IMG/VR virus record: IMGVR_UViG_3300013125_000003
Location: 62,001-126,000 of that record
Strand: one strand, 5' to 3'
Length of the DNA stretch: 64,000 nt
From: a virus
Positions 1 to 64,000 of the stretch are shown in pieces. The notes under the pieces were generated by a model that did not search any database, was not told the origin of the DNA, and saw nothing but the letters and a program-made list of their open reading frames with translations. Positions within the stretch are counted from its first letter, which is position 1. Each line of letters begins with the position of its first letter. Made by a program: the position numbers and the translations under genes.

Positions 1-1
1 C

Positions 2-1093
2 TCCCGTGTTGACGGTGTTGCGATGTTCAAAGTTCTGTCAGACTACAGCGACGGAACCAAGAAGATCACGGACTTCATCAAGACCGACGGTGTTTTAACT
101 ACCGTTACAATCGGTGGTGCAGGATCCGTAAAAACCTACAAGCTGCTCGCAGCTAACGTACCTGGTCTCGCATCAGCTCTAGAAAACCACATCTCTGGTT
201 TTACCACGACTAGCGATGACGACTACGCTACTCAGCCGTGGAACGGACCATTCCTTGGAGCAAACGGAACTCAGTACGAAGGTATGAAGAGGGAAGTTGC
301 GGAAGTTTCCAAGTTCCGCCAGATGGGTCTGAAGATGTTCACCAAGTTCGTCGAAGCAAAAGGCGACCAGGTGGCTATCTCAGCATCAGTTGAACAGATC
401 CAGGACCTTAACAGGGTATGGAACTTCGACGTTATCTCCATGCTGGAGAACGTTGCTGTCAATGAAGTTGCACAGTCCATCAACAAAAAGCTCGTCGACA
501 GAGTATTCTCTCTTGGAGCTCTCCACACGACCAACATCAACGCAATTGAAGGTGCTGGTATCACTACACTCGACCTAACCGTTGGTTCAGGTTTCGAAAA
601 CATCTCAACGTTACAGCGTAGGGTCGTTACCAAGATCCTCGAAATGGCTAACCTGATTTATCACAGGGGCCGTTTTGGAGCTGCTACCCACATCGTTACC
701 AACGGTCGTGTAGCATCCGCTCTCGCAGACGTTGCAGGTTACACCTTCGCACCGTTCAACAACGACCTGCCGTCAGGACCTGGTCAGCTTCACCCAGCAG
801 GTAAAGTTCACGGTCTGACTGTGTACGTCGATCCTAACCTGAAATTCGGAGACAACCGTATCCACATCGGACGTAAGGGTGCTGACGAAGAACCTGGTGT
901 AAAGTTCCTACCTTACATCATGGCAGAATCGCTGCAGACTATTTCCGAAGGTACCTTCTCACCGAAGATCGGTCTCAAATCGAGGTACGCTATCACGGAA
1001 GCAGGATGGCACCCGGAAACTCAGTACATCACCCTGACCGTCGCTGGTCTTGGCGTTCTGACCGGATCCGTCGCTCCGTCGGCTGGTTACTAA
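2..1093 (+). CDS. 23: Major capsid protein, gp23-like (5' end outside window)
   Basis: Forms the hexameric shell of the head. The reading frame is open to the left edge of the window, so the N-terminal part is missing; about 363 residues are visible against 521 in T4 gp23. The HK97-type E-loop/P-domain region can be aligned with T4 gp23: a helix resembling the gp23 segment around VTAKTRALKAEY (here VEAKGDQVAISASVEQIQDL), then a C-terminal VYVDPNLKFGDNRIHIGRKG stretch, a PYIMAESL block and a GLKSRYAI block, in the same order as VYIDQ, YYAPYV and GFKTRYGI of gp23. It is followed by a strong terminator and then small head-protein genes under their own late promoter. The product is probably made late from an upstream promoter outside the window. 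The assignment rests on recalled family motifs, not on a computed alignment. Confidence 0.9.
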   Translation, partial: SRVDGVAMFKVLSDYSDGTKKITDFIKTDGVLTTVTIGGAGSVKTYKLLAANVPGLASALENHISGFTTTSDDDYATQPWNGPFLGANGTQYEGMKREVAEVSKFRQMGLKMFTKFVEAKGDQVAISASVEQIQDLNRVWNFDVISMLENVAVNEVAQSINKKLVDRVFSLGALHTTNINAIEGAGITTLDLTVGSGFENISTLQRRVVTKILEMANLIYHRGRFGAATHIVTNGRVASALADVAGYTFAPFNNDLPSGPGQLHPAGKVHGLTVYVDPNLKFGDNRIHIGRKGADEEPGVKFLPYIMAESLQTISEGTFSPKIGLKSRYAITEAGWHPETQYITLTVAGLGVLTGSVAPSAGY

Positions 1094-1122
1094 GAACTAA
1101 TAACACCTTAATTGGTGATACT

Positions 1123-1150
1123 AAAAGGGCTCCGTTTGGAGCCCTTTTTT
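1123..1150 (+). terminator. Intrinsic terminator after the capsid gene
   Basis: A 7-bp GC-rich stem (GGGCTCC, 1127-1133; GGAGCCC, 1138-1144) with a GTTT loop is followed by six T residues, and four A residues precede the stem. It lies 30 nt past the capsid stop codon and upstream of a new late promoter, so it separates capsid transcription from the downstream group. Confidence 0.9.
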
Positions 1151-1170
1151 AGTTTTGTAAGATTGACACT

Positions 1171-1178
1171 GATAAATA
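1171..1178 (+). promoter_or_regulatory. Late promoter element GATAAATA
   Basis: GATAAATAAC matches the T4 late -10 element TATAAATA at seven of eight positions. It lies 27 nt before the ATG at 1205 and just after the capsid terminator. Confidence 0.75.
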
Positions 1179-1204
1179 ACTTAGCGAGCGATCGCGGTAA
1201 AAAA

Positions 1205-1633
1205 ATGAAAAACGACATGACTAAGTCTGTTCTGAGCTACGACGAGTTTATCCTAGAAAAGAAGATGAACCAGGAACTGTCAAAGGGAGCTCCGGCTAAA
1301 GGAAACAAAATTACCAAGCAGGTTGACGACGAAACGTCAGACCTTCCAGCAGGAAAGGGAAAAGCTACCCAGAAAACGGTAAAGCCTAACATGGCTGACA
1401 TGCCTAAGGGTAAGGGAAAAACGATCGCAAAGAGCGTTAAACCTGGAACCACAACTCTTCCGACGAAGAAAGGTTCTGCCCCTAAGAAGATGGTCGACAC
1501 CAAGGCCGAGACCAAGTTGGTCATCAAGGGAAAACCGATCAACAAAGAAGTTAAACCAGAAATGGCAAAGCTCCCGATCGGATCGGTAAAACCTAACCCG
1601 GCAGTTAAGAAGGTATCTCCTCTTAAAAAATAA
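1205..1633 (+). CDS. Lys-rich repeat protein with capsid-targeting-like N-terminus
   Basis: A 142-aa very basic protein of unknown function. An upstream in-frame ATG at 1112 was rejected because it lies before the terminator and late promoter; ATG 1205 follows the promoter with an AAAAA leader. Residues 11-18 read SYDEFILE, resembling the T4 capsid-targeting tag (YQEFIAE) with an I-x-E possible prohead-protease site. The rest is about five imperfect 18-20-residue repeats with a KGKxxxKxVKP core (for example KGKGKTIAKSVKP and KGKPINKEVKP), typical of flexible, DNA- or polyanion-binding tails. The neighbours are capsid and other head-type genes. I infer an internal head protein that may contact packaged DNA; no homologue is recognised. 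Confidence 0.75.
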   Translation: MKNDMTKSVLSYDEFILEKKMNQELSKGAPAKGNKITKQVDDETSDLPAGKGKATQKTVKPNMADMPKGKGKTIAKSVKPGTTTLPTKKGSAPKKMVDTKAETKLVIKGKPINKEVKPEMAKLPIGSVKPNPAVKKVSPLKK

Positions 1634-1644
1634 GCGAAGCTCTA

Positions 1645-2136
1645 ATGGGAAATAAGAACACGAAAGCTTACGCAACCTTCGAAGCGTTCGACAATGACGA
1701 AGCTAACGAACTTCGGCTGAACAACAACTTGGACGATCCGATCGAAGTTGTTTTTCGTGAAGGCCGGATGGGCTTGTCAAACGAGGACGACCCGGACACG
1801 GCGTACAGAAAAGGACTGGAAGACATGTACCATTACATGCTATCAAAGGTCGTTCCTGAAGTAGACGAGAACATCGTTACTGAGGAAAATTCTCTGAAGA
1901 CGCTCGTAGGAAAATCCGACGACGAAGAGCTCGACCTGGACGATGCTAGAACGATAGGAAAGAAGATCTCCAAGATGCACGGTGACGATCGCAAGAAATT
2001 CATCGGAATCGTTAACTTCATGGGAGCATCCTGCCGAATCTACAACGAGATCTGGGCAAACTACAAGCCGGTCGACCCTACCAAGAAGAAATCGAACAAG
2101 GGAAAAGAGTTCCGCGGGGACAAAGAAATAGGTTAA
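1645..2136 (+). CDS. Hypothetical acidic protein in head gene cluster
   Basis: A 163-aa protein that I do not recognise. It is rich in Asp/Glu, with a mainly helical predicted central part (around residues 55-125) and a Lys-rich C-terminal tail (KKKSNKGKEF). It starts 11 nt after the preceding stop with no Shine-Dalgarno sequence and lies between two genes with capsid-tag-like N-termini, so it is probably co-transcribed from the 1171 late promoter. Its own N-terminus (TFEAFDNDE) only weakly resembles the tag. Likely a virion or head-assembly protein by position only. Confidence 0.7.
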   Translation: MGNKNTKAYATFEAFDNDEANELRLNNNLDDPIEVVFREGRMGLSNEDDPDTAYRKGLEDMYHYMLSKVVPEVDENIVTEENSLKTLVGKSDDEELDLDDARTIGKKISKMHGDDRKKFIGIVNFMGASCRIYNEIWANYKPVDPTKKKSNKGKEFRGDKEIG

Positions 2137-2155
2137 AAATTAATTAATCATACAC

Positions 2156-3109
2156 ATGAAACAATTGATAATGGGTTACTCTCAGTTCGTGAACGAGATG
2201 TACAACGCTAACGAAGAAGCGGCAACTACACCAGCAAACTCGGTTATCCCAGAAGGATTCATCACCCCGGACAACATAACCGACGCAGAAGGAGGAAAAG
2301 CAAAGCTTTCCGAACTTCAGAGCAAGTACGCGTTCAAGCCGGAAAGCAATCCTATCGCTATCGAAAGCTCTGACTTGGTAAAATTCTATCACGGAACGCC
2401 TGGTCCTTTCGCTCAAACCAAGCAACAGGTTCAATCGACAGTTCAGAGCGACATCGCTCAGTACGAGATTCAGAACGCTAAGCAGGCCATCTACTACCGA
2501 ATCCTCAAGGGAAGCGGTTTGGAAGATCCAGCTGCAACGGTTGATGTGGTTGGTGTCCTTGCTGGACCTAACCAAGCTGAGGAAACTCCAGCGGCAACCG
2601 AAACTCCTGCAGCAGAACCTGCTCCAGCACCGGAAGCACCAGTAGCTCAGACCGAACCAGTAAAAGAAGCAAAGACTGATCTTTTAGCTACGTACACTCA
2701 GCAACCGCTGAAGGTCGATCAAGTTCGTGAGATCATGGAAAAATTGCTAGCCGAAGGTTTCGAAAAGCCGGATGGAACTGTGCTTACTCCAGCCGAATTA
2801 CCGGATGGACAGTGGTACTGGTCAAGGTTAGTAGGACGAGATAGAAAGACTAACACCATGCTCCTTCAGAGATCTTTGGAAGCAAAAGCTAGCAGCTTAG
2901 CTGCAAAGAACATGACAACAGTTATGTCGGTTGTTTTAGTAGCACCGATTGGCGCTGACGAAGTTGAAGGAGTCGGTTTCATTTGCATGAACGCTCCAGC
3001 TCAAGCATCAGGAAGCCCAGCCGGAGTACGAGGATTGGAACCAGCTGAAACTCCAGCTACCGCTTCTGGTCCGGTGTACGAAGCAAAGCGCTACATAAGA
3101 AATAAGTAA
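2156..3109 (+). CDS. Hypothetical head-cluster protein with capsid-tag-like N-terminus
   Basis: A 317-aa protein of unknown function. Residues 8-14 are YSQFVNE, again the F-(I/V)-x-E pattern of a capsid-targeting tag. An Ala/Pro/Glu-rich linker at about residues 140-180 separates an N-terminal helical region from a C-terminal domain (about 185-290, containing WYWSRLVGRDRKTNTMLLQR) that has an alpha/beta character. A second in-frame ATG six codons in would still keep the tag. It starts 19 nt after the previous stop with an AT-rich leader, as part of the late head operon. Packaging into the head is inferred from the tag; the C-terminal domain is not recognised. Confidence 0.75.
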   Translation: MKQLIMGYSQFVNEMYNANEEAATTPANSVIPEGFITPDNITDAEGGKAKLSELQSKYAFKPESNPIAIESSDLVKFYHGTPGPFAQTKQQVQSTVQSDIAQYEIQNAKQAIYYRILKGSGLEDPAATVDVVGVLAGPNQAEETPAATETPAAEPAPAPEAPVAQTEPVKEAKTDLLATYTQQPLKVDQVREIMEKLLAEGFEKPDGTVLTPAELPDGQWYWSRLVGRDRKTNTMLLQRSLEAKASSLAAKNMTTVMSVVLVAPIGADEVEGVGFICMNAPAQASGSPAGVRGLEPAETPATASGPVYEAKRYIRNK

Positions 3110-3113
3110 GACT

Positions 3114-4175
3114 ATGATAGGCGACGGTGTAATCGCTGAGTCCGTAATCAGCTTCGAAATAACCTGGAAGAATCCAGGGAATGGGGAGCAGCCAAAATGG
3201 GATCAGAACGATCAAAAGATCTATTACCATCAGGCTGACATCTACCCGGACCTGGTGTTCACTAAGGCTCAGGGCATTGCCACGTACTACACCTACACGA
3301 CTATCGACTCGATAATTCACCTTCTAAAGGAAATCGATGCAATCATCGATGAAAAACTCGAATCCGCAGAAGTTTCGGAAGAAGTAAAACAGCTTGGACC
3401 AGCGACCTCCATTCAGAGAGTTGGCCCTACTGGTTTGCAGACGGTACCTCGCGGCGAGATCCAAAAGGTTGGATCGACTGCTCTGCAGAGAGTTCTGCCA
3501 GGAAACACTCAGCTACAAACTGTGCAGAAAGGTCAAGTTCCTGCCACCGTACAAAGGGGTCAAGTTCCAGCAACCGTACAAAGGGGTCAAGTTCCAGCAA
3601 CCGTTCAGAAAGGTCAAGTTCCAGCAGTAATTCAAAAGCAAAGCATTTCGAGTGACCCTGAGCAACCCGTTAAGCCGGATGAAGTAACTAGTGAACCTGA
3701 GCCTAAACAGGGCCAGGAAGCATCTGGTTCGTCCAGAGCTTACACGGTGATAGTCTACGGTAAGGAACTTAAGTTCATAGACGCTCAGCTAACTAGCGCG
3801 AACATCAGAGTGAGACACAGAATCTCAGCTAACCTCTTCAGAAAGATAAACGAAGAGATCGTTGATAACACCAAGAACATCTGGTTGGAAGTTCATTTCG
3901 GTTTGGGAAGAATGGTAAAGATGGAGATGAAAGAATTCGAAACTGAGGACGGTAAAAACCTTCTAGTTCAAGTGCTTCCTACCATTGACATAGTCCTAAC
4001 GCCTGACAAGAACGCGGTAACTCCAAAATCCGAGGAAACCATAAATGTTGAGGATCGGATCAGAAACCTGAAAAGGTTGAGGTACGAGAGGGAAGAAAAT
4101 AGGTTCGACCGATCTAGGACCGAAACTGAAAAGGGAATAAAGCAAGCAGGTTCTTACTGGAAGAAGTCCAAGTGA
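3114..4175 (+). CDS. Hypothetical structural protein with 9-residue tandem repeats
   Basis: A 353-aa protein, unrecognised. The N-terminal ~90 residues (with QKIYYHQADIYPDLVF) form one putative domain. A Gln/Val/Pro-rich linker (about residues 95-180) contains four near-identical 9-aa repeats of the type QVPATVQRG, plus degenerate older copies upstream. The C-terminal ~150 residues contain YTVIVYGKELKF followed by a basic helical tail rich in Arg and Lys. It starts 4 nt after the preceding gene, so translation is probably coupled. The gene order (head proteins, then tail tube) suggests a head, neck or tail completion function, but this is only positional inference. Confidence 0.7.
   Translation: MIGDGVIAESVISFEITWKNPGNGEQPKWDQNDQKIYYHQADIYPDLVFTKAQGIATYYTYTTIDSIIHLLKEIDAIIDEKLESAEVSEEVKQLGPATSIQRVGPTGLQTVPRGEIQKVGSTALQRVLPGNTQLQTVQKGQVPATVQRGQVPATVQRGQVPATVQKGQVPAVIQKQSISSDPEQPVKPDEVTSEPEPKQGQEASGSSRAYTVIVYGKELKFIDAQLTSANIRVRHRISANLFRKINEEIVDNTKNIWLEVHFGLGRMVKMEMKEFETEDGKNLLVQVLPTIDIVLTPDKNAVTPKSEETINVEDRIRNLKRLRYEREENRFDRSRTETEKGIKQAGSYWKKSK
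3531..3638 (+). repeat. Four tandem 27-bp repeats inside the coding region
   Basis: GGTCAAGTTC recurs at 3531, 3558, 3585 and 3612 with an exact 27-bp period; the intervening bases are nearly identical. The period is in frame and encodes QVPATVQ(R/K)G units. Near-identity at the DNA level indicates recent expansion, whereas upstream copies have diverged. Confidence 0.9.
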
Positions 4176-4192
4176 AAATCCTAGAGCTCGCT

Positions 4193-4200
4193 AATAAATA
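4193..4200 (+). promoter_or_regulatory. Late promoter element AATAAATA
   Basis: TAATAAATAAAC lies 20 nt before the tail tube ATG, in the same position as the other late elements. The first base of the GATAAATA consensus is A here; ATAAATA is intact. Confidence 0.6.
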
Positions 4201-4220
4201 AACAAAAAACACAAGACAAG

Positions 4221-4823
4221 ATGGCTGGTCTACCACATTTCAAAAATCACACAGCTGGTCCGAACAGGTACGAACCTATATACCTAAACCAGTTCGAGGT
4301 TATCATTACTCCACCTCCGGCGGTTTCGGCTAAGATCGGTTTCAACAATAACTTAACCCTGGAACACGTTAATAAGGTTGGCCCACTTCCTGAACTAGCA
4401 GGTAACGCAGGCGGACCGCTACAGGTTCAGAGGTACAAATTCGCTGAAAGAGCTTACTCAGCAGCTCGTCCGGCAACTACCCTGCACAAGTTCACTATCG
4501 AGTTCTCGCTAAACTTGAACGAGGATAATGACAACTACATCTACAACGCGTTTAGAGCATGGGCAGACTTGATCTACAACCCAATGACCGGCGCTCAGGG
4601 ATTGAAAAGAGATTACGCAGGAACAACCGCTAACCCAGCAATCGTTCAGATCACGCAGTTTAACAAAGCTGGTCTGATCTTCAGGGAATTCGTTTTCAAT
4701 CCGGTATTCCTAGGACAGGATAAGTTCAACGAACTTCAGTTAGACTACTCTGGAGAAGCTATTGCAACTCTAACTATTCAGTTCGTTGCTGACCGTTACG
4801 TTGAAACCAGAGTTGGTCAGTAA
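4221..4823 (+). CDS. 19: Tail tube protein, gp19-like
   Basis: A 200-aa protein, slightly longer than T4 gp19 (163 aa). It polymerises as the inner tube of the contractile tail. The central stretch NDNYIYNAFRAWADLIYNP, followed by MTGAQGLKRDYAG, is the characteristic conserved block of T4-superfamily tube proteins, and the C-terminal LDYSGEAIATLTIQFVADRY fits the final beta strands of the fold. It has its own late element upstream and an A-rich leader (ACACAAGACAAG) without Shine-Dalgarno. Unlike in T4, the tube gene lies next to head genes and about 13 kb from the sheath gene, separated by replication genes on the other strand. Confidence 0.88.
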   Translation: MAGLPHFKNHTAGPNRYEPIYLNQFEVIITPPPAVSAKIGFNNNLTLEHVNKVGPLPELAGNAGGPLQVQRYKFAERAYSAARPATTLHKFTIEFSLNLNEDNDNYIYNAFRAWADLIYNPMTGAQGLKRDYAGTTANPAIVQITQFNKAGLIFREFVFNPVFLGQDKFNELQLDYSGEAIATLTIQFVADRYVETRVGQ

Positions 4824-4840
4824 AAACACAGAACCAAGAA

Positions 4841-5542
4841 ATGGACATATTTGACGTAAAAAGAAGAGATTTTCCTAACCTTGATCGGTTTGCCGACCGT
4901 AATGCCAAACCTTTTGGTGGACCAGGTGAAAAAGAAGACTTTCAGGGAAATAAGCGCAAATCCCTTAATAAATATCAAAGAGTGATTGATCGCGACTGGA
5001 AGACTGAAGGCAGCCTTCACAATCCTGTTACGGGAGAAGAAATGTTCCAGCCCAATTACGATAGCGCTTGGCACGCAGTGACAAGCGACAAAGTTAGCAG
5101 AGATGCAAAGAAAAAACCTACTGATGTCATGACAGCAAAAGCAACAATTTTTACACAACCTGTCGAGGAAAACAAGATAATGAGATTCGAACAGTTCGTT
5201 AACGAAAATTTCGAAAATCCAGAAATTGGAAACGAAGAAGAATCAATGCAGCCTGAATACATGCAGACAGAAGAAGTCGACGACCAGGTAAATCTAGAGG
5301 ATGAAATCGATTCCGGATACGAAGTTGACGAAGAACAACTCGAACAGCTCATGGAAGAATACGGAGACGACCTAAACGAATTACTTGACAAGATCGTTAC
5401 CGAAATGGAAATCGAAAAAGAAGAAGCTGGCGAATTACTAGCGGCTGCATTCGAAAAGATTTGCAAGGAAGAAGAAACTGAAGACACCGGCGAGGAAACC
5501 GGCGAGGAAACAGGTGAAGAATCTACCGAAGAAGGAGCATAA
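4841..5542 (+). CDS. Hypothetical two-part protein with an internal capsid-tag-like start
   Basis: A 233-aa reading frame, unrecognised. Residues 1-113 form a basic, aromatic part (MDIFDVKRRDFPNLDRF). Residues 114-233 are strongly acidic, begin MRFEQFVNENFENPE and end in a GEETGEETGEES repeat. The Met at residue 114 (ATG 5180) is preceded by GAGGA about 10 nt upstream and starts exactly with the F-V-x-E tag seen at the N-termini of neighbouring head proteins. So the frame may encode two products, a full-length protein and a 120-aa acidic protein from internal initiation, or be a fusion of two genes. The acidic half is reminiscent in composition of phage scaffold/core proteins, but no homology is claimed. 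It is the last gene before a bidirectional terminator. Confidence 0.75.
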   Translation: MDIFDVKRRDFPNLDRFADRNAKPFGGPGEKEDFQGNKRKSLNKYQRVIDRDWKTEGSLHNPVTGEEMFQPNYDSAWHAVTSDKVSRDAKKKPTDVMTAKATIFTQPVEENKIMRFEQFVNENFENPEIGNEEESMQPEYMQTEEVDDQVNLEDEIDSGYEVDEEQLEQLMEEYGDDLNELLDKIVTEMEIEKEEAGELLAAAFEKICKEEETEDTGEETGEETGEESTEEGA

Positions 5543-5566
5543 CATCAGAAGACTTACTATACACTT

Positions 5567-5597
5567 ACAAAAAAGGGGCTTAACCGCCCCTTTTTTA
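5567..5597. terminator. Bidirectional terminator between convergent units
   Basis: The stem GGGGC (5575-5579) / GCCCC (5586-5590) with loop TTAACC is flanked by A8 on the left and T6 on the right, so it works on both strands. It separates the head-gene operon (+) from the nucleotide-metabolism operon (-), whose last stop codon (5595-5597) is inside it. Confidence 0.88.
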
Positions 5598-5993
5598 TTG
5601 TGATTTGAGAATCTTTACATGATTTGGAACTCGAAGCTCCCCGTCAAAATCGACCAAGACTGGGTCGAACTGAACGTCAGAGTAAGTTCCTGCCAGAAAA
5701 TCAATGGTGTTCAGTATCGTGTTTGTGGTAAGGTTTGAGTTTATGTAAACGATTCTTTTGTACTTACGGTTCCTAACGTTTATCGCTTTATCGATGATCT
5801 TCTTAATCTCGTAGTTTATCAAAAACGCTTGAATCTTATTCGGAACAACTATCTCGTGAGAGAACTTATCCCTCATGATCTTATTCACGTTCAGCAAGTA
5901 GTCGGACTTACCTTTCTTGTGAAAGACCTGACTGAACTGTTTCTGGTCAGTCACGAATACTACCTGTAAAGCTCTTACTGGATCTTCAATCAT
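5595..5993 (-). CDS. Hypothetical protein at the end of the nucleotide-metabolism operon
   Basis: A 132-aa protein that I do not recognise. It has alternating hydrophobic strands and helices (ALQVVFVTDQKQF; KYKRIVYINSNLTTNTILN), compatible with a Rossmann-like alpha/beta fold, but no nucleotide-binding motif is visible. Its start overlaps the dCMP deaminase stop (ATGA), indicating translational coupling, and its stop lies in the terminator. It is probably expressed early/middle with the deaminase and the TS-family enzyme; a role in nucleotide or DNA metabolism is only a neighbourhood guess. Confidence 0.65.
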   Translation of the reverse strand: MIEDPVRALQVVFVTDQKQFSQVFHKKGKSDYLLNVNKIMRDKFSHEIVVPNKIQAFLINYEIKKIIDKAINVRNRKYKRIVYINSNLTTNTILNTIDFLAGTYSDVQFDPVLVDFDGELRVPNHVKILKSQ

Positions 5994-6445
5994 TCAGCTG
6001 GGTTTAGTTTCTTTATCTCAATTCCGGCTTTCTTTAGCAATTCGAGGCCTGTTATGTCTCGGTACTCTTCTTCGTAAACGAGACGTTTTATTCCAGCTTG
6101 CAGGATTAACTTGCTACACTCAGCGCACGGTGAGCTAGTGATGTACAGGGTTCCACCATCGCAACTCTGGGTTGATTTAGCAACCTTGAGAATAGCGTTA
6201 GCTTCAGCGTGGAGAACGTACCACTTAGTTCTGTAGCCGACAAAATTTCCATTTTCGTCATTGACCACTTCCTCACACTCATTTTCAAAACCGGAAGGAG
6301 TACCGTTGTACCCATCGGATATGATGGAGCCGTTCTTAACTATGAGAGCTCCTACTTTCAAACGCTTCGCGTAAGACAGTTTTGACCACGATTTGGCCAT
6401 TTCCATGTAAACGTGATCAACTAGATCTTGCTTTGCTGGGTTCAT
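5990..6445 (-). CDS. cd: Deoxycytidylate (dCMP) deaminase
   Basis: Converts dCMP to dUMP, feeding thymidylate synthesis. The zinc cytidine-deaminase signature is complete: HAEANAI (His ligand and catalytic Glu) and PCAECSK (two Cys ligands), preceded by VGALIVKNGSIISDGYNGTPSG, typical of phage and bacterial dCMP deaminases (about 150 aa). Two starts are possible. ATG 6487 would overlap the upstream TS-family gene by 40 nt, while ATG 6445 begins 2 nt after its stop and gives the usual family length; I prefer 6445. It lies between a TS-family enzyme and an unknown gene, with coupled translation on the downstream side. Confidence 0.93.
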   Translation of the reverse strand: MNPAKQDLVDHVYMEMAKSWSKLSYAKRLKVGALIVKNGSIISDGYNGTPSGFENECEEVVNDENGNFVGYRTKWYVLHAEANAILKVAKSTQSCDGGTLYITSSPCAECSKLILQAGIKRLVYEEEYRDITGLELLKKAGIEIKKLNPAE

Positions 6446-6447
6446 TG

Positions 6448-7332
6448 TTACTTGGTCTTTGTGATGTTTTTGTAAATCCATTCGCAAATATCATCTTCGT
6501 CCTGGAAGATTAAAAATTCAGGTGTGCCTGTTTCGATGTGGCTAGCCAGAGTTAATAGATTGTTAGTCGGCTCTCCGTCAATATTTATCAGGTCATTTTT
6601 TACCATCGGCATCTTCACCGGCACAAAATCGTTTTCTAACATTTTGTTAACAAGCTCGTAGTGACGATCGTACACGTGGTACGAATCCGCAACGTGCGTG
6701 TAGGTTCCAAGCTCAAGATCCGGGTAAACCGTTCTCAAGTGATTCAGCATTTGCATCTGAAGAGAACAGAAGAAAGCAGCGTCGGTCGGCGTTCCCCAAA
6801 CAGCGTCATTGCTTCTGATGTTCAACTTCAAGTGAAGCTTGTTATCGCGTATGTGAACGTTAACGTTCATGGTGCAAACGAAATCCTTGTTTCCAAAGTA
6901 CTGGTGTATCGGCATGTTAAAGTGCATGATAGCCTGCCTGGTGTAGGGATCCTTGATGAGGGATTGCATTGCCCATTGGTACTGCGAAAATCCGTGCTGG
7001 TTTTTCATCCTGAAGATGAGATTGCCGTAAGCTGAATTAGCTGTACCGTCATCGTTTTGGATCTGTTCCCAAAACTTTGCCCACTTGGAAATGAAAGCTA
7101 CATCGTTCCGTCCCAGGTAATACCATACCAATTCAGCGGCAATGTATTTCATCTGCGAGCTACGCGCTGGGTTTGTGTACAAGCATGACCTTGGGTCTTC
7201 GACTACTAGAGCAACGTTAAGCTGTTCCTTGCTTATCGTACCCCTGGCATTATTTTCCGGGCAATTGTTCATGACGTGATGCAGAGAGTCCCTGTAACAT
7301 TCAGCAAACGTGTTAGCTTGAAATACTTTCAT
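6448..7332 (-). CDS. Thymidylate synthase-family enzyme, predicted dCMP hydroxymethylase
   Basis: A 294-aa folate-dependent pyrimidine C5-modifying enzyme. The catalytic Cys (residue 153, DFVCT), a phosphate-binding Arg (DPYTR, 132) and the RSND block (173-176) are present. In true dUMP-specific thymidylate synthases the residue eight positions after this RSxD block is Asn; here it is Asp184 (RSNDAVWGTPTD), the same substitution found in T4 dCMP hydroxymethylase gp42 (RSNDVVFGFRND). The DFxCT context also matches gp42. I therefore infer dCMP rather than dUMP as substrate, giving 5-hydroxymethyl-dCMP (or 5-methyl-dCMP). The protein is longer than gp42 (246 aa) and keeps TS-like C-terminal features (DSYHVYDRHYELV). 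It sits upstream of dCMP deaminase in one operon. An ordinary thymidylate synthase remains the alternative. Confidence 0.8.
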   Translation of the reverse strand: MKVFQANTFAECYRDSLHHVMNNCPENNARGTISKEQLNVALVVEDPRSCLYTNPARSSQMKYIAAELVWYYLGRNDVAFISKWAKFWEQIQNDDGTANSAYGNLIFRMKNQHGFSQYQWAMQSLIKDPYTRQAIMHFNMPIHQYFGNKDFVCTMNVNVHIRDNKLHLKLNIRSNDAVWGTPTDAAFFCSLQMQMLNHLRTVYPDLELGTYTHVADSYHVYDRHYELVNKMLENDFVPVKMPMVKNDLINIDGEPTNNLLTLASHIETGTPEFLIFQDEDDICEWIYKNITKTK

Positions 7333-7528
7333 TAGTTGTTTTTTCTTGATTTTTTATTCCCATCCAATTATGACCATCTGGCTGAATTTGTGTAGTTGTA
7401 AAATAATCGCATTCCGCGGAAATCTCAGTAGACAGATTTTCAGCATCTTCTTTGCTTAAATTTGATTTAACTTGAGCATATCCGCCAAACGGATCTCCAA
7501 CAAATACAGTATATCCATATCGTTTGAT
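7313..7528 (-). CDS. Small hypothetical protein lacking a standard start codon
   Basis: A 71-codon open frame on the minus strand fills the gap between gp46 and the TS-family gene. Its translation looks real: (I)KRYGYTVFVGDPFGGYAQV near the start and a charged helix after it (SNLSKEDAENLSTEIS). No ATG, GTG or TTG occurs before this core, and an in-frame stop lies two codons before the ATC. The most natural start is the ATC at 7526-7528, about 12 nt after the -10 box of a strong early-type promoter. It either uses ATC as a non-canonical start or has lost its ATG by mutation. It overlaps the start of the next gene by 20 nt. Function unknown; resembles the many small phage proteins of the YTVFVG type. 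Confidence 0.45.
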   Translation of the reverse strand: MKRYGYTVFVGDPFGGYAQVKSNLSKEDAENLSTEISAECDYFTTTQIQPDGHNWMGIKNQEKTTNESISS

Positions 7529-7540
7529 TCTTTACTTTAT

Positions 7541-7567
7541 ATTGTATTAATTACTGCGAATTAGTTT
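7541..7567 (-). promoter_or_regulatory. Early/middle-type promoter AAACT-N16-TACAAT
   Basis: On the minus strand AAACT (7567-7563) is followed after exactly 16 nt by TACAAT (7546-7541). It begins the operon of the 71-codon ORF, the TS-family enzyme, dCMP deaminase and the 132-aa protein. Confidence 0.65.
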
Positions 7568-9236
7568 ACGAAAATTTGATGTCTGAGAAGTGATCTACCT
7601 TCTGAACTGACAATTTTCTATCGAAAAGTTCCTCCGGTAGAGGAGAATGCGAAATGACGAACACTGTCATCCTATACTTTTTGGAAAAAGTTTTGAGAAG
7701 GTCAACCACCCGGTATATCGATTCTACATCTAGCGATGAAAATATCTCGTCCAAGAAAAGAAGGTTGATGCTGTTGTTCTTCAACTTTATCAGCTCAATG
7801 ATTCCTAACAGGACTATAAGGTTCATCTTTTTCTGCTCTCCAGTAGAAAGTGAGTCCGGCGAGATCTGAACTCCTAATTGTGTGATGACTGGCTCGAAAT
7901 TCATGTCGAACTCGAAAGCAAACGGAAAATCCAAAACCTTAGCGGTCCTCAATAGTTTCTTGTTGAGGACGGGAAGTATCTCGGCCATCAGCATGCGTTT
8001 CATTCCGTTGTCAGAAAGAAGATCTTCCGATTCGACCGAAACTTTTATCTGGTCAACCAACTTATCTCGTTCAATGCTTGCTTTTTCCAAAGCTTTCTTT
8101 ATGGTTTCAACTACCTCAGCAAGGTAACTAGTGCCGTCAGTATCGAGATCCTCTTCCATGCTCAAACCTGAAAGTTCCTTTCTTAACGGGGCTAACAGTG
8201 CATCTATCTGGTAGAACCGGTTCTTTGCAAATTCCTGCTCTCCTTTTTTCTCTGAAAGAACAGTTTCGGCTTTCTTCACAGTTTCAGATAGGGTTGGAAT
8301 CTGCTTTTCTTGAGAAGATTTTTGCTCAACTATGTCATCCTTTATCTTGGAATGGTTAGCATCAGTGAGATCCGACAAGCAGTGAGGGCACTTATTATTG
8401 TTCTTGTAGAGCTGTAGTTTCTTATCCCAATCCAAGATGTTCATCTGTGCAGCTGTCCTAGCATCCCTAGCTTCAGTCACAGCTTTTTCCAAAGTCTGAA
8501 CTTCTTTCGTGATGTTGTTATAGTTATCTTTGTAAAAGTCCTTGTCCTTTGCTAATTGTTCGATTCGTTCGGTTACTTCCTTCTTTCTAGCTTCTTTCTG
8601 AACCGAAAGATCCTCCTTCATAGTGTTCAGTTGGGTCAAGGAATTCTCAAGAGTTTTTCTGTTACTTTCCATGGATGAATCAAGAGTCAACAGAGCAGCT
8701 TTTAAAGTCTTCAGCTGTTCCTTGTTCTTCTTGGCCATGTAATTAACGACTTCCAGCCCGAATATCTTATCGATGATCTGTCGTTTATCAGATGGACTGA
8801 GTTTAACGAAACTCTTAAAATCGTTTATCGAGAGACTTATCGTGTTGGAAAAAACGTTGAACGGAATCTTCACGAGTTCCTCTTCGACAAAGTCGTCCAT
8901 CCTTCTTTTGTCAGGAAGGTTGTGTTCTACTCCGTTGATAGCGAGCCTGGAGAAATTAGGTTCCAGGCCTCTCTCTATCTCTATTCTATCACCGTTATCC
9001 GTGATGAAGTCTACGAAAGTGTAACCGTTCTTGTTCAAACGGTTCGGCAGTTCCTTGGTCTTGCGTATCGAAGATTTGCCGTAGAGCGAAAATGTGATAG
9101 CATCCGAGATGGTGGATTTTCCGCCGCCGTTCTTTCCTTCAACTAGGATCAACTGTGGATCCTCAGAGAAGGAAAATGCTTGGACCTTGTTTCCGTACGA
9201 GCAAAGGTTCTTAAATGAAAAGTTGAGTAGCTTCAT
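7566..9236 (-). CDS. 46: Recombination endonuclease ATPase subunit, gp46-like (SbcC/Rad50)
   Basis: A 556-aa SMC-type ATPase that partners gp47 to process DNA ends for recombination-dependent replication. Visible motifs: Walker A GKNGGGKST (34-42); two coiled-coil arms around a zinc hook CPHC (283-286); ABC signature LSTGEQ (463-468); Walker B LLFLDEIFSSLD (492-503); and a switch His in ISHS. The length is the same as T4 gp46 (560 aa). The gene lies two genes downstream of gp47 on the same transcript, with a small SET-like gene in between. It starts 2 nt after that gene's stop. It is the last gene of the uvsX operon; no hairpin terminator follows before the next promoter. Confidence 0.95.
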   Translation of the reverse strand: MKLLNFSFKNLCSYGNKVQAFSFSEDPQLILVEGKNGGGKSTISDAITFSLYGKSSIRKTKELPNRLNKNGYTFVDFITDNGDRIEIERGLEPNFSRLAINGVEHNLPDKRRMDDFVEEELVKIPFNVFSNTISLSINDFKSFVKLSPSDKRQIIDKIFGLEVVNYMAKKNKEQLKTLKAALLTLDSSMESNRKTLENSLTQLNTMKEDLSVQKEARKKEVTERIEQLAKDKDFYKDNYNNITKEVQTLEKAVTEARDARTAAQMNILDWDKKLQLYKNNNKCPHCLSDLTDANHSKIKDDIVEQKSSQEKQIPTLSETVKKAETVLSEKKGEQEFAKNRFYQIDALLAPLRKELSGLSMEEDLDTDGTSYLAEVVETIKKALEKASIERDKLVDQIKVSVESEDLLSDNGMKRMLMAEILPVLNKKLLRTAKVLDFPFAFEFDMNFEPVITQLGVQISPDSLSTGEQKKMNLIVLLGIIELIKLKNNSINLLFLDEIFSSLDVESIYRVVDLLKTFSKKYRMTVFVISHSPLPEELFDRKLSVQKVDHFSDIKFS

Positions 9237-9238
9237 AG

Positions 9239-9733
9239 TTATTGCTTAAAGTAAGTTAGTTCGTTCCCTCTAGAAACGAACCTAACTGTTTTGAAAACGC
9301 AGACTTTGTTGTCCTCATGATACTCACATATAAGGTTTGGAATTTCGCTAGTTCGGTATAGCATTCCGTTTCCCAACATCACTACGTGAGACTTTGATTC
9401 TAGAAGAGCAGTCGGATTCATCTTCGACATGAGAATTCTCCTGAATTCGTCAGGCGTTATCTCGCCTCGGTCCAATCGTTTTTCTAGTTCCAGTTCGCTC
9501 AGCTCAGCTAGCAGCTCGTATTCCTTTTTCAGAACAGCGGAATCTGTGAAAATCTTTTCCTGAAACGATGGAACTACCTTTCCTAGAATGATTGCCTCTT
9601 TCTTAGTTAGGATAGAAACTGGGCAGATTTCGACGATCTCGTCCATGGGTATGTCGGTCCTAGCTAGGACCACGTAATTCGCTCCGCCTAAGTTCTTTAC
9701 AAAAACGTAATCGCTGACGTATGGGTTAAGCAT
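9239..9733 (-). CDS. Divergent SET-domain-like protein between gp46 and gp47
   Basis: A 164-aa protein. The N-terminal part (residues 8-40, VFVKNLGGANYVVLARTDIP, then a DEIVEICPV strand) and the C-terminal part (117-162, GNGMLYRTSEIPN, then VCVFKTVRFVSRGNELTYF) follow the layout of small SET proteins: GxGVFAxRDIxxGEVIExCP, a GxxSLxNHSxxPN loop and a VFxAxRDIxxGEELTxxY end. The cofactor-binding Asn-His of NHSxxPN is replaced here (YRTSEIPN), so methyltransferase activity is doubtful. The intervening region is a charged helical insert (60-105). It overlaps gp47 by 8 nt and ends 2 nt before gp46. I infer a DNA-metabolism-linked accessory protein that uses a SET fold for binding or lysine methylation. 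Confidence 0.7.
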   Translation of the reverse strand: MLNPYVSDYVFVKNLGGANYVVLARTDIPMDEIVEICPVSILTKKEAIILGKVVPSFQEKIFTDSAVLKKEYELLAELSELELEKRLDRGEITPDEFRRILMSKMNPTALLESKSHVVMLGNGMLYRTSEIPNLICEYHEDNKVCVFKTVRFVSRGNELTYFKQ

Positions 9734-10844
9734 TGTTCTGTTCCTCCATCACTTCTTTGTGAAGTTCAACGAACTTTGAAGCTATCTTTTTCTTAAAATC
9801 TAACGGGTAGTCCTTGGTCTTTAAGTATGCTTTGAATATGTCGAATAGGTTAAAATCTTTGTCTGGATCGAACTCGTCGGCGGTTGCCGTATTTTCGACC
9901 CTTTCCTTATCGGTGTACGTGAAAAATTCCAATCTTCGGTGAGTTGAATTAGCAATTTCTTCCAAGAACCGAGGAACCGGAAATTTGTTTGCGAACTTCA
10001 CGTTTATCATCACGTCAACAAAATTATTAGAGAATTGTTCCACGATAGCGGACTTTGGCATGTCCAAAATGTCGAAAATGTCGTACTTTAAAAAGATCGG
10101 CGACTTAGAATTTCGTATGAATTGTTCCTGTATCTCCGGCGTGTCAACTTGCAACCTGTAAAAACCTCTAGTGTTTCCGATATCTCCTCTATCCATCTGG
10201 TAAGGAGAACCGGTGTACAAGATATTTCCTTTTTCCTGCCTGATGTGAATGTGCCCGCTGTAAACTCGCTTGTACTCAGCAAACGATTCTTTTTCTAATC
10301 CTTTTTCGATAGTTACCCACTTGTTGTACTTGAAACCGACGATGTCTGTGTGACACACAACGTACTGACAGAACTTAAGGTGATCAACTAAAATGTTCTT
10401 CACTTTGGCTGGATCGTCCACCCACGGAAGCATCAAAAAATCGTGCTGGTTGTTTATTGATAGGATCTCAGGCGTTTCAAAAACGTGAATGTTGTCTGCT
10501 AAGTTTCCGATTGACCTTAACGAATGAACTTCGCTCTTGTCTTTGTAGTAAGTATCGTGATTTCCGGTTATTGTGAAAACCCCTCGTTTGAACTTTTTAG
10601 CTAGAACAGTAAATAGGTCCAAAACTTCGTTCTGGACTCTGACGTTTACCGCTTCACGGTAGTGAAATACGTCTCCTTCAAAAACCAAGATGTCCCTAGC
10701 CTCGTCGAAATCAGCATCGATCTTCTTCAGAAAAAAATTCATGAAAAAGTCTTTCTGTATCTCAGACCACTCAATTGAGTTGTTGCGTATCCCAAAGTGA
10801 GTGTCACCGATTAAGTAAACGTATCTTATGTTAGTTAGCTTCAT
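9726..10844 (-). CDS. 47: Recombination endonuclease nuclease subunit, gp47-like (SbcD/Mre11)
   Basis: A 372-aa calcineurin-like metallophosphoesterase that forms the nuclease of the gp46/gp47 complex. The family motifs are in order: GDTHFG (13-18), GDVFH (57-61), GNHD (94-97), CHTD (164-167) and SGHIH (196-200), covering the two-metal-ion ligands. The length is similar to T4 gp47 (339 aa). It overlaps the downstream SET-like gene by 8 nt and shares one base with the stop of the upstream gene, implying coupled translation in the recombination operon. Confidence 0.95.
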   Translation of the reverse strand: MKLTNIRYVYLIGDTHFGIRNNSIEWSEIQKDFFMNFFLKKIDADFDEARDILVFEGDVFHYREAVNVRVQNEVLDLFTVLAKKFKRGVFTITGNHDTYYKDKSEVHSLRSIGNLADNIHVFETPEILSINNQHDFLMLPWVDDPAKVKNILVDHLKFCQYVVCHTDIVGFKYNKWVTIEKGLEKESFAEYKRVYSGHIHIRQEKGNILYTGSPYQMDRGDIGNTRGFYRLQVDTPEIQEQFIRNSKSPIFLKYDIFDILDMPKSAIVEQFSNNFVDVMINVKFANKFPVPRFLEEIANSTHRRLEFFTYTDKERVENTATADEFDPDKDFNLFDIFKAYLKTKDYPLDFKKKIASKFVELHKEVMEEQNNA

Positions 10845-11518
10845 TACTCGTAAATTCTAAATTCCTTTGATGCTTTGTCGAGAAAATGGTAATCCTTATC
10901 GAGCTCGACGAGCAAAATTTCCTTGTTCTCGTAAGTTAACATGTCAAATAATTTCTTTGTCTCTATTCCAGTAAGTGACCCAATCGAATCAAAAATGTAA
11001 ATAGGATTGACAAAGACGCTCTGCTTTGATCCCGGTCCTATTCCTGCTCTAATGAACTCAAAGAGGAAGTTTATCTCAGTCTTGGTGTATTTTTTTCTCT
11101 CCGGTTCTTTTCTGAGAATTTCCTGAACTTCCGGGGCTTCTGATATGAAATTGTGAATGTCAACTTGTGTTATCTTATCGTCAACATAATCGGAATGCTT
11201 GTCCCGATCGTACATCACGAATTCTGGAGAACTTGGATCTATCTTGATCTCGCTTCGCGAGCTTGACATTTCCTCGTGTTCCTCAGCCTGCTGCCCTCCC
11301 ATGTTGTAGGAATTGTTGAAGATCTTATCGGTCTTTTTGAGCTGGGCATACGCAACTCTGCGTCTTTCCAATTCTTCCTGATCTTCATCCACCGGTTCTT
11401 CAGGTAAGTCGTCCGCTCCAAAATCCACAAGGTCCGAAGACGGCATAAGTTCGTCAACTTGATCGTCTGACTGATCTTCGATTACATCATCGAATATCGT
11501 ATCTTCATTGTCTTTCAA
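10844..11518 (-). CDS. Hypothetical protein with acidic N-terminus in the recombination operon
   Basis: A 224-aa protein that I do not recognise. Residues 1-60 are extremely acidic and probably disordered (VDELMPSSDLVDFGADDLPE). Residues ~95-224 look like a compact domain of helices and strands (KYTKTEINFLFEFIRAG; LLVELDKDYHFLDK). Located between the replicative helicase and gp47, it could be a helicase- or recombination-associated factor by position, but no motif supports a specific role. The acidic tail might mediate contact with basic proteins or with the ssDNA-binding protein. The start is preceded by an A-rich 16-nt gap after the helicase stop. Confidence 0.75.
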   Translation of the reverse strand: MKDNEDTIFDDVIEDQSDDQVDELMPSSDLVDFGADDLPEEPVDEDQEELERRRVAYAQLKKTDKIFNNSYNMGGQQAEEHEEMSSSRSEIKIDPSSPEFVMYDRDKHSDYVDDKITQVDIHNFISEAPEVQEILRKEPERKKYTKTEINFLFEFIRAGIGPGSKQSVFVNPIYIFDSIGSLTGIETKKLFDMLTYENKEILLVELDKDYHFLDKASKEFRIYE

Positions 11519-11534
11519 AGTTTAGTTAGTTATT

Positions 11535-13103
11535 TTAGCTTATCTCATTCAGTATGTCATCATGAGACTTTTTTGGCCCTCTTGGTTTTTCAGGAGGAGG
11601 TTGCTGCGGAAAATCCTCAGCTACCTGGGGTTGAATTTGCGGAAAATCATCGTCTAGGTTCAATCCCAACGACGGAACGTCAGTAGTCTGAGCAGTTTGG
11701 TACTGGCTTCGCATCTGTTCTTCCAGCGATTGAGTATCGTCATCGTCTGAGTAATACTCGGAGGCTGGATCCGTTTCTTCTATCAGTTTGGAATACTCGT
11801 AATCCAACCTGAACATCTTGAAGCTCTCGTTGTAACCGCCGTCTCTGTTTGCGATAAGCTTTATCTTCATTCTTCTTTCAAGCGGACCTCTTATCAGACC
11901 GAACAATGAATCCACCGTGTGAATTAGGCCGAACGATTCAGCGACATCAGTCATTCCTAAGTCCTGATCATCTACTGCTTCTCGTTTTATCTGAGTAGCT
12001 GATATGATGCACCATTCGTTTCGTATGGCGACTGCTCTGAGTTCCTCGCTGATCGTCTTTACGTTTCCGTACATGTTTCCCTGATCTCGAAGAGGTCTCA
12101 TCAAGTTCAGGTAGTCTACGATTATGACTTTGAACTTGATGCCGGTGTTCTGCTGAACCCGTAAGAAGTAATTTTCTATGTCGATCGCGGTGGCGGAACC
12201 CGCGCCAAATTCTCTAACTTCCAAGTGTCCTAAGTTGGGCACTTTTTCTCTTAAAGAATTTATTCGTTCGTCGATGCCGACCGCATCTTCCTTGGTCAAG
12301 TAAGAATCGTACTCCTTAGTGCGAATGTTTAGGATAGTGGACCCTAACCTCTTCATGTACTTTCGGTCAGAGAGTTCAAGCGTAGCGATACCAACGTCAA
12401 CTCCGCTTAAGAAAGCCCTGGCTCCGATGTTCGAAAGAACCATCGATTTTCCGACCTTCGGCCTACCTTGGAATATGACCAACGTTTTTGGGTTCCATCC
12501 GCCATCTAAGACCTTATTGAAAAACGGAAAACCTGTTGGAGTTCCGACTTTTGAAAGTTGAATGTGGTGATTAGCATTGAAAAAGTTTAACCCTGAATCT
12601 GCGCTAGTAAAAGATAAGTTGAGTTTATCGCTGAACTTAGTTCGAACTTCGTTGGTGATGAGCTCGATGTTATCTGGATTTACCTCTGCCGTTTTTAAGT
12701 AGGAAAGAGTCTCGATAGTTACCTCATTGAGGTTCTTCAAAAGAACGAAAGCTTTGGTATACTTGACTAAGAAATCGTAAGTCATCGATTTTAAGTCGAT
12801 TTCAAATAGCTTTTCGAACTTATCTTCCGGAATGTCAAGGTTGGCTAAATTGGACAACTCTCTGATCTCGTTCTTCGTTGGGACTTTTCGGTATTCAACG
12901 AAGAACTTTTTGACTTCCCTGTAAACTTTTTGAAGAACATCATCGTTAAAATAGTGAGGTTTCACGGCAGCGATGACTTCACGTTTGTCGATCGACTCAC
13001 TATTTTTTGGTTTGATCACTACCTCATTATCGTCTGGCATCAGAACGAAATTGAATATCAATTTCTCCAGCAGCTCGATATTTTCCTTAAAATCTATTAC
13101 CAT
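11535..13103 (-). CDS. 41: Replicative DNA helicase, gp41-like (DnaB family)
   Basis: A 522-aa hexameric 5'-3' helicase that unwinds the replication fork. The RecA-type core starts around residue 185: Walker A GRPKVGKS (213-220), Walker B VIIVDYLNLM (326-335) and ISATQIKR (367-374), as in DnaB/gp41. The N-terminal 170 residues correspond to the helical collar domain. The C-terminal ~70 residues are an acidic then Pro-rich tail (FPQQPPPEKPRGPKK) that T4 gp41 (475 aa) lacks, possibly for loader or polymerase contact. The gene sits in the uvsX operon, 10 nt after a 113-aa unknown gene. No adjacent primase is seen in this window. Confidence 0.93.
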   Translation of the reverse strand: MVIDFKENIELLEKLIFNFVLMPDDNEVVIKPKNSESIDKREVIAAVKPHYFNDDVLQKVYREVKKFFVEYRKVPTKNEIRELSNLANLDIPEDKFEKLFEIDLKSMTYDFLVKYTKAFVLLKNLNEVTIETLSYLKTAEVNPDNIELITNEVRTKFSDKLNLSFTSADSGLNFFNANHHIQLSKVGTPTGFPFFNKVLDGGWNPKTLVIFQGRPKVGKSMVLSNIGARAFLSGVDVGIATLELSDRKYMKRLGSTILNIRTKEYDSYLTKEDAVGIDERINSLREKVPNLGHLEVREFGAGSATAIDIENYFLRVQQNTGIKFKVIIVDYLNLMRPLRDQGNMYGNVKTISEELRAVAIRNEWCIISATQIKREAVDDQDLGMTDVAESFGLIHTVDSLFGLIRGPLERRMKIKLIANRDGGYNESFKMFRLDYEYSKLIEETDPASEYYSDDDDTQSLEEQMRSQYQTAQTTDVPSLGLNLDDDFPQIQPQVAEDFPQQPPPEKPRGPKKSHDDILNEIS

Positions 13104-13113
13104 GTGAATTGGG

Positions 13114-13455
13114 TTAACTTATTGAATAGTACCGTGAAAATTCCGACTTGCTGATGTAAAGGTATTCGCCTCTTCTTTCGAGCGCCTCGGAATCTATGAG
13201 GTCTTTCAGTATGGCTTTTATACGTCCCAAGAATTCTTCGGATTTAGTGTTGTCACCAAAAACGTACTTGAGAGTCTTTACTGAGAATTTTATATCAGCT
13301 GGATTCCATTCCTTTTCACGTGACTCAGCAACTCTAACTAGGTGCGAGATCACGTCGAACATGAAATCCTGAGACGTTGGATAGTTTGGCATGCTCTGGT
13401 GCAATCCCAAAGAATACTTTATGGGAAGAGTTTCTTGAATCTTAAAGTTCATCAC
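13114..13455 (-). CDS. Small protein between UvsX and helicase, possible winged helix
   Basis: A 113-aa protein that I do not recognise. The C-terminal half (IKAILKDLIDSEALERRGEYLYISKSE) has the helix-helix-wing pattern of winged-helix DNA-binding domains, ending in a Tyr/Ser-rich tail. It overlaps the end of uvsX by 14 nt and precedes the helicase by 10 nt, so it is firmly in the replication/recombination operon. The position between UvsX and helicase recalls mediator or loader genes (UvsY, gp59) in T4, but the sequence does not show the helical folds of either. A DNA-binding accessory role is inferred. Confidence 0.7.
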   Translation of the reverse strand: MMNFKIQETLPIKYSLGLHQSMPNYPTSQDFMFDVISHLVRVAESREKEWNPADIKFSVKTLKYVFGDNTKSEEFLGRIKAILKDLIDSEALERRGEYLYISKSEFSRYYSIS

Positions 13456-14638
13456 CCGGTCCTTCCTCTTCCGAGTCAGCTAATTCTTCTGCTTCCAGTT
13501 CGGACAAACCCTCAACTGTTTCTGGGTATTTGAACTTCGGCTTTATGACGTTCTCGTCCAATGCGTGAAGCACGTCCTGTGTAAAGAGACGAGAGGTAAA
13601 GAACTGTCTAACTGGAACTTCATCGCCGTTGTGACTGATGATGTAGTTCTGAGCTTTTGGTCCTGGCTTGAAGTAGAATGTGTCGTTTCCGACTGTAAAA
13701 GGATGACAATCTTTCTGCTCGTCCGGCTTTAACTTTAGGTACTCCTTCTCGGTCAATTTTTTTCCACGGCCGACTCCGCAGCCGACCCAATCAACGTAAC
13801 CCTGCAAGCCAACGAATGGGTTCATACCTTTCTGGTGAGAGATGTGAAATTCGATCTCAATCGGACGAGCAAGACGGTTCTTTCTGGTCTTCGACCTAAC
13901 GATGATTCCGGTTGCAGTCTTTTCATCGTCTCGTAGTATTCCCTTGCTAAGCATGAGAATGATAGAAGCTGCGAATTCTGGACCGCCTCCGCCGCTGGGG
14001 GATTTGCCGGTGTATGCATCGGTCCCGCTGTAAGTGTGGTTAGTGAAGATGAAGGGAATGGCTAAGTTGGAAAGGTCCAAGGTGAACGATTTGAAAAGAG
14101 CCCTGAGCTCCTTAGCCCGAAGACCCATATCTGCTGCGTTCTTTCCTTTCTCGATGTCAGCGATAGATTTGTCTGTGTCTAACATGCCTACAGAATCGAC
14201 GAACAGAGCGATCTTTAGGTCTGAACTTTCCTTCTTGGTCTTTATCATACCATCGACGAAAAACTTAACGTCGCTGATCAGTTTCATCCTGTAGTATTTG
14301 AGCATTCCTAAATCAGCTCCAAACTTCGGAAAGTCGGTTGAGTCGATAGCTCCCTCGGTGTCAATGTAAAACACGTAGTAACCCATCTTCTGAAGCTCTC
14401 GAACAGCATTCATGCAGAGGAAAGTTTTTCCAGCTCCTGGATCGCCAGCTATTCCAATGCTTCGAGTGTTTGGAAAACCTCCGAAGATTGAACCGGACAG
14501 CTGTGCATTTAGTAGGTAATTTCCGGTAGGAATGAACTCGCTGATATCCGCGAATCCCTTTAATTCGACTATTGATTTTACGCGTTTTTCCAAGTTATCG
14601 GTGAACTTCTCAAACGCTTCAAATGGTGTTTTTGCCAT
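13442..14638 (-). CDS. uvsX: UvsX/RecA-like recombinase
   Basis: A 398-aa strand-exchange ATPase that drives recombination-dependent replication and repair. Walker A is GDPGAGKT (65-72); the FYIDTEGA segment carries the catalytic Glu; Walker B is IALFVDSVGML; and the Gly-rich DNA-binding loop is SPSGGGGPEF. The length matches T4 UvsX (391 aa). The acidic C-terminal tail (ELADSEEEGPGDEL) is typical of RecA-family regulation. It is the first gene of its operon, with its own early-type promoter in the 54-nt gap upstream, overlapped by an inverted repeat. Confidence 0.95.
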   Translation of the reverse strand: MAKTPFEAFEKFTDNLEKRVKSIVELKGFADISEFIPTGNYLLNAQLSGSIFGGFPNTRSIGIAGDPGAGKTFLCMNAVRELQKMGYYVFYIDTEGAIDSTDFPKFGADLGMLKYYRMKLISDVKFFVDGMIKTKKESSDLKIALFVDSVGMLDTDKSIADIEKGKNAADMGLRAKELRALFKSFTLDLSNLAIPFIFTNHTYSGTDAYTGKSPSGGGGPEFAASIILMLSKGILRDDEKTATGIIVRSKTRKNRLARPIEIEFHISHQKGMNPFVGLQGYVDWVGCGVGRGKKLTEKEYLKLKPDEQKDCHPFTVGNDTFYFKPGPKAQNYIISHNGDEVPVRQFFTSRLFTQDVLHALDENVIKPKFKYPETVEGLSELEAEELADSEEEGPGDEL

Positions 14639-14653
14639 GCGTAATGCGTATTT

Positions 14654-14679
14654 TTCGGTATACTGTATTGTACACCGAA
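14654..14679. promoter_or_regulatory. Inverted repeat overlapping the uvsX -10 box
   Basis: The arms TTCGGTATAC and GTACACCGAA are complementary with one mismatch and surround a 6-bp centre (TGTATT). The -10 hexamer (TACAAT on the minus strand, 14667-14672) lies inside the repeat, so this is a plausible operator; it could also form a 5' hairpin in the leader. Confidence 0.45.
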
Positions 14680-14693
14680 GATCACGCGAGTTT
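14667..14693 (-). promoter_or_regulatory. Early/middle-type promoter AAACT-N16-TACAAT for the uvsX operon
   Basis: On the minus strand AAACT (14693-14689), a 16-nt spacer and TACAAT (14672-14667) stand about 28 nt before the uvsX ATG. The upstream element overlaps the stop codon of the preceding gene. Confidence 0.65.
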
Positions 14694-15295
14694 TACGCAA
14701 AATAAGAAACTAAGAGAAAAGCTCCGGCTAAAATCGTGACGTCTGGGTAATCGCCGTTGACGACTTGATGGAAACCTAATCTAACGATTTCGGATTCACC
14801 TCGGGTGAACGGGGATTTGGCTAGGGTAGTCGTAAATTCCAACTGCTCGTCTGGTCGTACGACTTTCGTAAGGTCGATAGCATAGCACTTAAACTTTGCG
14901 CTGATGGGTTCGCTGAACGTCATCGGGCCCAAGTAAAAAAGGTCATCCTCAGTAATGCCGATCTCGTCGATGTTCAACCCTGCTTCTTCCAAAAGAGCTC
15001 GACCGACGGAATCGTAAGCGGTTGAATCTCTTTCTGAATCCAAAGTATCGACCAGCAAGGAAACGTCCGCTCGGTCAGTAGCATGGTTTTGAAACTTGAC
15101 GCCGTAGATGTAAGAGATCTTGTCTTCCTCGTTTCTCTCGAACGGAATGATAGCTATGAAGTTGGATTTCGACACGAGTCTGTTATCCTTATCGGTGTTT
15201 CTGCTTAGAGAAACCAGGTCGAATTTTCCTCCTTCAAGCGGAGTGATCGTTTTAACGATCTTTGCCGGTTCCAGAGGGTTTGAATTATTGGTCAT
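14693..15295 (-). CDS. Nudix-fold-like protein with degenerate Nudix box
   Basis: A 200-aa protein. The segment GRALLEEAGLNIDEIG resembles the helix of the Nudix box (REUXEEXGU), preceded by a strand-loop region and followed by YLGPMTFSEPISAKFKCYAIDLT, a typical Nudix beta-sheet order. But Ala replaces the first Glu of REUxEE and the upstream G-x5-E element is not in register, so hydrolase activity (for example on nucleoside diphosphate derivatives) is uncertain. A hydrophobic stretch ends the protein (VTILAGAFLLVSYFA). It is the last gene of the dUTPase/polymerase operon and overlaps its upstream neighbour by 11 nt. Confidence 0.6.
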   Translation of the reverse strand: MTNNSNPLEPAKIVKTITPLEGGKFDLVSLSRNTDKDNRLVSKSNFIAIIPFERNEEDKISYIYGVKFQNHATDRADVSLLVDTLDSERDSTAYDSVGRALLEEAGLNIDEIGITEDDLFYLGPMTFSEPISAKFKCYAIDLTKVVRPDEQLEFTTTLAKSPFTRGESEIVRLGFHQVVNGDYPDVTILAGAFLLVSYFA

Positions 15296-15998
15296 CTTCC
15301 TTTTTCTTTTTGTCCTGGCCCATGAACGTGCGCACGGAAGCCTTGATAGCGTCTAGCGTTATGCTGTTATTTATATGGGCGGACAGCTGGTCGAGGAACT
15401 GCTCCTTGTCCTGAGAATTAGTAAACATCATCTTTAGAAGGTTCTTTGCTGGAAGCTGGACAGATACCTTAAGGTTGACGTCAGTCTCTTCTACCGAGAA
15501 CATTCCAAACAGGCCCTTAGTGTCGATTTGGATTTGTTGTCTCTGCTGCGCTGGCGGGTCAGGACTGCCGCTTACTCCTGTGGCAAAACCGACATCAGAC
15601 GGTCCTGAAACTCCAAGGTTTTTCTGGCTAGGTTGAAGGGTAGAAAGAGATTGCAAGTCAGCCGGAAGGTCCTTTTTGACAGCATCCAAGTCTACTTCCG
15701 GTTCAACGTAAATTGATAGAACCTCGTCTCTGGTCAACGGCGGTTGGTCCTCGTGAAGCATCATAAGGTTATTTGTGAGAGCTTCTGACTCTATCCTTGA
15801 CTGGTCTGACAGAACCGCCAAGTAAGTTTGGACGGGTCCGTTTACCGTGTTTATGCGCCGGCCTGGTATGACGTCAATGACCGTCACAACCGTTCCTAGT
15901 TTCTGTCTCTCAGATGCTGGCGGTTTTATCCACTGGAATCTCTGTCCCTGGTAAGCATTTTTTATGGACATTAGTTCCTCTATGTCGAATCCTGCCAT
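15285..15998 (-). CDS. Hypothetical protein following the half polymerase
   Basis: A 237-aa protein, unrecognised. An upstream ATG (16046) overlaps the polymerase gene by 32 nt and would add a very basic leader; I prefer ATG 15998, 16 nt after the polymerase stop with an A-rich leader. Residues 1-90 contain a small beta-rich region (KLGTVVTVIDVIPGRRINTV). The middle is a Pro/Gln/Gly-rich linker. The C-terminal ~90 residues are helical (LPAKNLLKMMFTNSQDKEQF) and end in a KKKKEDD tail. It does not contain polymerase motifs B or C, so it is not the missing polymerase half. Function unknown; co-transcribed with polymerase. Confidence 0.7.
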   Translation of the reverse strand: MAGFDIEELMSIKNAYQGQRFQWIKPPASERQKLGTVVTVIDVIPGRRINTVNGPVQTYLAVLSDQSRIESEALTNNLMMLHEDQPPLTRDEVLSIYVEPEVDLDAVKKDLPADLQSLSTLQPSQKNLGVSGPSDVGFATGVSGSPDPPAQQRQQIQIDTKGLFGMFSVEETDVNLKVSVQLPAKNLLKMMFTNSQDKEQFLDQLSAHINNSITLDAIKASVRTFMGQDKKKKEDDQ

Positions 15999-16014
15999 GA
16001 AATTTCTGATTTTT

Positions 16015-17421
16015 TTAATTAAGCTTTTGTTTTTCCGCCTTTTCACTTTCTAACTGAGCCTCCAACTTTTTCATCTTGTCCTTTGTGTCAACACGACCGC
16101 TGTACAACCTCGTAAGAATGGTTCGTGCAGCTGAGTCGAACTTGTTCGTAAATAAAGTGTCGTTCATAGTGAAGATGACATCGTTCGGCACGTCAGCGTC
16201 CCGGTTAGAAATTCGTCCCATGTAAGCATCCGGCGACATGTTGAACTGAATGGTTAGGTTTGGGTACATGGAGTTGAAGTCTCGAAGGGTGATGTACTTG
16301 TAAAAACCTGGAACTGGCTTCATAACGTATGCGCCGTCGTATGTCGATTCCTCGTCGAGATCCTTCTTGTCGTTGGACATGTATCTACCTCTTCCTAAGA
16401 ATTCCCTGCACATGAGAGTTTCGGTGATGAATACCGCGCTGAAAACCTTTGAAACATCGACTCTAGCAAACTTTGAGATAGCAAAAGCTACCTCAAGAAG
16501 CTGCAGTTTATCGTCCATCAGCTTGACAAGGCACGTGTCGATGATGTTGTACTTCACGAAGTTGAAAGTGTCTGACTGCGCTTCTAGCATCGAACCGTAC
16601 TCGTGTTTCAACTTTCCGACACCAAGAACGAGCTCAGCAATGTACTCCAATTTGTAGTTCTCGACAACTTTGTAAGGTTTGGTGTTCATGAAAACTTCCA
16701 TGTAGTCGAGGAGTCCCAAGTGGATCGGCATCTTTGCTTTTCCTATGAGCTTCTCGCACGGCATGTACTTCATCGGCTCGATCTTTAATCGATCGGCTCG
16801 GTTGATCAAGTAGATCCAGTCAAATCCGATCACGTTCCAACCTGTCAAGAACGGTATCTTCGGTAATAACTTGTGAAAGAACGTTCGCATCAGGTCCTCT
16901 TCCTTTTCGAAGTATAGGTACTTTAGCGTGAAATCGGTTTCTATGCCTGCATCCTTAAAGTATTGGTTAACTTCATCGACGAGTCTCTGCTGAGTCTCAA
17001 CGTCAAAGTTTTCCATAGTGGAAAGAGTGTAAACTATGTTGTTCTCTCCGACGAACGTTATGAGGTTGACCTCCATGAGAGCTTTTGCTGGATCAGGAAA
17101 ATCCTGAGAATCAAGCTTTACCTCGATGTCGAGAAAATACTTTCTTGGGCTGTAATCCGAATAGAGACGGGATAGTTCGTCCGGCGTGAGTCTCGACTGA
17201 GTGAGTTCTTCCAGCCTGAACCGGCTGAGCCACTTGCTAGGAGATTTACGTAAAAAACGATTGTCCCAGTTCCTAAATTCGGTAGGGTTTGCGGTAACCG
17301 TCCAGTTGAACTGATCTACTGCTGGTATTGGTTTCTGTATAAACGCAACTTTGCCAGTCTCATCGTAGTAGGAGACGACTAGCATGGCTTCATCGACTTT
17401 AAATTCGGTGCTTACTATCAT
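16015..17421 (-). CDS. 43: DNA polymerase B N-terminal half (exonuclease plus motif A), split gene
   Basis: A 468-aa product homologous to the N-terminal half of T4 gp43 (898 aa). The 3'-5' exonuclease motifs are intact: FLDIEV (Exo I, 96-101), GWNVIGFDWIYLINR (Exo II) and YNIIDTCLVKLMDDK (Exo III). Palm motif A is present as DFNSMYPNLTIQF (Asp381). The frame stops 88 residues after the start of motif A, in a Lys/Glu-rich helix of the fingers (KKLEAQLESEKAEKQ), just before the expected KxxxNSxYG motif B. No motif B or motif C (DTDS) is seen downstream or elsewhere in the window. So the catalytic domain must be completed by a second polypeptide encoded outside, or the enzyme is only an exonuclease. 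No intein sequence is visible at the break. Confidence 0.9.
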   Translation of the reverse strand: MIVSTEFKVDEAMLVVSYYDETGKVAFIQKPIPAVDQFNWTVTANPTEFRNWDNRFLRKSPSKWLSRFRLEELTQSRLTPDELSRLYSDYSPRKYFLDIEVKLDSQDFPDPAKALMEVNLITFVGENNIVYTLSTMENFDVETQQRLVDEVNQYFKDAGIETDFTLKYLYFEKEEDLMRTFFHKLLPKIPFLTGWNVIGFDWIYLINRADRLKIEPMKYMPCEKLIGKAKMPIHLGLLDYMEVFMNTKPYKVVENYKLEYIAELVLGVGKLKHEYGSMLEAQSDTFNFVKYNIIDTCLVKLMDDKLQLLEVAFAISKFARVDVSKVFSAVFITETLMCREFLGRGRYMSNDKKDLDEESTYDGAYVMKPVPGFYKYITLRDFNSMYPNLTIQFNMSPDAYMGRISNRDADVPNDVIFTMNDTLFTNKFDSAARTILTRLYSGRVDTKDKMKKLEAQLESEKAEKQKLN

Positions 17422-17707
17422 TTTCTTGATTTTCTTCTACGTAATACGGCGAACAGTTCAAGTAATCGAAAGCAAACAGCTTTCGTACGGATTCTTCAGA
17501 AAGTCCGCGTTCCTTCGAAAGAGCGGATATTGCCCAAGCGTACCACTCATCGTGCTGCGCTTTTGTGACCGGGTAAAGTTTGAACCACTCTGGGCTCTGA
17601 AGAACTTCCTTTGGTTGTTCGGCAATAACTTGCTCAACCGTTTTCTTGTGGTACTTTTTGAGCCACCAGTTCAGCATGTCATCTCGAGTTAACCGTTTCT
17701 TTTTCAT
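17399..17707 (-). CDS. Small conserved phage protein of unknown function
   Basis: A 102-aa protein with ATG at 17707 chosen because it lies 16 nt after the dUTPase stop; a longer reading would overlap dUTPase by 59 nt. The sequence (SPEWFKLYPVTKAQHDEWY, then LFAFDYLNCSP) has the feel of a conserved T4-superfamily hypothetical family, rich in Trp and Tyr and ending with a variable charged tail. It overlaps the polymerase start by 23 nt. It probably acts in replication or nucleotide metabolism because of its tight location, but no motif gives a function. Confidence 0.7.
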   Translation of the reverse strand: MKKKRLTRDDMLNWWLKKYHKKTVEQVIAEQPKEVLQSPEWFKLYPVTKAQHDEWYAWAISALSKERGLSEESVRKLFAFDYLNCSPYYVEENQENDSKHRI

Positions 17708-17723
17708 TAACTTACCAAAATTT

Positions 17724-18203
17724 TTAACGTGTAGCTTCCATAGCTTCAGATTTAGTGTCGGTTGACCCAAAACCGCCGTCACCTCTTTCCGATTGAACCG
17801 GAAACACTTCTTCCAGCGTGTTGCACTCTTCCAGGTCAGCGTGAGCTACTGGAATTAAAAGAAATTGAACCAGTTTCATGCCTGGGGCAATTTCTACCGC
17901 TCCGTCAGCTTTTGTGTTGTAAACGTGAATGTGAATCTCACCCTGGTAATCGCTGTCCACCACACAAGCTCCGACTTGAAGTCTCTTCTTGGTAGCTATT
18001 CCGCTCTTGTTGTGCGTGATTAACGCGTAACCATCCGGTACTCTAGCTTTTATTCCGCTAGGGATGAGAATATCCTCTCCTGGGTTTAACCGTTGCTCAG
18101 GAAAAGCTTCTGGAACGAAAAAATCAATGCCAGCAGAACCCAGAGTTCCGTACGAAGGTGTTTTAACCTCCTTAGTCTTTATGAATCGCAGTTTAGGTTG
18201 CAT
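17724..18203 (-). CDS. dut: dUTPase (trimeric dUTP diphosphatase)
   Basis: Hydrolyses dUTP to dUMP and PPi, preventing uracil incorporation and supplying dUMP. All five motifs of trimeric dUTPases are visible: GSAGIDFF (motif 1), NKSGIA (motif 2, variant of RSG), VVDSDYQGEI (motif 3, with the catalytic Asp), a QFLLIPV strand (motif 4) and RGDGGFGSTD (motif 5). The length (159 aa) is usual. It is the first gene of the operon that continues to the half polymerase, with an early-type promoter directly upstream. Confidence 0.96.
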   Translation of the reverse strand: MQPKLRFIKTKEVKTPSYGTLGSAGIDFFVPEAFPEQRLNPGEDILIPSGIKARVPDGYALITHNKSGIATKKRLQVGACVVDSDYQGEIHIHVYNTKADGAVEIAPGMKLVQFLLIPVAHADLEECNTLEEVFPVQSERGDGGFGSTDTKSEAMEATR

Positions 18204-18224
18204 AATTAGTCATTTTTATGTCAT

Positions 18225-18251
18225 CTTTTATTGAGAACAGCGAAACGGTTT
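18225..18251 (-). promoter_or_regulatory. Early/middle-type promoter AAACC-N16-TAAAAG for the dUTPase operon
   Basis: On the minus strand AAACC (18251-18247), 16 nt, then TAAAAG (18230-18225), about 21 nt before the dUTPase ATG. It is divergent from the late sheath promoters nearby. Confidence 0.6.
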
Positions 18252-18272
18252 AGGTTTGGTAGGTAAGAATCT

Positions 18273-18280
18273 GATAAATA
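18273..18280 (+). promoter_or_regulatory. Late promoter element GATAAATA (distal) for tail sheath
   Basis: GATAAATAAC, the first of two tandem elements 60 bp apart before the sheath gene. Between the two lies an inverted repeat, TTCCCA (18303-18308) / TGGGAA (18321-18326). Confidence 0.65.
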
Positions 18281-18332
18281 ACTTCAGTTGTGACCTGTCA
18301 TTTTCCCAGAAAGTCGATTTTGGGAACAGGGT

Positions 18333-18340
18333 GATAAATA
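18333..18340 (+). promoter_or_regulatory. Late promoter element GATAAATA (proximal) for tail sheath
   Basis: GATAAATAAATAAC, 29 nt before the sheath ATG. Tandem copies fit the high demand for sheath protein. Confidence 0.75.
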
Positions 18341-18369
18341 AATAACCTAAAAAATAACGATAGCACACG

Positions 18370-21300
18370 ATGGCAGAAAAATTAAATCTGAACAGGTTCA
18401 AGTCAAGTGGCGTATACACAGTAGAGATAGATGAGAGCCAGAACTTAGCTCTCCCGATCTCGACCGGGCGGCTTGTTATCGGTTCTAGCAAAAAGGGCCC
18501 TATCAACTCAGTTGTGTTGGTAGACAGCACTCGAACCAGCCAGATCGTATACGGGGAGCTTGACACCAAGCTAGAGAAAAACGGCAGCTACTTCCACAGG
18601 ACGATTGATGTTGCTCTAAGGCAAGGACCTGTTTACGCTTTAAACGTCCTTCCTGTCTCCGCAACCGACGAAGCTTACTTCGCTACTTTCAACTCTGAAT
18701 CAGCTTCCAACAACGCGGTTTGGGACAATACCAACTACAAGAGCAGCATGTCCAATTTCTACAACACACAGAAACTGTGGTTTGCAGACGTTGACATGGT
18801 TAACAAGTGGAAAAACATTGAGCTGGGAGATGACTACATTCTCAACCCAGCGCAGCACGGAGCAGCCGATCGCGATGCAAACAAGATCCTAACGGTAGTA
18901 AATCTTTCAAGGAAAGATGTTACCGCTTGGGTAAGAATAGCAGACGTTACTGGATACGACATAACCGTCAAGGAATACTACGCCCTCCTTGGTGACAAAG
19001 TTCAGATCCCAGAATTCTTGAACCCGGACGACATCGTTCAGGACTACTTCGTCGAAGTCATCGTCGTTGAAGGAGACTGGACCGATTACTTGAAGCTATC
19101 GAGCGACCCGGTTTACAGCCAATACTTCACCGCATCAGGTATCATCAGTTCAAAGATCAACGATTTTACCGCACTGAAAGAAGTTACTCTGTACGCTAAG
19201 ACTGTTGGATGCATCATCCCAGAGTTCAGGGACCTCACAGGAACCATCGTAGCTATAGACACAGTGTTCAATCGTAAGTTTCCGGAAACCGGAGTATTCG
19301 TAGCACTCGACTACAAGAAAGTCGACATGATCGACCTAACGAACGCTACTTTTGACAGCGGTTCAGATACAGAACCTATGGCAGAACAAAGAATCGATCT
19401 AATCGGTCACGGTGTTGATGAACTCAGCATCGCTAACGGAACTCACGCAGCTTACGTGGTTGACGACGGTATAACCGCAGTTGACCCAGTAGCTATGATC
19501 GACACGCTCAGCTACAGAAAACCTATTGACTGCGCATTCTACTTCAAACTCACGACCTACGTACCGACTTACATCGACGGCCAGATCTACATAAATGCTG
19601 AAACTCCTACCGAGATAATCGCAACGGAAGCAAGCAAACTCTACAAAGCATGGATGAAGGGTATCGTAAAGAACGGTGATTACCTGAAATACGGAACTCC
19701 TACTCCAACTACTCTGTACATAGCATCTGACGGTTTCATCAAAACTCAGGGCGCTGTTAAGTACATCACTTTCCAAGCATTCACTGACGTTACTAGGACA
19801 AACCAGGTAGACGCAGAATCGATAACTGACGCTGGCCGCGATTACCTATGGATAGTCAACCAGACTTCAGATTTCTACAGGATGGACTTTGACATGACCG
19901 ACACTGATTACTTCATCTCCTACCAGTACTTCGCACCGAACAGGCTGGTCTTCGAGATCGATCCTACTCTGTACGGAAATCCTAGCAGAAACGAAACTTC
20001 AAACGCAGCCGTTGGCTTCCCGTACGATGCAACGAAGAGAGCAAACATCGACAACTTCTTTAAGGTCGGTCGTTACCTCCAAGCAAACATCGTAGCAGGA
20101 ACCGAACGTGGTCGTATGCTTCGCATCAACTCTGTATCAGCACAGAAAGTTACCAAGAGTCCATACGGTCCTTCTGGAGTAACTGTAACTGTTCTGAAGT
20201 ACACAGTAACCACATCAGCACCGGCTGACGTTAACAACCTTGGTATCAAGCTCACCGGAACTACGGTTCGTGCTTACAAGGGAATAAAGAATTACATCAC
20301 AAGCTTAGTAGGACAGAAAGTTCCGGCTATGAACCTCAACGACCTCAACTTGTACCCTAACGGTACAGCTGATCGTCAGAACGACATACTGGACTTCCTA
20401 TTCGACGGAAGCAACTTAGCATCGACCCTAGCTGACAACGAAACCCTGGACTTCAGGTACCTCATCGACTCGTTCGAAGGACAGATCTACCCAGGATCGA
20501 AACAGCAACTAGCTCAGCTAGCAGCTGATCACGGAAAGCTCTTCGTAATCGCAAACTCTCCGTCCTTCGCACAGTACGAAAGGTCAGTCAACCCAAGCTT
20601 CATCGATTTAACGACTCGCTTGGTATCGACCGAGTACATTTCAACTGGAGGCGACCTGAGCTCTAACCCGGATTACTTGTTCACCTTTGCAACTGGTGAA
20701 AAGAACGGAATCCCACTATCTTCCTACGCAGCTTACTTCATGCCGAACATCGTTATTTTCGAAAACGGAAAGAACAAATCGATCCCTCCGGCAATGTACG
20801 TGGCAAACGCGTTCATGAAGAAGTACAACAGCGGAAACACCTTCTCTATCGTAGCTGGTAAGAGAGGCATCCTGACCGATCCTGAAATAACAGGACTCGA
20901 ATACGATCTCACAAACAGCGATAGAGATTATTTGGAACCAGCAGGTTTCAACCTGATCGTTCGTCGTAGGGGATTCGGAGTCATGGTGTTCTCAAACAAC
21001 ACTGGTTACCAAAGAGTAAAATCGGCTCTGAACAACATTCACGTAAGGGAAGCTCTCATCACAATCGAAAGAGACGTTGAACGCATCCTCCTGAACTTCC
21101 TGTTCGATTGGAACGATGTTACGACGAGAATGAGAGTAAAGACCATGATCAAGAATTACTTGGCAGCTGTACAAGACGCTCGCGGAATTTCCTGGTTCGA
21201 CGTTATCTTCGACGATAGCAACAACACGACAGAAGTTCTCGAGAACAATGCAGGAGTTGTCGACATCTTGGTTGACTTCCCAAGAGGAATCCACAAGTTC

Positions 21301-21375
21301 ATCAACCGTATCACTATCACACGGGTTGGAGGACAGCTTTCATCACAGTCAACAGGTTTTACCCCATCCTTCTAA
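18370..21375 (+). CDS. 18: Tail sheath protein, gp18-like
   Basis: A 1001-aa contractile sheath subunit, much longer than T4 gp18 (659 aa). The N-terminus (SSGVYTVEIDESQNLALP, then IGSSKKGPIN) matches the usual sheath start with a GxxxGP strand. The C-terminal domain contains GILTDPEITGLEYDLTNSDR, RRRGFGVMVFSNNTG and the helix REALITIERDVERILLNFLF, then a beta-strand end with VDFPRGIHKFINRI; these are the conserved assembly core of myoviral sheaths. The extra ~350 residues lie in the middle (roughly 150-620) and probably form surface-exposed domains. It is monocistronic, with two late elements and a bidirectional terminator. Confidence 0.93.
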   Translation: MAEKLNLNRFKSSGVYTVEIDESQNLALPISTGRLVIGSSKKGPINSVVLVDSTRTSQIVYGELDTKLEKNGSYFHRTIDVALRQGPVYALNVLPVSATDEAYFATFNSESASNNAVWDNTNYKSSMSNFYNTQKLWFADVDMVNKWKNIELGDDYILNPAQHGAADRDANKILTVVNLSRKDVTAWVRIADVTGYDITVKEYYALLGDKVQIPEFLNPDDIVQDYFVEVIVVEGDWTDYLKLSSDPVYSQYFTASGIISSKINDFTALKEVTLYAKTVGCIIPEFRDLTGTIVAIDTVFNRKFPETGVFVALDYKKVDMIDLTNATFDSGSDTEPMAEQRIDLIGHGVDELSIANGTHAAYVVDDGITAVDPVAMIDTLSYRKPIDCAFYFKLTTYVPTYIDGQIYINAETPTEIIATEASKLYKAWMKGIVKNGDYLKYGTPTPTTLYIASDGFIKTQGAVKYITFQAFTDVTRTNQVDAESITDAGRDYLWIVNQTSDFYRMDFDMTDTDYFISYQYFAPNRLVFEIDPTLYGNPSRNETSNAAVGFPYDATKRANIDNFFKVGRYLQANIVAGTERGRMLRINSVSAQKVTKSPYGPSGVTVTVLKYTVTTSAPADVNNLGIKLTGTTVRAYKGIKNYITSLVGQKVPAMNLNDLNLYPNGTADRQNDILDFLFDGSNLASTLADNETLDFRYLIDSFEGQIYPGSKQQLAQLAADHGKLFVIANSPSFAQYERSVNPSFIDLTTRLVSTEYISTGGDLSSNPDYLFTFATGEKNGIPLSSYAAYFMPNIVIFENGKNKSIPPAMYVANAFMKKYNSGNTFSIVAGKRGILTDPEITGLEYDLTNSDRDYLEPAGFNLIVRRRGFGVMVFSNNTGYQRVKSALNNIHVREALITIERDVERILLNFLFDWNDVTTRMRVKTMIKNYLAAVQDARGISWFDVIFDDSNNTTEVLENNAGVVDILVDFPRGIHKFINRITITRVGGQLSSQSTGFTPSF

Positions 21376-21400
21376 CCCGACATTTGGTTTTGTTGAAAAG

Positions 21401-21427
21401 AAAAAGGAGCTCGCTGAGCTCCTTTTT
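21401..21427. terminator. Bidirectional terminator after tail sheath
   Basis: The stem GGAGCTC (21406-21412) / GAGCTCC (21416-21422) with a GCT loop is flanked by A5 and T5, so it works for the sheath gene (+) and the HAD operon (-). Confidence 0.9.
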
Positions 21428-21480
21428 CGTTTTAGGCTGACCGATTTGGTCAACTCCACCACTCGGTTTAAGTCCGAGAA

Positions 21481-22152
21481 CTATGCGCCTTGATCGGCTG
21501 TTTCTTCTTCCTGTGGGGTTTCGTCCGCTTCTGTGTCAGGTTCTTCTTCAAACCCTCCCTGAAGCTTTGAAATGATTTCTTCCAATAACCTAATAGTATC
21601 TGTCGAATCATCGTGAAGTATGCCGGTTCCGCCAGCAGCGGTCCATTTTTCGATGTTACTCTTCTTGTCGTCTATGAGTATGTCGTTCGCCGTCTTGACA
21701 AAGAGTTCCTTCTTGTTCGAAAAGATGATCCTCTTTTCTGGTTCAGCTTCCAGTTCCTCTGGCGTTTCAATACCCTTTTTCTGGTTTATGCCCAAGTTCA
21801 ATTTAAGCCACATCAGCTTACCTTCCTTAGAGTACTCGCTTCGGCTCGGAGCAGACAGAATGTAGGGGCTGTACCTTTCTAAGTAATCCCAAAGTTCGCG
21901 ACCGTCTCCGGTCCAAGGTAATCTCTTCCAGAACTTTTCCTTCCGTTTGTCTACGATCTGCCATATAGAATGACGACCGTGCTTCTTTTCGTACTCGTCT
22001 GGCGTGTGATGGTGCAGGTTCAGCTTCATTCTCTTAAAACCACGATCGAAGTCCGTTAGAACTCCGTCCATGTCGCAAAATATCCTAACCGGTGAAGATT
22101 GGGATTTTTGCTCGGCTATGAATTGCGTGAACCTTAAAACTTTGTTATGCAT
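21481..22152 (-). CDS. HAD-family 5'(3')-nucleotidase-like protein with capsid-tag-like N-terminus
   Basis: A 223-aa predicted HAD phosphatase. Motif I is DMDGVLTDFD (27-36), with both catalytic Asp residues and the GVLxDF context typical of deoxyribonucleotidases (NT5C-like). ILSAPSR fits motif II (Ser), and LIDDKKSNIEKW is motif IV with acidic metal ligands. Before the domain lies RFTQFIAEQ (residues 7-15), whose FIAE is identical to the T4 capsid-targeting tag YQEFIAE. The acidic C-terminal tail (PDTEADETPQEEE) is probably disordered. It overlaps the GroES gene by 8 nt and is last in the ssb operon. Possible roles: dNMP recycling in the cell or, if the tag works, a nucleotidase delivered with the virion. 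Confidence 0.82.
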   Translation of the reverse strand: MHNKVLRFTQFIAEQKSQSSPVRIFCDMDGVLTDFDRGFKRMKLNLHHHTPDEYEKKHGRHSIWQIVDKRKEKFWKRLPWTGDGRELWDYLERYSPYILSAPSRSEYSKEGKLMWLKLNLGINQKKGIETPEELEAEPEKRIIFSNKKELFVKTANDILIDDKKSNIEKWTAAGGTGILHDDSTDTIRLLEEIISKLQGGFEEEPDTEADETPQEEETADQGA

Positions 22153-22468
22153 AATCTTTGAGTTCGAACGATTTGTTTATAGACTTATCTATAATGCCAA
22201 CCAAATCGTTTGCCATGACCAGGTGATAGATCTGGCCGTCGACTTCAACGTCAAAACCAGCGTACCTCAAGTAAAGAACGTGGTCTCCGGGTTTTATCGG
22301 ACAGTTCTTTTGGGAAACGAGGTGGCCCACTTCGACCACTATCCCAGTGTTGGGTCTCTTTCTTGATTCTACTGGCAGGATGATGCCGGTCTCGGTTCTT
22401 TTTTCAACCTCATCAGGTTTTATCATCACTCTTTCGAATAGAGGGGTAAATCCAACTGCGTTTTCCAT
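22145..22468 (-). CDS. groES: GroES-like co-chaperonin
   Basis: A 107-aa ten-kDa co-chaperonin that caps GroEL. The line-up with GroES is clear: PLFERVMIKPDE at the N-terminus, a mobile loop with the GroEL-binding IIL tripeptide (TETGIILPVES), GIVVEVG, PGDHVLYLRYAG, and a final strand leading to DLVGII. It lies between RNase H and the HAD gene, overlapping both, in a replication operon rather than next to the phage GroEL (about 10 kb away). T4 also encodes a GroES analogue (gp31), but that is more divergent; this one is close to bacterial GroES in pattern. Confidence 0.92.
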   Translation of the reverse strand: MENAVGFTPLFERVMIKPDEVEKRTETGIILPVESRKRPNTGIVVEVGHLVSQKNCPIKPGDHVLYLRYAGFDVEVDGQIYHLVMANDLVGIIDKSINKSFELKDYA

Positions 22469-23577
22469 TAGGTCTTGTAATTTTTTTTGAACCTAAAGTA
22501 GTTGAAGCGTTTTCTGTTGTCCAGGTTAACCGAACGTTTCATCGCTTCCACCAATTCCTTAGGCATGACCGCTGTGCTCAATCGTATAAGCTTGCGGTTT
22601 CGGTTCAGGTTGTTCAGGATCGTCTGAGATTCACCAGGATCACTTATCTTCAGAGTGTCACATATTACCTTATGCAAGAAATCCATGAAAGCTGGGTCAC
22701 CTGAATCAACTAAGTTTTTTACGTCGTTCCACTCAACGGTTTCCTTGATCTTGTCCATAGCTTTAACGACTTTGGAAGGAGTAAACTTTTCGTGAACTCT
22801 AGGAATGTTATCAGAACTATCGCCAGCTAGAATCTTCATTAGAATATCAGCTGATGGGTTGATTCGGTGGTGCTGGTAATCTTTAGTGATCAAGTCTGTC
22901 AGGACGTTCACAACTGCCGAATTATCAACGCTTTCCAGGTCGAAATTGAACAAATCAACGTCCTTTCTTTCGATCGGTTCAAACGTTTCCGTTGTGTAAA
23001 TTTTCTTGAACTTGGTCATCATCTTAGGCATCAGGAGAATGACTTTTCTCTTTTCACTTTCGAGTAATTGAGTAAGGTCCTTATCAACTGACCACAAGCA
23101 GATGTCTTCGTTGACGTTTTCACAGATGTACGCGATCAGATCATCTCCCTCTGCTCCAGGAACTCGGCTGGTGATTACACCGTACTCTTCAACTAGTAAT
23201 GGTAAGAGCTCGTCCTGAAAGTAATCGAAGAATAAGTATGACTTATCGTCGTACTTGCGAGTGCCCTTGTAAGCAAAGTCTCCCTCGCCGTGTTCCTCAA
23301 CGTGATCCTTTATGAACTGTTTTCTCCAACTCTTAGAGTCGAAAACTATGAATACTGACGTGATGTTTTCCTTGAACGGAGCAAAGATGCTTCCTAGGTA
23401 ATTCAGTGAGAATTTTTTGAACTGATCTTTGCTTGCCTGCTTTAGCATGAACTTATCGTCCGATAGTAAATCGTTGACGTAATACCGCTCTCCGATCGAA
23501 CGGTCGTTTGCGAGAATATTCTTGACAATGCTGGTAGCTACGTTTAGAAATGCATTACCGTCGATTACTATGTTCAT
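22468..23577 (-). CDS. rnh: RNase H / FEN-type 5' exonuclease
   Basis: A 369-aa flap-endonuclease-family nuclease that removes RNA primers and 5' flaps during lagging-strand synthesis. It has VIDGNAF (first metal Asp), YKGTRK (helical arch base), GAEGDDLIAYI (acidic cluster), SVDKDLTQLL (second acidic pair) and ILAGDSSDNIP (helix-hairpin-helix entry), as in T4 RNase H (305 aa). The C-terminal ~80 residues are extra and basic (RKRFNYFRFKKN). It shares one base with the start of groES and overlaps the 115-aa gene upstream by 4 nt, so expression is tightly coupled with ssDNA-binding protein. Confidence 0.92.
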   Translation of the reverse strand: MNIVIDGNAFLNVATSIVKNILANDRSIGERYYVNDLLSDDKFMLKQASKDQFKKFSLNYLGSIFAPFKENITSVFIVFDSKSWRKQFIKDHVEEHGEGDFAYKGTRKYDDKSYLFFDYFQDELLPLLVEEYGVITSRVPGAEGDDLIAYICENVNEDICLWSVDKDLTQLLESEKRKVILLMPKMMTKFKKIYTTETFEPIERKDVDLFNFDLESVDNSAVVNVLTDLITKDYQHHRINPSADILMKILAGDSSDNIPRVHEKFTPSKVVKAMDKIKETVEWNDVKNLVDSGDPAFMDFLHKVICDTLKISDPGESQTILNNLNRNRKLIRLSTAVMPKELVEAMKRSVNLDNRKRFNYFRFKKNYKT

Positions 23578-23921
23578 GGTTGTTTTTCTTCAGGTGGTGA
23601 CTGCTGTGATTCTTCTTTATTCTGAGCGGCTTGCATCGCTTCTTGAGTGTGAACCTTCAAGCGTTTTATAGCTCGCGATATTAGTTCTGACTCTTCTAAA
23701 TTGTACGCACCTTTAGCTTGAGCGTACCGAGCAGCAGCTATCAAAACGATGAGGACTTGCTGGGAAGTCATCGTTGTTAGGAATAGTTCCCAATCCTCTT
23801 CGTTATCGTAACTAATAGACCCAAGCAATCTAGCGATTGGCTTGGTCTGATCAATTTTCTCAGCTGAAACAGCTGCCTCCTTGTTAGGGGAGGCAGCGTC
23901 AGCGGTAGGATTTTCTACCAT
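23574..23921 (-). CDS. Small hypothetical protein between ssb and RNase H
   Basis: A 115-aa protein, unrecognised by name. The core is helical (LGSISYDNEEDWELFLTTM, then QVLIVLIAAARYAQAKGAY) with disordered Ala/Glu- and Gln/Pro-rich ends. Similar short helical proteins with an ARLLGSISYD-like start are common in large phages. It lies 21 nt after the gp32-like gene and overlaps RNase H by 4 nt. A role near the replication fork is likely from position only. Confidence 0.7.
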   Translation of the reverse strand: MVENPTADAASPNKEAAVSAEKIDQTKPIARLLGSISYDNEEDWELFLTTMTSQQVLIVLIAAARYAQAKGAYNLEESELISRAIKRLKVHTQEAMQAAQNKEESQQSPPEEKQP

Positions 23922-23942
23922 GGTAGGTCTGTGGTTTAATTT

Positions 23943-25037
23943 TTACATGTCGGCCAGAAGGTCGTCAAGGTCGGTACTCTTCGCTCCGGCTTTTTCCTTT
24001 CCTGTTGTTGCAGGTGGTGCAGTTGGAGCTGGCATTTCTTCCGGTTCAGGTTCGCTGATGTCTTCCGGACCACCGTCTGGTTCGTCAAGTTCTACTGATA
24101 TAGACTGACTTTTAGACTGAGGAGCTGGAGCTGGAGTGAATTCAAGTTCCTCGCCGGCTGGAGCAGTGCGCTTCGTAGCCGGTTTAGTTGAAGTAAAGAG
24201 TTTCTTCATCTTCTCATCCCTTAAGCCTGCTACCAAGTTATCGATGATCTGCTTGTACGGAACGATCGCTTTGATGAACTCTGCAATCTTCACGTATTCC
24301 TCTTCTGTCCATTCCTTTAGGAAGTACTGGCTGAGGTCAGGCGAATTTTCTAGAAGGAACTTCTTGGTGAAATTCATCACCTTCGGATCCGCTGATACTG
24401 GAATTTCCTTGCCGCCATGAGAGATGATCAGCGGACTGACTTCTTTCATGAACTTGCTGGAGGTGTAGTCTCTCCACGATTTGGTCTTACGCTTTACGAC
24501 TAGAACGAAATCCTTACCCTCAGTGAGAGAGTACGGGTTGATCGACTGCTCGACGACAAGCTCCGATTCCGGGTGAAGTTCCTGCTGGATGAGGTTGTCA
24601 ATACCGTAACCGAAAGAGTAAACTTTGATCTTTCCTTCGAGATTTTCGAACTGCGGATCTCTCTTGATGTAGATGCAAGAGAAGTAGTTGTAGCAACGGT
24701 TAAAGTACTTTTTGATTTCCTCAACGGTCTGAGGTTCGGATTCCTTTAGGTTCTTGAGTTCTAAGTCAAGCGACCATAGGATTGATGGTGCTCCGGTTGT
24801 GGACGGACAATCAACGAAAATTTTCTCGTTGGTTAACGGGTTTTGAAGTTTTGCTGAGTACTTTTTGTACTTGCTCTTTGCCGGGTCTTGTGCCCAAGGA
24901 ATGAAACGAATGATTGATTTGTAAACTCCGTTCTGCCCTTGATCGGGTCCTGGGTTGTAAAGGTTTTCGTCAACTTTTCGAGTGCCTCCTGATTTACCGG
25001 TAAAATCGTCTGGATTAAGATTAAAAAGGTCTTCCAT
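23943..25037 (-). CDS. 32: Single-stranded DNA-binding protein, gp32-like
   Basis: A 364-aa protein coating ssDNA at forks and recombination intermediates. The N-terminal and core regions follow T4 gp32 (301 aa): IIRFIPWAQDPAKSKYKKY, an aromatic- and Cys-containing segment (KKYFNRCYNYFSCIYIKRDP) and KIKVYSFGYGIDNLI. The zinc-binding set of T4 gp32 is not obvious. The C-terminal ~70 residues form a long Pro/Glu-rich linker ending in STDLDDLLADM, the acidic tip that SSB-type proteins use to recruit partners. It is the first gene of the operon, with an early-type promoter upstream. Confidence 0.85.
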   Translation of the reverse strand: MEDLFNLNPDDFTGKSGGTRKVDENLYNPGPDQGQNGVYKSIIRFIPWAQDPAKSKYKKYSAKLQNPLTNEKIFVDCPSTTGAPSILWSLDLELKNLKESEPQTVEEIKKYFNRCYNYFSCIYIKRDPQFENLEGKIKVYSFGYGIDNLIQQELHPESELVVEQSINPYSLTEGKDFVLVVKRKTKSWRDYTSSKFMKEVSPLIISHGGKEIPVSADPKVMNFTKKFLLENSPDLSQYFLKEWTEEEYVKIAEFIKAIVPYKQIIDNLVAGLRDEKMKKLFTSTKPATKRTAPAGEELEFTPAPAPQSKSQSISVELDEPDGGPEDISEPEPEEMPAPTAPPATTGKEKAGAKSTDLDDLLADM

Positions 25038-25078
25038 TTTTCAAATGTGATTTTTTAGGGGTGTTATTTTTACTTATT

Positions 25079-25105
25079 CTTTTACACAGAAGGCGGCAAA
25101 GGTTT
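25079..25105 (-). promoter_or_regulatory. Early/middle-type promoter AAACC-N16-TAAAAG for the ssb operon
   Basis: On the minus strand AAACC (25105-25101), 16 nt, then TAAAAG (25084-25079). It stands about 40 nt before the gp32-like ATG, directly after the upstream terminator. Confidence 0.6.
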
Positions 25106-25108
25106 CAC

Positions 25109-25141
25109 AAAAAATGGGCAAAAGTTTTCACTTCTGCCCAT
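25109..25141 (-). terminator. Intrinsic terminator after the H1-like gene
   Basis: Read on the minus strand, ATGGGCAGAAG and CTTTTGCCCAT pair over 11 positions with one mismatch around a 6-nt loop, followed by a run of six T. It begins about 33 nt after the H1-like stop codon and insulates it from the ssb promoter. Confidence 0.85.
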
Positions 25142-25173
25142 TCAGATTAAAGAAAGGAGGTACTTTGATCTGC

Positions 25174-25359
25174 TTACTGCTTAACCGAAGCCTTCACATT
25201 CTGGATGTCGTTACGACCTTCCTGGGAAAGCTGTTTAATATCCTGCAGAAGCTTGCGGGCGCGGGTACCAGCTGAGTTGTTTCCCTTGTTGTAGAATTTG
25301 TTGTGCTCAACTTCGAGTTCGCTGACCGCGGTTTTGATTTGTTCTAACCAATTTGCCAT
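25174..25359 (-). CDS. Histone H1-like (Hc1-type) small DNA-binding protein
   Basis: A 61-aa basic helical protein. The block GNNSAGTRARKLLQDIKQL matches the GNxAAGTRARKxxLEIEKL signature of the small Hc1/H1-like proteins widespread in Bacteroidota, which have the same total length (about 58-62 aa) and start with a helix such as LEQIKTAVSELE. It probably binds DNA non-specifically, for example to compact phage or host DNA. It is monocistronic, with its own early-type promoter and a strong terminator, suggesting high, independently controlled expression. No Lys/Ala-rich C-terminal tail as in chlamydial Hc1 is present. Confidence 0.78.
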   Translation of the reverse strand: MANWLEQIKTAVSELEVEHNKFYNKGNNSAGTRARKLLQDIKQLSQEGRNDIQNVKASVKQ

Positions 25360-25390
25360 GTTCTTGTTGTTTATTTTAAGGATTTGAATT

Positions 25391-25417
25391 ATTATATTTG
25401 TGAAAAGAAATCGGTTT
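25391..25417 (-). promoter_or_regulatory. Early/middle-type promoter AAACC-N16-TATAAT for the H1-like gene
   Basis: On the minus strand AAACC (25417-25413), 16 nt, TATAAT (25396-25391). It is the best -10 match of the set, about 31 nt before the ATG, and overlaps the stop codon of the upstream metalloprotease gene. Confidence 0.7.
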
Positions 25418-26148
25418 TAAAGAATCCGATACTTTTTGCTTATTTTTGTTTCCGGAAAGTGTTTTATCGTGAATTTTACCCACCAGTCGATGACCTCTTT
25501 CATTTCCTCGGCCGTGATTAATCCGGAATCTTTGATTGGAGAAAGGTACGCTTCGAATTCAACGTCAGCCGGTATGCCCTTCTTGTCTGATGACAGTCTC
25601 ATTCCTGAAACCATCGCCGGTATTTCATCCGGTAAAAGAAAATACTTGTAAGAGGATTCCGATTCCTTTCGATTTTTGTCTACTTCAGAACCTGAATGGT
25701 GCGGTTGCTTGTTCTGCCCTTTCTGAAGAAGGTGTTCAAGCTCGTGTCTAACGCAATCCAAAAGACGGAAGTATAAAAGTTTGTGAGATTCTGGTTCTTT
25801 GGAAGGGTCGATGACTATGTTTACTTCTATTTCTGGGTCAGGCGCGTGGTCCTCGTAAAATATGTAGGATCTTGCGTCGATAGCGAAACCATTTTTACTA
25901 AAGTTTTGCTTTTCCCAAGGAACGCTGTAGAAAATTTTACTTTTGCTAGGTTCGAACGTTTTGCTTCTAGCAACTGTTATTGTCAGAGAAAATGTCGCAG
26001 GATCGACGTACTCAATAGTCCTAGCGATCCGGCCTTTGAAAGCTTCGGCTTTTTTGGACGTGATGAGTTTCATCAAAGTATTCGCGATTTCTTCCGAAAA
26101 GAAATCGTATTTTGACTCGTACACGAACCGCAAAAAATCCATTATCAT
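25417..26148 (-). CDS. HExxH zinc metalloprotease-like protein with capsid-tag-like N-terminus
   Basis: A 243-aa predicted metallopeptidase. RHELEHLLQ (134-142) contains the HExxH zinc motif (HELEH), and PDEIPAM about 35 residues later offers a possible third ligand (Glu), a gluzincin-like order. The N-terminus DFLRFVYES (4-12) is tag-like (F-V-x-E). The start overlaps the preceding stop (ATGA), so it is coupled to the Pro-rich gene under a late promoter. Late expression, the tag and the protease motif suggest a virion-associated or head-delivered protease; cell lysis or processing of virion proteins are other options. The family is not recognised by name. Confidence 0.72.
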   Translation of the reverse strand: MIMDFLRFVYESKYDFFSEEIANTLMKLITSKKAEAFKGRIARTIEYVDPATFSLTITVARSKTFEPSKSKIFYSVPWEKQNFSKNGFAIDARSYIFYEDHAPDPEIEVNIVIDPSKEPESHKLLYFRLLDCVRHELEHLLQKGQNKQPHHSGSEVDKNRKESESSYKYFLLPDEIPAMVSGMRLSSDKKGIPADVEFEAYLSPIKDSGLITAEEMKEVIDWWVKFTIKHFPETKISKKYRIL

Positions 26149-26717
26149 TTTTTCGATGATCTCAAGAACACAACGCTCAGATCGTCAGTAGATGGATTGT
26201 CAAATTCATTTTCTGAATCGAAAGTAACGTCAATCGGTCCCTTATCCGTTCCGAGAGTTCCGTCCATCACTTCTCTTTTGAAATCCGAGTAAACGTTTGA
26301 CGGCATCGGTCTCTTTCCGTTTAGCGCAGCTTTCACAAGTTCAGCATTTTCTTCGTCCTTGTGAGTGGTTAACCACTTTTCCAGCTCTTCCTGAGATACT
26401 TCGTAAACTGTGAATCTCTTAACTCCGCCTTCCTTATCGAACTCACCGTGCCATTTTTTCTGAGGAGCGTCCTGAATAAAAACAAAGCGCAATCCGGTTG
26501 GCTCAGTAGGAGCTGCTACTGGCGCGTTTGGATCAGGTGGTAAGGTTGAAGATCCTGCACCAAAATCTGCAGGAGGTGGAGGAGGAGGAGTCGTCGGTGG
26601 CGGTGGAGGAGTGTCTACCGCTGGAGAAGGAGGTGGAGGAGGAGCCCCAGCACCAAGTTCGTCCTGTTCAAGTATTAGTACGGATTTTCTAAATTCGTCA
26701 AAGCTGAGAATGTCCAT
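26145..26717 (-). CDS. Poly-proline protein with capsid-tag-like N-terminus
   Basis: A 190-aa protein. The ATG at 26717 is chosen because the late element (26741-26748) lies 23 nt upstream; an ATG at 26750 would precede the promoter. The N-terminus has SFDEF and then SVLILEQDE (I-L-E, a possible head-protease site). A poly-Pro/Gly/Ala linker follows (about 24-70, runs of five or six Pro). The C-terminal domain (about 72-190) is mixed alpha/beta (LRFVFIQDAPQKKWHGEF; FTVYEVSQEELEKWL) and is not recognised. Coupled by ATGA overlap to the metalloprotease, so the two may act together. Confidence 0.72.
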   Translation of the reverse strand: MDILSFDEFRKSVLILEQDELGAGAPPPPPSPAVDTPPPPPTTPPPPPPADFGAGSSTLPPDPNAPVAAPTEPTGLRFVFIQDAPQKKWHGEFDKEGGVKRFTVYEVSQEELEKWLTTHKDEENAELVKAALNGKRPMPSNVYSDFKREVMDGTLGTDKGPIDVTFDSENEFDNPSTDDLSVVFLRSSKK

Positions 26718-26740
26718 GGTAAACTGCCTTTTTCTGATAC

Positions 26741-26748
26741 TATTTATC
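26741..26748 (-). promoter_or_regulatory. Late promoter element GATAAATA (minus strand)
   Basis: TATTTATC on the plus strand reads GATAAATA on the minus strand, 23 nt before the poly-Pro gene ATG, immediately after the T-tract of a terminator. Confidence 0.72.
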
Positions 26749-26778
26749 AAAAAAACGGGAAGGATTTCTCCTTCCCGT
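26749..26778 (-). terminator. Strong intrinsic terminator abutting a late promoter
   Basis: Read on the minus strand, ACGGGAAGGA / TCCTTCCCGT (10 bp, GAAA loop) is followed by seven T, which run directly into GATAAATA. It stops transcription from upstream (S1-like gene or the short unit starting near 26905). Confidence 0.92.
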
Positions 26779-26905
26779 CTTAGGCCTAAGTATTCAAAAT
26801 CGGATATGAGTGCTAGGTTCTTGACGAAAGTTAAGCTTGAAAATGTTCTAAAATTGACTAGCTAGTTCGTCAACAAACTGGGTTTGTCTGAATGACTCAT
26901 ACCTT
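26755..26905 (-). ncRNA. Possible ~150-nt late RNA without a clear gene
   Basis: A late element (26911-26918) and a strong terminator (26755-26778) on the same strand bracket about 150 nt. The only ATG-initiated frame near the start encodes 12 residues (MSHSDKPSLLTN). Another frame reads FRQTQFVDELASQF without a Met, perhaps a relic of a tagged protein. A small RNA, a micropeptide or a decayed gene are all possible. Confidence 0.3.
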
Positions 26906-26931
26906 TAGATTATTTATCTAAGGATGAGTCA
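26893..26931. promoter_or_regulatory. Long inverted repeat with late element in its loop
   Basis: TGACTCAT..TTAGAT and ATCTA..ATGAGTCA form about 15 paired positions with one or two bulged bases around a short TATTT loop. It lies just after the S1-like gene stop codon (26937) and contains the minus-strand element GATAAATA (26918-26911). In readthrough RNA it would make a stable 3' hairpin without a T-tract. Confidence 0.6.
26911..26918 (-). promoter_or_regulatory. Late promoter element GATAAATA in an inverted repeat
   Basis: AGATAAATAATCT on the minus strand. It has the full GATAAATA(A) core, but no substantial gene follows before a terminator 130 nt away. Confidence 0.5.
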
Positions 26932-26936
26932 GAATA

Positions 26937-28118
26937 TTAGATGTCAATGAAATCCAGTTTCAAGTTTTTGCGAATGGTGTCGACCCTGGTGATGGTGACG
27001 TTTCCGGTGTTAGGTATTCGGATCTTACCTTTAAGGTGACTTACGTCTGTCCTGAAAGTTGAATCCTCATCCGGCATGTCGACCTCAATGTGAAAGTCTG
27101 ACTTGTCGAGAACGTACCTTAGAGTCTTGCCCTCGATCCTGGTTTTGAAATCCTGCCATGCAAGCTTGTCCTCATCAACTTTGCTTAGAGTGTCTGTGAG
27201 AATTATTCGTGGCTCGCCTTTCTTGATGACTATGTCCTTTACATACACGTCAATTTCAGGGCCGGTTAAGGTAGAGCAGAACTTTTCGTAATCTGCGAAT
27301 TCCGTCTGGTGTAGAAGTCCAGTAAAGTAACCGTTGATTTCTACGAAGATGCCAAAAGCGTACGGATCGTTGGTCATCACGCCTGTGTACTTCTTGCCAA
27401 ATTCAAGTTCGTGAATTCTCTGAGGCAGCGTGTACTTAACGTACTTTTTATACGAAACAATGTACAGATCGTTCGCGGCATCGTAATTTTCGATCATGAC
27501 AGGAATTTCCTTGTTCAGGTACTCGTCAAAATCTTTTATCACGTTAGCAGCCGCGTGAGAACCCGGAAGGAAGCACTTGATGTTTCCTTTGTAGAGAGCA
27601 AGGTAACCACCCTTCACAAGGCTAACGATCTTCACGATGAACCATTTGTCGCCCTTCATGAAATCGTTTAGGTGTTCGCGGTGGGTCAGAGTAGCTGTCT
27701 GTTTCTCCGAACCGTAATAATCACCGGAGTTTGTTTTGGTGATGATCACTCTGAATTCGCGAGAAGACTCGTCATTCAAAAGTATCTCAGGATCCTCAGA
27801 GTATTCCCTGAAAGGAACGACCACGCTGGTCTTTGAGTACTTTTCCTCGGTCTGAATCATTTTATTAGTAAAATCGATCGTTTTTGCAACGACCACACAC
27901 ATCTGACCTTCAGAAAAGTCCTTCGACCCTATCTCGTTGGTGACGCAATTGTTCACGTAGAGATCGTATAGTTCCTGAGCATACGGCTCCTTGCAAAAGA
28001 TCTTAACTCGAGCTTTGCTGTCTCCGCTGATAAGGTTTAGGGTTTCGTTGAATTTTGTAGTCGGCTGGGTAAGAACGTCCGATCCAGGAACGGTGATGTC
28101 AACTAATTTTAAGCTCAT
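26937..28118 (-). CDS. S1-domain RNA-binding protein (ribosomal protein S1-like)
   Basis: A 393-aa protein. ATG 28118 is chosen because the promoter -10 box (28154-28149) lies after the alternative ATG at 28166. Two S1 (OB-fold) domains can be seen: one around residues 155-225 (KGGYLALYKGNIKCFLPGSH, the S1 FLPGS signature) and one around 240-310 (GKKYTGVMTNDPYAFGIFVE, then GYFTGLLHQTEF). The ~140 N-terminal residues and the C-terminal ~80 are not recognised. Bacterial S1 delivers mRNA to the ribosome; since this phage lacks Shine-Dalgarno leaders, an S1-like factor could steer ribosomes to phage mRNA, but binding to other RNAs is equally possible. Monocistronic, early-type promoter. Confidence 0.8.
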   Translation of the reverse strand: MSLKLVDITVPGSDVLTQPTTKFNETLNLISGDSKARVKIFCKEPYAQELYDLYVNNCVTNEIGSKDFSEGQMCVVVAKTIDFTNKMIQTEEKYSKTSVVVPFREYSEDPEILLNDESSREFRVIITKTNSGDYYGSEKQTATLTHREHLNDFMKGDKWFIVKIVSLVKGGYLALYKGNIKCFLPGSHAAANVIKDFDEYLNKEIPVMIENYDAANDLYIVSYKKYVKYTLPQRIHELEFGKKYTGVMTNDPYAFGIFVEINGYFTGLLHQTEFADYEKFCSTLTGPEIDVYVKDIVIKKGEPRIILTDTLSKVDEDKLAWQDFKTRIEGKTLRYVLDKSDFHIEVDMPDEDSTFRTDVSHLKGKIRIPNTGNVTITRVDTIRKNLKLDFIDI

Positions 28119-28148
28119 GTTTGCGTTATTAAAGGATAACTCTTTCTT

Positions 28149-28175
28149 ATTATACGGAGAACACACTCATGGTTT
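28149..28175 (-). promoter_or_regulatory. Early/middle-type promoter AAACC-N16-TATAAT for the S1-like gene
   Basis: On the minus strand AAACC (28175-28171), 16 nt, TATAAT (28154-28149). It leaves a leader of about 25 nt before ATG 28118. A TTGACA lies further upstream, but 22 nt from TATAAT, too far for a standard sigma-70 promoter. Confidence 0.65.
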
Positions 28176-28193
28176 TTGTCAACCTCACTTTTT

Positions 28194-31100
28194 TTACATC
28201 ATGTGAGGAGTAATGTGATTTATCGGAAAAGTAGGAGAGTACGGCAAGACCGCTGGTGTTTTCGTTTGAAATATAAGAGAACCGGTTGCATAGATCGAAC
28301 CTCTCCAAGCTATCTCGTCCAAGAAAATCGCAAATAGCGGATTTTTGTGAGTCAACCTTTCCCAAGGTGGAAGATCGTCCATGTTCATGATCGGGTGGAT
28401 CAACCTTGCGCCGGCAACCGTTATGTAATTCGTTATCGGATTGCCTAATGCGCACAAAGCTAGAACGCCGATCCATGCTATCTGTTTCAGAACAGGTTCG
28501 ATAGCTTCTAAAGCAGGTATAATGGTCAGCTGAATGAGGTTGAACGCGTCTGGGCTTATTATTTTCAATTTTACCGAATTTGGAATGGCTGCGTCTATCG
28601 CAATTTTCGCCAGTTTCAATATCGTTATTAAAGGTAAAGCAGCTTCTATTATGTTGAAACTGTAACTGTTTAGAGATAGCGAAAGTTTAGATAGAAGGTC
28701 TACTACCGCTTTTAACGGAGCAACTATCATGTCAAAAACTGAATTCATGAGAGTTCTAATGAATTCGATTATGTCTGCGCCCGTTATGAGGTGGAAGTAG
28801 CCGTAAAGGTCAAGAGCAAGAAGAGGAAATGCTGCTAAGTTTACGATCGTGCCGTCTGACAAGCTTAGTGAAACTTTGAAAACCGGCGAATCAGTTGATG
28901 ATCTTTCACCGGTAGTTGGATCGGTGAACACGTACCTTTGTCCAACTGGCGTGTTTGTTTCGTCAACTGTGACGGAAACAGTAGTACCGAACCCACACGA
29001 AGCTGAAAATACTTGTTTGGCGGATTCCTTATCAGCCTCTGACACGCCAAACACACCTCGTTGGTCCTTCACCGGGACGGTCGGAGGATCGGCTAGTGGA
29101 ACCATTGAATCAGTAGATCCGCCTGCCTCTTCCTTAGCTTTTCGGTAAGCATCGGCTGCCTCATCTATAAGAGAAAAGGTTGCAGTTATTAGAGCAGCGA
29201 TAAGAGCTTTCAAAAGAGGTTTTAGAATTGGGTCTAGCGGAATAGTTATCGAGATTGACGGCGGTTGCAAAGGATTGAAAGCCTTCGGAATTGAGATTAA
29301 AGAGAGAATCGGAACCAAGAAAGCTTGGATCAAAAGAAGAAGGTTAGCTGGGTCAGGCAACGAAACGTTTGGTATCACGGAAATAAGACTGTCGAACAAT
29401 GTCGTCAAAAAAGATGATGCTACTTGCTTTCCAGATATTCCTAAAAATCCAATTATGCTGTCAACCGTCAACCCATCAATGATTGCTTGCATCAGAGCAG
29501 AAAGAACTGCGAATGCCATTGCTACTTCAGGCGGAACGCCAGAAAAAACTGGCTGCGACGAAATTTCGCAACACTTCTTTGAAAAATTGAACAAGGTTAT
29601 CTTCGGCGGGTTTAGAAGAGCAACCGCTGTAAAAGCTAAAGCGTCTCTAGCTAATTCCTGAAGGTTACGGTTAGCTATCATCATTTCCTTTGCTTCATCA
29701 TCGTCCTTCGCTTGAGAAAGATCGAAGTTTACCGGGTCGCCCTTTAAGTACTTTATCGTTTCCTGAACCATGTTGTTCAGCGAATCCTTTAGCTCATCCA
29801 GATCTTCCTGCAATTCCAAGTTAAACGACTGTTTGGTTACTGCCTCGTTCATGTTTATCTTGGCAACAGCTTTTTTCATCTGGGCGTTTAAACTCTTAGC
29901 ACTTTCCTCAACTTTAAAGTCACCTAAGGATGCCATAGTTATCAGGTCGATCACAGCTGTGATAGCTTCGGGTATTCCAGGATTGTTCTTCGTTGAATCC
30001 TTCGGAAAACGTATCGTTCCGAATTTTATGTTATCAATGTGCTTGTTAAAATCATCGACTGTTGAATTTATCTTCTGCTGTATCGTTATGGTGTTCAGTG
30101 CCCTAGCTGCTTTCTTATCTTTTCTCTTCTTGGCTAGGTTCTTTTCCGTTTCTGCTTCGGTAAGGGCTTCCGACCTAGCGTTTCTCTGTTCCTCGCGAAG
30201 ATTGTTCACCGACTCAGTTTGCATGTTGCCTAACTTATCAAGCTGCTTATTCAACGTGGCTTTAAGTCGATCTAACTGTCGGTCGAATTCTTTTGACGGA
30301 TCTGCATCCACGATGTTTTTCATCATCTCCGTCTCGCTTAAGTAATACTTTGAGTAATCTTCGCTACTCATGTCGAACGGAAGTTGTTCACCGTTTATGT
30401 TGGTGACGGTCGGTTGTTTTCCGCTCGCTATGTCGATCGCTAGTTTCGCGAGTCGAGTCGCTTTGGAAGATGCGGCAGATATCGCTAACGGCTGAGTGAA
30501 TGCACCCTTTATTGGGTAACCTTTGTAAGAATTACTAGGGTTCAGACCCAATGGGTTTTGAGAGTTCGAAGATGTGTCCAATTCGTACCCGAACACTAAG
30601 TTCTTAGTGTTGCTCCAAAGCAAAGGAATGTTTACCGCTAACGGCAAGTACTTCGTACCGTCCGGCGCAAAGTAAAACAAATAGATTGACGGCAGAGGGA
30701 TGCCTATTGGAGCGATAGGCATCGTTAGGAAACAGATCAGAGTGCCAACTGCTGTTGGTATTACAAACAGAGGTTTCCAGATAGGTGGTATGGTTAAAAG
30801 AACCAACGCTGGCCCTGCCGGAATAACGCAGTTAACTGGCCAGTACCTAAATCCCAAATTTGCAGGTGGAGGTCCGCTTAGATCCGGAAATGGTAAGAGG
30901 CAAATTTTGTTCAGAGCCTTTGCAAATTCCTTCCAGTAACACTGTGAACCTATGTCAGGTAAACCGAAGTTTATCTCTCCAAGCGTTCTAAGGTACAGCG
31001 GGTCAGTTCCTAGTTTTTTCTTAGTGTCTTCTTCACAACCTGGATCTGATTCTGGAACTATTGTTCCTGCTTTTGTGAAACACGGTATGCCAAGGATCTT

Positions 31101-32357
31101 CTTTTTAGTAGCTTCCTCATCCATGACATTTTCCTTGATGAGAGTGTCTAGCTTTTTTAGCTGATCATCGCAATCTGATATGAGCTGTTCCACCTCAGAC
31201 CTAGCATTGGCATAAAAAGTCAGTATGACGGTGCTCCCCATGTTTGGAGATTTTCTAAAGACGTCAGCTGCTTCCCGTATGGCTAAAGATTGGATAGCCT
31301 GACTGCTTGACTGAATGATGTTAGGATAAACTTCTTCCTTTTCCTTCTTTACTCGCTTAGGGTACTCATCTTTCAAGCTATCGTAAAAAGCTTCGTACGT
31401 CGCTTGGTTTTGAATGTAATAGGTTGTCTCTCCTTCACTTACCGTGGTCGGAGCGTCCTTTATTTCCTTTAGCTGAGGATCTATTAAGCTTTCGTCCACA
31501 GTCAACCCGCGTTCCTCCAATGTGAAAAGGTAGGATAATGGTTTAGCCATCTTTCTGTACAAGCCTGGGTAAATGTCAGGTGAATTTCCGTTGTACAAAA
31601 AGCCTGGCAGACTATCGTAATCTGATATTTCCTTTGGCGGATTGCTTGATTTGTTGGGATCGTAAGCATCCTGGTTAACTAAGCTAAAAATTCTCTTGAC
31701 TCCAAATAAATCCTTTGTGAGAAACGGACTGTCGAATATCTGAACGGTAGTTTCTACCAACTGGTTGGTTTCTGGGTCAGGCAGTTTTACTGTTACTCCG
31801 TTCAACCCGATGAGCCGAAGAGCAAACGTTGCTGCTCTGCTAGGAACGAATTGAGTCGCTTGGTTGGAAAAGTACGCGATCAGCTGACCAGTTATCTGAG
31901 TAGTTGTAGATTGAATGAGGTTAGCCGTTTCTGCGTCAGAGGTAGGAAGCGCTTCTATGGATTGTATCTTTTGGTTAGCTTTTGCTATGCCTTCTTTTAC
32001 TAAAGTGTCGATGACTTCTCCCAGGAACCTGTGTCTAGCTTCGTAGTAAATTTTGACCGTGTCTAAGTTGTCTCTAAGCTCCTGAACCTTTGCTCGTAGG
32101 ATCCCTTGCTTCATTCCGTCAAGCAGCTTTCCTTGCTGGTCCTCTAGCATCTTTTGAAGTTCCAAAATAGCAGACGGAAGACAATCCATCTGAGAGGTAT
32201 CTATGCTAAGGTCTGACGAGACGTCGATCGTTTCGATCGGTTTAACCTGGTCTATGCAAGCTTTTACTCGGTCGAACTCTTCGTCTGTGAATCCCAAGCT
32301 CGGAGCTGACCCACACCTTACCGCATCTATCAGGCTCTTGTAGTCAGAAAGTTCCAT
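28194..32357 (-). CDS. Very large hydrophobic/coiled-coil protein, likely virion component
   Basis: A 1387-aa protein, unrecognised. Residues 1-450 are helical with an internal KKIL..DPGCEEDTKKK Cys-containing region. Around 490-590 there are several hydrophobic, Pro-rich segments (LVLLTIPPIWKPLFVIPTAV). About 690-770 is a charged coiled coil (NLREEQRNARSEALTEAETE). From about 930 to 1340 many hydrophobic helices alternate with loops. The size and mix of coiled coil and membrane-like helices resemble tape-measure or DNA-ejection proteins, which must cross the membrane. It lies on the minus strand away from other tail genes, 14 nt after a degenerate late-like element (GATAAAATA). A tape-measure role is possible but unproven. 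Confidence 0.75.
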   Translation of the reverse strand: MELSDYKSLIDAVRCGSAPSLGFTDEEFDRVKACIDQVKPIETIDVSSDLSIDTSQMDCLPSAILELQKMLEDQQGKLLDGMKQGILRAKVQELRDNLDTVKIYYEARHRFLGEVIDTLVKEGIAKANQKIQSIEALPTSDAETANLIQSTTTQITGQLIAYFSNQATQFVPSRAATFALRLIGLNGVTVKLPDPETNQLVETTVQIFDSPFLTKDLFGVKRIFSLVNQDAYDPNKSSNPPKEISDYDSLPGFLYNGNSPDIYPGLYRKMAKPLSYLFTLEERGLTVDESLIDPQLKEIKDAPTTVSEGETTYYIQNQATYEAFYDSLKDEYPKRVKKEKEEVYPNIIQSSSQAIQSLAIREAADVFRKSPNMGSTVILTFYANARSEVEQLISDCDDQLKKLDTLIKENVMDEEATKKKILGIPCFTKAGTIVPESDPGCEEDTKKKLGTDPLYLRTLGEINFGLPDIGSQCYWKEFAKALNKICLLPFPDLSGPPPANLGFRYWPVNCVIPAGPALVLLTIPPIWKPLFVIPTAVGTLICFLTMPIAPIGIPLPSIYLFYFAPDGTKYLPLAVNIPLLWSNTKNLVFGYELDTSSNSQNPLGLNPSNSYKGYPIKGAFTQPLAISAASSKATRLAKLAIDIASGKQPTVTNINGEQLPFDMSSEDYSKYYLSETEMMKNIVDADPSKEFDRQLDRLKATLNKQLDKLGNMQTESVNNLREEQRNARSEALTEAETEKNLAKKRKDKKAARALNTITIQQKINSTVDDFNKHIDNIKFGTIRFPKDSTKNNPGIPEAITAVIDLITMASLGDFKVEESAKSLNAQMKKAVAKINMNEAVTKQSFNLELQEDLDELKDSLNNMVQETIKYLKGDPVNFDLSQAKDDDEAKEMMIANRNLQELARDALAFTAVALLNPPKITLFNFSKKCCEISSQPVFSGVPPEVAMAFAVLSALMQAIIDGLTVDSIIGFLGISGKQVASSFLTTLFDSLISVIPNVSLPDPANLLLLIQAFLVPILSLISIPKAFNPLQPPSISITIPLDPILKPLLKALIAALITATFSLIDEAADAYRKAKEEAGGSTDSMVPLADPPTVPVKDQRGVFGVSEADKESAKQVFSASCGFGTTVSVTVDETNTPVGQRYVFTDPTTGERSSTDSPVFKVSLSLSDGTIVNLAAFPLLALDLYGYFHLITGADIIEFIRTLMNSVFDMIVAPLKAVVDLLSKLSLSLNSYSFNIIEAALPLITILKLAKIAIDAAIPNSVKLKIISPDAFNLIQLTIIPALEAIEPVLKQIAWIGVLALCALGNPITNYITVAGARLIHPIMNMDDLPPWERLTHKNPLFAIFLDEIAWRGSIYATGSLIFQTKTPAVLPYSPTFPINHITPHMM

Positions 32358-32370
32358 CCAGCAAAATATC

Positions 32371-32382
32371 GTTTATTTTATC
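32371..32382 (-). promoter_or_regulatory. Degenerate late-like element before the 1387-aa gene
   Basis: GATAAAATAAAC on the minus strand has one extra A compared with GATAAATAAAC. It lies only about 14 nt before the ATG, closer than other late elements. It follows the GroEL terminator region on the opposite side, so the gene needs a promoter here. Confidence 0.3.
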
Positions 32383-32395
32383 TATCGATCGCCCC

Positions 32396-32440
32396 TAAAA
32401 AGCAAGTGCCTGGAACGGTTGCTCGCCCAGGCACTACTTG
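32396..32440 (-). terminator. Intrinsic terminator after groEL
   Basis: On the minus strand AGTGCCTGG (32435-32427) pairs with CCAGGCACT (32413-32405) around a 13-nt loop, followed by TGCTTTTTA. It begins about 20 nt after the GroEL stop. Confidence 0.75.
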
Positions 32441-32455
32441 TCGATGGCTGTTGAC

Positions 32456-34081
<1,626 letters not shown>

Positions 34082-34101
34082 TTAGAGCGTGAATGGTTCA
34101 C

Positions 34102-34848
34102 TTACTTGTAAATTATATCTGACTCTTCGAACTGGTTTAGCTTGCTAAGAGCAAAAACTATGCGAACTAGAGCGATAACGTCCTTGTTGCAGTACTTTTG
34201 GATGTCTCCGATGTTGCCTGCGTAATACTCTGAGTGAACTTGATCGCCTGCCATCTCGTCCTTCGGAGAAGGAAGGTCGAACACTGCTGACAGAAGGTTC
34301 AACGAAGTAAACCCTTCCTGCCATGCGCCGAAGCTCCACAGTTCGGAAGAATCCTTAACGTCGATCTCCCACGGTTTCTTATCCCAAACCTGAAGAGGCA
34401 CAGGCGGTTCCATTCCGTGAATGAAAGCTCTCTTGCAGATGTACGGAATGTCGAACCGTTTGATGTTGTGACCGAACGGCACGACTTTGTTCTTATACAT
34501 TCCGTTGAACACCTTAGTCGCTTGAACAAGGATAGCTTTTTCGTCATCTCCTGAATAGGAAACTATCTGAACGATCGGTGGAAGGTCAGGATCGTCCTGA
34601 AACTTCACCTTTCCAAAAGAAATGCACACGATCTTTCCGAACTCTGCCTGAAGGCCAGCCTTTTCTAACCAAAGCTGATCGTCTGACATCGCCGCGTTTT
34701 CTGGGTGTTTATCTATTGATCTCAGGTACTCGCACCTGCGGGACCAGAGGTTAGTCATCCTTTCGGATAGTTCGTTGGCAGAAGCTACACTGCCTGCTGT
34801 TTCTACGTCGAAAAATAGGAATTTTTCTATTTCAGATCTGCTGAACAT
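34102..34848 (-). CDS. Predicted 3'-5' exonuclease (PolB-exo2 type, DnaQ-like fold)
   Basis: A 248-aa nuclease. Exo I is FFDVETA (12-18), Exo II is GHNIKRFDIPYICKRA and Exo III is YCNKDVIALVRI, with all DEDDy acidic residues. Between Exo I and II lies ELSERMTNLWSRR..AEFGKIVCISFG, the hallmark of the stand-alone PolB-related exonuclease family (PF10108) frequent in Bacteroidota. It could proofread, degrade host DNA or trim recombination intermediates. Upstream gene of groEL on the same transcript. Confidence 0.85.
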   Translation of the reverse strand: MFSRSEIEKFLFFDVETAGSVASANELSERMTNLWSRRCEYLRSIDKHPENAAMSDDQLWLEKAGLQAEFGKIVCISFGKVKFQDDPDLPPIVQIVSYSGDDEKAILVQATKVFNGMYKNKVVPFGHNIKRFDIPYICKRAFIHGMEPPVPLQVWDKKPWEIDVKDSSELWSFGAWQEGFTSLNLLSAVFDLPSPKDEMAGDQVHSEYYAGNIGDIQKYCNKDVIALVRIVFALSKLNQFEESDIIYK

Positions 34849-34865
34849 AGTTGTGATTTTTGTTT

Positions 34866-34893
34866 CTTATACTTCAGAAAGTGAACTTGGTTT
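34866..34893 (-). promoter_or_regulatory. Early/middle-type promoter AAACC-N17-TATAAG for exonuclease-groEL
   Basis: On the minus strand AAACC (34893-34889) and TATAAG (34871-34866), spacing 17 (16 if GTATAA is taken). About 18 nt before the ATG. Divergent to the promoter at 35036. Confidence 0.55.
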
Positions 34894-35035
34894 CAGGTTC
34901 GGGCCCGCCCGTGGTAAATAAGATCTTAGGAATCAGATTTATTATCTTATTGAGTATAAGTAGACTAAGAGACTTATTCTTTTATCTACACCCACCCAAC
35001 ACCCCTATTCTATAAGGCACCTGCAAAAGGTTTCA

Positions 35036-35062
35036 AAACCGAGTGAAAAAATCGTGTAGAAT
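35036..35062 (+). promoter_or_regulatory. Early/middle-type promoter AAACC-N16-TAGAAT for ruvC-like/sigma genes
   Basis: AAACC (35036-35040), 16 nt, TAGAAT (35057-35062), 25 nt before the TTG at 35087. The 238-nt intergenic region 34849-35086 otherwise holds only AT-rich sequence and a pyrimidine-rich C-cluster around 34989-35007. Confidence 0.65.
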
Positions 35063-35086
35063 ACCGACAAATCACTACCATGAAAA

Positions 35087-35776
35087 TTGATCGTTATTGG
35101 CATAGATTTTTCGATTCAGTTCCCAGCTGTATGCATCTCTAGAGACTTTAAGAGTTTCAAGTGGATAGCGTGTGTCAATACCTCAATCTCCAAATCGTAC
35201 CGTAAATTTTTAGAAGACATCGAATTAGAGTACCGAAACCTGCATTTCGTGTACTTGACCCCTCGGCAAAAGCCAAAAGAAAACTATTCAGCAATAGAAC
35301 GATCCAAGCTGGCGAATTATTCCCACTTGGTGGACGTGTTAGCATCAGAAATAAACGAAGAAATCGCAGGAGACCCAAGAGTAATCGTAGCCATCGAAGG
35401 AATATCTTACGGAGCAAAGGGTAACGCTTTGCTAGACATCTGCCAATCAACCGGCATGATGAGAAAGGCGATTTTGGACAGAGTTTTAGCTGGGCACGAA
35501 GAGAAGGTGTTTATTTTCTCACCTGGAGAGCTGAAGAACGCTATCGGAGCGAAGGGCAACGCGGGAAAGTACGATGTTTACCGTGCATTCGTTGAAAATC
35601 CCTCCCTAGCAGCATCCAGCCAACTGTTAAGTGCGATAAATAAGCATCATGAAACTATCGTCAAAGGGACTGTAGTGCAGTCTCCGTTCATGGACATGAT
35701 CGATTCGTACTTAGCCGTACTTAAGGTTCATGAACTTCTAAAAGAACCAGCTGAAAATGTCGAAAGCAAAGGCTAA
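35087..35776 (+). CDS. RuvC-like RNase H-fold endonuclease/resolvase
   Basis: A 229-aa predicted Holliday-junction-type nuclease. IGIDFS gives the first catalytic Asp (residue 7), VAIEG the second acidic residue (104), and SPFMDMIDSYLAV the C-terminal Asp pair (about 203-210). GAKGNAGKYDVYRAF is the basic helix before it. These match the RuvC/RNase H-fold resolvase pattern, so it probably processes recombination or packaging intermediates, a job done in T4 by the unrelated gp49. The start is odd: the frame begins with TTG directly after an in-frame stop, while an ATG 7 nt upstream would join the frame (MKLIVIGID) if one A of a four-A run were absent. Confidence 0.8.
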   Translation: MIVIGIDFSIQFPAVCISRDFKSFKWIACVNTSISKSYRKFLEDIELEYRNLHFVYLTPRQKPKENYSAIERSKLANYSHLVDVLASEINEEIAGDPRVIVAIEGISYGAKGNALLDICQSTGMMRKAILDRVLAGHEEKVFIFSPGELKNAIGAKGNAGKYDVYRAFVENPSLAASSQLLSAINKHHETIVKGTVVQSPFMDMIDSYLAVLKVHELLKEPAENVESKG

Positions 35777-36176
35777 CAAATTCTACATAAACAACAGGGA
35801 ATTCACAAACGAGATAATACGATGCAAGTACGGGTTGCTTAACGAGGAAACTGGTTACCAGCACAAACCTGGAGAACTTTCTCCTAAGGCAATAGATTAC
35901 TTCATCCTTCTAGCCAATAGGGCTATCCAAAAATTGACCTTCACAAACCCGTTGGACAAGGAAGACTGCATTCAGTCAGCTATACTTGATCTGCTGAGGT
36001 ATTGGCAGAATTTTAACGAGGAAAAATCCAACAACGCGTTCGCTTACTTCACGCAGATAGTAAAGAATGGGTACGCCAAGGAGTACAAGAAGATACACAA
36101 GCACATCGGGAAGGGCGAAAAGATAGAATTCGTGTCGTTGAACTTCACGGGCGAGAGCGAGATCTTTTCGATCTAA
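35757..36176 (+). CDS. 55: Late-gene sigma factor, gp55-like
   Basis: A 139-aa protein similar to T4 gp55 (185 aa), the minimal sigma that directs RNA polymerase to the TATAAATA late element. The central block DKEDCIQSAILDLLRYWQNF, then NNAFAYFTQIVKNGYAKEYKKIHKH, is a sigma-70 region 2 signature (core binding plus -10 recognition, with FAYFTQIVKN equivalent to the FxxY(A/F)xxxIxxA helix). Region 4 is absent, as in gp55. It overlaps the RuvC-like gene by 20 nt and comes from an early/middle-type promoter, so it is made before late transcription. The presence of GATAAATA/TATAAATA elements before virion genes supports the assignment. Confidence 0.85.
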   Translation: MSKAKANKFYINNREFTNEIIRCKYGLLNEETGYQHKPGELSPKAIDYFILLANRAIQKLTFTNPLDKEDCIQSAILDLLRYWQNFNEEKSNNAFAYFTQIVKNGYAKEYKKIHKHIGKGEKIEFVSLNFTGESEIFSI

Positions 36177-36192
36177 CACCTGTGATTTGCAT

Positions 36193-36200
36193 GATAAATA
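36193..36200 (+). promoter_or_regulatory. Late promoter element GATAAATA
   Basis: ATGATAAATAATCG, 22 nt before the 1273-aa tail gene, just after the sigma gene that should recognise it. Confidence 0.75.
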
Positions 36201-36222
36201 ATCGAAAGGTGCCGCTAGCCGC

Positions 36223-39200
36223 ATGAACGTCAACAACCTAGTTTTTTTCGATAAGAACGGTGAATCGTACAACCTTTCCTTGAACGCAGGTGGATATTGG
36301 GAAGGCGCTGACTATTTTTTGCCAGTGTCATTAGCCCTGTTCGACGTGTCGAACGTATTCATCCTAGAGAACACAGCTCCAGGTGTTTACAAGTACCCAA
36401 CTATGGAAGTCGGATCGTGGTTCGAAATAAAATGGGTAAATCAGGACGCTAAGCTAAACCTGTTCCTATTCACTGTTCAAAGAGAGGGTGTTCATTCAGA
36501 TGATCCGCCGTACATTCACAAGCAGGATTCCATCACTATAAATCACAGCGATTTTGGTCAGGTTGGAACTCTTGACTTAACTTACCCAATGCAAGTGAAC
36601 GTGGCCTTCACTCCAAGCGAGGAGAGGTCGTACACTAGGGTCATGGAAATCTATTACGTGGTAGGATCTACTTCGACCAAAGTGTTGGAGTTGACCTTCT
36701 ATGGGGAAGGAGAGGACGAGGATGAACGTTACAGAGTATGGTTGGAAAACTTCGGAATAAAATTTAACCGTGAGGACGCTTTGCTCCTAAAGGAATATGA
36801 CCTAAAAGAAGGTCTCCCTGACTGGTCTCAGATAAACGCTGCTAGAAAGAGCATGCTTGTTACGATAGATCAAGTCTATCCTTACGTTGGAACCTACAAG
36901 GGTCTAGTGAACCTCATCAACCTTTTGGGCTACCGTGACGTTCTTAGAGTAAAAGAATACTGGCAGGACGTCGACCCAAATTCGTTGTACTACCAGAATT
37001 ACGCGATGGTGGACGTTACTGACCTAATGACTGTCGGAGATGCAGCTCAAGTGAATTTTGTTGATCTCAACGGTCAGATAAAGAATGGCGGAAAGTTTAA
37101 GAAGACCGAATTTTTAGCTCTCACCTACGCGTTTACCGTTCCCAGCGATACGTTCGATGAGGACGGATTGCCAGAGGTGGAGTCCACTACAAATTTCACG
37201 GTCGAGGAAATATTCTTCAAGCTGCACGGAGTCGGACGAAAATTAAAGCAAGAAATTCTTCCAGTAAACGTTGTCATAAAGGATATAATCGGAGAGTTCA
37301 TATATTTTTCAAAGTTTAACTTGCGAAATTGGACAGACACAACCTTTATCGAATCAACCGATATAAACGATGATTACTCAATACACTTACTTTCGCCTAA
37401 CACTTCTTCAACTCAGTTGAAGATCAGAGACTTACGTCCGCTTTACCCTAAGCTTGACGGAACCTCTGAGTTTCCAATAGTAACTTTTAACCTCGGACAG
37501 ATAGAACCTTACCAGGACGAACAGAAGTACGCTAGCGATCAGATAGATTACCTTATCGATGCGGTAGATGGGTACTACGAAAGTTTAACGAACTACGAGT
37601 TCTACCACATTGGCGAGACTAATCCGTTGGAACCAGGAGATGACACTCTTTTAAAGATCGGGTGTCCTATAATTCTGGAAGCTTACATAACTGACTTGAT
37701 GATCAAGCAGTTGGATGGAATAACATTTGAAGACTTCATACTTAGCGAAGCTACCACTTCGTCAACCTTAAACACTATAACTACCGGCACAAAGTATTTT
37801 TCGTGTGCGACGATTCAATCATTCAATGTTGGATCAAGAGTAAAGATCACAGTTTCGATAAACCAATCCCTGTACATGATAGGAACGGTTACGGAAATTG
37901 CTCCGATAGGTTACCCACCTACTACTATAAAGGTTAGTGTTGATACTGCTGTTGGAAGTGCTACCAGCACTGGGTGGACAGTTAACTTGGTCGATTCTCA
38001 CTACACAGTTGGTTTCTTGAGGTACAAGAACGCTTACGAGATTGAATGGATCATTGAAGGTCCTCAGAATTACTACTTTGAGTGGAGGGATAAGGTTGCA
38101 AACGTTCATAAGATACCTCACATGTTACCGTATTCCGGCGAGTACACGATAACTTTAAAAGTTCACGACATGCACGGTGGAACTTCTACAGAAAGTAGGA
38201 AGATAACCGTCATGGGAGAAGAACCAGTTCTCGAAGCGTTCGTCAAAATTCAGGATAAATCAAAGTACGATTTTAAGAACTTGAGCAACGTAACGGTTGA
38301 GGATCTAGGAAACAGCCCACTTTACTTTCCGTACGCAGCTGTGATAAACTTAAACGGGGACAATGCTCCAATATCTGACGTCACTTCTCACTACTTAGAT
38401 TGGTACACTTACTCGCAAAAATACGGAGTCGGAAGCCCTCAAACAGAGGTTCAGATATACAATCCTTTGGCAGGTTACGAAACTTACGAAAATTCAGCTC
38501 AACCGGCAAAGAACCGGTGGGGAACAGGTTCAGCAAACGGACAACCGACACTATCCGACTACTCGACCGCCGCGATCCGCGATTTGAAGTACGTCACTTT
38601 TTCAGAAATGGGATACGTTGGCGACTTAATGGACGGTTTCTACATAGATTTTGATAATCTTTACATGGACACGCCGGCTTCCTACCTAACCAGGATCCAG
38701 TTCGGTGGATTTTCCGAAGTAGAATTCTTCATGCTCATCTCAACTCCGCAAGATTTTGTCACTTACATGGAAACAGCCAATCTTCCTGGTTGGAAGGAGT
38801 ACCGTTACCAAGTAGTAGGAAATCGCGTAAAAGCCACGTCAAAGTTCCAGGACAAGAAGAACCATTCCATACTAAAGTTTGAGTACACTCTTTCTGGCGT
38901 TTTTGATGCTCTGCCTTACTTGCCAAGTTCGATAGATTTAGACATATCCGACAAGACTATAAAATTGGGAATATGCACGCTGTTTCAAGCGGCAATGGTC
39001 GGGCCATCCGGACCTTTCTGGGTAGGACCGTCTGGCCCATGGTACTACGGTCCGTCAGGTCCGTTTTACGATTACCCATCAGGCGGCCCGTACTGGATCG
39101 ACGATGACGGTTTGATATGGGTTGGCCCATCTGGTTGGTACCCTGGACCTTCAGGTCCAATATGGGGAGGTCCGTCTAGCTGGCCTGACGAGCTCGACCC

Positions 39201-40044
39201 ACTGTGGCCAAACCCATCCGGACTCCTGTGGCCTAGCCCATCAAGTTGGATGTTTCCTACTATCTACTCCAACACAACTCTTCAGTTGGGAGATAGAGTA
39301 AGAATAAGAAATTCGAGCGGCGGGTACGCGGAAGGTTTCGTAGTGACTCTATCAGACTACCAAGTAGAGATAGACGTCGATCTGATAAACGCGGTCGACA
39401 ACTTCGATTCTTTCGACCTAGCTGTCGTCAAATCAGTATACACTTTCGAAAAACCAGAGTACGTGTTCGACGCGACTACTCTAGTTTCGGTTCAATCCAC
39501 TCTGTTACAAGCAAATGTTCAGATAGATGAAGACCTTCTTTTCCTAAACTGTCCATTCGCAGATACATTGATCTCGTTAAGTGATCACAAAGCAGCAACG
39601 GCATCCGACATAAGGTATTGGATTGATGGCGGTTTCGTAGTTTACGATAACGATCTAGGAGAACAGACAGGATTTCTGCCGTCAGAATTTGATCAAAATT
39701 CGCTAAGCACAACTAACGTTAGAGCTACTTACAACACTATGATAGTGCCTTTGCACCATCCAGTGTTCATAATAATATCCAACTTACCGTCTAACATCGA
39801 GACCGAATGGACCCTAACGAAAGATTCGGTTGAAGTTGCTAAAGTTAAGACAACCTCGTACTTTATATGGAGGTTCGATTCAGCTGGAAGGTACAAGATC
39901 GTTGCAAAAACGATGGACACTCGAGGAAACGTTTACGAGGTTACCGCAGAGATAGATGCAGTCTCGTCAATGACAATTGACGACTATTCTAAGTACGTGG
40001 AAAAGCAGTTGAACGACAGAAAATTCGAAATGACACGCCGATAA
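36223..40044 (+). CDS. Large baseplate/tail protein with PKD-like domains and GPSGP-aromatic repeat
   Basis: A 1273-aa virion protein, unrecognised as a whole. Residues 1-180 are beta-rich. About 185-260 is a helical block (LPDWSQINAARKSMLVTIDQ, then VGTYKGLVNLINLLGYRDVL) of a type seen in baseplate wedge-associated proteins. PKD-like Ig folds occur near 610-670 (SGEYTITLKVHDMHGG) and at the C-terminus near 1185-1255 (SAGRYKIVAKTMDTRGN). Residues 926-1010 are a striking repeat of GPSGP units alternating with Trp/Tyr/Phe. It opens the main tail operon under a late element. Probably baseplate or fibre-attachment; the exact T4 counterpart is unknown. Confidence 0.78.
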   Translation: MNVNNLVFFDKNGESYNLSLNAGGYWEGADYFLPVSLALFDVSNVFILENTAPGVYKYPTMEVGSWFEIKWVNQDAKLNLFLFTVQREGVHSDDPPYIHKQDSITINHSDFGQVGTLDLTYPMQVNVAFTPSEERSYTRVMEIYYVVGSTSTKVLELTFYGEGEDEDERYRVWLENFGIKFNREDALLLKEYDLKEGLPDWSQINAARKSMLVTIDQVYPYVGTYKGLVNLINLLGYRDVLRVKEYWQDVDPNSLYYQNYAMVDVTDLMTVGDAAQVNFVDLNGQIKNGGKFKKTEFLALTYAFTVPSDTFDEDGLPEVESTTNFTVEEIFFKLHGVGRKLKQEILPVNVVIKDIIGEFIYFSKFNLRNWTDTTFIESTDINDDYSIHLLSPNTSSTQLKIRDLRPLYPKLDGTSEFPIVTFNLGQIEPYQDEQKYASDQIDYLIDAVDGYYESLTNYEFYHIGETNPLEPGDDTLLKIGCPIILEAYITDLMIKQLDGITFEDFILSEATTSSTLNTITTGTKYFSCATIQSFNVGSRVKITVSINQSLYMIGTVTEIAPIGYPPTTIKVSVDTAVGSATSTGWTVNLVDSHYTVGFLRYKNAYEIEWIIEGPQNYYFEWRDKVANVHKIPHMLPYSGEYTITLKVHDMHGGTSTESRKITVMGEEPVLEAFVKIQDKSKYDFKNLSNVTVEDLGNSPLYFPYAAVINLNGDNAPISDVTSHYLDWYTYSQKYGVGSPQTEVQIYNPLAGYETYENSAQPAKNRWGTGSANGQPTLSDYSTAAIRDLKYVTFSEMGYVGDLMDGFYIDFDNLYMDTPASYLTRIQFGGFSEVEFFMLISTPQDFVTYMETANLPGWKEYRYQVVGNRVKATSKFQDKKNHSILKFEYTLSGVFDALPYLPSSIDLDISDKTIKLGICTLFQAAMVGPSGPFWVGPSGPWYYGPSGPFYDYPSGGPYWIDDDGLIWVGPSGWYPGPSGPIWGGPSSWPDELDPLWPNPSGLLWPSPSSWMFPTIYSNTTLQLGDRVRIRNSSGGYAEGFVVTLSDYQVEIDVDLINAVDNFDSFDLAVVKSVYTFEKPEYVFDATTLVSVQSTLLQANVQIDEDLLFLNCPFADTLISLSDHKAATASDIRYWIDGGFVVYDNDLGEQTGFLPSEFDQNSLSTTNVRATYNTMIVPLHHPVFIIISNLPSNIETEWTLTKDSVEVAKVKTTSYFIWRFDSAGRYKIVAKTMDTRGNVYEVTAEIDAVSSMTIDDYSKYVEKQLNDRKFEMTRR
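38995..39255 (+). repeat. GPSGP-aromatic repeat region in tail protein
   Basis: Around ten imperfect units built on GPSG(P/W) with Trp, Tyr or Phe between them (for example VGPSGPFWVGPSGPWYYGP). At DNA level GG(A/C/T)CC(A/G/T)TC(A/T/C)GG(A/C)CC recurs. Both aromatic and Pro/Gly contents are far above the rest of the protein. Confidence 0.9.
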
Positions 40045-40052
40045 AAAATCGG

Positions 40053-40060
40053 AATAAATA
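40053..40060 (+). promoter_or_regulatory. Late promoter element AATAAATA
   Basis: GGAATAAATAACC, 20 nt before the ATG at 40081; the ATAAATAA core is shared with the other late elements. Confidence 0.6.
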
Positions 40061-40080
40061 ACCAAAAAAGAACAACCAAA

Positions 40081-41193
40081 ATGGCTTTTAGCGAAACTAC
40101 ACTAGCGATAACTCCGATCTTGGAGACGACCTTTGTGTCAGACATGAGGCTCATAATTAACGCGAACAACACCCTGTTCAAAAGTTCAATTGAGAGTCTG
40201 ATAAACGACCTGGAGATCGACCTCATTAACAAGTACATCGGGGTTGACACACCGGTCAACAAAGTGTTCACTCAGGACTTGGTCGTTTCCAACAGCGTCG
40301 TTTTTAAAGCTGGCACCACGCCAGGCGCAGCTACGATCGCTAGTTTAACCCAAGCAGCCGGAGTTTCTACTCTTTTGGCCGATAATTTTACAATGACCAA
40401 AGCGTTCAATGCAACTGCTGCTGGATCAAAAATAGCCGTACCGACGATAGTCATTGGCACTACCGCTGGAAACCTGCCAATAACTTACCCAACGACAGGT
40501 GGAGCAGCAGATAGAGGTCTTTACGTCGGAGATTCTACAACCCCGATCAAGTCGAGGTTGTACGGAGAGGTTGAAATTCCAAAGCAAGCTATCACGCAGA
40601 GTTACTCAAATGTCGGAGGAGCTTTTTCTCCAAAGCAGGTAACCTTAACCGCTGCTGGAGATCTCAGCTACACCTACTCAAAACTGACCCTATCGAAGAC
40701 AGACCCGCAGTTCATATACGTGGACCTAATCTTCCCGAGCGGTTACACCAACTACGGAAATTCCATCTGGCTGCTTCTTCACGAATCGACTAGCGATAGG
40801 CCAGCAGTTGGGCAAACGTTTACCGTTATTCTTAACAGAGTGTACTTGTACGATATGACAGAAGTAGATTACTCTCTCCTTCCTGCTATCTCAAATTCAG
40901 GTCTTTCAAACGGTATAAACGTTATTTGCGGTGCTAACTCTAACCTTAGCACGTACAAGAGAGGCCACATAAACAGCTCGGTTTGGGGAACGATCCCGAC
41001 AACAGACGTAGCAGCAGTCGCTGCTGCTGGAACAGGAAGTGCCTACTTTGTTAGGTTCGGAAACCAAAACAGCGTAGCAAATGCGCAGATCGCGCCGAAA
41101 GATTCATCTTTCAGCTTTACTAAGACTGAGCAGTACGCGGACTATGCAAATTACACAATAACTAACAGTCACAACACTGTGATCATAAATTAA
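40081..41193 (+). CDS. Hypothetical tail/baseplate structural protein
   Basis: A 370-aa protein, unrecognised. The N-terminal ~65 residues are helical (DMRLIINANNTLFKSSIES, then NDLEIDLINKYIG), perhaps a trimerisation or attachment stalk, followed by a long beta-rich, Ala/Gly/Thr/Ser-rich body as in fibres and baseplate spikes. It starts directly after a late element and is 11 nt ahead of the next tail gene. The C-terminus is a beta-rich YADYANYTITNSHNT segment. Its beta-rich nature and position point to a tail-tip or short-fibre component. Confidence 0.72.
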   Translation: MAFSETTLAITPILETTFVSDMRLIINANNTLFKSSIESLINDLEIDLINKYIGVDTPVNKVFTQDLVVSNSVVFKAGTTPGAATIASLTQAAGVSTLLADNFTMTKAFNATAAGSKIAVPTIVIGTTAGNLPITYPTTGGAADRGLYVGDSTTPIKSRLYGEVEIPKQAITQSYSNVGGAFSPKQVTLTAAGDLSYTYSKLTLSKTDPQFIYVDLIFPSGYTNYGNSIWLLLHESTSDRPAVGQTFTVILNRVYLYDMTEVDYSLLPAISNSGLSNGINVICGANSNLSTYKRGHINSSVWGTIPTTDVAAVAAAGTGSAYFVRFGNQNSVANAQIAPKDSSFSFTKTEQYADYANYTITNSHNTVIIN

Positions 41194-41204
41194 TCTAACA
41201 ACGG

Positions 41205-43412
41205 ATGGCAGTTGCTCCTTTGATAAAACCGATACAAACGTCTAAGGGAATATTTTACACGTTTCAGAGCGGGCTTGAGGACCTAAACTTAACGTTCAAC
41301 AATAACACGAACAAGTTCAGGTTTTCCAAGTTTGCCTTGTTACGCATTCCTGAAATAGGAATTCCATCGACGCTCGTCACCGATAACCGAACTCAATTTC
41401 TGGCAGTCGGAGAAACTCCTATCCTAGACGGATTAAGTGCCAACCAGAACATCAACTTGGCGCTAAGCTTTCAAAATTACGCTCTGAATTTTGAAAGTCT
41501 TCTCATATCTCAGGAAACTTACATGAGAGAAAAGAAACTCAACGTTGCAGAAAGAGTTTTCTGGAAGTGGTTGAAGGAACTCAGCGCAATTCGTTGGAGA
41601 GCAGCAAACGCGACAGAAGTGATAAACACTCTACCGGTCGGAGAAAAAAGGTGGGCAGAAGATTGGTACGATGCTAGTTCTTCTACTTACAACCGAGTAG
41701 TTAAGTACATCGGCGACATTGATGTTGTCAACTCAGTTAGACACCAGGATAATTCGTACAGCGAACTTTACATCAACGTTCCAACGAACGTTGGAACTTC
41801 GCCGACCGTTCTGTTCAATTCAGTACCCGACGAGAACTACAACCCAGGAATGTTGATACTCAATGCTCCCGGTGATCCGCTGGACGTTGAATTTTTGAAC
41901 GGACGTCATCACGACGATACTCACCCGTACGCCGGAATGAATTTGTACGCGTTTTTTGACCTAGATTCAGGTTTAAGCACGCAAAAATCAACTGACACGT
42001 TAAACACAGTAATCGATTGGAACCTTATCAGCCCAAGTTATTGGTGGGGAGCTAATTCTACGAACAACATGTATCACACGGACCAAGCAGCGTACTTTGG
42101 AACACCGTACGGGGTTCCTTCGTCCACTCCAAAGGTCCAAAAGATTTACAAGACGTACACTGACGGCGGCGGAAACACTAGAACAGTTGAATACCTAAGG
42201 TCTACTCACGACGGTATGGTAATCGATTTCGACCTATCTCATTACACGGTAGCTGCGGATGATCCAACGATAAAGAGTTTAGCTCAACTAGCTGACTCCG
42301 TGTACAACTACGATTTCGAATTCAACGCGATCTTAGTGTACTACGACGTGTACGATCCAGTTCCGTTAGAAGATAATAACGAACCTACTAGTGTTACAAA
42401 CCTTTACGGAATTTACTTCCTAAACAAGGTAGAGCAATCCGGCATCGAGTACGAGATACCAATGATCCTAAAAGAAAAGCCTAACGCTATCGATAGGACC
42501 AACGGTAATGCATTTGCTCACAAGATAAACATCAAATTCGATACTTCAATCGAAGACGTTGCTGTTGAAAAATCAATAAACGATTACTCAACATTTGGCC
42601 TAGATCTATTCCTTGACGTTTTAACCCAGCTGAGAAGTTTGCAGACCACGTACAACGATAAGATAGCTGAACTCGAACAGCTCAGCGATGACCTGAATGC
42701 AGCTAAACAAGCTATGATCAGCACTTCGGGATTGGACGCTCTCACTAAGAGAGTTGAAATACTAGAAACGACGGTTGCCGCTGCATCGGAAGCGTTCAGC
42801 GAAACCGATGCAATCATGCTTCTAATAGACAGCTTAAACCAGCAGCTAGACGATCTCTACAACAATCGAACTTCCATCCTAATGTCGTACGATTTAGCAC
42901 CGTTTAAGAACGGGTACGGAATTTCTCTGGACAAAGCAGTAAACGGGCAGATGACCATCACGAATAATTCTCAGATGTATTCATCGTCTGCTCAGTTAAA
43001 CTTGGCTAGCCCAGCCGTAACGGTAGCAAACGTCTGTTCTCTTGATTTGGGCGTGTCTAACACTTACGTAAAACACTACAAACCGATATCAAATAATAAT
43101 TTGAACCCATCTCCTTGGACTCTTTCTTCAGATTTAGAGATACGAATCAACGATTCTGTCACTAAGTGGAAAACTGGACAAGTGTTCAAGCTGGTGATAG
43201 ACACGCAGATAATTCCAGACGATTTCGTCATTTACGTAAAGACCGATGCTAGCAACATGACTAACCAAGCTGAACCGTACGGAAGGATCATAACGACTCT
43301 AACGTCCGCTGATTTTCCGGACAATTATGGAAGGACAGGACGGCCAATTGTGGAAGTGACTTGCACCGATCACGTAAACTTGGTATTCCAGGTGGATAAA
43401 ATAATAAGATAA
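41205..43412 (+). CDS. Hypothetical baseplate/tail protein with coiled coil
   Basis: A 735-aa protein, unrecognised. The first ~450 residues are beta-rich with many aromatic residues (ISPSYWWGANSTNNMYH) and a HHDDTHPYAG segment. A coiled coil spans about 465-560 (LTQLRSLQTTYNDKIAELEQ; LDALTKRVEILETTVAA), suggesting oligomerisation. The C-terminal ~170 residues are another beta domain. It is 11 nt after its upstream neighbour and 5 nt before the next gene, so part of one late operon. Likely baseplate wedge or long-fibre network component. Confidence 0.75.
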   Translation: MAVAPLIKPIQTSKGIFYTFQSGLEDLNLTFNNNTNKFRFSKFALLRIPEIGIPSTLVTDNRTQFLAVGETPILDGLSANQNINLALSFQNYALNFESLLISQETYMREKKLNVAERVFWKWLKELSAIRWRAANATEVINTLPVGEKRWAEDWYDASSSTYNRVVKYIGDIDVVNSVRHQDNSYSELYINVPTNVGTSPTVLFNSVPDENYNPGMLILNAPGDPLDVEFLNGRHHDDTHPYAGMNLYAFFDLDSGLSTQKSTDTLNTVIDWNLISPSYWWGANSTNNMYHTDQAAYFGTPYGVPSSTPKVQKIYKTYTDGGGNTRTVEYLRSTHDGMVIDFDLSHYTVAADDPTIKSLAQLADSVYNYDFEFNAILVYYDVYDPVPLEDNNEPTSVTNLYGIYFLNKVEQSGIEYEIPMILKEKPNAIDRTNGNAFAHKINIKFDTSIEDVAVEKSINDYSTFGLDLFLDVLTQLRSLQTTYNDKIAELEQLSDDLNAAKQAMISTSGLDALTKRVEILETTVAAASEAFSETDAIMLLIDSLNQQLDDLYNNRTSILMSYDLAPFKNGYGISLDKAVNGQMTITNNSQMYSSSAQLNLASPAVTVANVCSLDLGVSNTYVKHYKPISNNNLNPSPWTLSSDLEIRINDSVTKWKTGQVFKLVIDTQIIPDDFVIYVKTDASNMTNQAEPYGRIITTLTSADFPDNYGRTGRPIVEVTCTDHVNLVFQVDKIIR

Positions 43413-43417
43413 TTGAC

Positions 43418-46400
43418 ATGGCCGATAAGAACTCGCTATCAGATTACCTAGCCGAACTTGGTGTAGACATCTACAACCTGCAAGAGTTTTTGACTAAACT
43501 CTCCATGATGTTGAGCACCAGTTCCGACTCAGTAACAGTCAACCAAAAATTGCAGGATGGAACCAGCAAGGCTTTTGTTGTTCCTTCGTTTGCTTACTTA
43601 TCGAACAAGGTTAATTCTTTGGATGCTAAGTTTAATTCTCTTCTAACCGGCAATGCCAATAGAGTTGGTGTGATAGACGAGAACGGAAACGTAAAATCGT
43701 TCGAATTGCAGGACGTGTCCACCGTAGTTAACACGATGGATGCAGTTTCCAGCAAGACAGTTCAAGCTCCGACAACTTTCAATTACAAAGCAAATTGGTT
43801 CTTCGAATCATTCTTAAACCCTCTTCTGTACGTGGACATTCCTGTCGATACAATAGCCGTATCTAATGACATTGACCGATTCGAAGTAGGTCGCGTTATT
43901 GTAACATCTGTGGTTCAAGCAGATCTAAATTACTTCGATTCTACTTACAAGGGAAGAAACGACATAAATTACACCACTCTGATAAACGATCTGAGTGCTA
44001 GAGGTATTTCTTACTTCGAAGACACTAACGAATCAGCGGTACCACCTTCACAGAACAAAGTTTCTGGAACGTTTGACATACTCAGCATACTCAGTGATGC
44101 TGAAGCAAAGGTAGTTCTTGATGAAACTCAAACTGTGACGGTTAGCAAGTACGTTCTGAATACTTTGCGTTACATGGAAAAAGCTACGACTTCACCGACT
44201 AGTGTAGTTCAGAGAACTCTGGTAGTAGGTGACGTTCTTATCACACCGGACAACTCCGAATATGAGGTTACAGCGGTTGACACCAAACAGAGAAGCGTTG
44301 TTCTTAACCGCATGTTCGGTTTGGGCGAACTTACTGCGGGCGCAGCAAAACTTCAGATAAAACCCCAGCTTGAAATCACCAAGACTGTCCCAGTAAACGT
44401 TGGTTACAACGAACGTCAGGTAATATTCTTAAGACCTATGAGCTCCAGGCTGAAAGTCACAACCCAGAATTACTCACAAGGGTTTGGTCTGTTCACTAAC
44501 GAACTAACCATCACGCTTAACACTGGGTCTACTATGGCATTAGCTGATTTTTACAATCAGTACGTTGCTGATTTTAGCTTGATGTTCCTCAATTACTCAA
44601 AGGAAAAGAAGGTTCCAAAATCGCTTGGAGAAACTCCAAATGCCGCTGTGTTATCAGCTGAACACTTTAGAGTCGTTCAGGTTGATGCTCACATTCAGTC
44701 AGCTAACGATATTCAAGCAGTAAAGCAGAACATTGCTTCGATTGAGGCAACCAAGTCGCAGATTAGCGAAATCGATAAGCAGTTGAGTGACAAGAGAGCT
44801 CAACTAAACACAAATGCAGCTCTTACAGATGCTCAGCAACTAAAACTTAATAAGGACTTAAAAACGCTAACCGATACTCGACAAACTTTGAGCACGGCCC
44901 AGGCTAGCAAGATCTCATCAGTTACCACTGCCGTAAAGGGAGCGCCTATTCTGATAAAAGCACCAACCTATCACATCAAAGGAATGTGGCACATTCCTGA
45001 ACCTAAGGAAACTACTTATGGAATGCAGAATGCTGCTCAGTTTAAGATAGCTTACCGAGTTTTAAGCAAAACCGGAACAAGCGAAACTGCTGAACAGATA
45101 ACATTCACTGATGCAAAGGGAAACAAGATAACTGGCGCATTCTCTCCATGGAAAGAATCTCTAGGAAAAGCCAGAGTTAAGAAATACAATGCTTCCACTG
45201 GATTTTACGAGTGGGAAGATGAAAACGTAGCTGACCCAAACGTCGTTAATTGCAACCAGGTTGAAATTCCTATCAATAAGGGAGAAGTCATAGAAATTCG
45301 AGTTAAAACTCTCTCAGAAGCAGGTTGGCCTGACAATCCGGTCGAATCTGATTGGTCTAACAGCGTGCTAGTTGAATTTCCGGCAAGCATGCAGACGATA
45401 GAGGATATTTCGGTTATCTCACAGCAGGCTTTCGCTGAGGAAGCAAAGATCAATTTCCAGAGCGATTTGGATGCAAAGGGCCTTGACATTCACTTGTCAA
45501 CAGCATTTACTAGCAGGGATAAGTACTTTGCTCACAAAGCAGAAGACGTTGCCAGTGGGTTCTTTGCAACGGATGGCAGCATCGTGGACCTTTACACAAA
45601 AGTAAAGCAGATAAGTGATACTCTCAGTTCGATCCAAGCATCAATGGCTAGCGGTGCCGGTCAGTTGAAAGTCAGTCTCATCGACCAAGAAGGAAATGCT
45701 ATAACAGTTAACAACGGTCAGACTATTCAAATATTCTCCGGTTACTACAAAGATCAGATCAAGAAGGTAAGCGGAAACATCACAACGTACGATCACGGAA
45801 AGATCATAACCAACCAGTACTTAATTCAACTGGAAAATACTTCGCAAACCCCGTTGCAGCTTATAGCTTCGTTAAACGGTGCAACTGGTCAAGCAGCTAC
45901 TCCGTCCAATCCTGTTCTGTTCGATGACGATGGGTACCACACGAATTTACGTTACGATCTGTGTCCGTTGACCATAAACACGTCTACTTCAGGTACGCCA
46001 GCCGGTTTGAAACAAATGGATGGTTACCAATCGTCTCAGGTAAAGGGCCAAGTTCTGTACCGTAGAGCAATGTCTCTAAACTTGAGCGAAGAACTAGTGG
46101 CTGGAGATGAAGTAGGTGGAAAGATCAACGAGGCAGCGAGTGCTTATTCTTCGAGCTTTGACATTAACACCTACAATTACCAAGGACTAGAGCTTAGCGG
46201 AACTAACACTAAAGTTCCGTACACAGCTGGTCATTACCTGCCATACGATCCGACACTTTCTTCTCTCAGCATAAAGGTGAAGAACGTTTCGTATTCAATG
46301 TCAACTAATTCCGGCGTTTGGAACGGTTCTCTAAGCTCAGGTGTTCCGGTAGGAGGAGGTCTTCTATCAGAATTCTGCATCTCAGTCGATCATCCAGACA

Positions 46401-47029
46401 TAAAACCTGGTGGAAAGTACAACAATGCTTGGGGTTCGATATACAGGCCTAGCATAACCGATACTCAAACGACACTACCGTTCAGCCAAGCAATTCACGT
46501 TGAAACGTCTGAGGAAGAATCGACCGATCCATTTGGAGCAAAGAATTTTGTTCAATCCGCATACAAGAGGCCAACCGTTTCAGGAGCAAGCCCGTACGAG
46601 TACAATTACCCACTAAAACAGGGATTTACGTCGAACGATCAGTACTTAATAGGAAAATACACGTGCGGAGCGTACCTGTACCTTTCACCGACTTCACACG
46701 AAAGTGTAGCGGTTACAGCGTACAGCCCAACTCAGTCAAAGAGAACTGTTGAATTCGGAGAAGCAAATGCTCTAAAGATTCCGTTAACGTTCCAGTACAG
46801 GTGTTCAGACTACCTCACGTACGTCGGTGGTTACCGCGCAAATGTGACAGCCGGTTTAAGGAATGTTAAATATACTAAACAGATAGGATTTGACATAAAG
46901 TTGAAAGACGATACATTCTCGTTCGACGTTGTGGTAAGCTCACAGTACGAAAAAGAAACGTCAGTCATCACACCGACCAGCACGATAACTAAGTCGGCAA
47001 CTATGAGTCAGATCGCTCTGACTGACTAA
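43418..47029 (+). CDS. Large tail/baseplate protein with coiled coil and Fn3-like region
   Basis: A 1203-aa virion protein, unrecognised. The N-terminal helical segment (DYLAELGVDIYNLQEFLTKL) is followed by beta-rich domains. About 425-500 is a coiled coil (ATKSQISEIDKQLSDKRAQL). After it comes a fibronectin-like region (QFKIAYRVLSKTGTSETAEQ through VIEIRVKTLSEAGWPDNPVE to SDWSNSVLVEFP). The C-terminal ~450 residues are Ser/Thr/Tyr-rich beta structure. The organisation is typical of large baseplate wedge components such as T4 gp7 or gp10 in a general sense, but I cannot assign it to one. Placed between two other large tail genes without intergenic room. Confidence 0.77.
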   Translation: MADKNSLSDYLAELGVDIYNLQEFLTKLSMMLSTSSDSVTVNQKLQDGTSKAFVVPSFAYLSNKVNSLDAKFNSLLTGNANRVGVIDENGNVKSFELQDVSTVVNTMDAVSSKTVQAPTTFNYKANWFFESFLNPLLYVDIPVDTIAVSNDIDRFEVGRVIVTSVVQADLNYFDSTYKGRNDINYTTLINDLSARGISYFEDTNESAVPPSQNKVSGTFDILSILSDAEAKVVLDETQTVTVSKYVLNTLRYMEKATTSPTSVVQRTLVVGDVLITPDNSEYEVTAVDTKQRSVVLNRMFGLGELTAGAAKLQIKPQLEITKTVPVNVGYNERQVIFLRPMSSRLKVTTQNYSQGFGLFTNELTITLNTGSTMALADFYNQYVADFSLMFLNYSKEKKVPKSLGETPNAAVLSAEHFRVVQVDAHIQSANDIQAVKQNIASIEATKSQISEIDKQLSDKRAQLNTNAALTDAQQLKLNKDLKTLTDTRQTLSTAQASKISSVTTAVKGAPILIKAPTYHIKGMWHIPEPKETTYGMQNAAQFKIAYRVLSKTGTSETAEQITFTDAKGNKITGAFSPWKESLGKARVKKYNASTGFYEWEDENVADPNVVNCNQVEIPINKGEVIEIRVKTLSEAGWPDNPVESDWSNSVLVEFPASMQTIEDISVISQQAFAEEAKINFQSDLDAKGLDIHLSTAFTSRDKYFAHKAEDVASGFFATDGSIVDLYTKVKQISDTLSSIQASMASGAGQLKVSLIDQEGNAITVNNGQTIQIFSGYYKDQIKKVSGNITTYDHGKIITNQYLIQLENTSQTPLQLIASLNGATGQAATPSNPVLFDDDGYHTNLRYDLCPLTINTSTSGTPAGLKQMDGYQSSQVKGQVLYRRAMSLNLSEELVAGDEVGGKINEAASAYSSSFDINTYNYQGLELSGTNTKVPYTAGHYLPYDPTLSSLSIKVKNVSYSMSTNSGVWNGSLSSGVPVGGGLLSEFCISVDHPDIKPGGKYNNAWGSIYRPSITDTQTTLPFSQAIHVETSEEESTDPFGAKNFVQSAYKRPTVSGASPYEYNYPLKQGFTSNDQYLIGKYTCGAYLYLSPTSHESVAVTAYSPTQSKRTVEFGEANALKIPLTFQYRCSDYLTYVGGYRANVTAGLRNVKYTKQIGFDIKLKDDTFSFDVVVSSQYEKETSVITPTSTITKSATMSQIALTD

Positions 47030-47044
47030 AATAATCGGTGAACT

Positions 47045-50000
47045 TTGCACAACCTGACTCCTGCATACACCAAACTAACGGACAAAGGAGTTAGTTTCGG
47101 CGTTTTACGGACCAACCCAAAGCTGACTTCAAACCTCAAGCTGACCGTTGACTCTGACGGCAACCTATGGTTCAATTCAATAGACGCAACTCCTGAGCTT
47201 GCTCAGAGTAAGTACAAGAATTTTGCAATAGACGAAAATTCAAGTCATGAGGTAAACGTCTTCAAATTCTACGATGGCGGAAAAACTCCTACTCAGATAT
47301 CGTTCGCAGTAGGTTCAACTATCACAGTAGGCACGGTGGCAAAAGAGTTAAAGGATCAATTCGATTTTGATCTTTACTCGAGCGGCGCAAAGTACCTTTC
47401 TTCCAAAAATTATCACGAAAAATTCAGTTACTTTGCTCCTCTTTACTTGGACACAGTCATCCCAGAGTGTTTTGTGATCTTAAAGATTCCAGCTGCTTCC
47501 AATTACACAGTAGGCGAGTGGAAACAGAAAATTGCTGACCCCAATTTCACCAGAACTCAGTTCGCTCTTGATCTATTTAGAAATGCAAGCGTAGTAAAGA
47601 ACATCTGCTTGACTGAAACTAGCAAAGTTGGAACGTACATACGGAACATTTTGAAAAATCCTATGTACCCAAGAAACCCTCTGTACGTAAACTTCAAGGA
47701 TGATCGTTACTCGGTTTACCGTGGATCTTCCATTGGAGCTGGCACATACGTTGAAATTCCAGAGTTACTGTCATCAACTTTGAGAAAATCAATACCTCAG
47801 ATTAAATTAGAAAAGTACATAACTGAAGGTTTTGAAAGAAACAACATCGTGTACCCGCGAATAATAAACTTGGAATTTCTATTTGATGATGACGACTCTG
47901 ATCCTTACACATTTAACCGGTACATCGGCTTTTACTGCAACTTAATAGATCTAACAGCATTTAGGACTGACCTTGAAAGCATGTACGAAAACGAAGAGGA
48001 TAACGATAATCAACTGCCATTTAGGTTTAGGGAGGAAGACGAAGTTTCGGTGAATATTACTAACTCAAACGGAGTAGTTCTTCGCGGAATTGGAGTTGAA
48101 GCAGATTTAACAGCGTTCGACAGAGCAATGACCGGAGAGAACAGCATGTTCTTCCCGTACCTCAAGATAAAAGACAATTCGCTGGTGTTTCCAAAGGTTC
48201 AATCGATGGAACAGGCGAATAATCGCATAAAATTCACGGTAACCGATAGCCGAGTGGACATTGGTCTGCTCTTTGGTCCAGGAGAATTACTTTCTCAGGA
48301 AACGGCTAAGAGTTCATCGCTAAACACAAGATCTACAGTTGCCATAGAGTTCACAGAAGACTTACAGCACCTAGATACGCTAAGAGTGTATCATGCAAAT
48401 GGCTCAACGTACGACAACCGTGACGATTACGGAAAGTACGATGACTTGGTTTTCGTTCACAATGACAATGGTGATTTTGCTTACGATCTGGTGTTTCCAA
48501 ATGATGAAGATTACGTAATTTCGTACCCTACCTCAGAAACTGTGCTCTTTAACTCAACTAATCCTAACACAGTACCGACAGTATTCACCCCAAACACACC
48601 AGAGGTGATAGGCGTGCAGTACAAATCGTCGGTTGATGGTACCAATTGGATCTGGGACGACATCTCTTATTCACAGGAAGCTGTAGGTTCGAGGATATTC
48701 ATAAATTTGGATAACGCGAACATAAACGGAAATCGGTACACTGACTTAAACAAGCTAGCGTCAACCGTCGTTGAAGTTCTAACGAATTTGAATCATTCCT
48801 TCATCACAGGTAAGAGTTTTGAAAAGACTTTCTTTGCTCAAGTGATGACTGCTGGCAATAATTACAAACAGCTAGCAATAAAAGCAATAGGGGACTTTAG
48901 TCAGAGAGTCAAAGTAAACGGAGTTCACACGAACGAAGTAGTATTCGCAGATGGCGGTTTTCTAAACACAAAGCAAGCAGTCATCCCTATCGGAAACGTA
49001 GCTAGGCTGATGCCTATCTTGGACGATATTGTTGTAAAGACAGAAAAGGATTGGTCAAAGATCCTTAGAGTTTGCAATTCAGCGGTGTCAATCGATGAAG
49101 TCGATTCCTTAACGGAAGAAGCTGTGTTAAAGTTCTTACAAAATGCAGCGCTGATGTTGAAGGACAACGAACCGATCGACGTTGTGTACGATCGTCTAGA
49201 AATTCGTAAAATATTCAAACCGGTAATAGGTGTTCTATCACTTTTCGAGATAAAGGACATGGACTTTTACACTTACTCTTCCCAGTACACTAAAATTCCA
49301 GAAATAGACTTCTACCAGAACTATTACGTTCCTAAGGAAACTGAACTTTTGGATTTCACTAAGTACGCGTACGAGGTGGTTGGAAACGGAAAGGTAAAAA
49401 TAAACAATCAGGAATACTCAACCGCTGACCCTGACCCAACGGTTTGGCAGAACGTTGAAAAACTACAATCGTACGAAGTAGTTAGCGGAGATGCGGTTCT
49501 AGTTCAGTCGAAAAAGCTTCCTGAAAATCAGGCACTAATTCAAAGACACGATATCCCAATAAAGGATGAATCGGATAACATGACCACATTTAAAGGCTTT
49601 TTCTCGTTCGGAGCTGATCACAGTGCACCGGACCCTAAAGCCCCAACGTATGAATACAGAGAAAAGTACAAGACGAACAACCTTAAGAGTGAGTATCACG
49701 TTTACTTGGAAAATTTTGACAAGGAATTTGCAACAGACGGCCGGGTCATTCCGTACGTTTCCAAATGGGGGATCATTGATTCGACAGATGCTAGGGGAAA
49801 TCCTTACCGTTTGAATTCCGACATCATGTTCGGAAAGGATAACTTTGGGCCGTCGCACAACGAAACTTACCCTACTCCAGAAAAGTTAACTCACGAATGG
49901 TTCTACATCGAATCTGATTTCAACTACACACAAGCGGAGGATTTGATGAAGAAAAATTTCTTTTACTTCGATCAGCCATTTTCTGCGTTAGAAATGATAG

Positions 50001-52825
50001 CCGATTCTACTTACTTTGAACGGTACTTTACTTACATTCCAAAACTAAATGACAGAGAAATAGACCGCCCACAGTTTAGGTATTCTAAACTTTACCGCGA
50101 TCAATTTTCAAACCAATTTTCAACCGTTTTCAACGGCGCAAAATTCACATTTTCTGAATTGGCGGAAGATGGAAGCACTCTCGTGTCAACCAAACGATTC
50201 GAGGATTACAACTTTAGCATTCTACTGAAACCTATCAAAGAACGAATCTTCGAATCACAGGATCTAATAAAGTACCGAGTGATTGAAAACGTTGATGCAA
50301 AATCGATAGTAATTCTCATCGAAATGCCGATTGGTTCAGTAGCAAACGTTAACTCTCAACTATTGCCAGACATAATCACTAGCACAAGCGAACCGTGGAT
50401 ATACAAATTCCCTGACAAGAGAATAGACCAGCTAATTACGTTCATGGATGCAGACGGAATCATAAAGGATCCTTTCGCTACCAACTACTTGGTCGATTAC
50501 ACGTACACGACGGAAAATTCAGTGATAGGAGACGAAGTTTTCGACTCTATCATTTCGTCAAATTATCCTAGCTTTTCAAACGATTCGTTTAAACTAGGTC
50601 GAGTTGAACGAACGGTTGATAATGCTTGGGTCTACGGCGGAATTCCAAAAGCTAACGAAACCTGGCTGATAAGAAAGGGAACAGACAATACGAAGCAATA
50701 CGTAGTTTCGTTTGAACAGACTGATTTATTTAGTCAAGCAGCACAGGGAAATTTTCAAAGCGGTGCGATTAACTTAGCTGCGCCCATCGGAATAACACAG
50801 TACTTAAAAATCAGTAAGCCGAAGATCGGTTACCTTGAAACAGAAGCCGCACAATTTAGAATAATTGAGGACCAAGCGGGAAGCTATCTGAGCGTAAGCT
50901 TGTTGATGCCGTCAGGCCACCTATCAGTTAGTAAGGTTCTTCCAGGATTTTTATCAGTCTTTGGAGATTACCGTGTGTCTTTTAACGAAAATGGAGTTTC
51001 TAATCTAACTTACAATTTCCTGTATTCGGTGAAGGATAAAAAGTACAATGCAACGAAGAACGCTTACTCAGCAGTAAAACTCGGGTTAGGATTAGATTTG
51101 AGCAGTTCCGGATCGGTTGCTACTTCTACTAACTATTTTCTGGATGCAAAAGCGCTGGGCGGTTTTCCAGTAGCAGATTTTAAGCTTGAGGATTTCATAA
51201 ATCCGATCAGCGGGTCTCATGATACTCTGACTAATCCGTTAAAGGACTTACCTGAAGTATCTCCTCCTATCGAACCGCCGATGCCGGCATTCTCCCCGTT
51301 AATGTTCATCGACAAGCAGGGAGAAATATCTTTTCTGTTGAACACCGACGTGACCTTTGCCGATGATAGTTTTCAGACAGAACTGGACTTAGGAAACCCT
51401 AGCAGAACTACTCATGCTCTGTTACGAGTAGCGGATAACTTGCTGACTCTGGACAGACCTGCCGGTAAAAGCACGATAGTTCTAAAAGTAAGGGTCGATG
51501 CCAATTCCTCAGGACCATACTTCGTTCTTAGCCCATTAACCTTCCCGACCGGAAGTTCAAACTACTGGCTCAACGATACTCAACAGTTCCAACTGTTCGG
51601 CGGAAAGGATTACTTTGCAAACCTATTTGAAAGTTTATCGTTCTCTAACTTTAAACTTCTTTTGGAAAGAAATTCATCACTAGTTTCTTGGGAAAGTTAC
51701 CAGAACGGACAGCTTCTACCGACTAGGAAGATCTCTATTCGAGTTGAGGATCCTGACAAGATACAAAAGACGACCATCGTTGCTGCAAAACCTGAGTCTG
51801 TTGTAACTGACAGCAAATCTTTAACCGGTGGGTTCACTCACGAAGAGGAACCGTCAACCGCTTACGACATCAACCGCTATTCCGGTGAGTACGACGTAAT
51901 TTACAGAACAGTTTCAGGATTCAAACAGAACGTTGATCTCGAAGACATGTATTTTTCCGGAGCAAACGTATTTCTAAACCCAGAAATAAGCGATTTCTTT
52001 AAGATTCAGGAGTTCTCGTTCGTAAAATACGCGGACTTTAACATATTGGACTTTGAAAATTCTCAAAAGTTCGAACCCCTGTACCCTATGATCTACGAAT
52101 CGCCAGTCGATTTTGATTCCTATGACATTTTATCCAGTAGTTGGGATTTCAACTATCACTATGCGTACACAACTAAGAGCGCTAGAGAAAAAATACCTGG
52201 ATCAAGAAGAGTGACTGAGGACTATTCTTTCGTTTCAAAACTTCTCAACGTTCCGTTGAGTTTTGTTGTGGAAGCTTTCAATTCGGTTGAGCTAACAAAC
52301 GATCAATTCGACATTCCAGATTCAGACTTTTTGAACTTAACTGCAAACGGCCAATTAGTTGACTTAGCATACTCAGTGTACACGAACGAAGTACGGTTCA
52401 AGATCAACTTTTCTCAAGCAGTAGCAAAAGCTCTATCCGAAAACGGATTGGACGGAAGCACGAAACTGAGAGAAGAATTCAAAAAATTCTTTACCGACGA
52501 ATTCGGCCAGCCGATAACAGAGGATCAAGTTTCTCTAGGAAACCTAACGTTCGACGAGTACCTTTACCAGTACTGCAAGACTAACTTATTGAAACTCTAT
52601 TCATTGGATAATATAGATTTCTACGAAAAAGAGGATAGGACAATAGCCAATAATTCAATATCGATAGCCATCGTACCGTACGACCAATTAGACGACGCCG
52701 GTTACGTTGAAGTCAAAACGGTTAAAATAAATAACTCTAATTCAGGTATCGTAGTAGGTTCTATGCTCAAAAAAGCAAGTGCCGGAGTCAGCTTGGTACC
52801 AAAGCTAAAAATTAAGTACATTTAA
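47045..52825 (+). CDS. Giant tail/baseplate protein
   Basis: A 1926-aa protein, the largest in the window and unrecognised. It begins with a TTG codon immediately after an in-frame stop (TGA ACT TTG); a GTG 7 nt upstream would join the frame if one T of the TTT run were absent. The whole sequence is a mixture of beta-rich domains with frequent acidic loops (FLFDDDDSDPYTFNRYIGFY) and no evident transmembrane helix, low-complexity region or enzyme motif. An ordered series of domains typical of a baseplate hub/wedge or a very long fibre is likely. It overlaps the next fibre gene by one base (TAATG), implying coupled translation. Confidence 0.78.
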   Translation: MHNLTPAYTKLTDKGVSFGVLRTNPKLTSNLKLTVDSDGNLWFNSIDATPELAQSKYKNFAIDENSSHEVNVFKFYDGGKTPTQISFAVGSTITVGTVAKELKDQFDFDLYSSGAKYLSSKNYHEKFSYFAPLYLDTVIPECFVILKIPAASNYTVGEWKQKIADPNFTRTQFALDLFRNASVVKNICLTETSKVGTYIRNILKNPMYPRNPLYVNFKDDRYSVYRGSSIGAGTYVEIPELLSSTLRKSIPQIKLEKYITEGFERNNIVYPRIINLEFLFDDDDSDPYTFNRYIGFYCNLIDLTAFRTDLESMYENEEDNDNQLPFRFREEDEVSVNITNSNGVVLRGIGVEADLTAFDRAMTGENSMFFPYLKIKDNSLVFPKVQSMEQANNRIKFTVTDSRVDIGLLFGPGELLSQETAKSSSLNTRSTVAIEFTEDLQHLDTLRVYHANGSTYDNRDDYGKYDDLVFVHNDNGDFAYDLVFPNDEDYVISYPTSETVLFNSTNPNTVPTVFTPNTPEVIGVQYKSSVDGTNWIWDDISYSQEAVGSRIFINLDNANINGNRYTDLNKLASTVVEVLTNLNHSFITGKSFEKTFFAQVMTAGNNYKQLAIKAIGDFSQRVKVNGVHTNEVVFADGGFLNTKQAVIPIGNVARLMPILDDIVVKTEKDWSKILRVCNSAVSIDEVDSLTEEAVLKFLQNAALMLKDNEPIDVVYDRLEIRKIFKPVIGVLSLFEIKDMDFYTYSSQYTKIPEIDFYQNYYVPKETELLDFTKYAYEVVGNGKVKINNQEYSTADPDPTVWQNVEKLQSYEVVSGDAVLVQSKKLPENQALIQRHDIPIKDESDNMTTFKGFFSFGADHSAPDPKAPTYEYREKYKTNNLKSEYHVYLENFDKEFATDGRVIPYVSKWGIIDSTDARGNPYRLNSDIMFGKDNFGPSHNETYPTPEKLTHEWFYIESDFNYTQAEDLMKKNFFYFDQPFSALEMIADSTYFERYFTYIPKLNDREIDRPQFRYSKLYRDQFSNQFSTVFNGAKFTFSELAEDGSTLVSTKRFEDYNFSILLKPIKERIFESQDLIKYRVIENVDAKSIVILIEMPIGSVANVNSQLLPDIITSTSEPWIYKFPDKRIDQLITFMDADGIIKDPFATNYLVDYTYTTENSVIGDEVFDSIISSNYPSFSNDSFKLGRVERTVDNAWVYGGIPKANETWLIRKGTDNTKQYVVSFEQTDLFSQAAQGNFQSGAINLAAPIGITQYLKISKPKIGYLETEAAQFRIIEDQAGSYLSVSLLMPSGHLSVSKVLPGFLSVFGDYRVSFNENGVSNLTYNFLYSVKDKKYNATKNAYSAVKLGLGLDLSSSGSVATSTNYFLDAKALGGFPVADFKLEDFINPISGSHDTLTNPLKDLPEVSPPIEPPMPAFSPLMFIDKQGEISFLLNTDVTFADDSFQTELDLGNPSRTTHALLRVADNLLTLDRPAGKSTIVLKVRVDANSSGPYFVLSPLTFPTGSSNYWLNDTQQFQLFGGKDYFANLFESLSFSNFKLLLERNSSLVSWESYQNGQLLPTRKISIRVEDPDKIQKTTIVAAKPESVVTDSKSLTGGFTHEEEPSTAYDINRYSGEYDVIYRTVSGFKQNVDLEDMYFSGANVFLNPEISDFFKIQEFSFVKYADFNILDFENSQKFEPLYPMIYESPVDFDSYDILSSSWDFNYHYAYTTKSAREKIPGSRRVTEDYSFVSKLLNVPLSFVVEAFNSVELTNDQFDIPDSDFLNLTANGQLVDLAYSVYTNEVRFKINFSQAVAKALSENGLDGSTKLREEFKKFFTDEFGQPITEDQVSLGNLTFDEYLYQYCKTNLLKLYSLDNIDFYEKEDRTIANNSISIAIVPYDQLDDAGYVEVKTVKINNSNSGIVVGSMLKKASAGVSLVPKLKIKYI

Positions 52826-55767
52826 TGGCGGTCAACATCAACCTAAAAGAGATATTCTCAGCTGATAACCAAGCGGATTTGGCCAATAAGCTAAATTTTA
52901 ACTTCAATCAGCTGATAGCCCTTGGTGTTGGAGATAAAGGCGATAAGGGCGATAAGGGCGACGCTGGTGGTCCAGGTCCAAGAGGACCTAGAGGGTACAC
53001 CGGTGCTGACGGTACCATAATTTGGTCAGAAGCAGGAACGACCTTTATCGATCTAACTACTTCTTCTCCTACTGATTCAAAAATCGGTGATTACTACGTA
53101 GGCAAGGTTGAAATTGGGCCAGCTTCATACAATGGAATATACAAGAAAGAATCCGAAGGTACCGTATGGACAGTAATAACGGATTTCAGCGAAGTTTTCA
53201 GAGAAGCTCTCAACGAAAGCGGCGGAGAACTGTTTCCGTGGAGAGTTGGTGTAAACACGCAGACGCCACCGGCTAGAATAATCATTCCTATCAACAGTTC
53301 TGAAGGCATTGACCGAATAACAGTTTCGTACCTTTCAAAACCTGGAGATTACTGGGAAACGTACCCACCTAACTGGAAATTAAACACGGCGTCTGTTCAG
53401 AATTCGCAGGGGCTAATCTTCAACTTCGATACTGCAACTGCCAAGAAGATAATATCGAACGGTTCACCTGACTCAAACGGTTACTTAGTAAAGGTAACAG
53501 ACGATAGATTAGGATCAGATGTTTCGTTGCTGAACGAAGCGTTCCCGTACACAGCTCTACTCTCTCTGTACTCATTCTACGATAAGGTTAACGCAGCTAC
53601 ACACCCAGATCAATTCGTTTCGAGCACCGGTTACCGCCACCAATTGGAACTAGGATCGGTTGATGATATTGCGGAAGCATTGCACACGACAGACTCAGAT
53701 GCAAAGTACGTGGTAAGCCCAACGTACCAGAACTTAAGAGTTAGAAAGTACAGGCTGAACGCAGCAGATCTTCCTGGCGAAAGCGTAATTCTCACAGATT
53801 TCGTTCTAAGTTCGCTTGACGATGAAACTGAACCTGCGCTTAACTCAAAATTCGAATGGACTATAAATAAGAAAGCTGCCGCTGCTAAAGATTCAAACTC
53901 GGTTCTTCACCTAGCCCTATCTAGCAGCACACTAGAAGGAAGTTCAGCAGCAGTTGGAACGACCGCTCTCGCGATCGACGGTTTACACTTCAAGAAAGTA
54001 GAGCCAACTGATACTTACAAGGTAGCTTTAGGTTTTGATCCATATTCTTCAAACAAGTTCGGATTTAGAGCAGAATCCAAAATTACGACCTTCCTGTTCG
54101 ATGAGTTAGCTATTCTATCAAGAGGAACGTCAACACAAGTTGAACTTAATCCTCAGGGTATTAAAGGCCTATCAGATTCCGACGTTGGAATTTACGCAAG
54201 CGATACAGCAAAGGAGGTAAAGATCGGATCAAGCGATTCGAACGTTGCTTTAAAGATCAAAGGTTCGCGGTTGAGTAGTGCAGTTCCTTTTCCAGTTTCA
54301 ACTGGAGCATTACCTACCGTTAACAGCGCAGACCTGAACACTTTAGACGAATACCAGGAAGGAACGTTCACTCCTGACGTCTACTTTGGAACCATGCCAA
54401 CTCCTGCAGCAAATGTCATAACTGGAGGAGTTACCCAACCTACTATTTCCGAAAAAACAGGCGTGTTCGTTAAAGTCGGAAAGATCGTATCGTTCACCAT
54501 TAAATTTAAGATTAGCAATTGGACGATCGTCGAAACTGCAGGAAGAAAATCTCCGCCGTATTACGAATTACCGCACATTAGCGGAGAAACTATAGGAGTT
54601 CTGTCTGATGTGAACAATGAATGGATAGGCATGCAGCATGCAACCGGAAACGAAATCCACCAAATTTCGATAAGAGATTTGGGAATATTCGATCACTGGC
54701 CAGTATCTAGCGTTTCGGAAAATGCTAAGTTCAACGTTTCAATATCTCCATCGATAAGCACAGGCTTTGGATTGAGACAGTTTTCAATGTTTTACTCGTG
54801 GAGAGAAGGCGGAAATATAGTAGACACAACTTACGATTGGATGCCAATTGGCGCAGGAACACCGTACGCAAAATTCAAGACTTACACAGATACGATAACG
54901 AAACCTGAACTAGCTCTGTACGGTCACCGTAACAGTTATTCAACTCCTGGTGTATGCGCAATTGAGTCAAACTTATCAGTTTACGATTTTTTGAATTACG
55001 TTCACCCAACTGATCCAATTAACGGAAACACAACAGAAATTACAGTTAGTGGAACTTACATAACTGACCACCAGACAGCCAACGATGCTCACCCGGTTGG
55101 CGTGACAACGACCACTACTACAGCTGGTCCTACCACGACAACAACTAGCACAACCTCGACTCCGACGACTACGACAACGACTACTGGAACACCTACTACA
55201 ACGACCACTACTACTAGTCCAGCAACGACTACCACGACTAGCACAACGGCCGCTCCAGCATACGGTCCAGAATTGTTGGTCAACTCGGATTCGCCTAACG
55301 ATCCATTCTCAACTGACTGGAACGACGATAACGCTCCGTACGGTTTAGGAGACTATTGGCAAGCAGCTTCTACTCTCTACCAGACTTATTCCATAATCAA
55401 TGGACTCTCTTCAGGTTTCAACAAGTTTGTTCAGAAAGCGGTTCGTCAAGTAGGTAGAGGCGGTGCAATCGGAATCGGTTCTAACAACATTTCTCTGCCG
55501 GCAACTTCGTACAATTACGAGCTTACTTTGAAGTACAGGTCGTCTCACCAGCTGATCATAAACAAGCACACGTTCTCAGCAGGTACGTACGAAACGGTTG
55601 GAACGCTTCCGGCTAACACCGGCGGCATAGCAACGTCCGGAACGTTAACGTTCAACGGAAACGGAACGCCGTTCATATTCCTATCGTTCTACATGGATGA
55701 TGATAAGAACACTGGACCGACCGTTTGGATGGAAATCGACCAGATCAGCTTGCGCAGAAAGTACTAA
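52825..55767 (+). CDS. Tail fibre with collagen-like segment, Thr-rich linker and C-terminal receptor-type domain
   Basis: A 980-aa fibre. The N-terminus (VNINLKEIFSADNQADLANK) is a probable attachment segment; residues ~37-62 are collagen-like GDKGDKGDAGGPGPRGPRG. A long beta region follows, including a HTTDSDAKYV..YRLN stretch. A Thr-rich linker occupies about 761-812 (runs of TTTTTT with Ser/Pro/Ala). The last ~165 residues form a beta-sandwich-like domain resembling carbohydrate-binding modules (NDPFSTDWNDDNAPYGLGDY; MEIDQISLRRKY). It overlaps the 1926-aa gene by 1 nt (TAATG). It probably contacts host surface glycans. Confidence 0.82.
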   Translation: MAVNINLKEIFSADNQADLANKLNFNFNQLIALGVGDKGDKGDKGDAGGPGPRGPRGYTGADGTIIWSEAGTTFIDLTTSSPTDSKIGDYYVGKVEIGPASYNGIYKKESEGTVWTVITDFSEVFREALNESGGELFPWRVGVNTQTPPARIIIPINSSEGIDRITVSYLSKPGDYWETYPPNWKLNTASVQNSQGLIFNFDTATAKKIISNGSPDSNGYLVKVTDDRLGSDVSLLNEAFPYTALLSLYSFYDKVNAATHPDQFVSSTGYRHQLELGSVDDIAEALHTTDSDAKYVVSPTYQNLRVRKYRLNAADLPGESVILTDFVLSSLDDETEPALNSKFEWTINKKAAAAKDSNSVLHLALSSSTLEGSSAAVGTTALAIDGLHFKKVEPTDTYKVALGFDPYSSNKFGFRAESKITTFLFDELAILSRGTSTQVELNPQGIKGLSDSDVGIYASDTAKEVKIGSSDSNVALKIKGSRLSSAVPFPVSTGALPTVNSADLNTLDEYQEGTFTPDVYFGTMPTPAANVITGGVTQPTISEKTGVFVKVGKIVSFTIKFKISNWTIVETAGRKSPPYYELPHISGETIGVLSDVNNEWIGMQHATGNEIHQISIRDLGIFDHWPVSSVSENAKFNVSISPSISTGFGLRQFSMFYSWREGGNIVDTTYDWMPIGAGTPYAKFKTYTDTITKPELALYGHRNSYSTPGVCAIESNLSVYDFLNYVHPTDPINGNTTEITVSGTYITDHQTANDAHPVGVTTTTTTAGPTTTTTSTTSTPTTTTTTTGTPTTTTTTTSPATTTTTSTTAAPAYGPELLVNSDSPNDPFSTDWNDDNAPYGLGDYWQAASTLYQTYSIINGLSSGFNKFVQKAVRQVGRGGAIGIGSNNISLPATSYNYELTLKYRSSHQLIINKHTFSAGTYETVGTLPANTGGIATSGTLTFNGNGTPFIFLSFYMDDDKNTGPTVWMEIDQISLRRKY
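55105..55260 (+). repeat. Thr-codon low-complexity tract (ACN repeat)
   Basis: About 150 nt of ACA/ACC/ACG/ACT codons interrupted by Ser, Pro, Gly and Ala codons. Synonymous codons are mixed, so the tract is kept at protein level rather than as a simple DNA repeat. Confidence 0.9.
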
Positions 55768-55797
55768 GGTTTGATTACCTTATTCGACCGAGCCTAC

Positions 55798-55805
55798 TAT
55801 AAATA
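55798..55805 (+). promoter_or_regulatory. Late promoter element TATAAATA (exact T4 consensus)
   Basis: ACTATAAATAAC, 17 nt before the ATG at 55823. It is the only element in this window that matches the T4 consensus at every position. Confidence 0.78.
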
Positions 55806-55822
55806 ACAAAAAAGTAGGTTCA

Positions 55823-57916
55823 ATGCAGAGAGTCACTTACAAGATCACGCCAGACCCAGCAAAAAATTCAGTTGGGTACAGCAAGAATTACCGAATTTTT
55901 ACAACAGGAGAGCCTGTCAAAAAAGCTCTTAGAGTGATTCAGCCCAATGGTTACAAGGAAGAATTGGACCTAGGAAGTGCGGTTGAGGCAAACATCATCA
56001 GAAAATTTAGGTACTCAACCGACCGAGCAAACTGGTCTCTATGGTACTCTTTCAGCCCAGCTGACCTATCAGAACTGTATTCGTTAGAATTCAACGAAGA
56101 AAGCATTTTCTTTGAGATAAAGTTCGAGTACGATGATGGAACTTACGACCAACTCACGGAACCTTTGAAAGTTGAATGGGTGAAGATCTTTCTGGCTACT
56201 GCGCAGAACCAAGGTGAGGATTACAACCCGCCAGTCCAGTGTTCTGATGAAAAGTGTCCGATGATCGTTGCGGAAAACCAAGCTCTATTCAAACCATACG
56301 AAGCTTTTACAGCTATCCAGATAGCTAAGGAACTTAGCTTACAGACCAACAAGATTTACGGTCACGATGTAGTTTACTTCAAAACTGAACCAGATAGGGA
56401 TTCAGCTGACTTCGTGTTCAAGGAATGGACCCTTTTCAAAACGACAAACCGCCGGTGCATAAAGGTGATGGTTCCAGAAAACAAATTTCCGGATAACAAA
56501 CCGATCTTTCAAGAGTTTGGAGTCGATTTTGACGTTCCGTTCGAGATACACATCGATAACGTGTACTTTCAGCAGATGTTCGGAAGAAACGCTCAACCTA
56601 GGAAGAGAGATTACTTATACTTTCCTCTCCTGAACAGAATGTACGAGATCCAAGGATCGTACCTTTACCGAGGGTTCATGATGGAACCTATGTATTGGAA
56701 GATTCAGCTCACTAAGTTCCACCCAAACATTGACATGTACATGAAAGCCGAGGACCGTCAGTTCTTGGACAACCTCATCGTGTCGACCGACCAGCTCATG
56801 GGAAACGAAGCTGCTTCGCAGATGCTAGATGCTCTGGATCCGCAGCAGACAAAGACGATCTCCACGCACCAGGATGAAACTCGAAGAAACATGCACCAGG
56901 ATCTAAAAGTAAAGCTTTTAGGGCTGACCTATAACTACTCTCCGCTAATAGAGTACTACTATGACATGAATTCGGTCGCGCCAAGGATAGTGAAATACAA
57001 GATGGAAACTTTCGGAAGCCCAAACGAAAAGAAAACGCAGGACGTTACTCCGGCCAGCCCATCAAGTTCGATCGAAATCTATGCTTACGAAGATAGTGAT
57101 ATATTTGGAGCATGGAGAGCTAGAGAAATTTCAACTGGCGATTCTAACACAAAGGCTGGAAGTTCTGCTGTGAAGATCAAGATGAACGGGCCTAAGGATT
57201 CTTACTCAGCGTTCGGAAAGTACGTAGTTGTGGAAGGTTATCAAAACTTAGGTCTAAAATCAACCGAGAGAAAGAACATTCAGACAACTGCCAGCGAAGC
57301 GGAATTTGTAATAAAGGAAAATGCTGTCATCTACAAGAAAGCTGCTTCAACCGTTGAAACACCTAGCACAACTTATTGCTCGTTAGTCAGGTTTAATGCC
57401 GTGACACAAGACATCGTCTTCTTTCAGGGGTATGATGATTATTTAAAGAAAGGTATCCGCATCACTGGGACCATCTCTGAGGTTTCTCAAGTGCCCAACT
57501 TAACTATCAGAATAGTCATTAACGATATTAATCCGTACGAATTTTCAGTAGGTCCAGTAGAGTACGGAAAGTGGTACGCTCTGATCGTTCCGTTCTCAGC
57601 TCAGTACGGCCAACTTCAAGTTTCGGTGTACTCTTTAAGGCAGGATCCAGCGAACGTTAAAAATTTCGACGGAGTGACCAGGTTGTTTAACGATTACCGC
57701 AAAATCGGGCAGTTTGAGTACGAAACGACCGCGAATTACTGTTTGCCAAGCGCAAACTATTCAGTTGCTAATGTCAGGCTGTTCAGCACGATGGTTCAGG
57801 ATGAGGATCACGAGTTCGTGATAAGCCAGCTGTTCCTGCGAGACGAATCGACCATTTCGATAATCGACAATGCACGGCCGAGATTGAACGCTCCGTTTGT
57901 AGCTATAAACCGGTAA
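55823..57916 (+). CDS. Virion structural protein with a neck/baseplate-like block
   Basis: A 697-aa protein. The first 130 residues are beta-rich (YSTDRANWSLWYSFSPADLS). About 225-330 contains PFEIHIDNVYFQQMFG followed by RKRDYLYFPLLNRMYEIQGS and a W-x-I-x-L strand; the order 'D-x-(L/I)-Y-F-P-L-x-x-x-(L/M)-(F/Y)-E-I' recalls neck proteins of the gp14 type in T4-like phages, but the match is weak. The C-terminal ~250 residues form a jelly-roll-like beta domain (WRAREISTGDSNTKAGSSAV; DHEFVISQLFLRDES). Its own late element precedes it. A head-tail connector, neck whisker or baseplate role is possible. Confidence 0.72.
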   Translation: MQRVTYKITPDPAKNSVGYSKNYRIFTTGEPVKKALRVIQPNGYKEELDLGSAVEANIIRKFRYSTDRANWSLWYSFSPADLSELYSLEFNEESIFFEIKFEYDDGTYDQLTEPLKVEWVKIFLATAQNQGEDYNPPVQCSDEKCPMIVAENQALFKPYEAFTAIQIAKELSLQTNKIYGHDVVYFKTEPDRDSADFVFKEWTLFKTTNRRCIKVMVPENKFPDNKPIFQEFGVDFDVPFEIHIDNVYFQQMFGRNAQPRKRDYLYFPLLNRMYEIQGSYLYRGFMMEPMYWKIQLTKFHPNIDMYMKAEDRQFLDNLIVSTDQLMGNEAASQMLDALDPQQTKTISTHQDETRRNMHQDLKVKLLGLTYNYSPLIEYYYDMNSVAPRIVKYKMETFGSPNEKKTQDVTPASPSSSIEIYAYEDSDIFGAWRAREISTGDSNTKAGSSAVKIKMNGPKDSYSAFGKYVVVEGYQNLGLKSTERKNIQTTASEAEFVIKENAVIYKKAASTVETPSTTYCSLVRFNAVTQDIVFFQGYDDYLKKGIRITGTISEVSQVPNLTIRIVINDINPYEFSVGPVEYGKWYALIVPFSAQYGQLQVSVYSLRQDPANVKNFDGVTRLFNDYRKIGQFEYETTANYCLPSANYSVANVRLFSTMVQDEDHEFVISQLFLRDESTISIIDNARPRLNAPFVAINR

Positions 57917-57924
57917 ACTTTGAA

Positions 57925-57931
57925 ATAAATA
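57925..57931 (+). promoter_or_regulatory. Possible late element ATAAATA before the two-TM gene
   Basis: GAAATAAATAACC lies only 6 nt before ATG 57938. If used it would make a nearly leaderless mRNA, so it is less convincing than the others. Confidence 0.3.
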
Positions 57932-57937
57932 ACCTGT

Positions 57938-58261
57938 ATGAAAGACAAGATATTAAAATGGCTCTACGATAATTACGTTGGAGTTAGAAACAGTTCAGTA
58001 AAACTCCCGACTTTCAGCCTTAAGTGGCCCTTTGTCAGGATAAAAAAGTTTTACGGTTCACGAGTAAAGGCAGCTAGGATAATGTTTCCATTCTTCTTAG
58101 CTTGGGGTTCGTACAAAATGTTTCAATCGGTTTCTACCGGAGAGGTGTACTGGAGTTGGTGGGTAGACCTACCGTTCATGATTCTTTTAGCCATACAGTA
58201 CGTTGCAAGTTTCACCAACATCGTGAAGAACCTTTACGAGAAAAATAATACCAACCAGTAA
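57938..58261 (+). CDS. Small membrane protein with two predicted TM helices
   Basis: A 107-aa protein. After a basic, aromatic N-terminus (SLKWPFVRIKKFYGSRVKAA), two hydrophobic helices are evident: IMFPFFLAWGSYKMF (about 48-62) and WWVDLPFMILLAIQYVASF (about 74-92), and the end is polar (NNTNQ). Size and topology allow a holin, a spanin-like or a superinfection-exclusion protein, but nothing decides. It ends 1 nt before the start of the amidoligase-like gene, so translation may be coupled and the two proteins may function together at the envelope. Confidence 0.68.
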   Translation: MKDKILKWLYDNYVGVRNSSVKLPTFSLKWPFVRIKKFYGSRVKAARIMFPFFLAWGSYKMFQSVSTGEVYWSWWVDLPFMILLAIQYVASFTNIVKNLYEKNNTNQ

Positions 58262-58262
58262 A

Positions 58263-59612
58263 GTGTACAAGGACATAAACAAGAAGAAACTGTTCGATAA
58301 CGTTGATCTGGGATTCGAATTCGAGTTCTTTTCCCCTCTTTCAAGAAAGGAACTTTCAGAAAAATTGGCAAAAGTTCTAGGAAAGACCGTAAATTGGACC
58401 AATCGATACCACGGAAAGACACCGGTTCTCCCGAACACATTTAAGTTGGAACCAGACTATTCAGGAGGGATGAAGACCAACGAACTCATAACCGGCGTGA
58501 TGCCGTACAACGAAGCAATTCACGTGATGCTGAAAGTTTTTAACTTCATCAACGAGAACGGGTTCACGAACGAGCGTACTGGGCTTCACATCAACATATC
58601 GTTCAAGGAAAATGAGCTGGACTTAAAGGAAAAGCTTCAAAATTTGAACGTTTTCAAGTACATCTTGAACTTGGATGAGGGAAAGATATTCGACTTGTGG
58701 CCATCTGCAAAATCAAGGATTCAGAAGATCTATAAGAACTCTGTCCTTAACATTTACCCGAAGAATAAGTTCATCGCCGAGACTAGCATAGAGTACGCTA
58801 ACCCAGCAAGTCCTATGGATTTTAACTTACCATACTCAAAGTACTTCGGTTTGAACTTTACCAAGCTTCCAAACAATTACTTGGAAGTTAGGTACGCAGG
58901 AGGAAAGGATTACGAGAAGAAAAAGAAGGAAGCGGTAGAGTTGATTAACTACATGGCCGAGAGCCTTTACGAAACTTTACTTAACAACAATGCCTACACG
59001 GTAAACGAGAGAAGAAAGATCAGCGATTTCATGAAAAATCGCAAGGACATCGTTCTGTCGGTAAAAACGTACGAGAATTTCGTTCGTTCTTTTCCTAACA
59101 TTCACCTAATGATTGACTTAAGGGATGACCCTAGGATAGTTGAGTCGAATTATTCGAACTTGAAGGAAGCTCTGTTCGACCTGATAACTACTGGAAACTT
59201 AGAATCTGGCCTGATCAATTACGACACCGTTGAAAAGCGGGTCCAAGTTAGAGATGCCAATTTGAAGGAATGCTTTTCCATTTCAAATTTAGACCTTGTC
59301 AACTGCTTTGTTGAGGGAGAGATCTCAAAATGTAAGCTTTATGAGTGCAAGATTAGATCGTCGAGAATCCTCGATTCGGTCTTTTTGGACAAGAACGACA
59401 TTCGTTACTCTTACCTGAAGGAATGCTCTTTTCACAGAGGTGGAGAGAACAAGGTCGAACTCACCTTCATCAAGAGTAAACCTGAACACCCAATTTACGC
59501 AGAACTAAAAGAGTGCATAGTACGTTCAGGAACAGTAGGTTTGGACTCGAAAGTCGACTCCAAAACAGAATTCATCGAAAACTTAACGGTGGTCGGAGAA
59601 TCGGAAAAATAA
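58263..59612 (+). CDS. Amidoligase-like protein with Cys-rich beta-helix-like C-terminus
   Basis: A 449-aa protein with GTG start 1 nt after the previous stop. The N-terminal domain (about 12-260) has the layout of carboxylate-amine ligases of the glutamine-synthetase superfamily (putative amidoligase, PF12224): LGFEFEFFSP (16-25) with alternating Glu, KLEPDYSGGMKTNELITGVM (a Glu/Asp metal site) and ERTGLHINISF (the GLHIN signature). These enzymes join carboxylates to amines, often in peptide modification. The C-terminal ~120 residues have regularly spaced short strands with Cys (NLKECFSISNLDLVNCFVEG; CKLYECKIRSS), like a pentapeptide/right-handed beta-helix. The position among tail genes suggests envelope or fibre modification. 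Function otherwise unknown. Confidence 0.7.
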   Translation: MYKDINKKKLFDNVDLGFEFEFFSPLSRKELSEKLAKVLGKTVNWTNRYHGKTPVLPNTFKLEPDYSGGMKTNELITGVMPYNEAIHVMLKVFNFINENGFTNERTGLHINISFKENELDLKEKLQNLNVFKYILNLDEGKIFDLWPSAKSRIQKIYKNSVLNIYPKNKFIAETSIEYANPASPMDFNLPYSKYFGLNFTKLPNNYLEVRYAGGKDYEKKKKEAVELINYMAESLYETLLNNNAYTVNERRKISDFMKNRKDIVLSVKTYENFVRSFPNIHLMIDLRDDPRIVESNYSNLKEALFDLITTGNLESGLINYDTVEKRVQVRDANLKECFSISNLDLVNCFVEGEISKCKLYECKIRSSRILDSVFLDKNDIRYSYLKECSFHRGGENKVELTFIKSKPEHPIYAELKECIVRSGTVGLDSKVDSKTEFIENLTVVGESEK

Positions 59613-59621
59613 GAGACTAAA

Positions 59622-61586
59622 ATGTCAGTAGAGGTAAAACTCACTTCGGTAAAACCGTTAAGCAACACCAGCACTACGTCGATCGTTGAGATCTCGAACT
59701 TTAACTTTCGAACTCTTACTTCTGCGATAAAGGAATTTCTATCTTCAGTAAATTACGAGCAGAACGATTCGGAAGTAACAGTTGACATAAGCAACGTGGA
59801 TGCTAATTGGGTAACGGTTCGCCACGGCTTAAAAGTTTACGGAGCTGAGCAGATAGACTGGGAATACCCAGTAGTTGCTCAGATGTACCCTAACGGTTCG
59901 GTTACAGCTAAGAATTTCATAGCTGAGGACGTTACTGACACTCTACGATTGAGATTACGAGTTTACGGGTTGCTCCCAACGACCGGAATTCCTGGGGAGA
60001 TGGTGTACATCGAGGCACAGGACGGAAAGGTAGAAGGAGTGTACGTTTGGCTAAACTCAACCGGCTGGACTCTTTTGGCCGGCACCGGTGGAACTAGCGG
60101 AGTTCAACCGTGCATGCAAGAAGTAATAATGCACGCAGTGGCAGACGTTATTCCATCAGGAACTGCGCCTATCTCACAAGGAATATTTTTGATCCCTGCG
60201 CCTCTTCACTCCAGCAACATGCTGCTCTTCATAAACGGATTGCAGACTCTGGTGGGAGACGGTCACAAGCTTCTCCCAGCTTACTTTAGTAAGGACAGCG
60301 GTGTTACTGCCTCTGCTCTAAGAGACGTTGACGCGACTGACCAACTTTTCTTTAACACAACTATCGCAGGGTACACCTTGAACAACATTGACACGGTGAC
60401 TCTCCACTATTTCAGCGCAGACCCATTCTGCTCACAGAACGGGTACGTGTGTTCAACTGAAGTAACGACAGTAGATCCTTTAGAATTTTACATTTTTGGA
60501 ATTTCGGTCGTCGGTACCGCTAGCGATATTGGGCCGATCACGATCTGTCGAATTCCAAACCCAACGTCTAGTTCAGGTTACGTTCTTCCTTCTGGGTACC
60601 TTCTTGAAAATAGCATATACTCGTACTCAATAACAGATCACAATTTCGTTTACGAAACCGGTGCGATCGTAAAGTTTACCTTGCCTGGTTCGATAACTGA
60701 GGATGAGTTCAACTTAGTAAAAATATTTAAAGAGGTCAGCGGAGTCTTAGTGGATAGCACAGTTACGGCCGGACCATACGCTCCAGATTACGCAAATCGT
60801 TGGATCTATGCAGACGTCCCAGAGTTCAGCCTATTTTACGTGGTCCAGGGAGTTCCTGTGACTACCGTACCTCCTACCACCACTACGACCACAACTACGG
60901 CAGTGTGTCCTCCTCACGCGATAAGCTTCTCAATACCGTATGGGCAGAACCCTACTCAAGCTTCGTTCTACGGGACTCCAGAGGGTCCACACTCAGTTAC
61001 GTTCATCGATCAGCTTGGAGGAATTCACGATCTGACTGGGTTGTTGGGCGAAGACATTACCTTACCATGGACGTTCGATCTTTCAGCCGCGGAATTTGCA
61101 GAAGTTCCTACTGTGATTGGAGTTTACACATTTAGTTACGGTGTTAGTTGTGAATACGAAGTTGAGATACCTTTGTCTGCTATCGGAGATGTTACCACGA
61201 CTACCACGACTATCGTGCCAACGACCACGACTACCACAACCGTTACTCCGACTACTACGACCACCACCACTTCAGCTCCGACGACCACAACTACTACTCA
61301 ACCAACGACAACGACCACAACTACTACGTACATAAGTTACTTAGTAGATTCGCCAGTTCAAGTAACCTTCTTCGGTTCTCCGGCTGGCCCGTTTGACGTT
61401 AAGTACACAGATCCTAGCCTTAACGAGTACGATTTGACCGCAATATCAGGCTCTCAGAAAACGCTAAATTGGGTTTTCAACCGAACATTGCAAGCTTACG
61501 TGGACGCAGGAATAACCACCATTTCAGGAACTTACGAATTTAGCATAGGCGGTGCCGTAATTCACACAGTTACTGTTTACCTCTAA
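59622..61586 (+). CDS. Tail fibre-like protein with two Thr-rich linkers and duplicated C-terminal domain
   Basis: A 654-aa protein. Residues 1-410 contain beta-rich domains (a TSAIKEFLSSVNYEQND-type N-terminal part and an IPTxG..SSGYVLPSGYLLEN region). A first Thr linker at about 414-428 joins a ~95-residue domain (YGQNPTQASFYGTPEGPHSV to CEYEVEIPL); a second, longer one (about 524-569) joins a homologous domain (VDSPVQVTFFGSPAGPFDVK to HTVTVYL). Shared landmarks are the strand (A/V)(S/T)F(Y/F)G(T/S)PxGP, YDLT/HDLT, and a TxxGTYxFS/TVIGVYTFS strand. Linker plus domain was therefore duplicated. Likely adhesin or decoration module. Terminates before a middle-type promoter. Confidence 0.78.
   Translation: MSVEVKLTSVKPLSNTSTTSIVEISNFNFRTLTSAIKEFLSSVNYEQNDSEVTVDISNVDANWVTVRHGLKVYGAEQIDWEYPVVAQMYPNGSVTAKNFIAEDVTDTLRLRLRVYGLLPTTGIPGEMVYIEAQDGKVEGVYVWLNSTGWTLLAGTGGTSGVQPCMQEVIMHAVADVIPSGTAPISQGIFLIPAPLHSSNMLLFINGLQTLVGDGHKLLPAYFSKDSGVTASALRDVDATDQLFFNTTIAGYTLNNIDTVTLHYFSADPFCSQNGYVCSTEVTTVDPLEFYIFGISVVGTASDIGPITICRIPNPTSSSGYVLPSGYLLENSIYSYSITDHNFVYETGAIVKFTLPGSITEDEFNLVKIFKEVSGVLVDSTVTAGPYAPDYANRWIYADVPEFSLFYVVQGVPVTTVPPTTTTTTTTAVCPPHAISFSIPYGQNPTQASFYGTPEGPHSVTFIDQLGGIHDLTGLLGEDITLPWTFDLSAAEFAEVPTVIGVYTFSYGVSCEYEVEIPLSAIGDVTTTTTTIVPTTTTTTTVTPTTTTTTTSAPTTTTTTQPTTTTTTTTYISYLVDSPVQVTFFGSPAGPFDVKYTDPSLNEYDLTAISGSQKTLNWVFNRTLQAYVDAGITTISGTYEFSIGGAVIHTVTVYL
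61191..61329 (+). repeat. Second Thr-codon tract (ACN repeat)
   Basis: About 140 nt of Thr codons with rare Val, Pro, Ser, Ala and Gln; a shorter tract of the same kind lies at 60862-60903. Both separate globular domains of the same fibre. Confidence 0.88.
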
Positions 61587-61589
61587 CCT

Positions 61590-61616
61590 AAACTGCTAAA
61601 GCTTTTAGAGTATAAT
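61590..61616 (+). promoter_or_regulatory. Early/middle-type promoter AAACT-N16-TATAAT for the glycosyltransferase-like gene
   Basis: AAACT (61590-61594), 16 nt, TATAAT (61611-61616). It lies inside the late tail region and 9 nt before ATG 61626, so the mRNA would have almost no leader. The 16-nt spacer contains a small palindrome (CTAAAGCTTTTAG). Confidence 0.6.
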
Positions 61617-61625
61617 TAGTCAGAG

Positions 61626-62582
61626 ATGTTAACCAAAAAAGTCGTATTCATATCTGCTCAACCGGATGTGCCGTATTTTCACTGGCAAGTTGAGGTAATG
61701 ATTCATAATTTCATGAAAGTTGGAATAAATCCTAACTGGATAGAAGTGATTTGGGCTATTTTTGGAAATCCATCTCCTGACCTTCTAAGTTTAGCTCAAA
61801 AATACCCGTGCGTTAGGTTTTTCTGGTACGATAGAACGGTAAAGGATAATTTTGGCTACATTCCGATCCTGAGACCCGACATACTCGAACAGCATTTTTC
61901 CAAGTTTCCAAACCTAAGAGGAGAAGTCGTATTTTACCACGATTCCGACATCATCTTTAGAGAGCTTCCTGATTTCGATTCGATGCACGATGATTTATAC
62001 TGGTACTTGAGTGATACTGTGTCATACATTGGAGCCGAGTACATAAAATCCAAGTCGGAAACACTTTTCAAGGAAATGTGTCAGATCGCAAAGGTATCTC
62101 CAGAATTAGTTGAACAGAATCAGAAAAATTCTGGCGGAGCTCAGCACCTGATGAAGTGTCTTACCTCTTCTTACTGGAAAAGCGTTAAGGAAGATGCACT
62201 GGCTCTGTACAAGCACATGAACAACGCTGAAACCATGGAACGATCGTTTCTGACAGCAGAGCAGTTGAAATCGTACAATCCTATCCAAAAATGGTGTGCT
62301 GACATGTGGGCCGTTCTGTGGAACGGCTTAAAGATCGGAGCTCAACCGAGAATATCCAAGGAACTCGATTTTAGCTGGGGAACTTCTCCCATACCAGATT
62401 ACGAAAAGTGCAAGATAATGCACAATGCTGGAGTCACGTCCAGCGAGGGCGGTAAGCTATTTTACAAAGGGGATTTTATCAACAAAGATCCATTTACCGC
62501 TGATTTTTCCAACCTCGATAAAAATACTGCTTCCTACAAGTACGTAGAAGCCATTCTGTACGCAAAAGAACGCCGTATGTAA
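61626..62582 (+). CDS. Glycosyltransferase-like protein (GT-A/DxD type)
   Basis: A 318-aa predicted nucleotide-sugar transferase. VVFYHDSDIIF (101-111) is a DxD motif after a hydrophobic strand, as in GT-A enzymes; earlier VVFISAQPDVPYFHWQVEVM looks like the first Rossmann strand and helix. The CTSSYWKSVKEDALALYKH and WCADMWAVLWNGLKIG segments form the acceptor side, with a conserved-looking HNAGV near the end. Its acceptor is unknown: host surface glycan, fibre Ser/Thr linkers, or hydroxymethylated DNA are all conceivable. Unlike its late neighbours it has an early/middle-type promoter, so it likely acts inside the infected cell before assembly. Confidence 0.68.
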   Translation: MLTKKVVFISAQPDVPYFHWQVEVMIHNFMKVGINPNWIEVIWAIFGNPSPDLLSLAQKYPCVRFFWYDRTVKDNFGYIPILRPDILEQHFSKFPNLRGEVVFYHDSDIIFRELPDFDSMHDDLYWYLSDTVSYIGAEYIKSKSETLFKEMCQIAKVSPELVEQNQKNSGGAQHLMKCLTSSYWKSVKEDALALYKHMNNAETMERSFLTAEQLKSYNPIQKWCADMWAVLWNGLKIGAQPRISKELDFSWGTSPIPDYEKCKIMHNAGVTSSEGGKLFYKGDFINKDPFTADFSNLDKNTASYKYVEAILYAKERRM

Positions 62583-62603
62583 TCTGTTTACTTGGTTTGG
62601 GCT

Positions 62604-62611
62604 GATAAATA
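62604..62611 (+). promoter_or_regulatory. Late promoter element GATAAATA
   Basis: CTGATAAATAACTT, 29 nt before ATG 62641. An 8-codon frame beginning at ATG 62625 lies in the leader and overlaps the gene start. Confidence 0.72.
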
Positions 62612-62640
62612 ACTTTAGCAAAAAATGAAGTTAGGCCTAA

Positions 62641-63543
62641 ATGTCTCATAAGCTACAGATCAAGCAAGTAGATCTTTCAAATGTTACTAAGGACAATACC
62701 AAAACTCGATTTTTGGTCATTGATGTCGATGGAAACGTTTATTGGAGCGATAATGTCGGTGGGATCGTCACGTATTCGAATACCGACCCTGTCCCAACTA
62801 CATTGGGTGGAATAACTGCTGGTTCTACCTTTAACAATGCTTCTATGGATCAGATGTGGACCATGCTCCTCTATCCATACCAAGTACCAGCTTTTACATC
62901 ATTTTCTATCTCAGGATCTAGCTCTCTAGAAGTTGGAGAAACTCTGCCTGCTACTTTAGCGTTTACTTGGAACTCATCCAACGACCCTAACGTTTCGCCG
63001 AACTCAATAACCGTCACTGACGTGACCGGTGGATCTGTCGTCATACTGAGCGGTCAGCCGGCTGACGGCATCGCAGTTCCGTACACTTACGGAAGTCCAG
63101 TAGTTAGAACTTCTACTGGTTCTTATACTTGGCAGATAAAGGGGCTAAATACTAACGGCGGATCGTACATAGATACTGAAAGTAAATCGTGGTATTGGAG
63201 AGTCTTTTGGGGAACAAGTTCATCAACTGCGTTGCCAAACGAAGCTTTCGTAGAAGCACTACTAAACAATCCGATAAAATCGTCAAGAGTTGGAACGTAT
63301 ACGTTTGCCGCGAATGACTATAAGTACTTAGCGATTCCTAACGAATACGGTGTACCTGCTTCAATAACTTACAACGGATTGCCGTTTGCACTAGCTGATT
63401 CAGCAGATGGCTACAATGATGGTGGCGGAAGCATAACTTACACTACGGTTTCGATAACCAATGCATACGGAGAAACAGAAACGTATAACGTGTTCAGATC
63501 AAAAAATCCGATAGTTGGCGTTGTTTCAATGACAGTATCGTAA
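62641..63543 (+). CDS. Tail fibre/adhesin-like beta protein
   Basis: A 300-aa protein. The N-terminus carries LQIKQVDLSNVTKDNTKTRF and a DVDGNVYWSDN segment, then beta-sandwich domains follow: SFSISGSSSLEVGETLPATL with TWNSSNDPNVSPNSITVTD, and TGSYTWQIKGLNTNGGS, typical of Ig-like fibre modules found in many environmental phages. The C-terminal region (YKYLAIPNEYGVPASITYN; NAYGETETYNVFRS) resembles the end domain of such fibres. It has its own late element and precedes another fibre gene. Host recognition or decoration is likely. Confidence 0.75.
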   Translation: MSHKLQIKQVDLSNVTKDNTKTRFLVIDVDGNVYWSDNVGGIVTYSNTDPVPTTLGGITAGSTFNNASMDQMWTMLLYPYQVPAFTSFSISGSSSLEVGETLPATLAFTWNSSNDPNVSPNSITVTDVTGGSVVILSGQPADGIAVPYTYGSPVVRTSTGSYTWQIKGLNTNGGSYIDTESKSWYWRVFWGTSSSTALPNEAFVEALLNNPIKSSRVGTYTFAANDYKYLAIPNEYGVPASITYNGLPFALADSADGYNDGGGSITYTTVSITNAYGETETYNVFRSKNPIVGVVSMTVS

Positions 63544-63560
63544 AAGAATAGAGATAATAA

Positions 63561-64000
63561 ATGTCGGAAATTACAGGCTCAGTTAAAGTTACTGGTATAA
63601 TCACTCCAACCGATACTACTGATGTTTATGCAGTAACTGATCCTATATACGGTCGAGAAGGTTTGCGAAACGTTTCTAGCGAAGCTGAAATGTTAGCCAT
63701 TCCTCCTGACAGAAGAAGATTGGGCATGGTCGTTGGTGTAGGAATAAGTGGCACTAGCGGAACATATTACAACTTAATAAACGAACCCGGCACACCAACT
63801 ACTTTAATTTCAGACTGGTCAATATTCAACAGCGGAGGAGGTTCCGGTTCTTCTGGTACAGCCGGTTCATCAGGAACTTCTGGATCTTCTGGTTCAAGCG
63901 GTACGTCAGGCGAATCAGGTTCTTCTGGTTCAAGTGGTACGTCAGGTTCTTCTGGTTCCTCAGGCGAAGCCGGCTCTTCTGGCTCTAGTGGATCCTCTGG
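63561..64000 (+). CDS. Tail fibre protein with Ser-Gly repeats (3' end outside window)
   Basis: A frame starting at ATG 63561, 17 nt after the previous stop, that stays open to the window edge. The N-terminal ~90 residues (VKVTGIITPTDTTDVYAVTD, a PDRRRLGMVVGVG strand) form a small module often found at the start of environmental-phage fibres. From about residue 92 the sequence is (G)SSG/TSG/EAG triplet repeat, like collagen-type G-x-y repeats, still continuing at the edge. A flexible or triple-helical fibre shaft is likely; the receptor-binding end lies beyond the window. Confidence 0.8.
   Translation, partial: MSEITGSVKVTGIITPTDTTDVYAVTDPIYGREGLRNVSSEAEMLAIPPDRRRLGMVVGVGISGTSGTYYNLINEPGTPTTLISDWSIFNSGGGSGSSGTAGSSGTSGSSGSSGTSGESGSSGSSGTSGSSGSSGEAGSSGSSGSS
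63836..64000 (+). repeat. Ser-Gly/Thr-Ser-Gly triplet repeat coding tract
   Basis: A 9-bp-periodic GGT/TCA/TCT pattern encoding SSG, TSG and single AG or ESG variants runs off the window. Confidence 0.9.

What the first reader, a model, noticed from the sequence alone, without database searches (positions are those of the whole stretch)
16015..17421. Family B DNA polymerase broken just before motif B, second half missing from the window
Exonuclease motifs and motif A are intact, then the gene ends within the fingers helix. The next gene is unrelated and no DTDS or KxxxNSxYG motif is present on either strand in 64 kb. Splitting of gene 43 is known in some T4-like phages (for example Aeromonas phages, and Rhodothermus phage RM378 where exonuclease and polymerase are separate), but the break point here, between motif A and motif B inside the catalytic domain, would require two chains to reconstitute one active site. 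No intein remnant is visible.
Basis: partly seen in the sequence, partly recalled or inferred. Interest (0 to 1): 0.7.

Follow-up and report, generated by a model that had tools for sequence, protein, structure and literature searches.

The report
Two-gene DNA polymerase of large phages
This phage makes its DNA-copying enzyme from two separate genes about 46,000 bases apart, each carrying half of the active site, and the same old split is found throughout a large group of big phages, including several grown in laboratories.

Summary
Window 16015-17421 (-) encodes the N-terminal half of a T4-type family B DNA polymerase: exonuclease motifs I-III, motif A and the fingers arginine, then a stop at the fingers tip. 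Motif B and motif C are absent from the window. The missing half lies on the same 131,445-bp contig, 46 kb away, as a 540-aa ORF. It starts 19 residues before the motif B lysine and carries YTDTDS, KKxY and the thumb. The halves tile a full-length polymerase with nothing lost or repeated. The split is not an assembly error: all 46 related N halves and all 79 sampled C halves in IMG/VR are separate ORFs broken at the same place. So are those of Lak phages, 462-735 kb phages and cultured phages PAU, PTm1, pT24 and MA9V-1/-2. Trees put these phages on one side of a 100/100 branch, so one origin is the simplest reading. Best explanation: an obligate two-subunit replicase with a shared active site; assembly and activity are inferred. 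Published support is the co-purifying, active 43A/43B of Aeromonas phage 25. I found no report of the clade-wide, unlinked split in the open literature searched.

The parts
16015..17421 (-). PolB-N: N-terminal chain (exonuclease, N-terminal part, first half of palm and fingers) of the split family B DNA polymerase. Its partner PolB-C lies outside the window at G000:C1:30501-32123 (-), 540 aa, read here as L003:8502-10124 (-), 45.9 kb away on the same strand.
17122..17130 (-). Exo I motif, D98-I99-E100
   Evidence: invariant in 14 diverse N halves; position
16819..16836 (-). Exo II motif, N196..D201
   Evidence: N196 and D201 invariant
16537..16551 (-). Exo III motif, Y291..D295
   Evidence: Y291 and D295 invariant
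16261..16281 (-). Motif A, D381-FNSMYP; first catalytic aspartate
   Evidence: D381, Y386, P387 invariant
16081..16095 (-). Fingers first helix: R443 (aligns with RB69 R482) and K447 (aligns with RB69 K486), expected triphosphate contacts
   Evidence: phmmer alignment to RB69 gp43; R443 invariant
16015..16080 (-). Charged tail after K447 and stop: the break at the fingers tip
   Evidence: same end in all 46 relatives; distances to motifs
15285..16046 (-). Next gene downstream, 253 aa, no family match; overlaps the PolB-N stop; conserved next to PolB-N in the clade
17724..18203 (-). dUTPase upstream of PolB-N (with ORF 17399-17782 between); part of the replication cluster that also holds UvsX (13442-14638), gp41-like helicase (11535-13103) and gp47-like nuclease (9726-10844)
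   Evidence: gp47 name from sequence inspection

Best explanation
The gene encodes subunit A of a two-subunit, T4-type family B replicative DNA polymerase. Chain A (468 aa) carries the 3'-5' exonuclease, the motif A aspartate D381 and the first fingers helix with R443 and K447. Chain B (540 aa, 46 kb away on the same contig) carries the second fingers helix with motif B K20/N24/Y27, the motif C DTDS, KKxY and the thumb. The chains are cut at the solvent-exposed tip of the fingers hairpin. They most likely pair through that hairpin and the palm sheet without any covalent join, so that each chain supplies one catalytic aspartate and part of the dNTP pocket. Shown: both halves exist, are complementary, tile a full-length enzyme exactly, are both under purifying selection, and are fixed in a large phage clade. 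Inferred: the physical assembly, the activity, and that this is the phage's replicase.
For: Pfam DNA_pol_B matches exactly two separate ORFs on the contig, profile 17-155 and 145-414, and the same pairing occurs in nine large relatives plus three huge or Lak phages. In the full-length PHROG 262, chain A covers 72-496 and chain B 501-840 of 856. Motif A Asp to motif B Lys is 87 + 19 = 106 residues against 109 in an unsplit cyanophage. The catalytic residues are invariant across very diverse halves. 46 of 46 N halves end, and all C halves of the clade start, at the same place; 79 of 79 C-half loci lack motif A in their ORF. dN/dS is 0.02-0.06 for the N half and 0.09 for the one C-half pair not saturated. 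Each half keeps its own replication-gene neighbourhood: PolB-N with dUTPase, UvsX and gp41; PolB-C with UvsW and primase. No PolA or PolIII alpha was found on the contig. Precedent: 43A and 43B of Aeromonas phage 25 co-purify and have polymerase activity (PMC2988022), and 44RR of that group is cut at the same fingers tip.
Against: No direct evidence of assembly or activity. The contig is a fragment (131 kb; relatives reach 250-271 kb), so another polymerase elsewhere cannot be excluded. AlphaFold2 models of each chain alone were poor (mean pLDDT 57 and 54): the N chain still matched T4/RB69 gp43, the C chain matched nothing, and no two-chain model could be run here. The K447 counterpart is not invariant outside the clade.
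Confidence: 0.9

Rival explanations
1. The halves are joined after expression, by a split intein or by trans-splicing of the two RNAs, giving one ordinary chain.
For: Split inteins do occur in this gene in relatives: Lak-B2, LR756500 and PTm1 have one at motif C.
Against: No intein domain in either half by the model that detects it in the relatives. No intron or other RNA family in 84 kb. The N-half tails vary in length and sequence and end in their own stop; the C halves begin with their own ATG a fixed 19-20 residues before motif B within the window's clade, and in this contig an in-frame stop lies four codons upstream of it. Splice partners would not need any of that.
Confidence: 0.04
2. 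The N half is a relic or a stand-alone exonuclease, and the phage is copied by another polymerase.
For: The contig is incomplete, so another enzyme could be missing.
Against: Motif A aspartate and fingers arginine are invariant and dN/dS is 0.02-0.06, not expected of a relic or a pure exonuclease. The C half is equally conserved and always complementary. No other polymerase was found on the contig.
Confidence: 0.05
3. Assembly error or recent frameshift.
For: Metagenomic contig.
Against: Same break in more than 100 contigs from many samples and in genomes of isolated phages, with conserved gene order on both sides.
Confidence: 0.01

Closest known systems
Split gene 43 (43A/43B) of Aeromonas phages 44RR and 25
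   Same: T4-type family B polymerase in two ORFs, cut at the tip of the fingers between motif A and motif B; in phage 25 the two chains co-purify and are active (PMC2988022).
   Different: There the two genes are adjacent, parted by an untranslated stretch or a seg endonuclease gene, and 44RR groups with T4. Here the halves are unlinked or parted by other genes, the split is fixed in a deep clade and arose independently: AU test rejects 44RR plus this clade on C halves, p 0.0005.
Lak megaphages and other huge phages (LR756500-LR756504), Tenacibaculum phage PTm1
   Same: Members of the same fingers-split clade.
   Different: Lak-B2, LR756500 and PTm1 have a second interruption at motif C, a split intein with a homing-endonuclease-like gene between, so three genes encode the enzyme. 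The window's phage has an intact C half.
Cultured jumbo phages PAU, pT24 and MA9V-1/-2
   Same: Same split into two ORFs, also deposited as two polymerase genes.
   Different: Halves only 1.2-3.5 kb apart; in the window's clade 38-50 kb.
Rhodothermus phage RM378
   Same: Exonuclease and polymerase in separate genes.
   Different: Break between exonuclease and polymerase domains; motifs A to C in one 532-aa chain.
Split B-type polymerase of Methanothermobacter thermautotrophicus (Kelman 1999, title cited in PMC3984812)
   Same: Family B polymerase in two polypeptides without intein (own knowledge).
   Different: Archaeal; I recall a break nearer motif C, not checked here.
Minimal split PolIII alpha of group 2.2 jumbo phages (PMC7824862)
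   Same: A polymerase encoded in two distant genes in jumbo phages.
   Different: Different, unrelated polymerase family; that paper treats the family B enzyme of these phages as ordinary.

Membership tests
T4-type family B DNA polymerase | Exo I-III with catalytic acidic residues | tested here: met
   D98/E100, D201, D295 invariant; PF03104
T4-type family B DNA polymerase | Motifs A, B, C and KKxY | tested here: met
   Met only by the two chains together: A in chain A; B, C and KKxY in chain B
T4-type family B DNA polymerase | One continuous polypeptide | tested here: not met
   Two ORFs 45.9 kb apart. Not an essential feature: active two-chain members are known (PMC2988022)
T4-type family B DNA polymerase | Polymerase activity | not testable with these tools
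   needs protein
Aeromonas-type split gp43 (43A/43B) | Break at the fingers tip between motif A and B | tested here: met
Aeromonas-type split gp43 (43A/43B) | Halves adjacent, parted by an intercistronic region or homing endonuclease gene | tested here: not met
Aeromonas-type split gp43 (43A/43B) | Common descent of the split | tested here: not met
   44RR with T4 in both trees; AU p 0.0005 on C halves
Aeromonas-type split gp43 (43A/43B) | Chains co-purify and are active | not testable with these tools
   shown only for phage 25 (PMC2988022)
Split-intein (fractured) gene | Intein pieces at the ends of the halves | tested here: not met
   no PF14890 in window half or its partner; present in LR756500 and Lak pieces
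RM378-type exonuclease/polymerase split | Break between exonuclease and polymerase domains | tested here: not met
   motif A is in the exonuclease chain
Fingers-split PolB clade of Bacteroidota jumbo/huge phages | Groups with Lak, PAU, PTm1, pT24, MA9V in N- and C-half trees | tested here: met
   100/100 in both trees; Lak and PTm1 are in the N-half tree only
Moraphages (PMC12619734) | Core VOG set and phylogenetic placement | not tested
   suggested only by 250-271 kb relatives, UvsW, dUTPase and two 'DNA-directed DNA polymerase' VOGs in that paper's core table

The most novel reading that the evidence does not exclude
An obligate heterodimeric replicative polymerase, cut through its fingers, is the ancestral and stable condition of a whole assemblage of jumbo and huge phages (about 0.2 to 0.7 Mb genomes). 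The parting of the two genes into different operons lets the phage set the amount or timing of active polymerase through subunit supply, and independent splits at the same fingers tip show a privileged cut site in family B polymerases.
Probability: 0.35. Interest if true: 0.7.

Novelty: new variant of a known kind. Interest (0 to 1): 0.52.

Why it matters
A replicative polymerase whose single active site is assembled from two freely diffusing chains, kept for long evolution in some of the largest known phages, gives natural split points for controllable or orthogonal polymerases and a tractable test of how cut enzymes assemble. It also warns genome surveys: PolB trees, gene counts and completeness checks that use one PolB marker will see half an enzyme or count it twice in these phages.

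Tried and rejected
Assembly error or lone frameshift: rejected by more than 100 independent contigs and isolate genomes. Intein remnant or intron-mediated joining: no Pfam intein domain and no Rfam match. Full-length or alternative polymerase on the contig: none. The gene lying between the halves in PAU, PTm1, pT24 and MA9V (and near the C half of LR756500) looked like a sliding clamp by eye; profile comparison with T4 gp45 gave probability 1.4%, so the idea was dropped, and the family does not ring in this contig. AlphaFold models of the separate chains were too poor to use for an interface. A MAFFT map of break ends onto T4 numbering failed because the end residues scattered; distances to motifs A and B were used instead.

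Full report
What is there. The ORF at 16015-17421 (-) is the N-terminal 468 residues of a T4-like family B DNA polymerase. It holds the three exonuclease motifs, motif A (D381) and the first fingers helix with R443, which aligns with RB69 R482, and then ends. The window has no motif B and no DTDS in any frame.

The other half. The window is bases 62001-126000 of a 131,445-base virus record. A Pfam DNA_pol_B search of the whole record finds exactly two places: this ORF and a second at G000:C1:31170-32105 (-). The second is a 540-aa ORF, G000:C1:30501-32123 (L003:8502-10124, -), that begins MSLTLEQQIKSLDLKQNAIKILINSFYGAFG and contains YTDTDS and AKKKY. Its frame cannot extend upstream, because a stop lies four codons before the ATG. 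The halves are 45.9 kb apart on the same strand.

They fit. Against the full-length polymerase family PHROG 262 the N half covers positions 72-496 and the C half 501-840 of 856. From the motif A aspartate to the motif B lysine the two halves hold 87 + 19 = 106 residues, against 109 in an unsplit cyanophage enzyme and 149 in T4, whose fingers are longer. On the RB69 alignments the cut falls at the tip of the fingers helical hairpin. Chain A would give the first catalytic aspartate and the R482/K486 equivalents; chain B would give the K560/N564/Y567 equivalents and the second aspartate pair. That these residues bind metal and dNTP is established knowledge for RB69 gp43, not tested here.

Not an error. 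In IMG/VR, 46 of 46 related N halves end at the same place and the C halves of the clade start at the same place. A wider C-half scan returned 79 loci, down to about 36% identity, and none has motif A in the same ORF; that scan was seeded with split sequences, so it does not measure how common the split is among all polymerases. Large contigs of the clade carry both halves 38-50 kb apart. Gene order around each half is conserved: dUTPase - ORF - PolB-N - two ORFs - UvsX - ORF - gp41 - gp47, and UvsW - three ORFs - PolB-C - primase - TnsA-like (the primase and gp47 names rest on sequence inspection). dN/dS is 0.02-0.06 for six N-half pairs and 0.09 for the single C-half pair whose synonymous sites are not saturated.

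How wide. The same split occurs in Lak-B2 and in 462-, 636-, 642- and 735-kb huge phages, and in isolated phages: Sphingomonas phage PAU gp105/gp110, Tenacibaculum PTm1 and pT24, Chryseobacterium MA9V-1/-2. Halves lie 1.2-3.5 kb apart in the isolates, about 11 kb in Lak and LR756500, and more than 100 kb on opposite strands in the largest genomes. In trees of N halves and of C halves the split phages form one side of a branch with 100/100 support. The simplest reading is one ancient split. Several C-half rows have long branches, so inner order is unsure.

A convergent case. Aeromonas phage 44RR has gene 43 in two adjacent ORFs. Its pieces hold 101 and 46 residues on either side of the cut, 147 against 149 in T4, so it too is cut at the fingers tip. 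44RR sits with T4 in both trees, and the AU test on C halves rejects joining it to the window's clade (p 0.0005). For Aeromonas phage 25 the two chains co-purify and have polymerase activity (PMC2988022).

How it works. Best explanation: a non-covalent heterodimeric polymerase. No intein domain is present in either half, although the same model finds it in Lak-B2 and LR756500, and no intron or other RNA family was found. The alternatives (joining after expression, relic, artefact) are each below 6%. Physical assembly, activity and identity as the main replicase are inferred; no PolA or PolIII alpha was found on this incomplete contig.

Extra layer in relatives. In LR756500, Lak-B2 and PTm1 the C half is itself cut at motif C by a split intein, with a homing-endonuclease-like gene in between. 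There the enzyme needs three genes, one join by protein splicing and one by assembly. PTm1's record already says 'intein-containing split DNA polymerase precursor'.

Known or new. Individual records annotate two polymerase genes, PHROGs has N-only and C-only families (2062 and 1918), and the moraphage paper lists two 'DNA-directed DNA polymerase' VOGs in its core set without comment (PMC12619734). The jumbo-phage survey treats the family B enzyme of these groups as ordinary (PMC7824862). I found no paper in the open library stating that the replicative polymerase is split through the fingers across this clade; subscription journals were not searched. I therefore rate it a new variant of a known kind.

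Noticed in passing
L114:784-4184; L115:9573-13337; L141:8390-11196: PolB C half of LR756500, Lak-B2 (code 15) and PTm1 is interrupted at motif C (DTD/S) by a split intein, with homing-endonuclease-like genes between the pieces (DUF7487 repeats plus REase fold in LR756500; annotated VSR endonuclease in PTm1).
   Followed up: partly
L127:2303-5760: In Chryseobacterium phage MA9V-2 the two polymerase halves are parted by two unknown genes and a TnpB-family RNA-guided endonuclease gene.
   Followed up: no
L003:8502-9000 (C-half residues about 375-540): The window's clade has a C-terminal extension of about 160 residues on PolB-C, partly predicted with pLDDT 80-90, absent from PAU, MA9V and the more distant environmental C halves.
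   Followed up: no
L135:1267-2982: PolB-C of the 735-kb phage LR756501 has a longer N-terminal stretch before motif B (81 residues) that looks TPR-like by eye.
   Followed up: no
L140:8036-8851, L127:3495-4439, L141:6414-7253, L142:6869-7768, L114:4705-5469: Very divergent similar-looking proteins of about 250-315 aa encoded between (or near) the two halves in PAU, MA9V-2, PTm1, pT24 and LR756500; no family match, not supported as a sliding clamp.
   Followed up: partly
window 32456-34066 and 22145-22468: GroEL-like and GroES-like chaperonin genes by sequence inspection.
   Followed up: no
window 34102-34848 (-): A second PolB-exonuclease-like protein of 248 aa (PF03104 E 3.9e-5, below the curated cut-off), a possible stand-alone 3'-5' exonuclease.
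   Followed up: no
G008 (contig of L052), C1:32598-33047: The C-half match in this contig is reported with one TAA inside; not examined.
   Followed up: no
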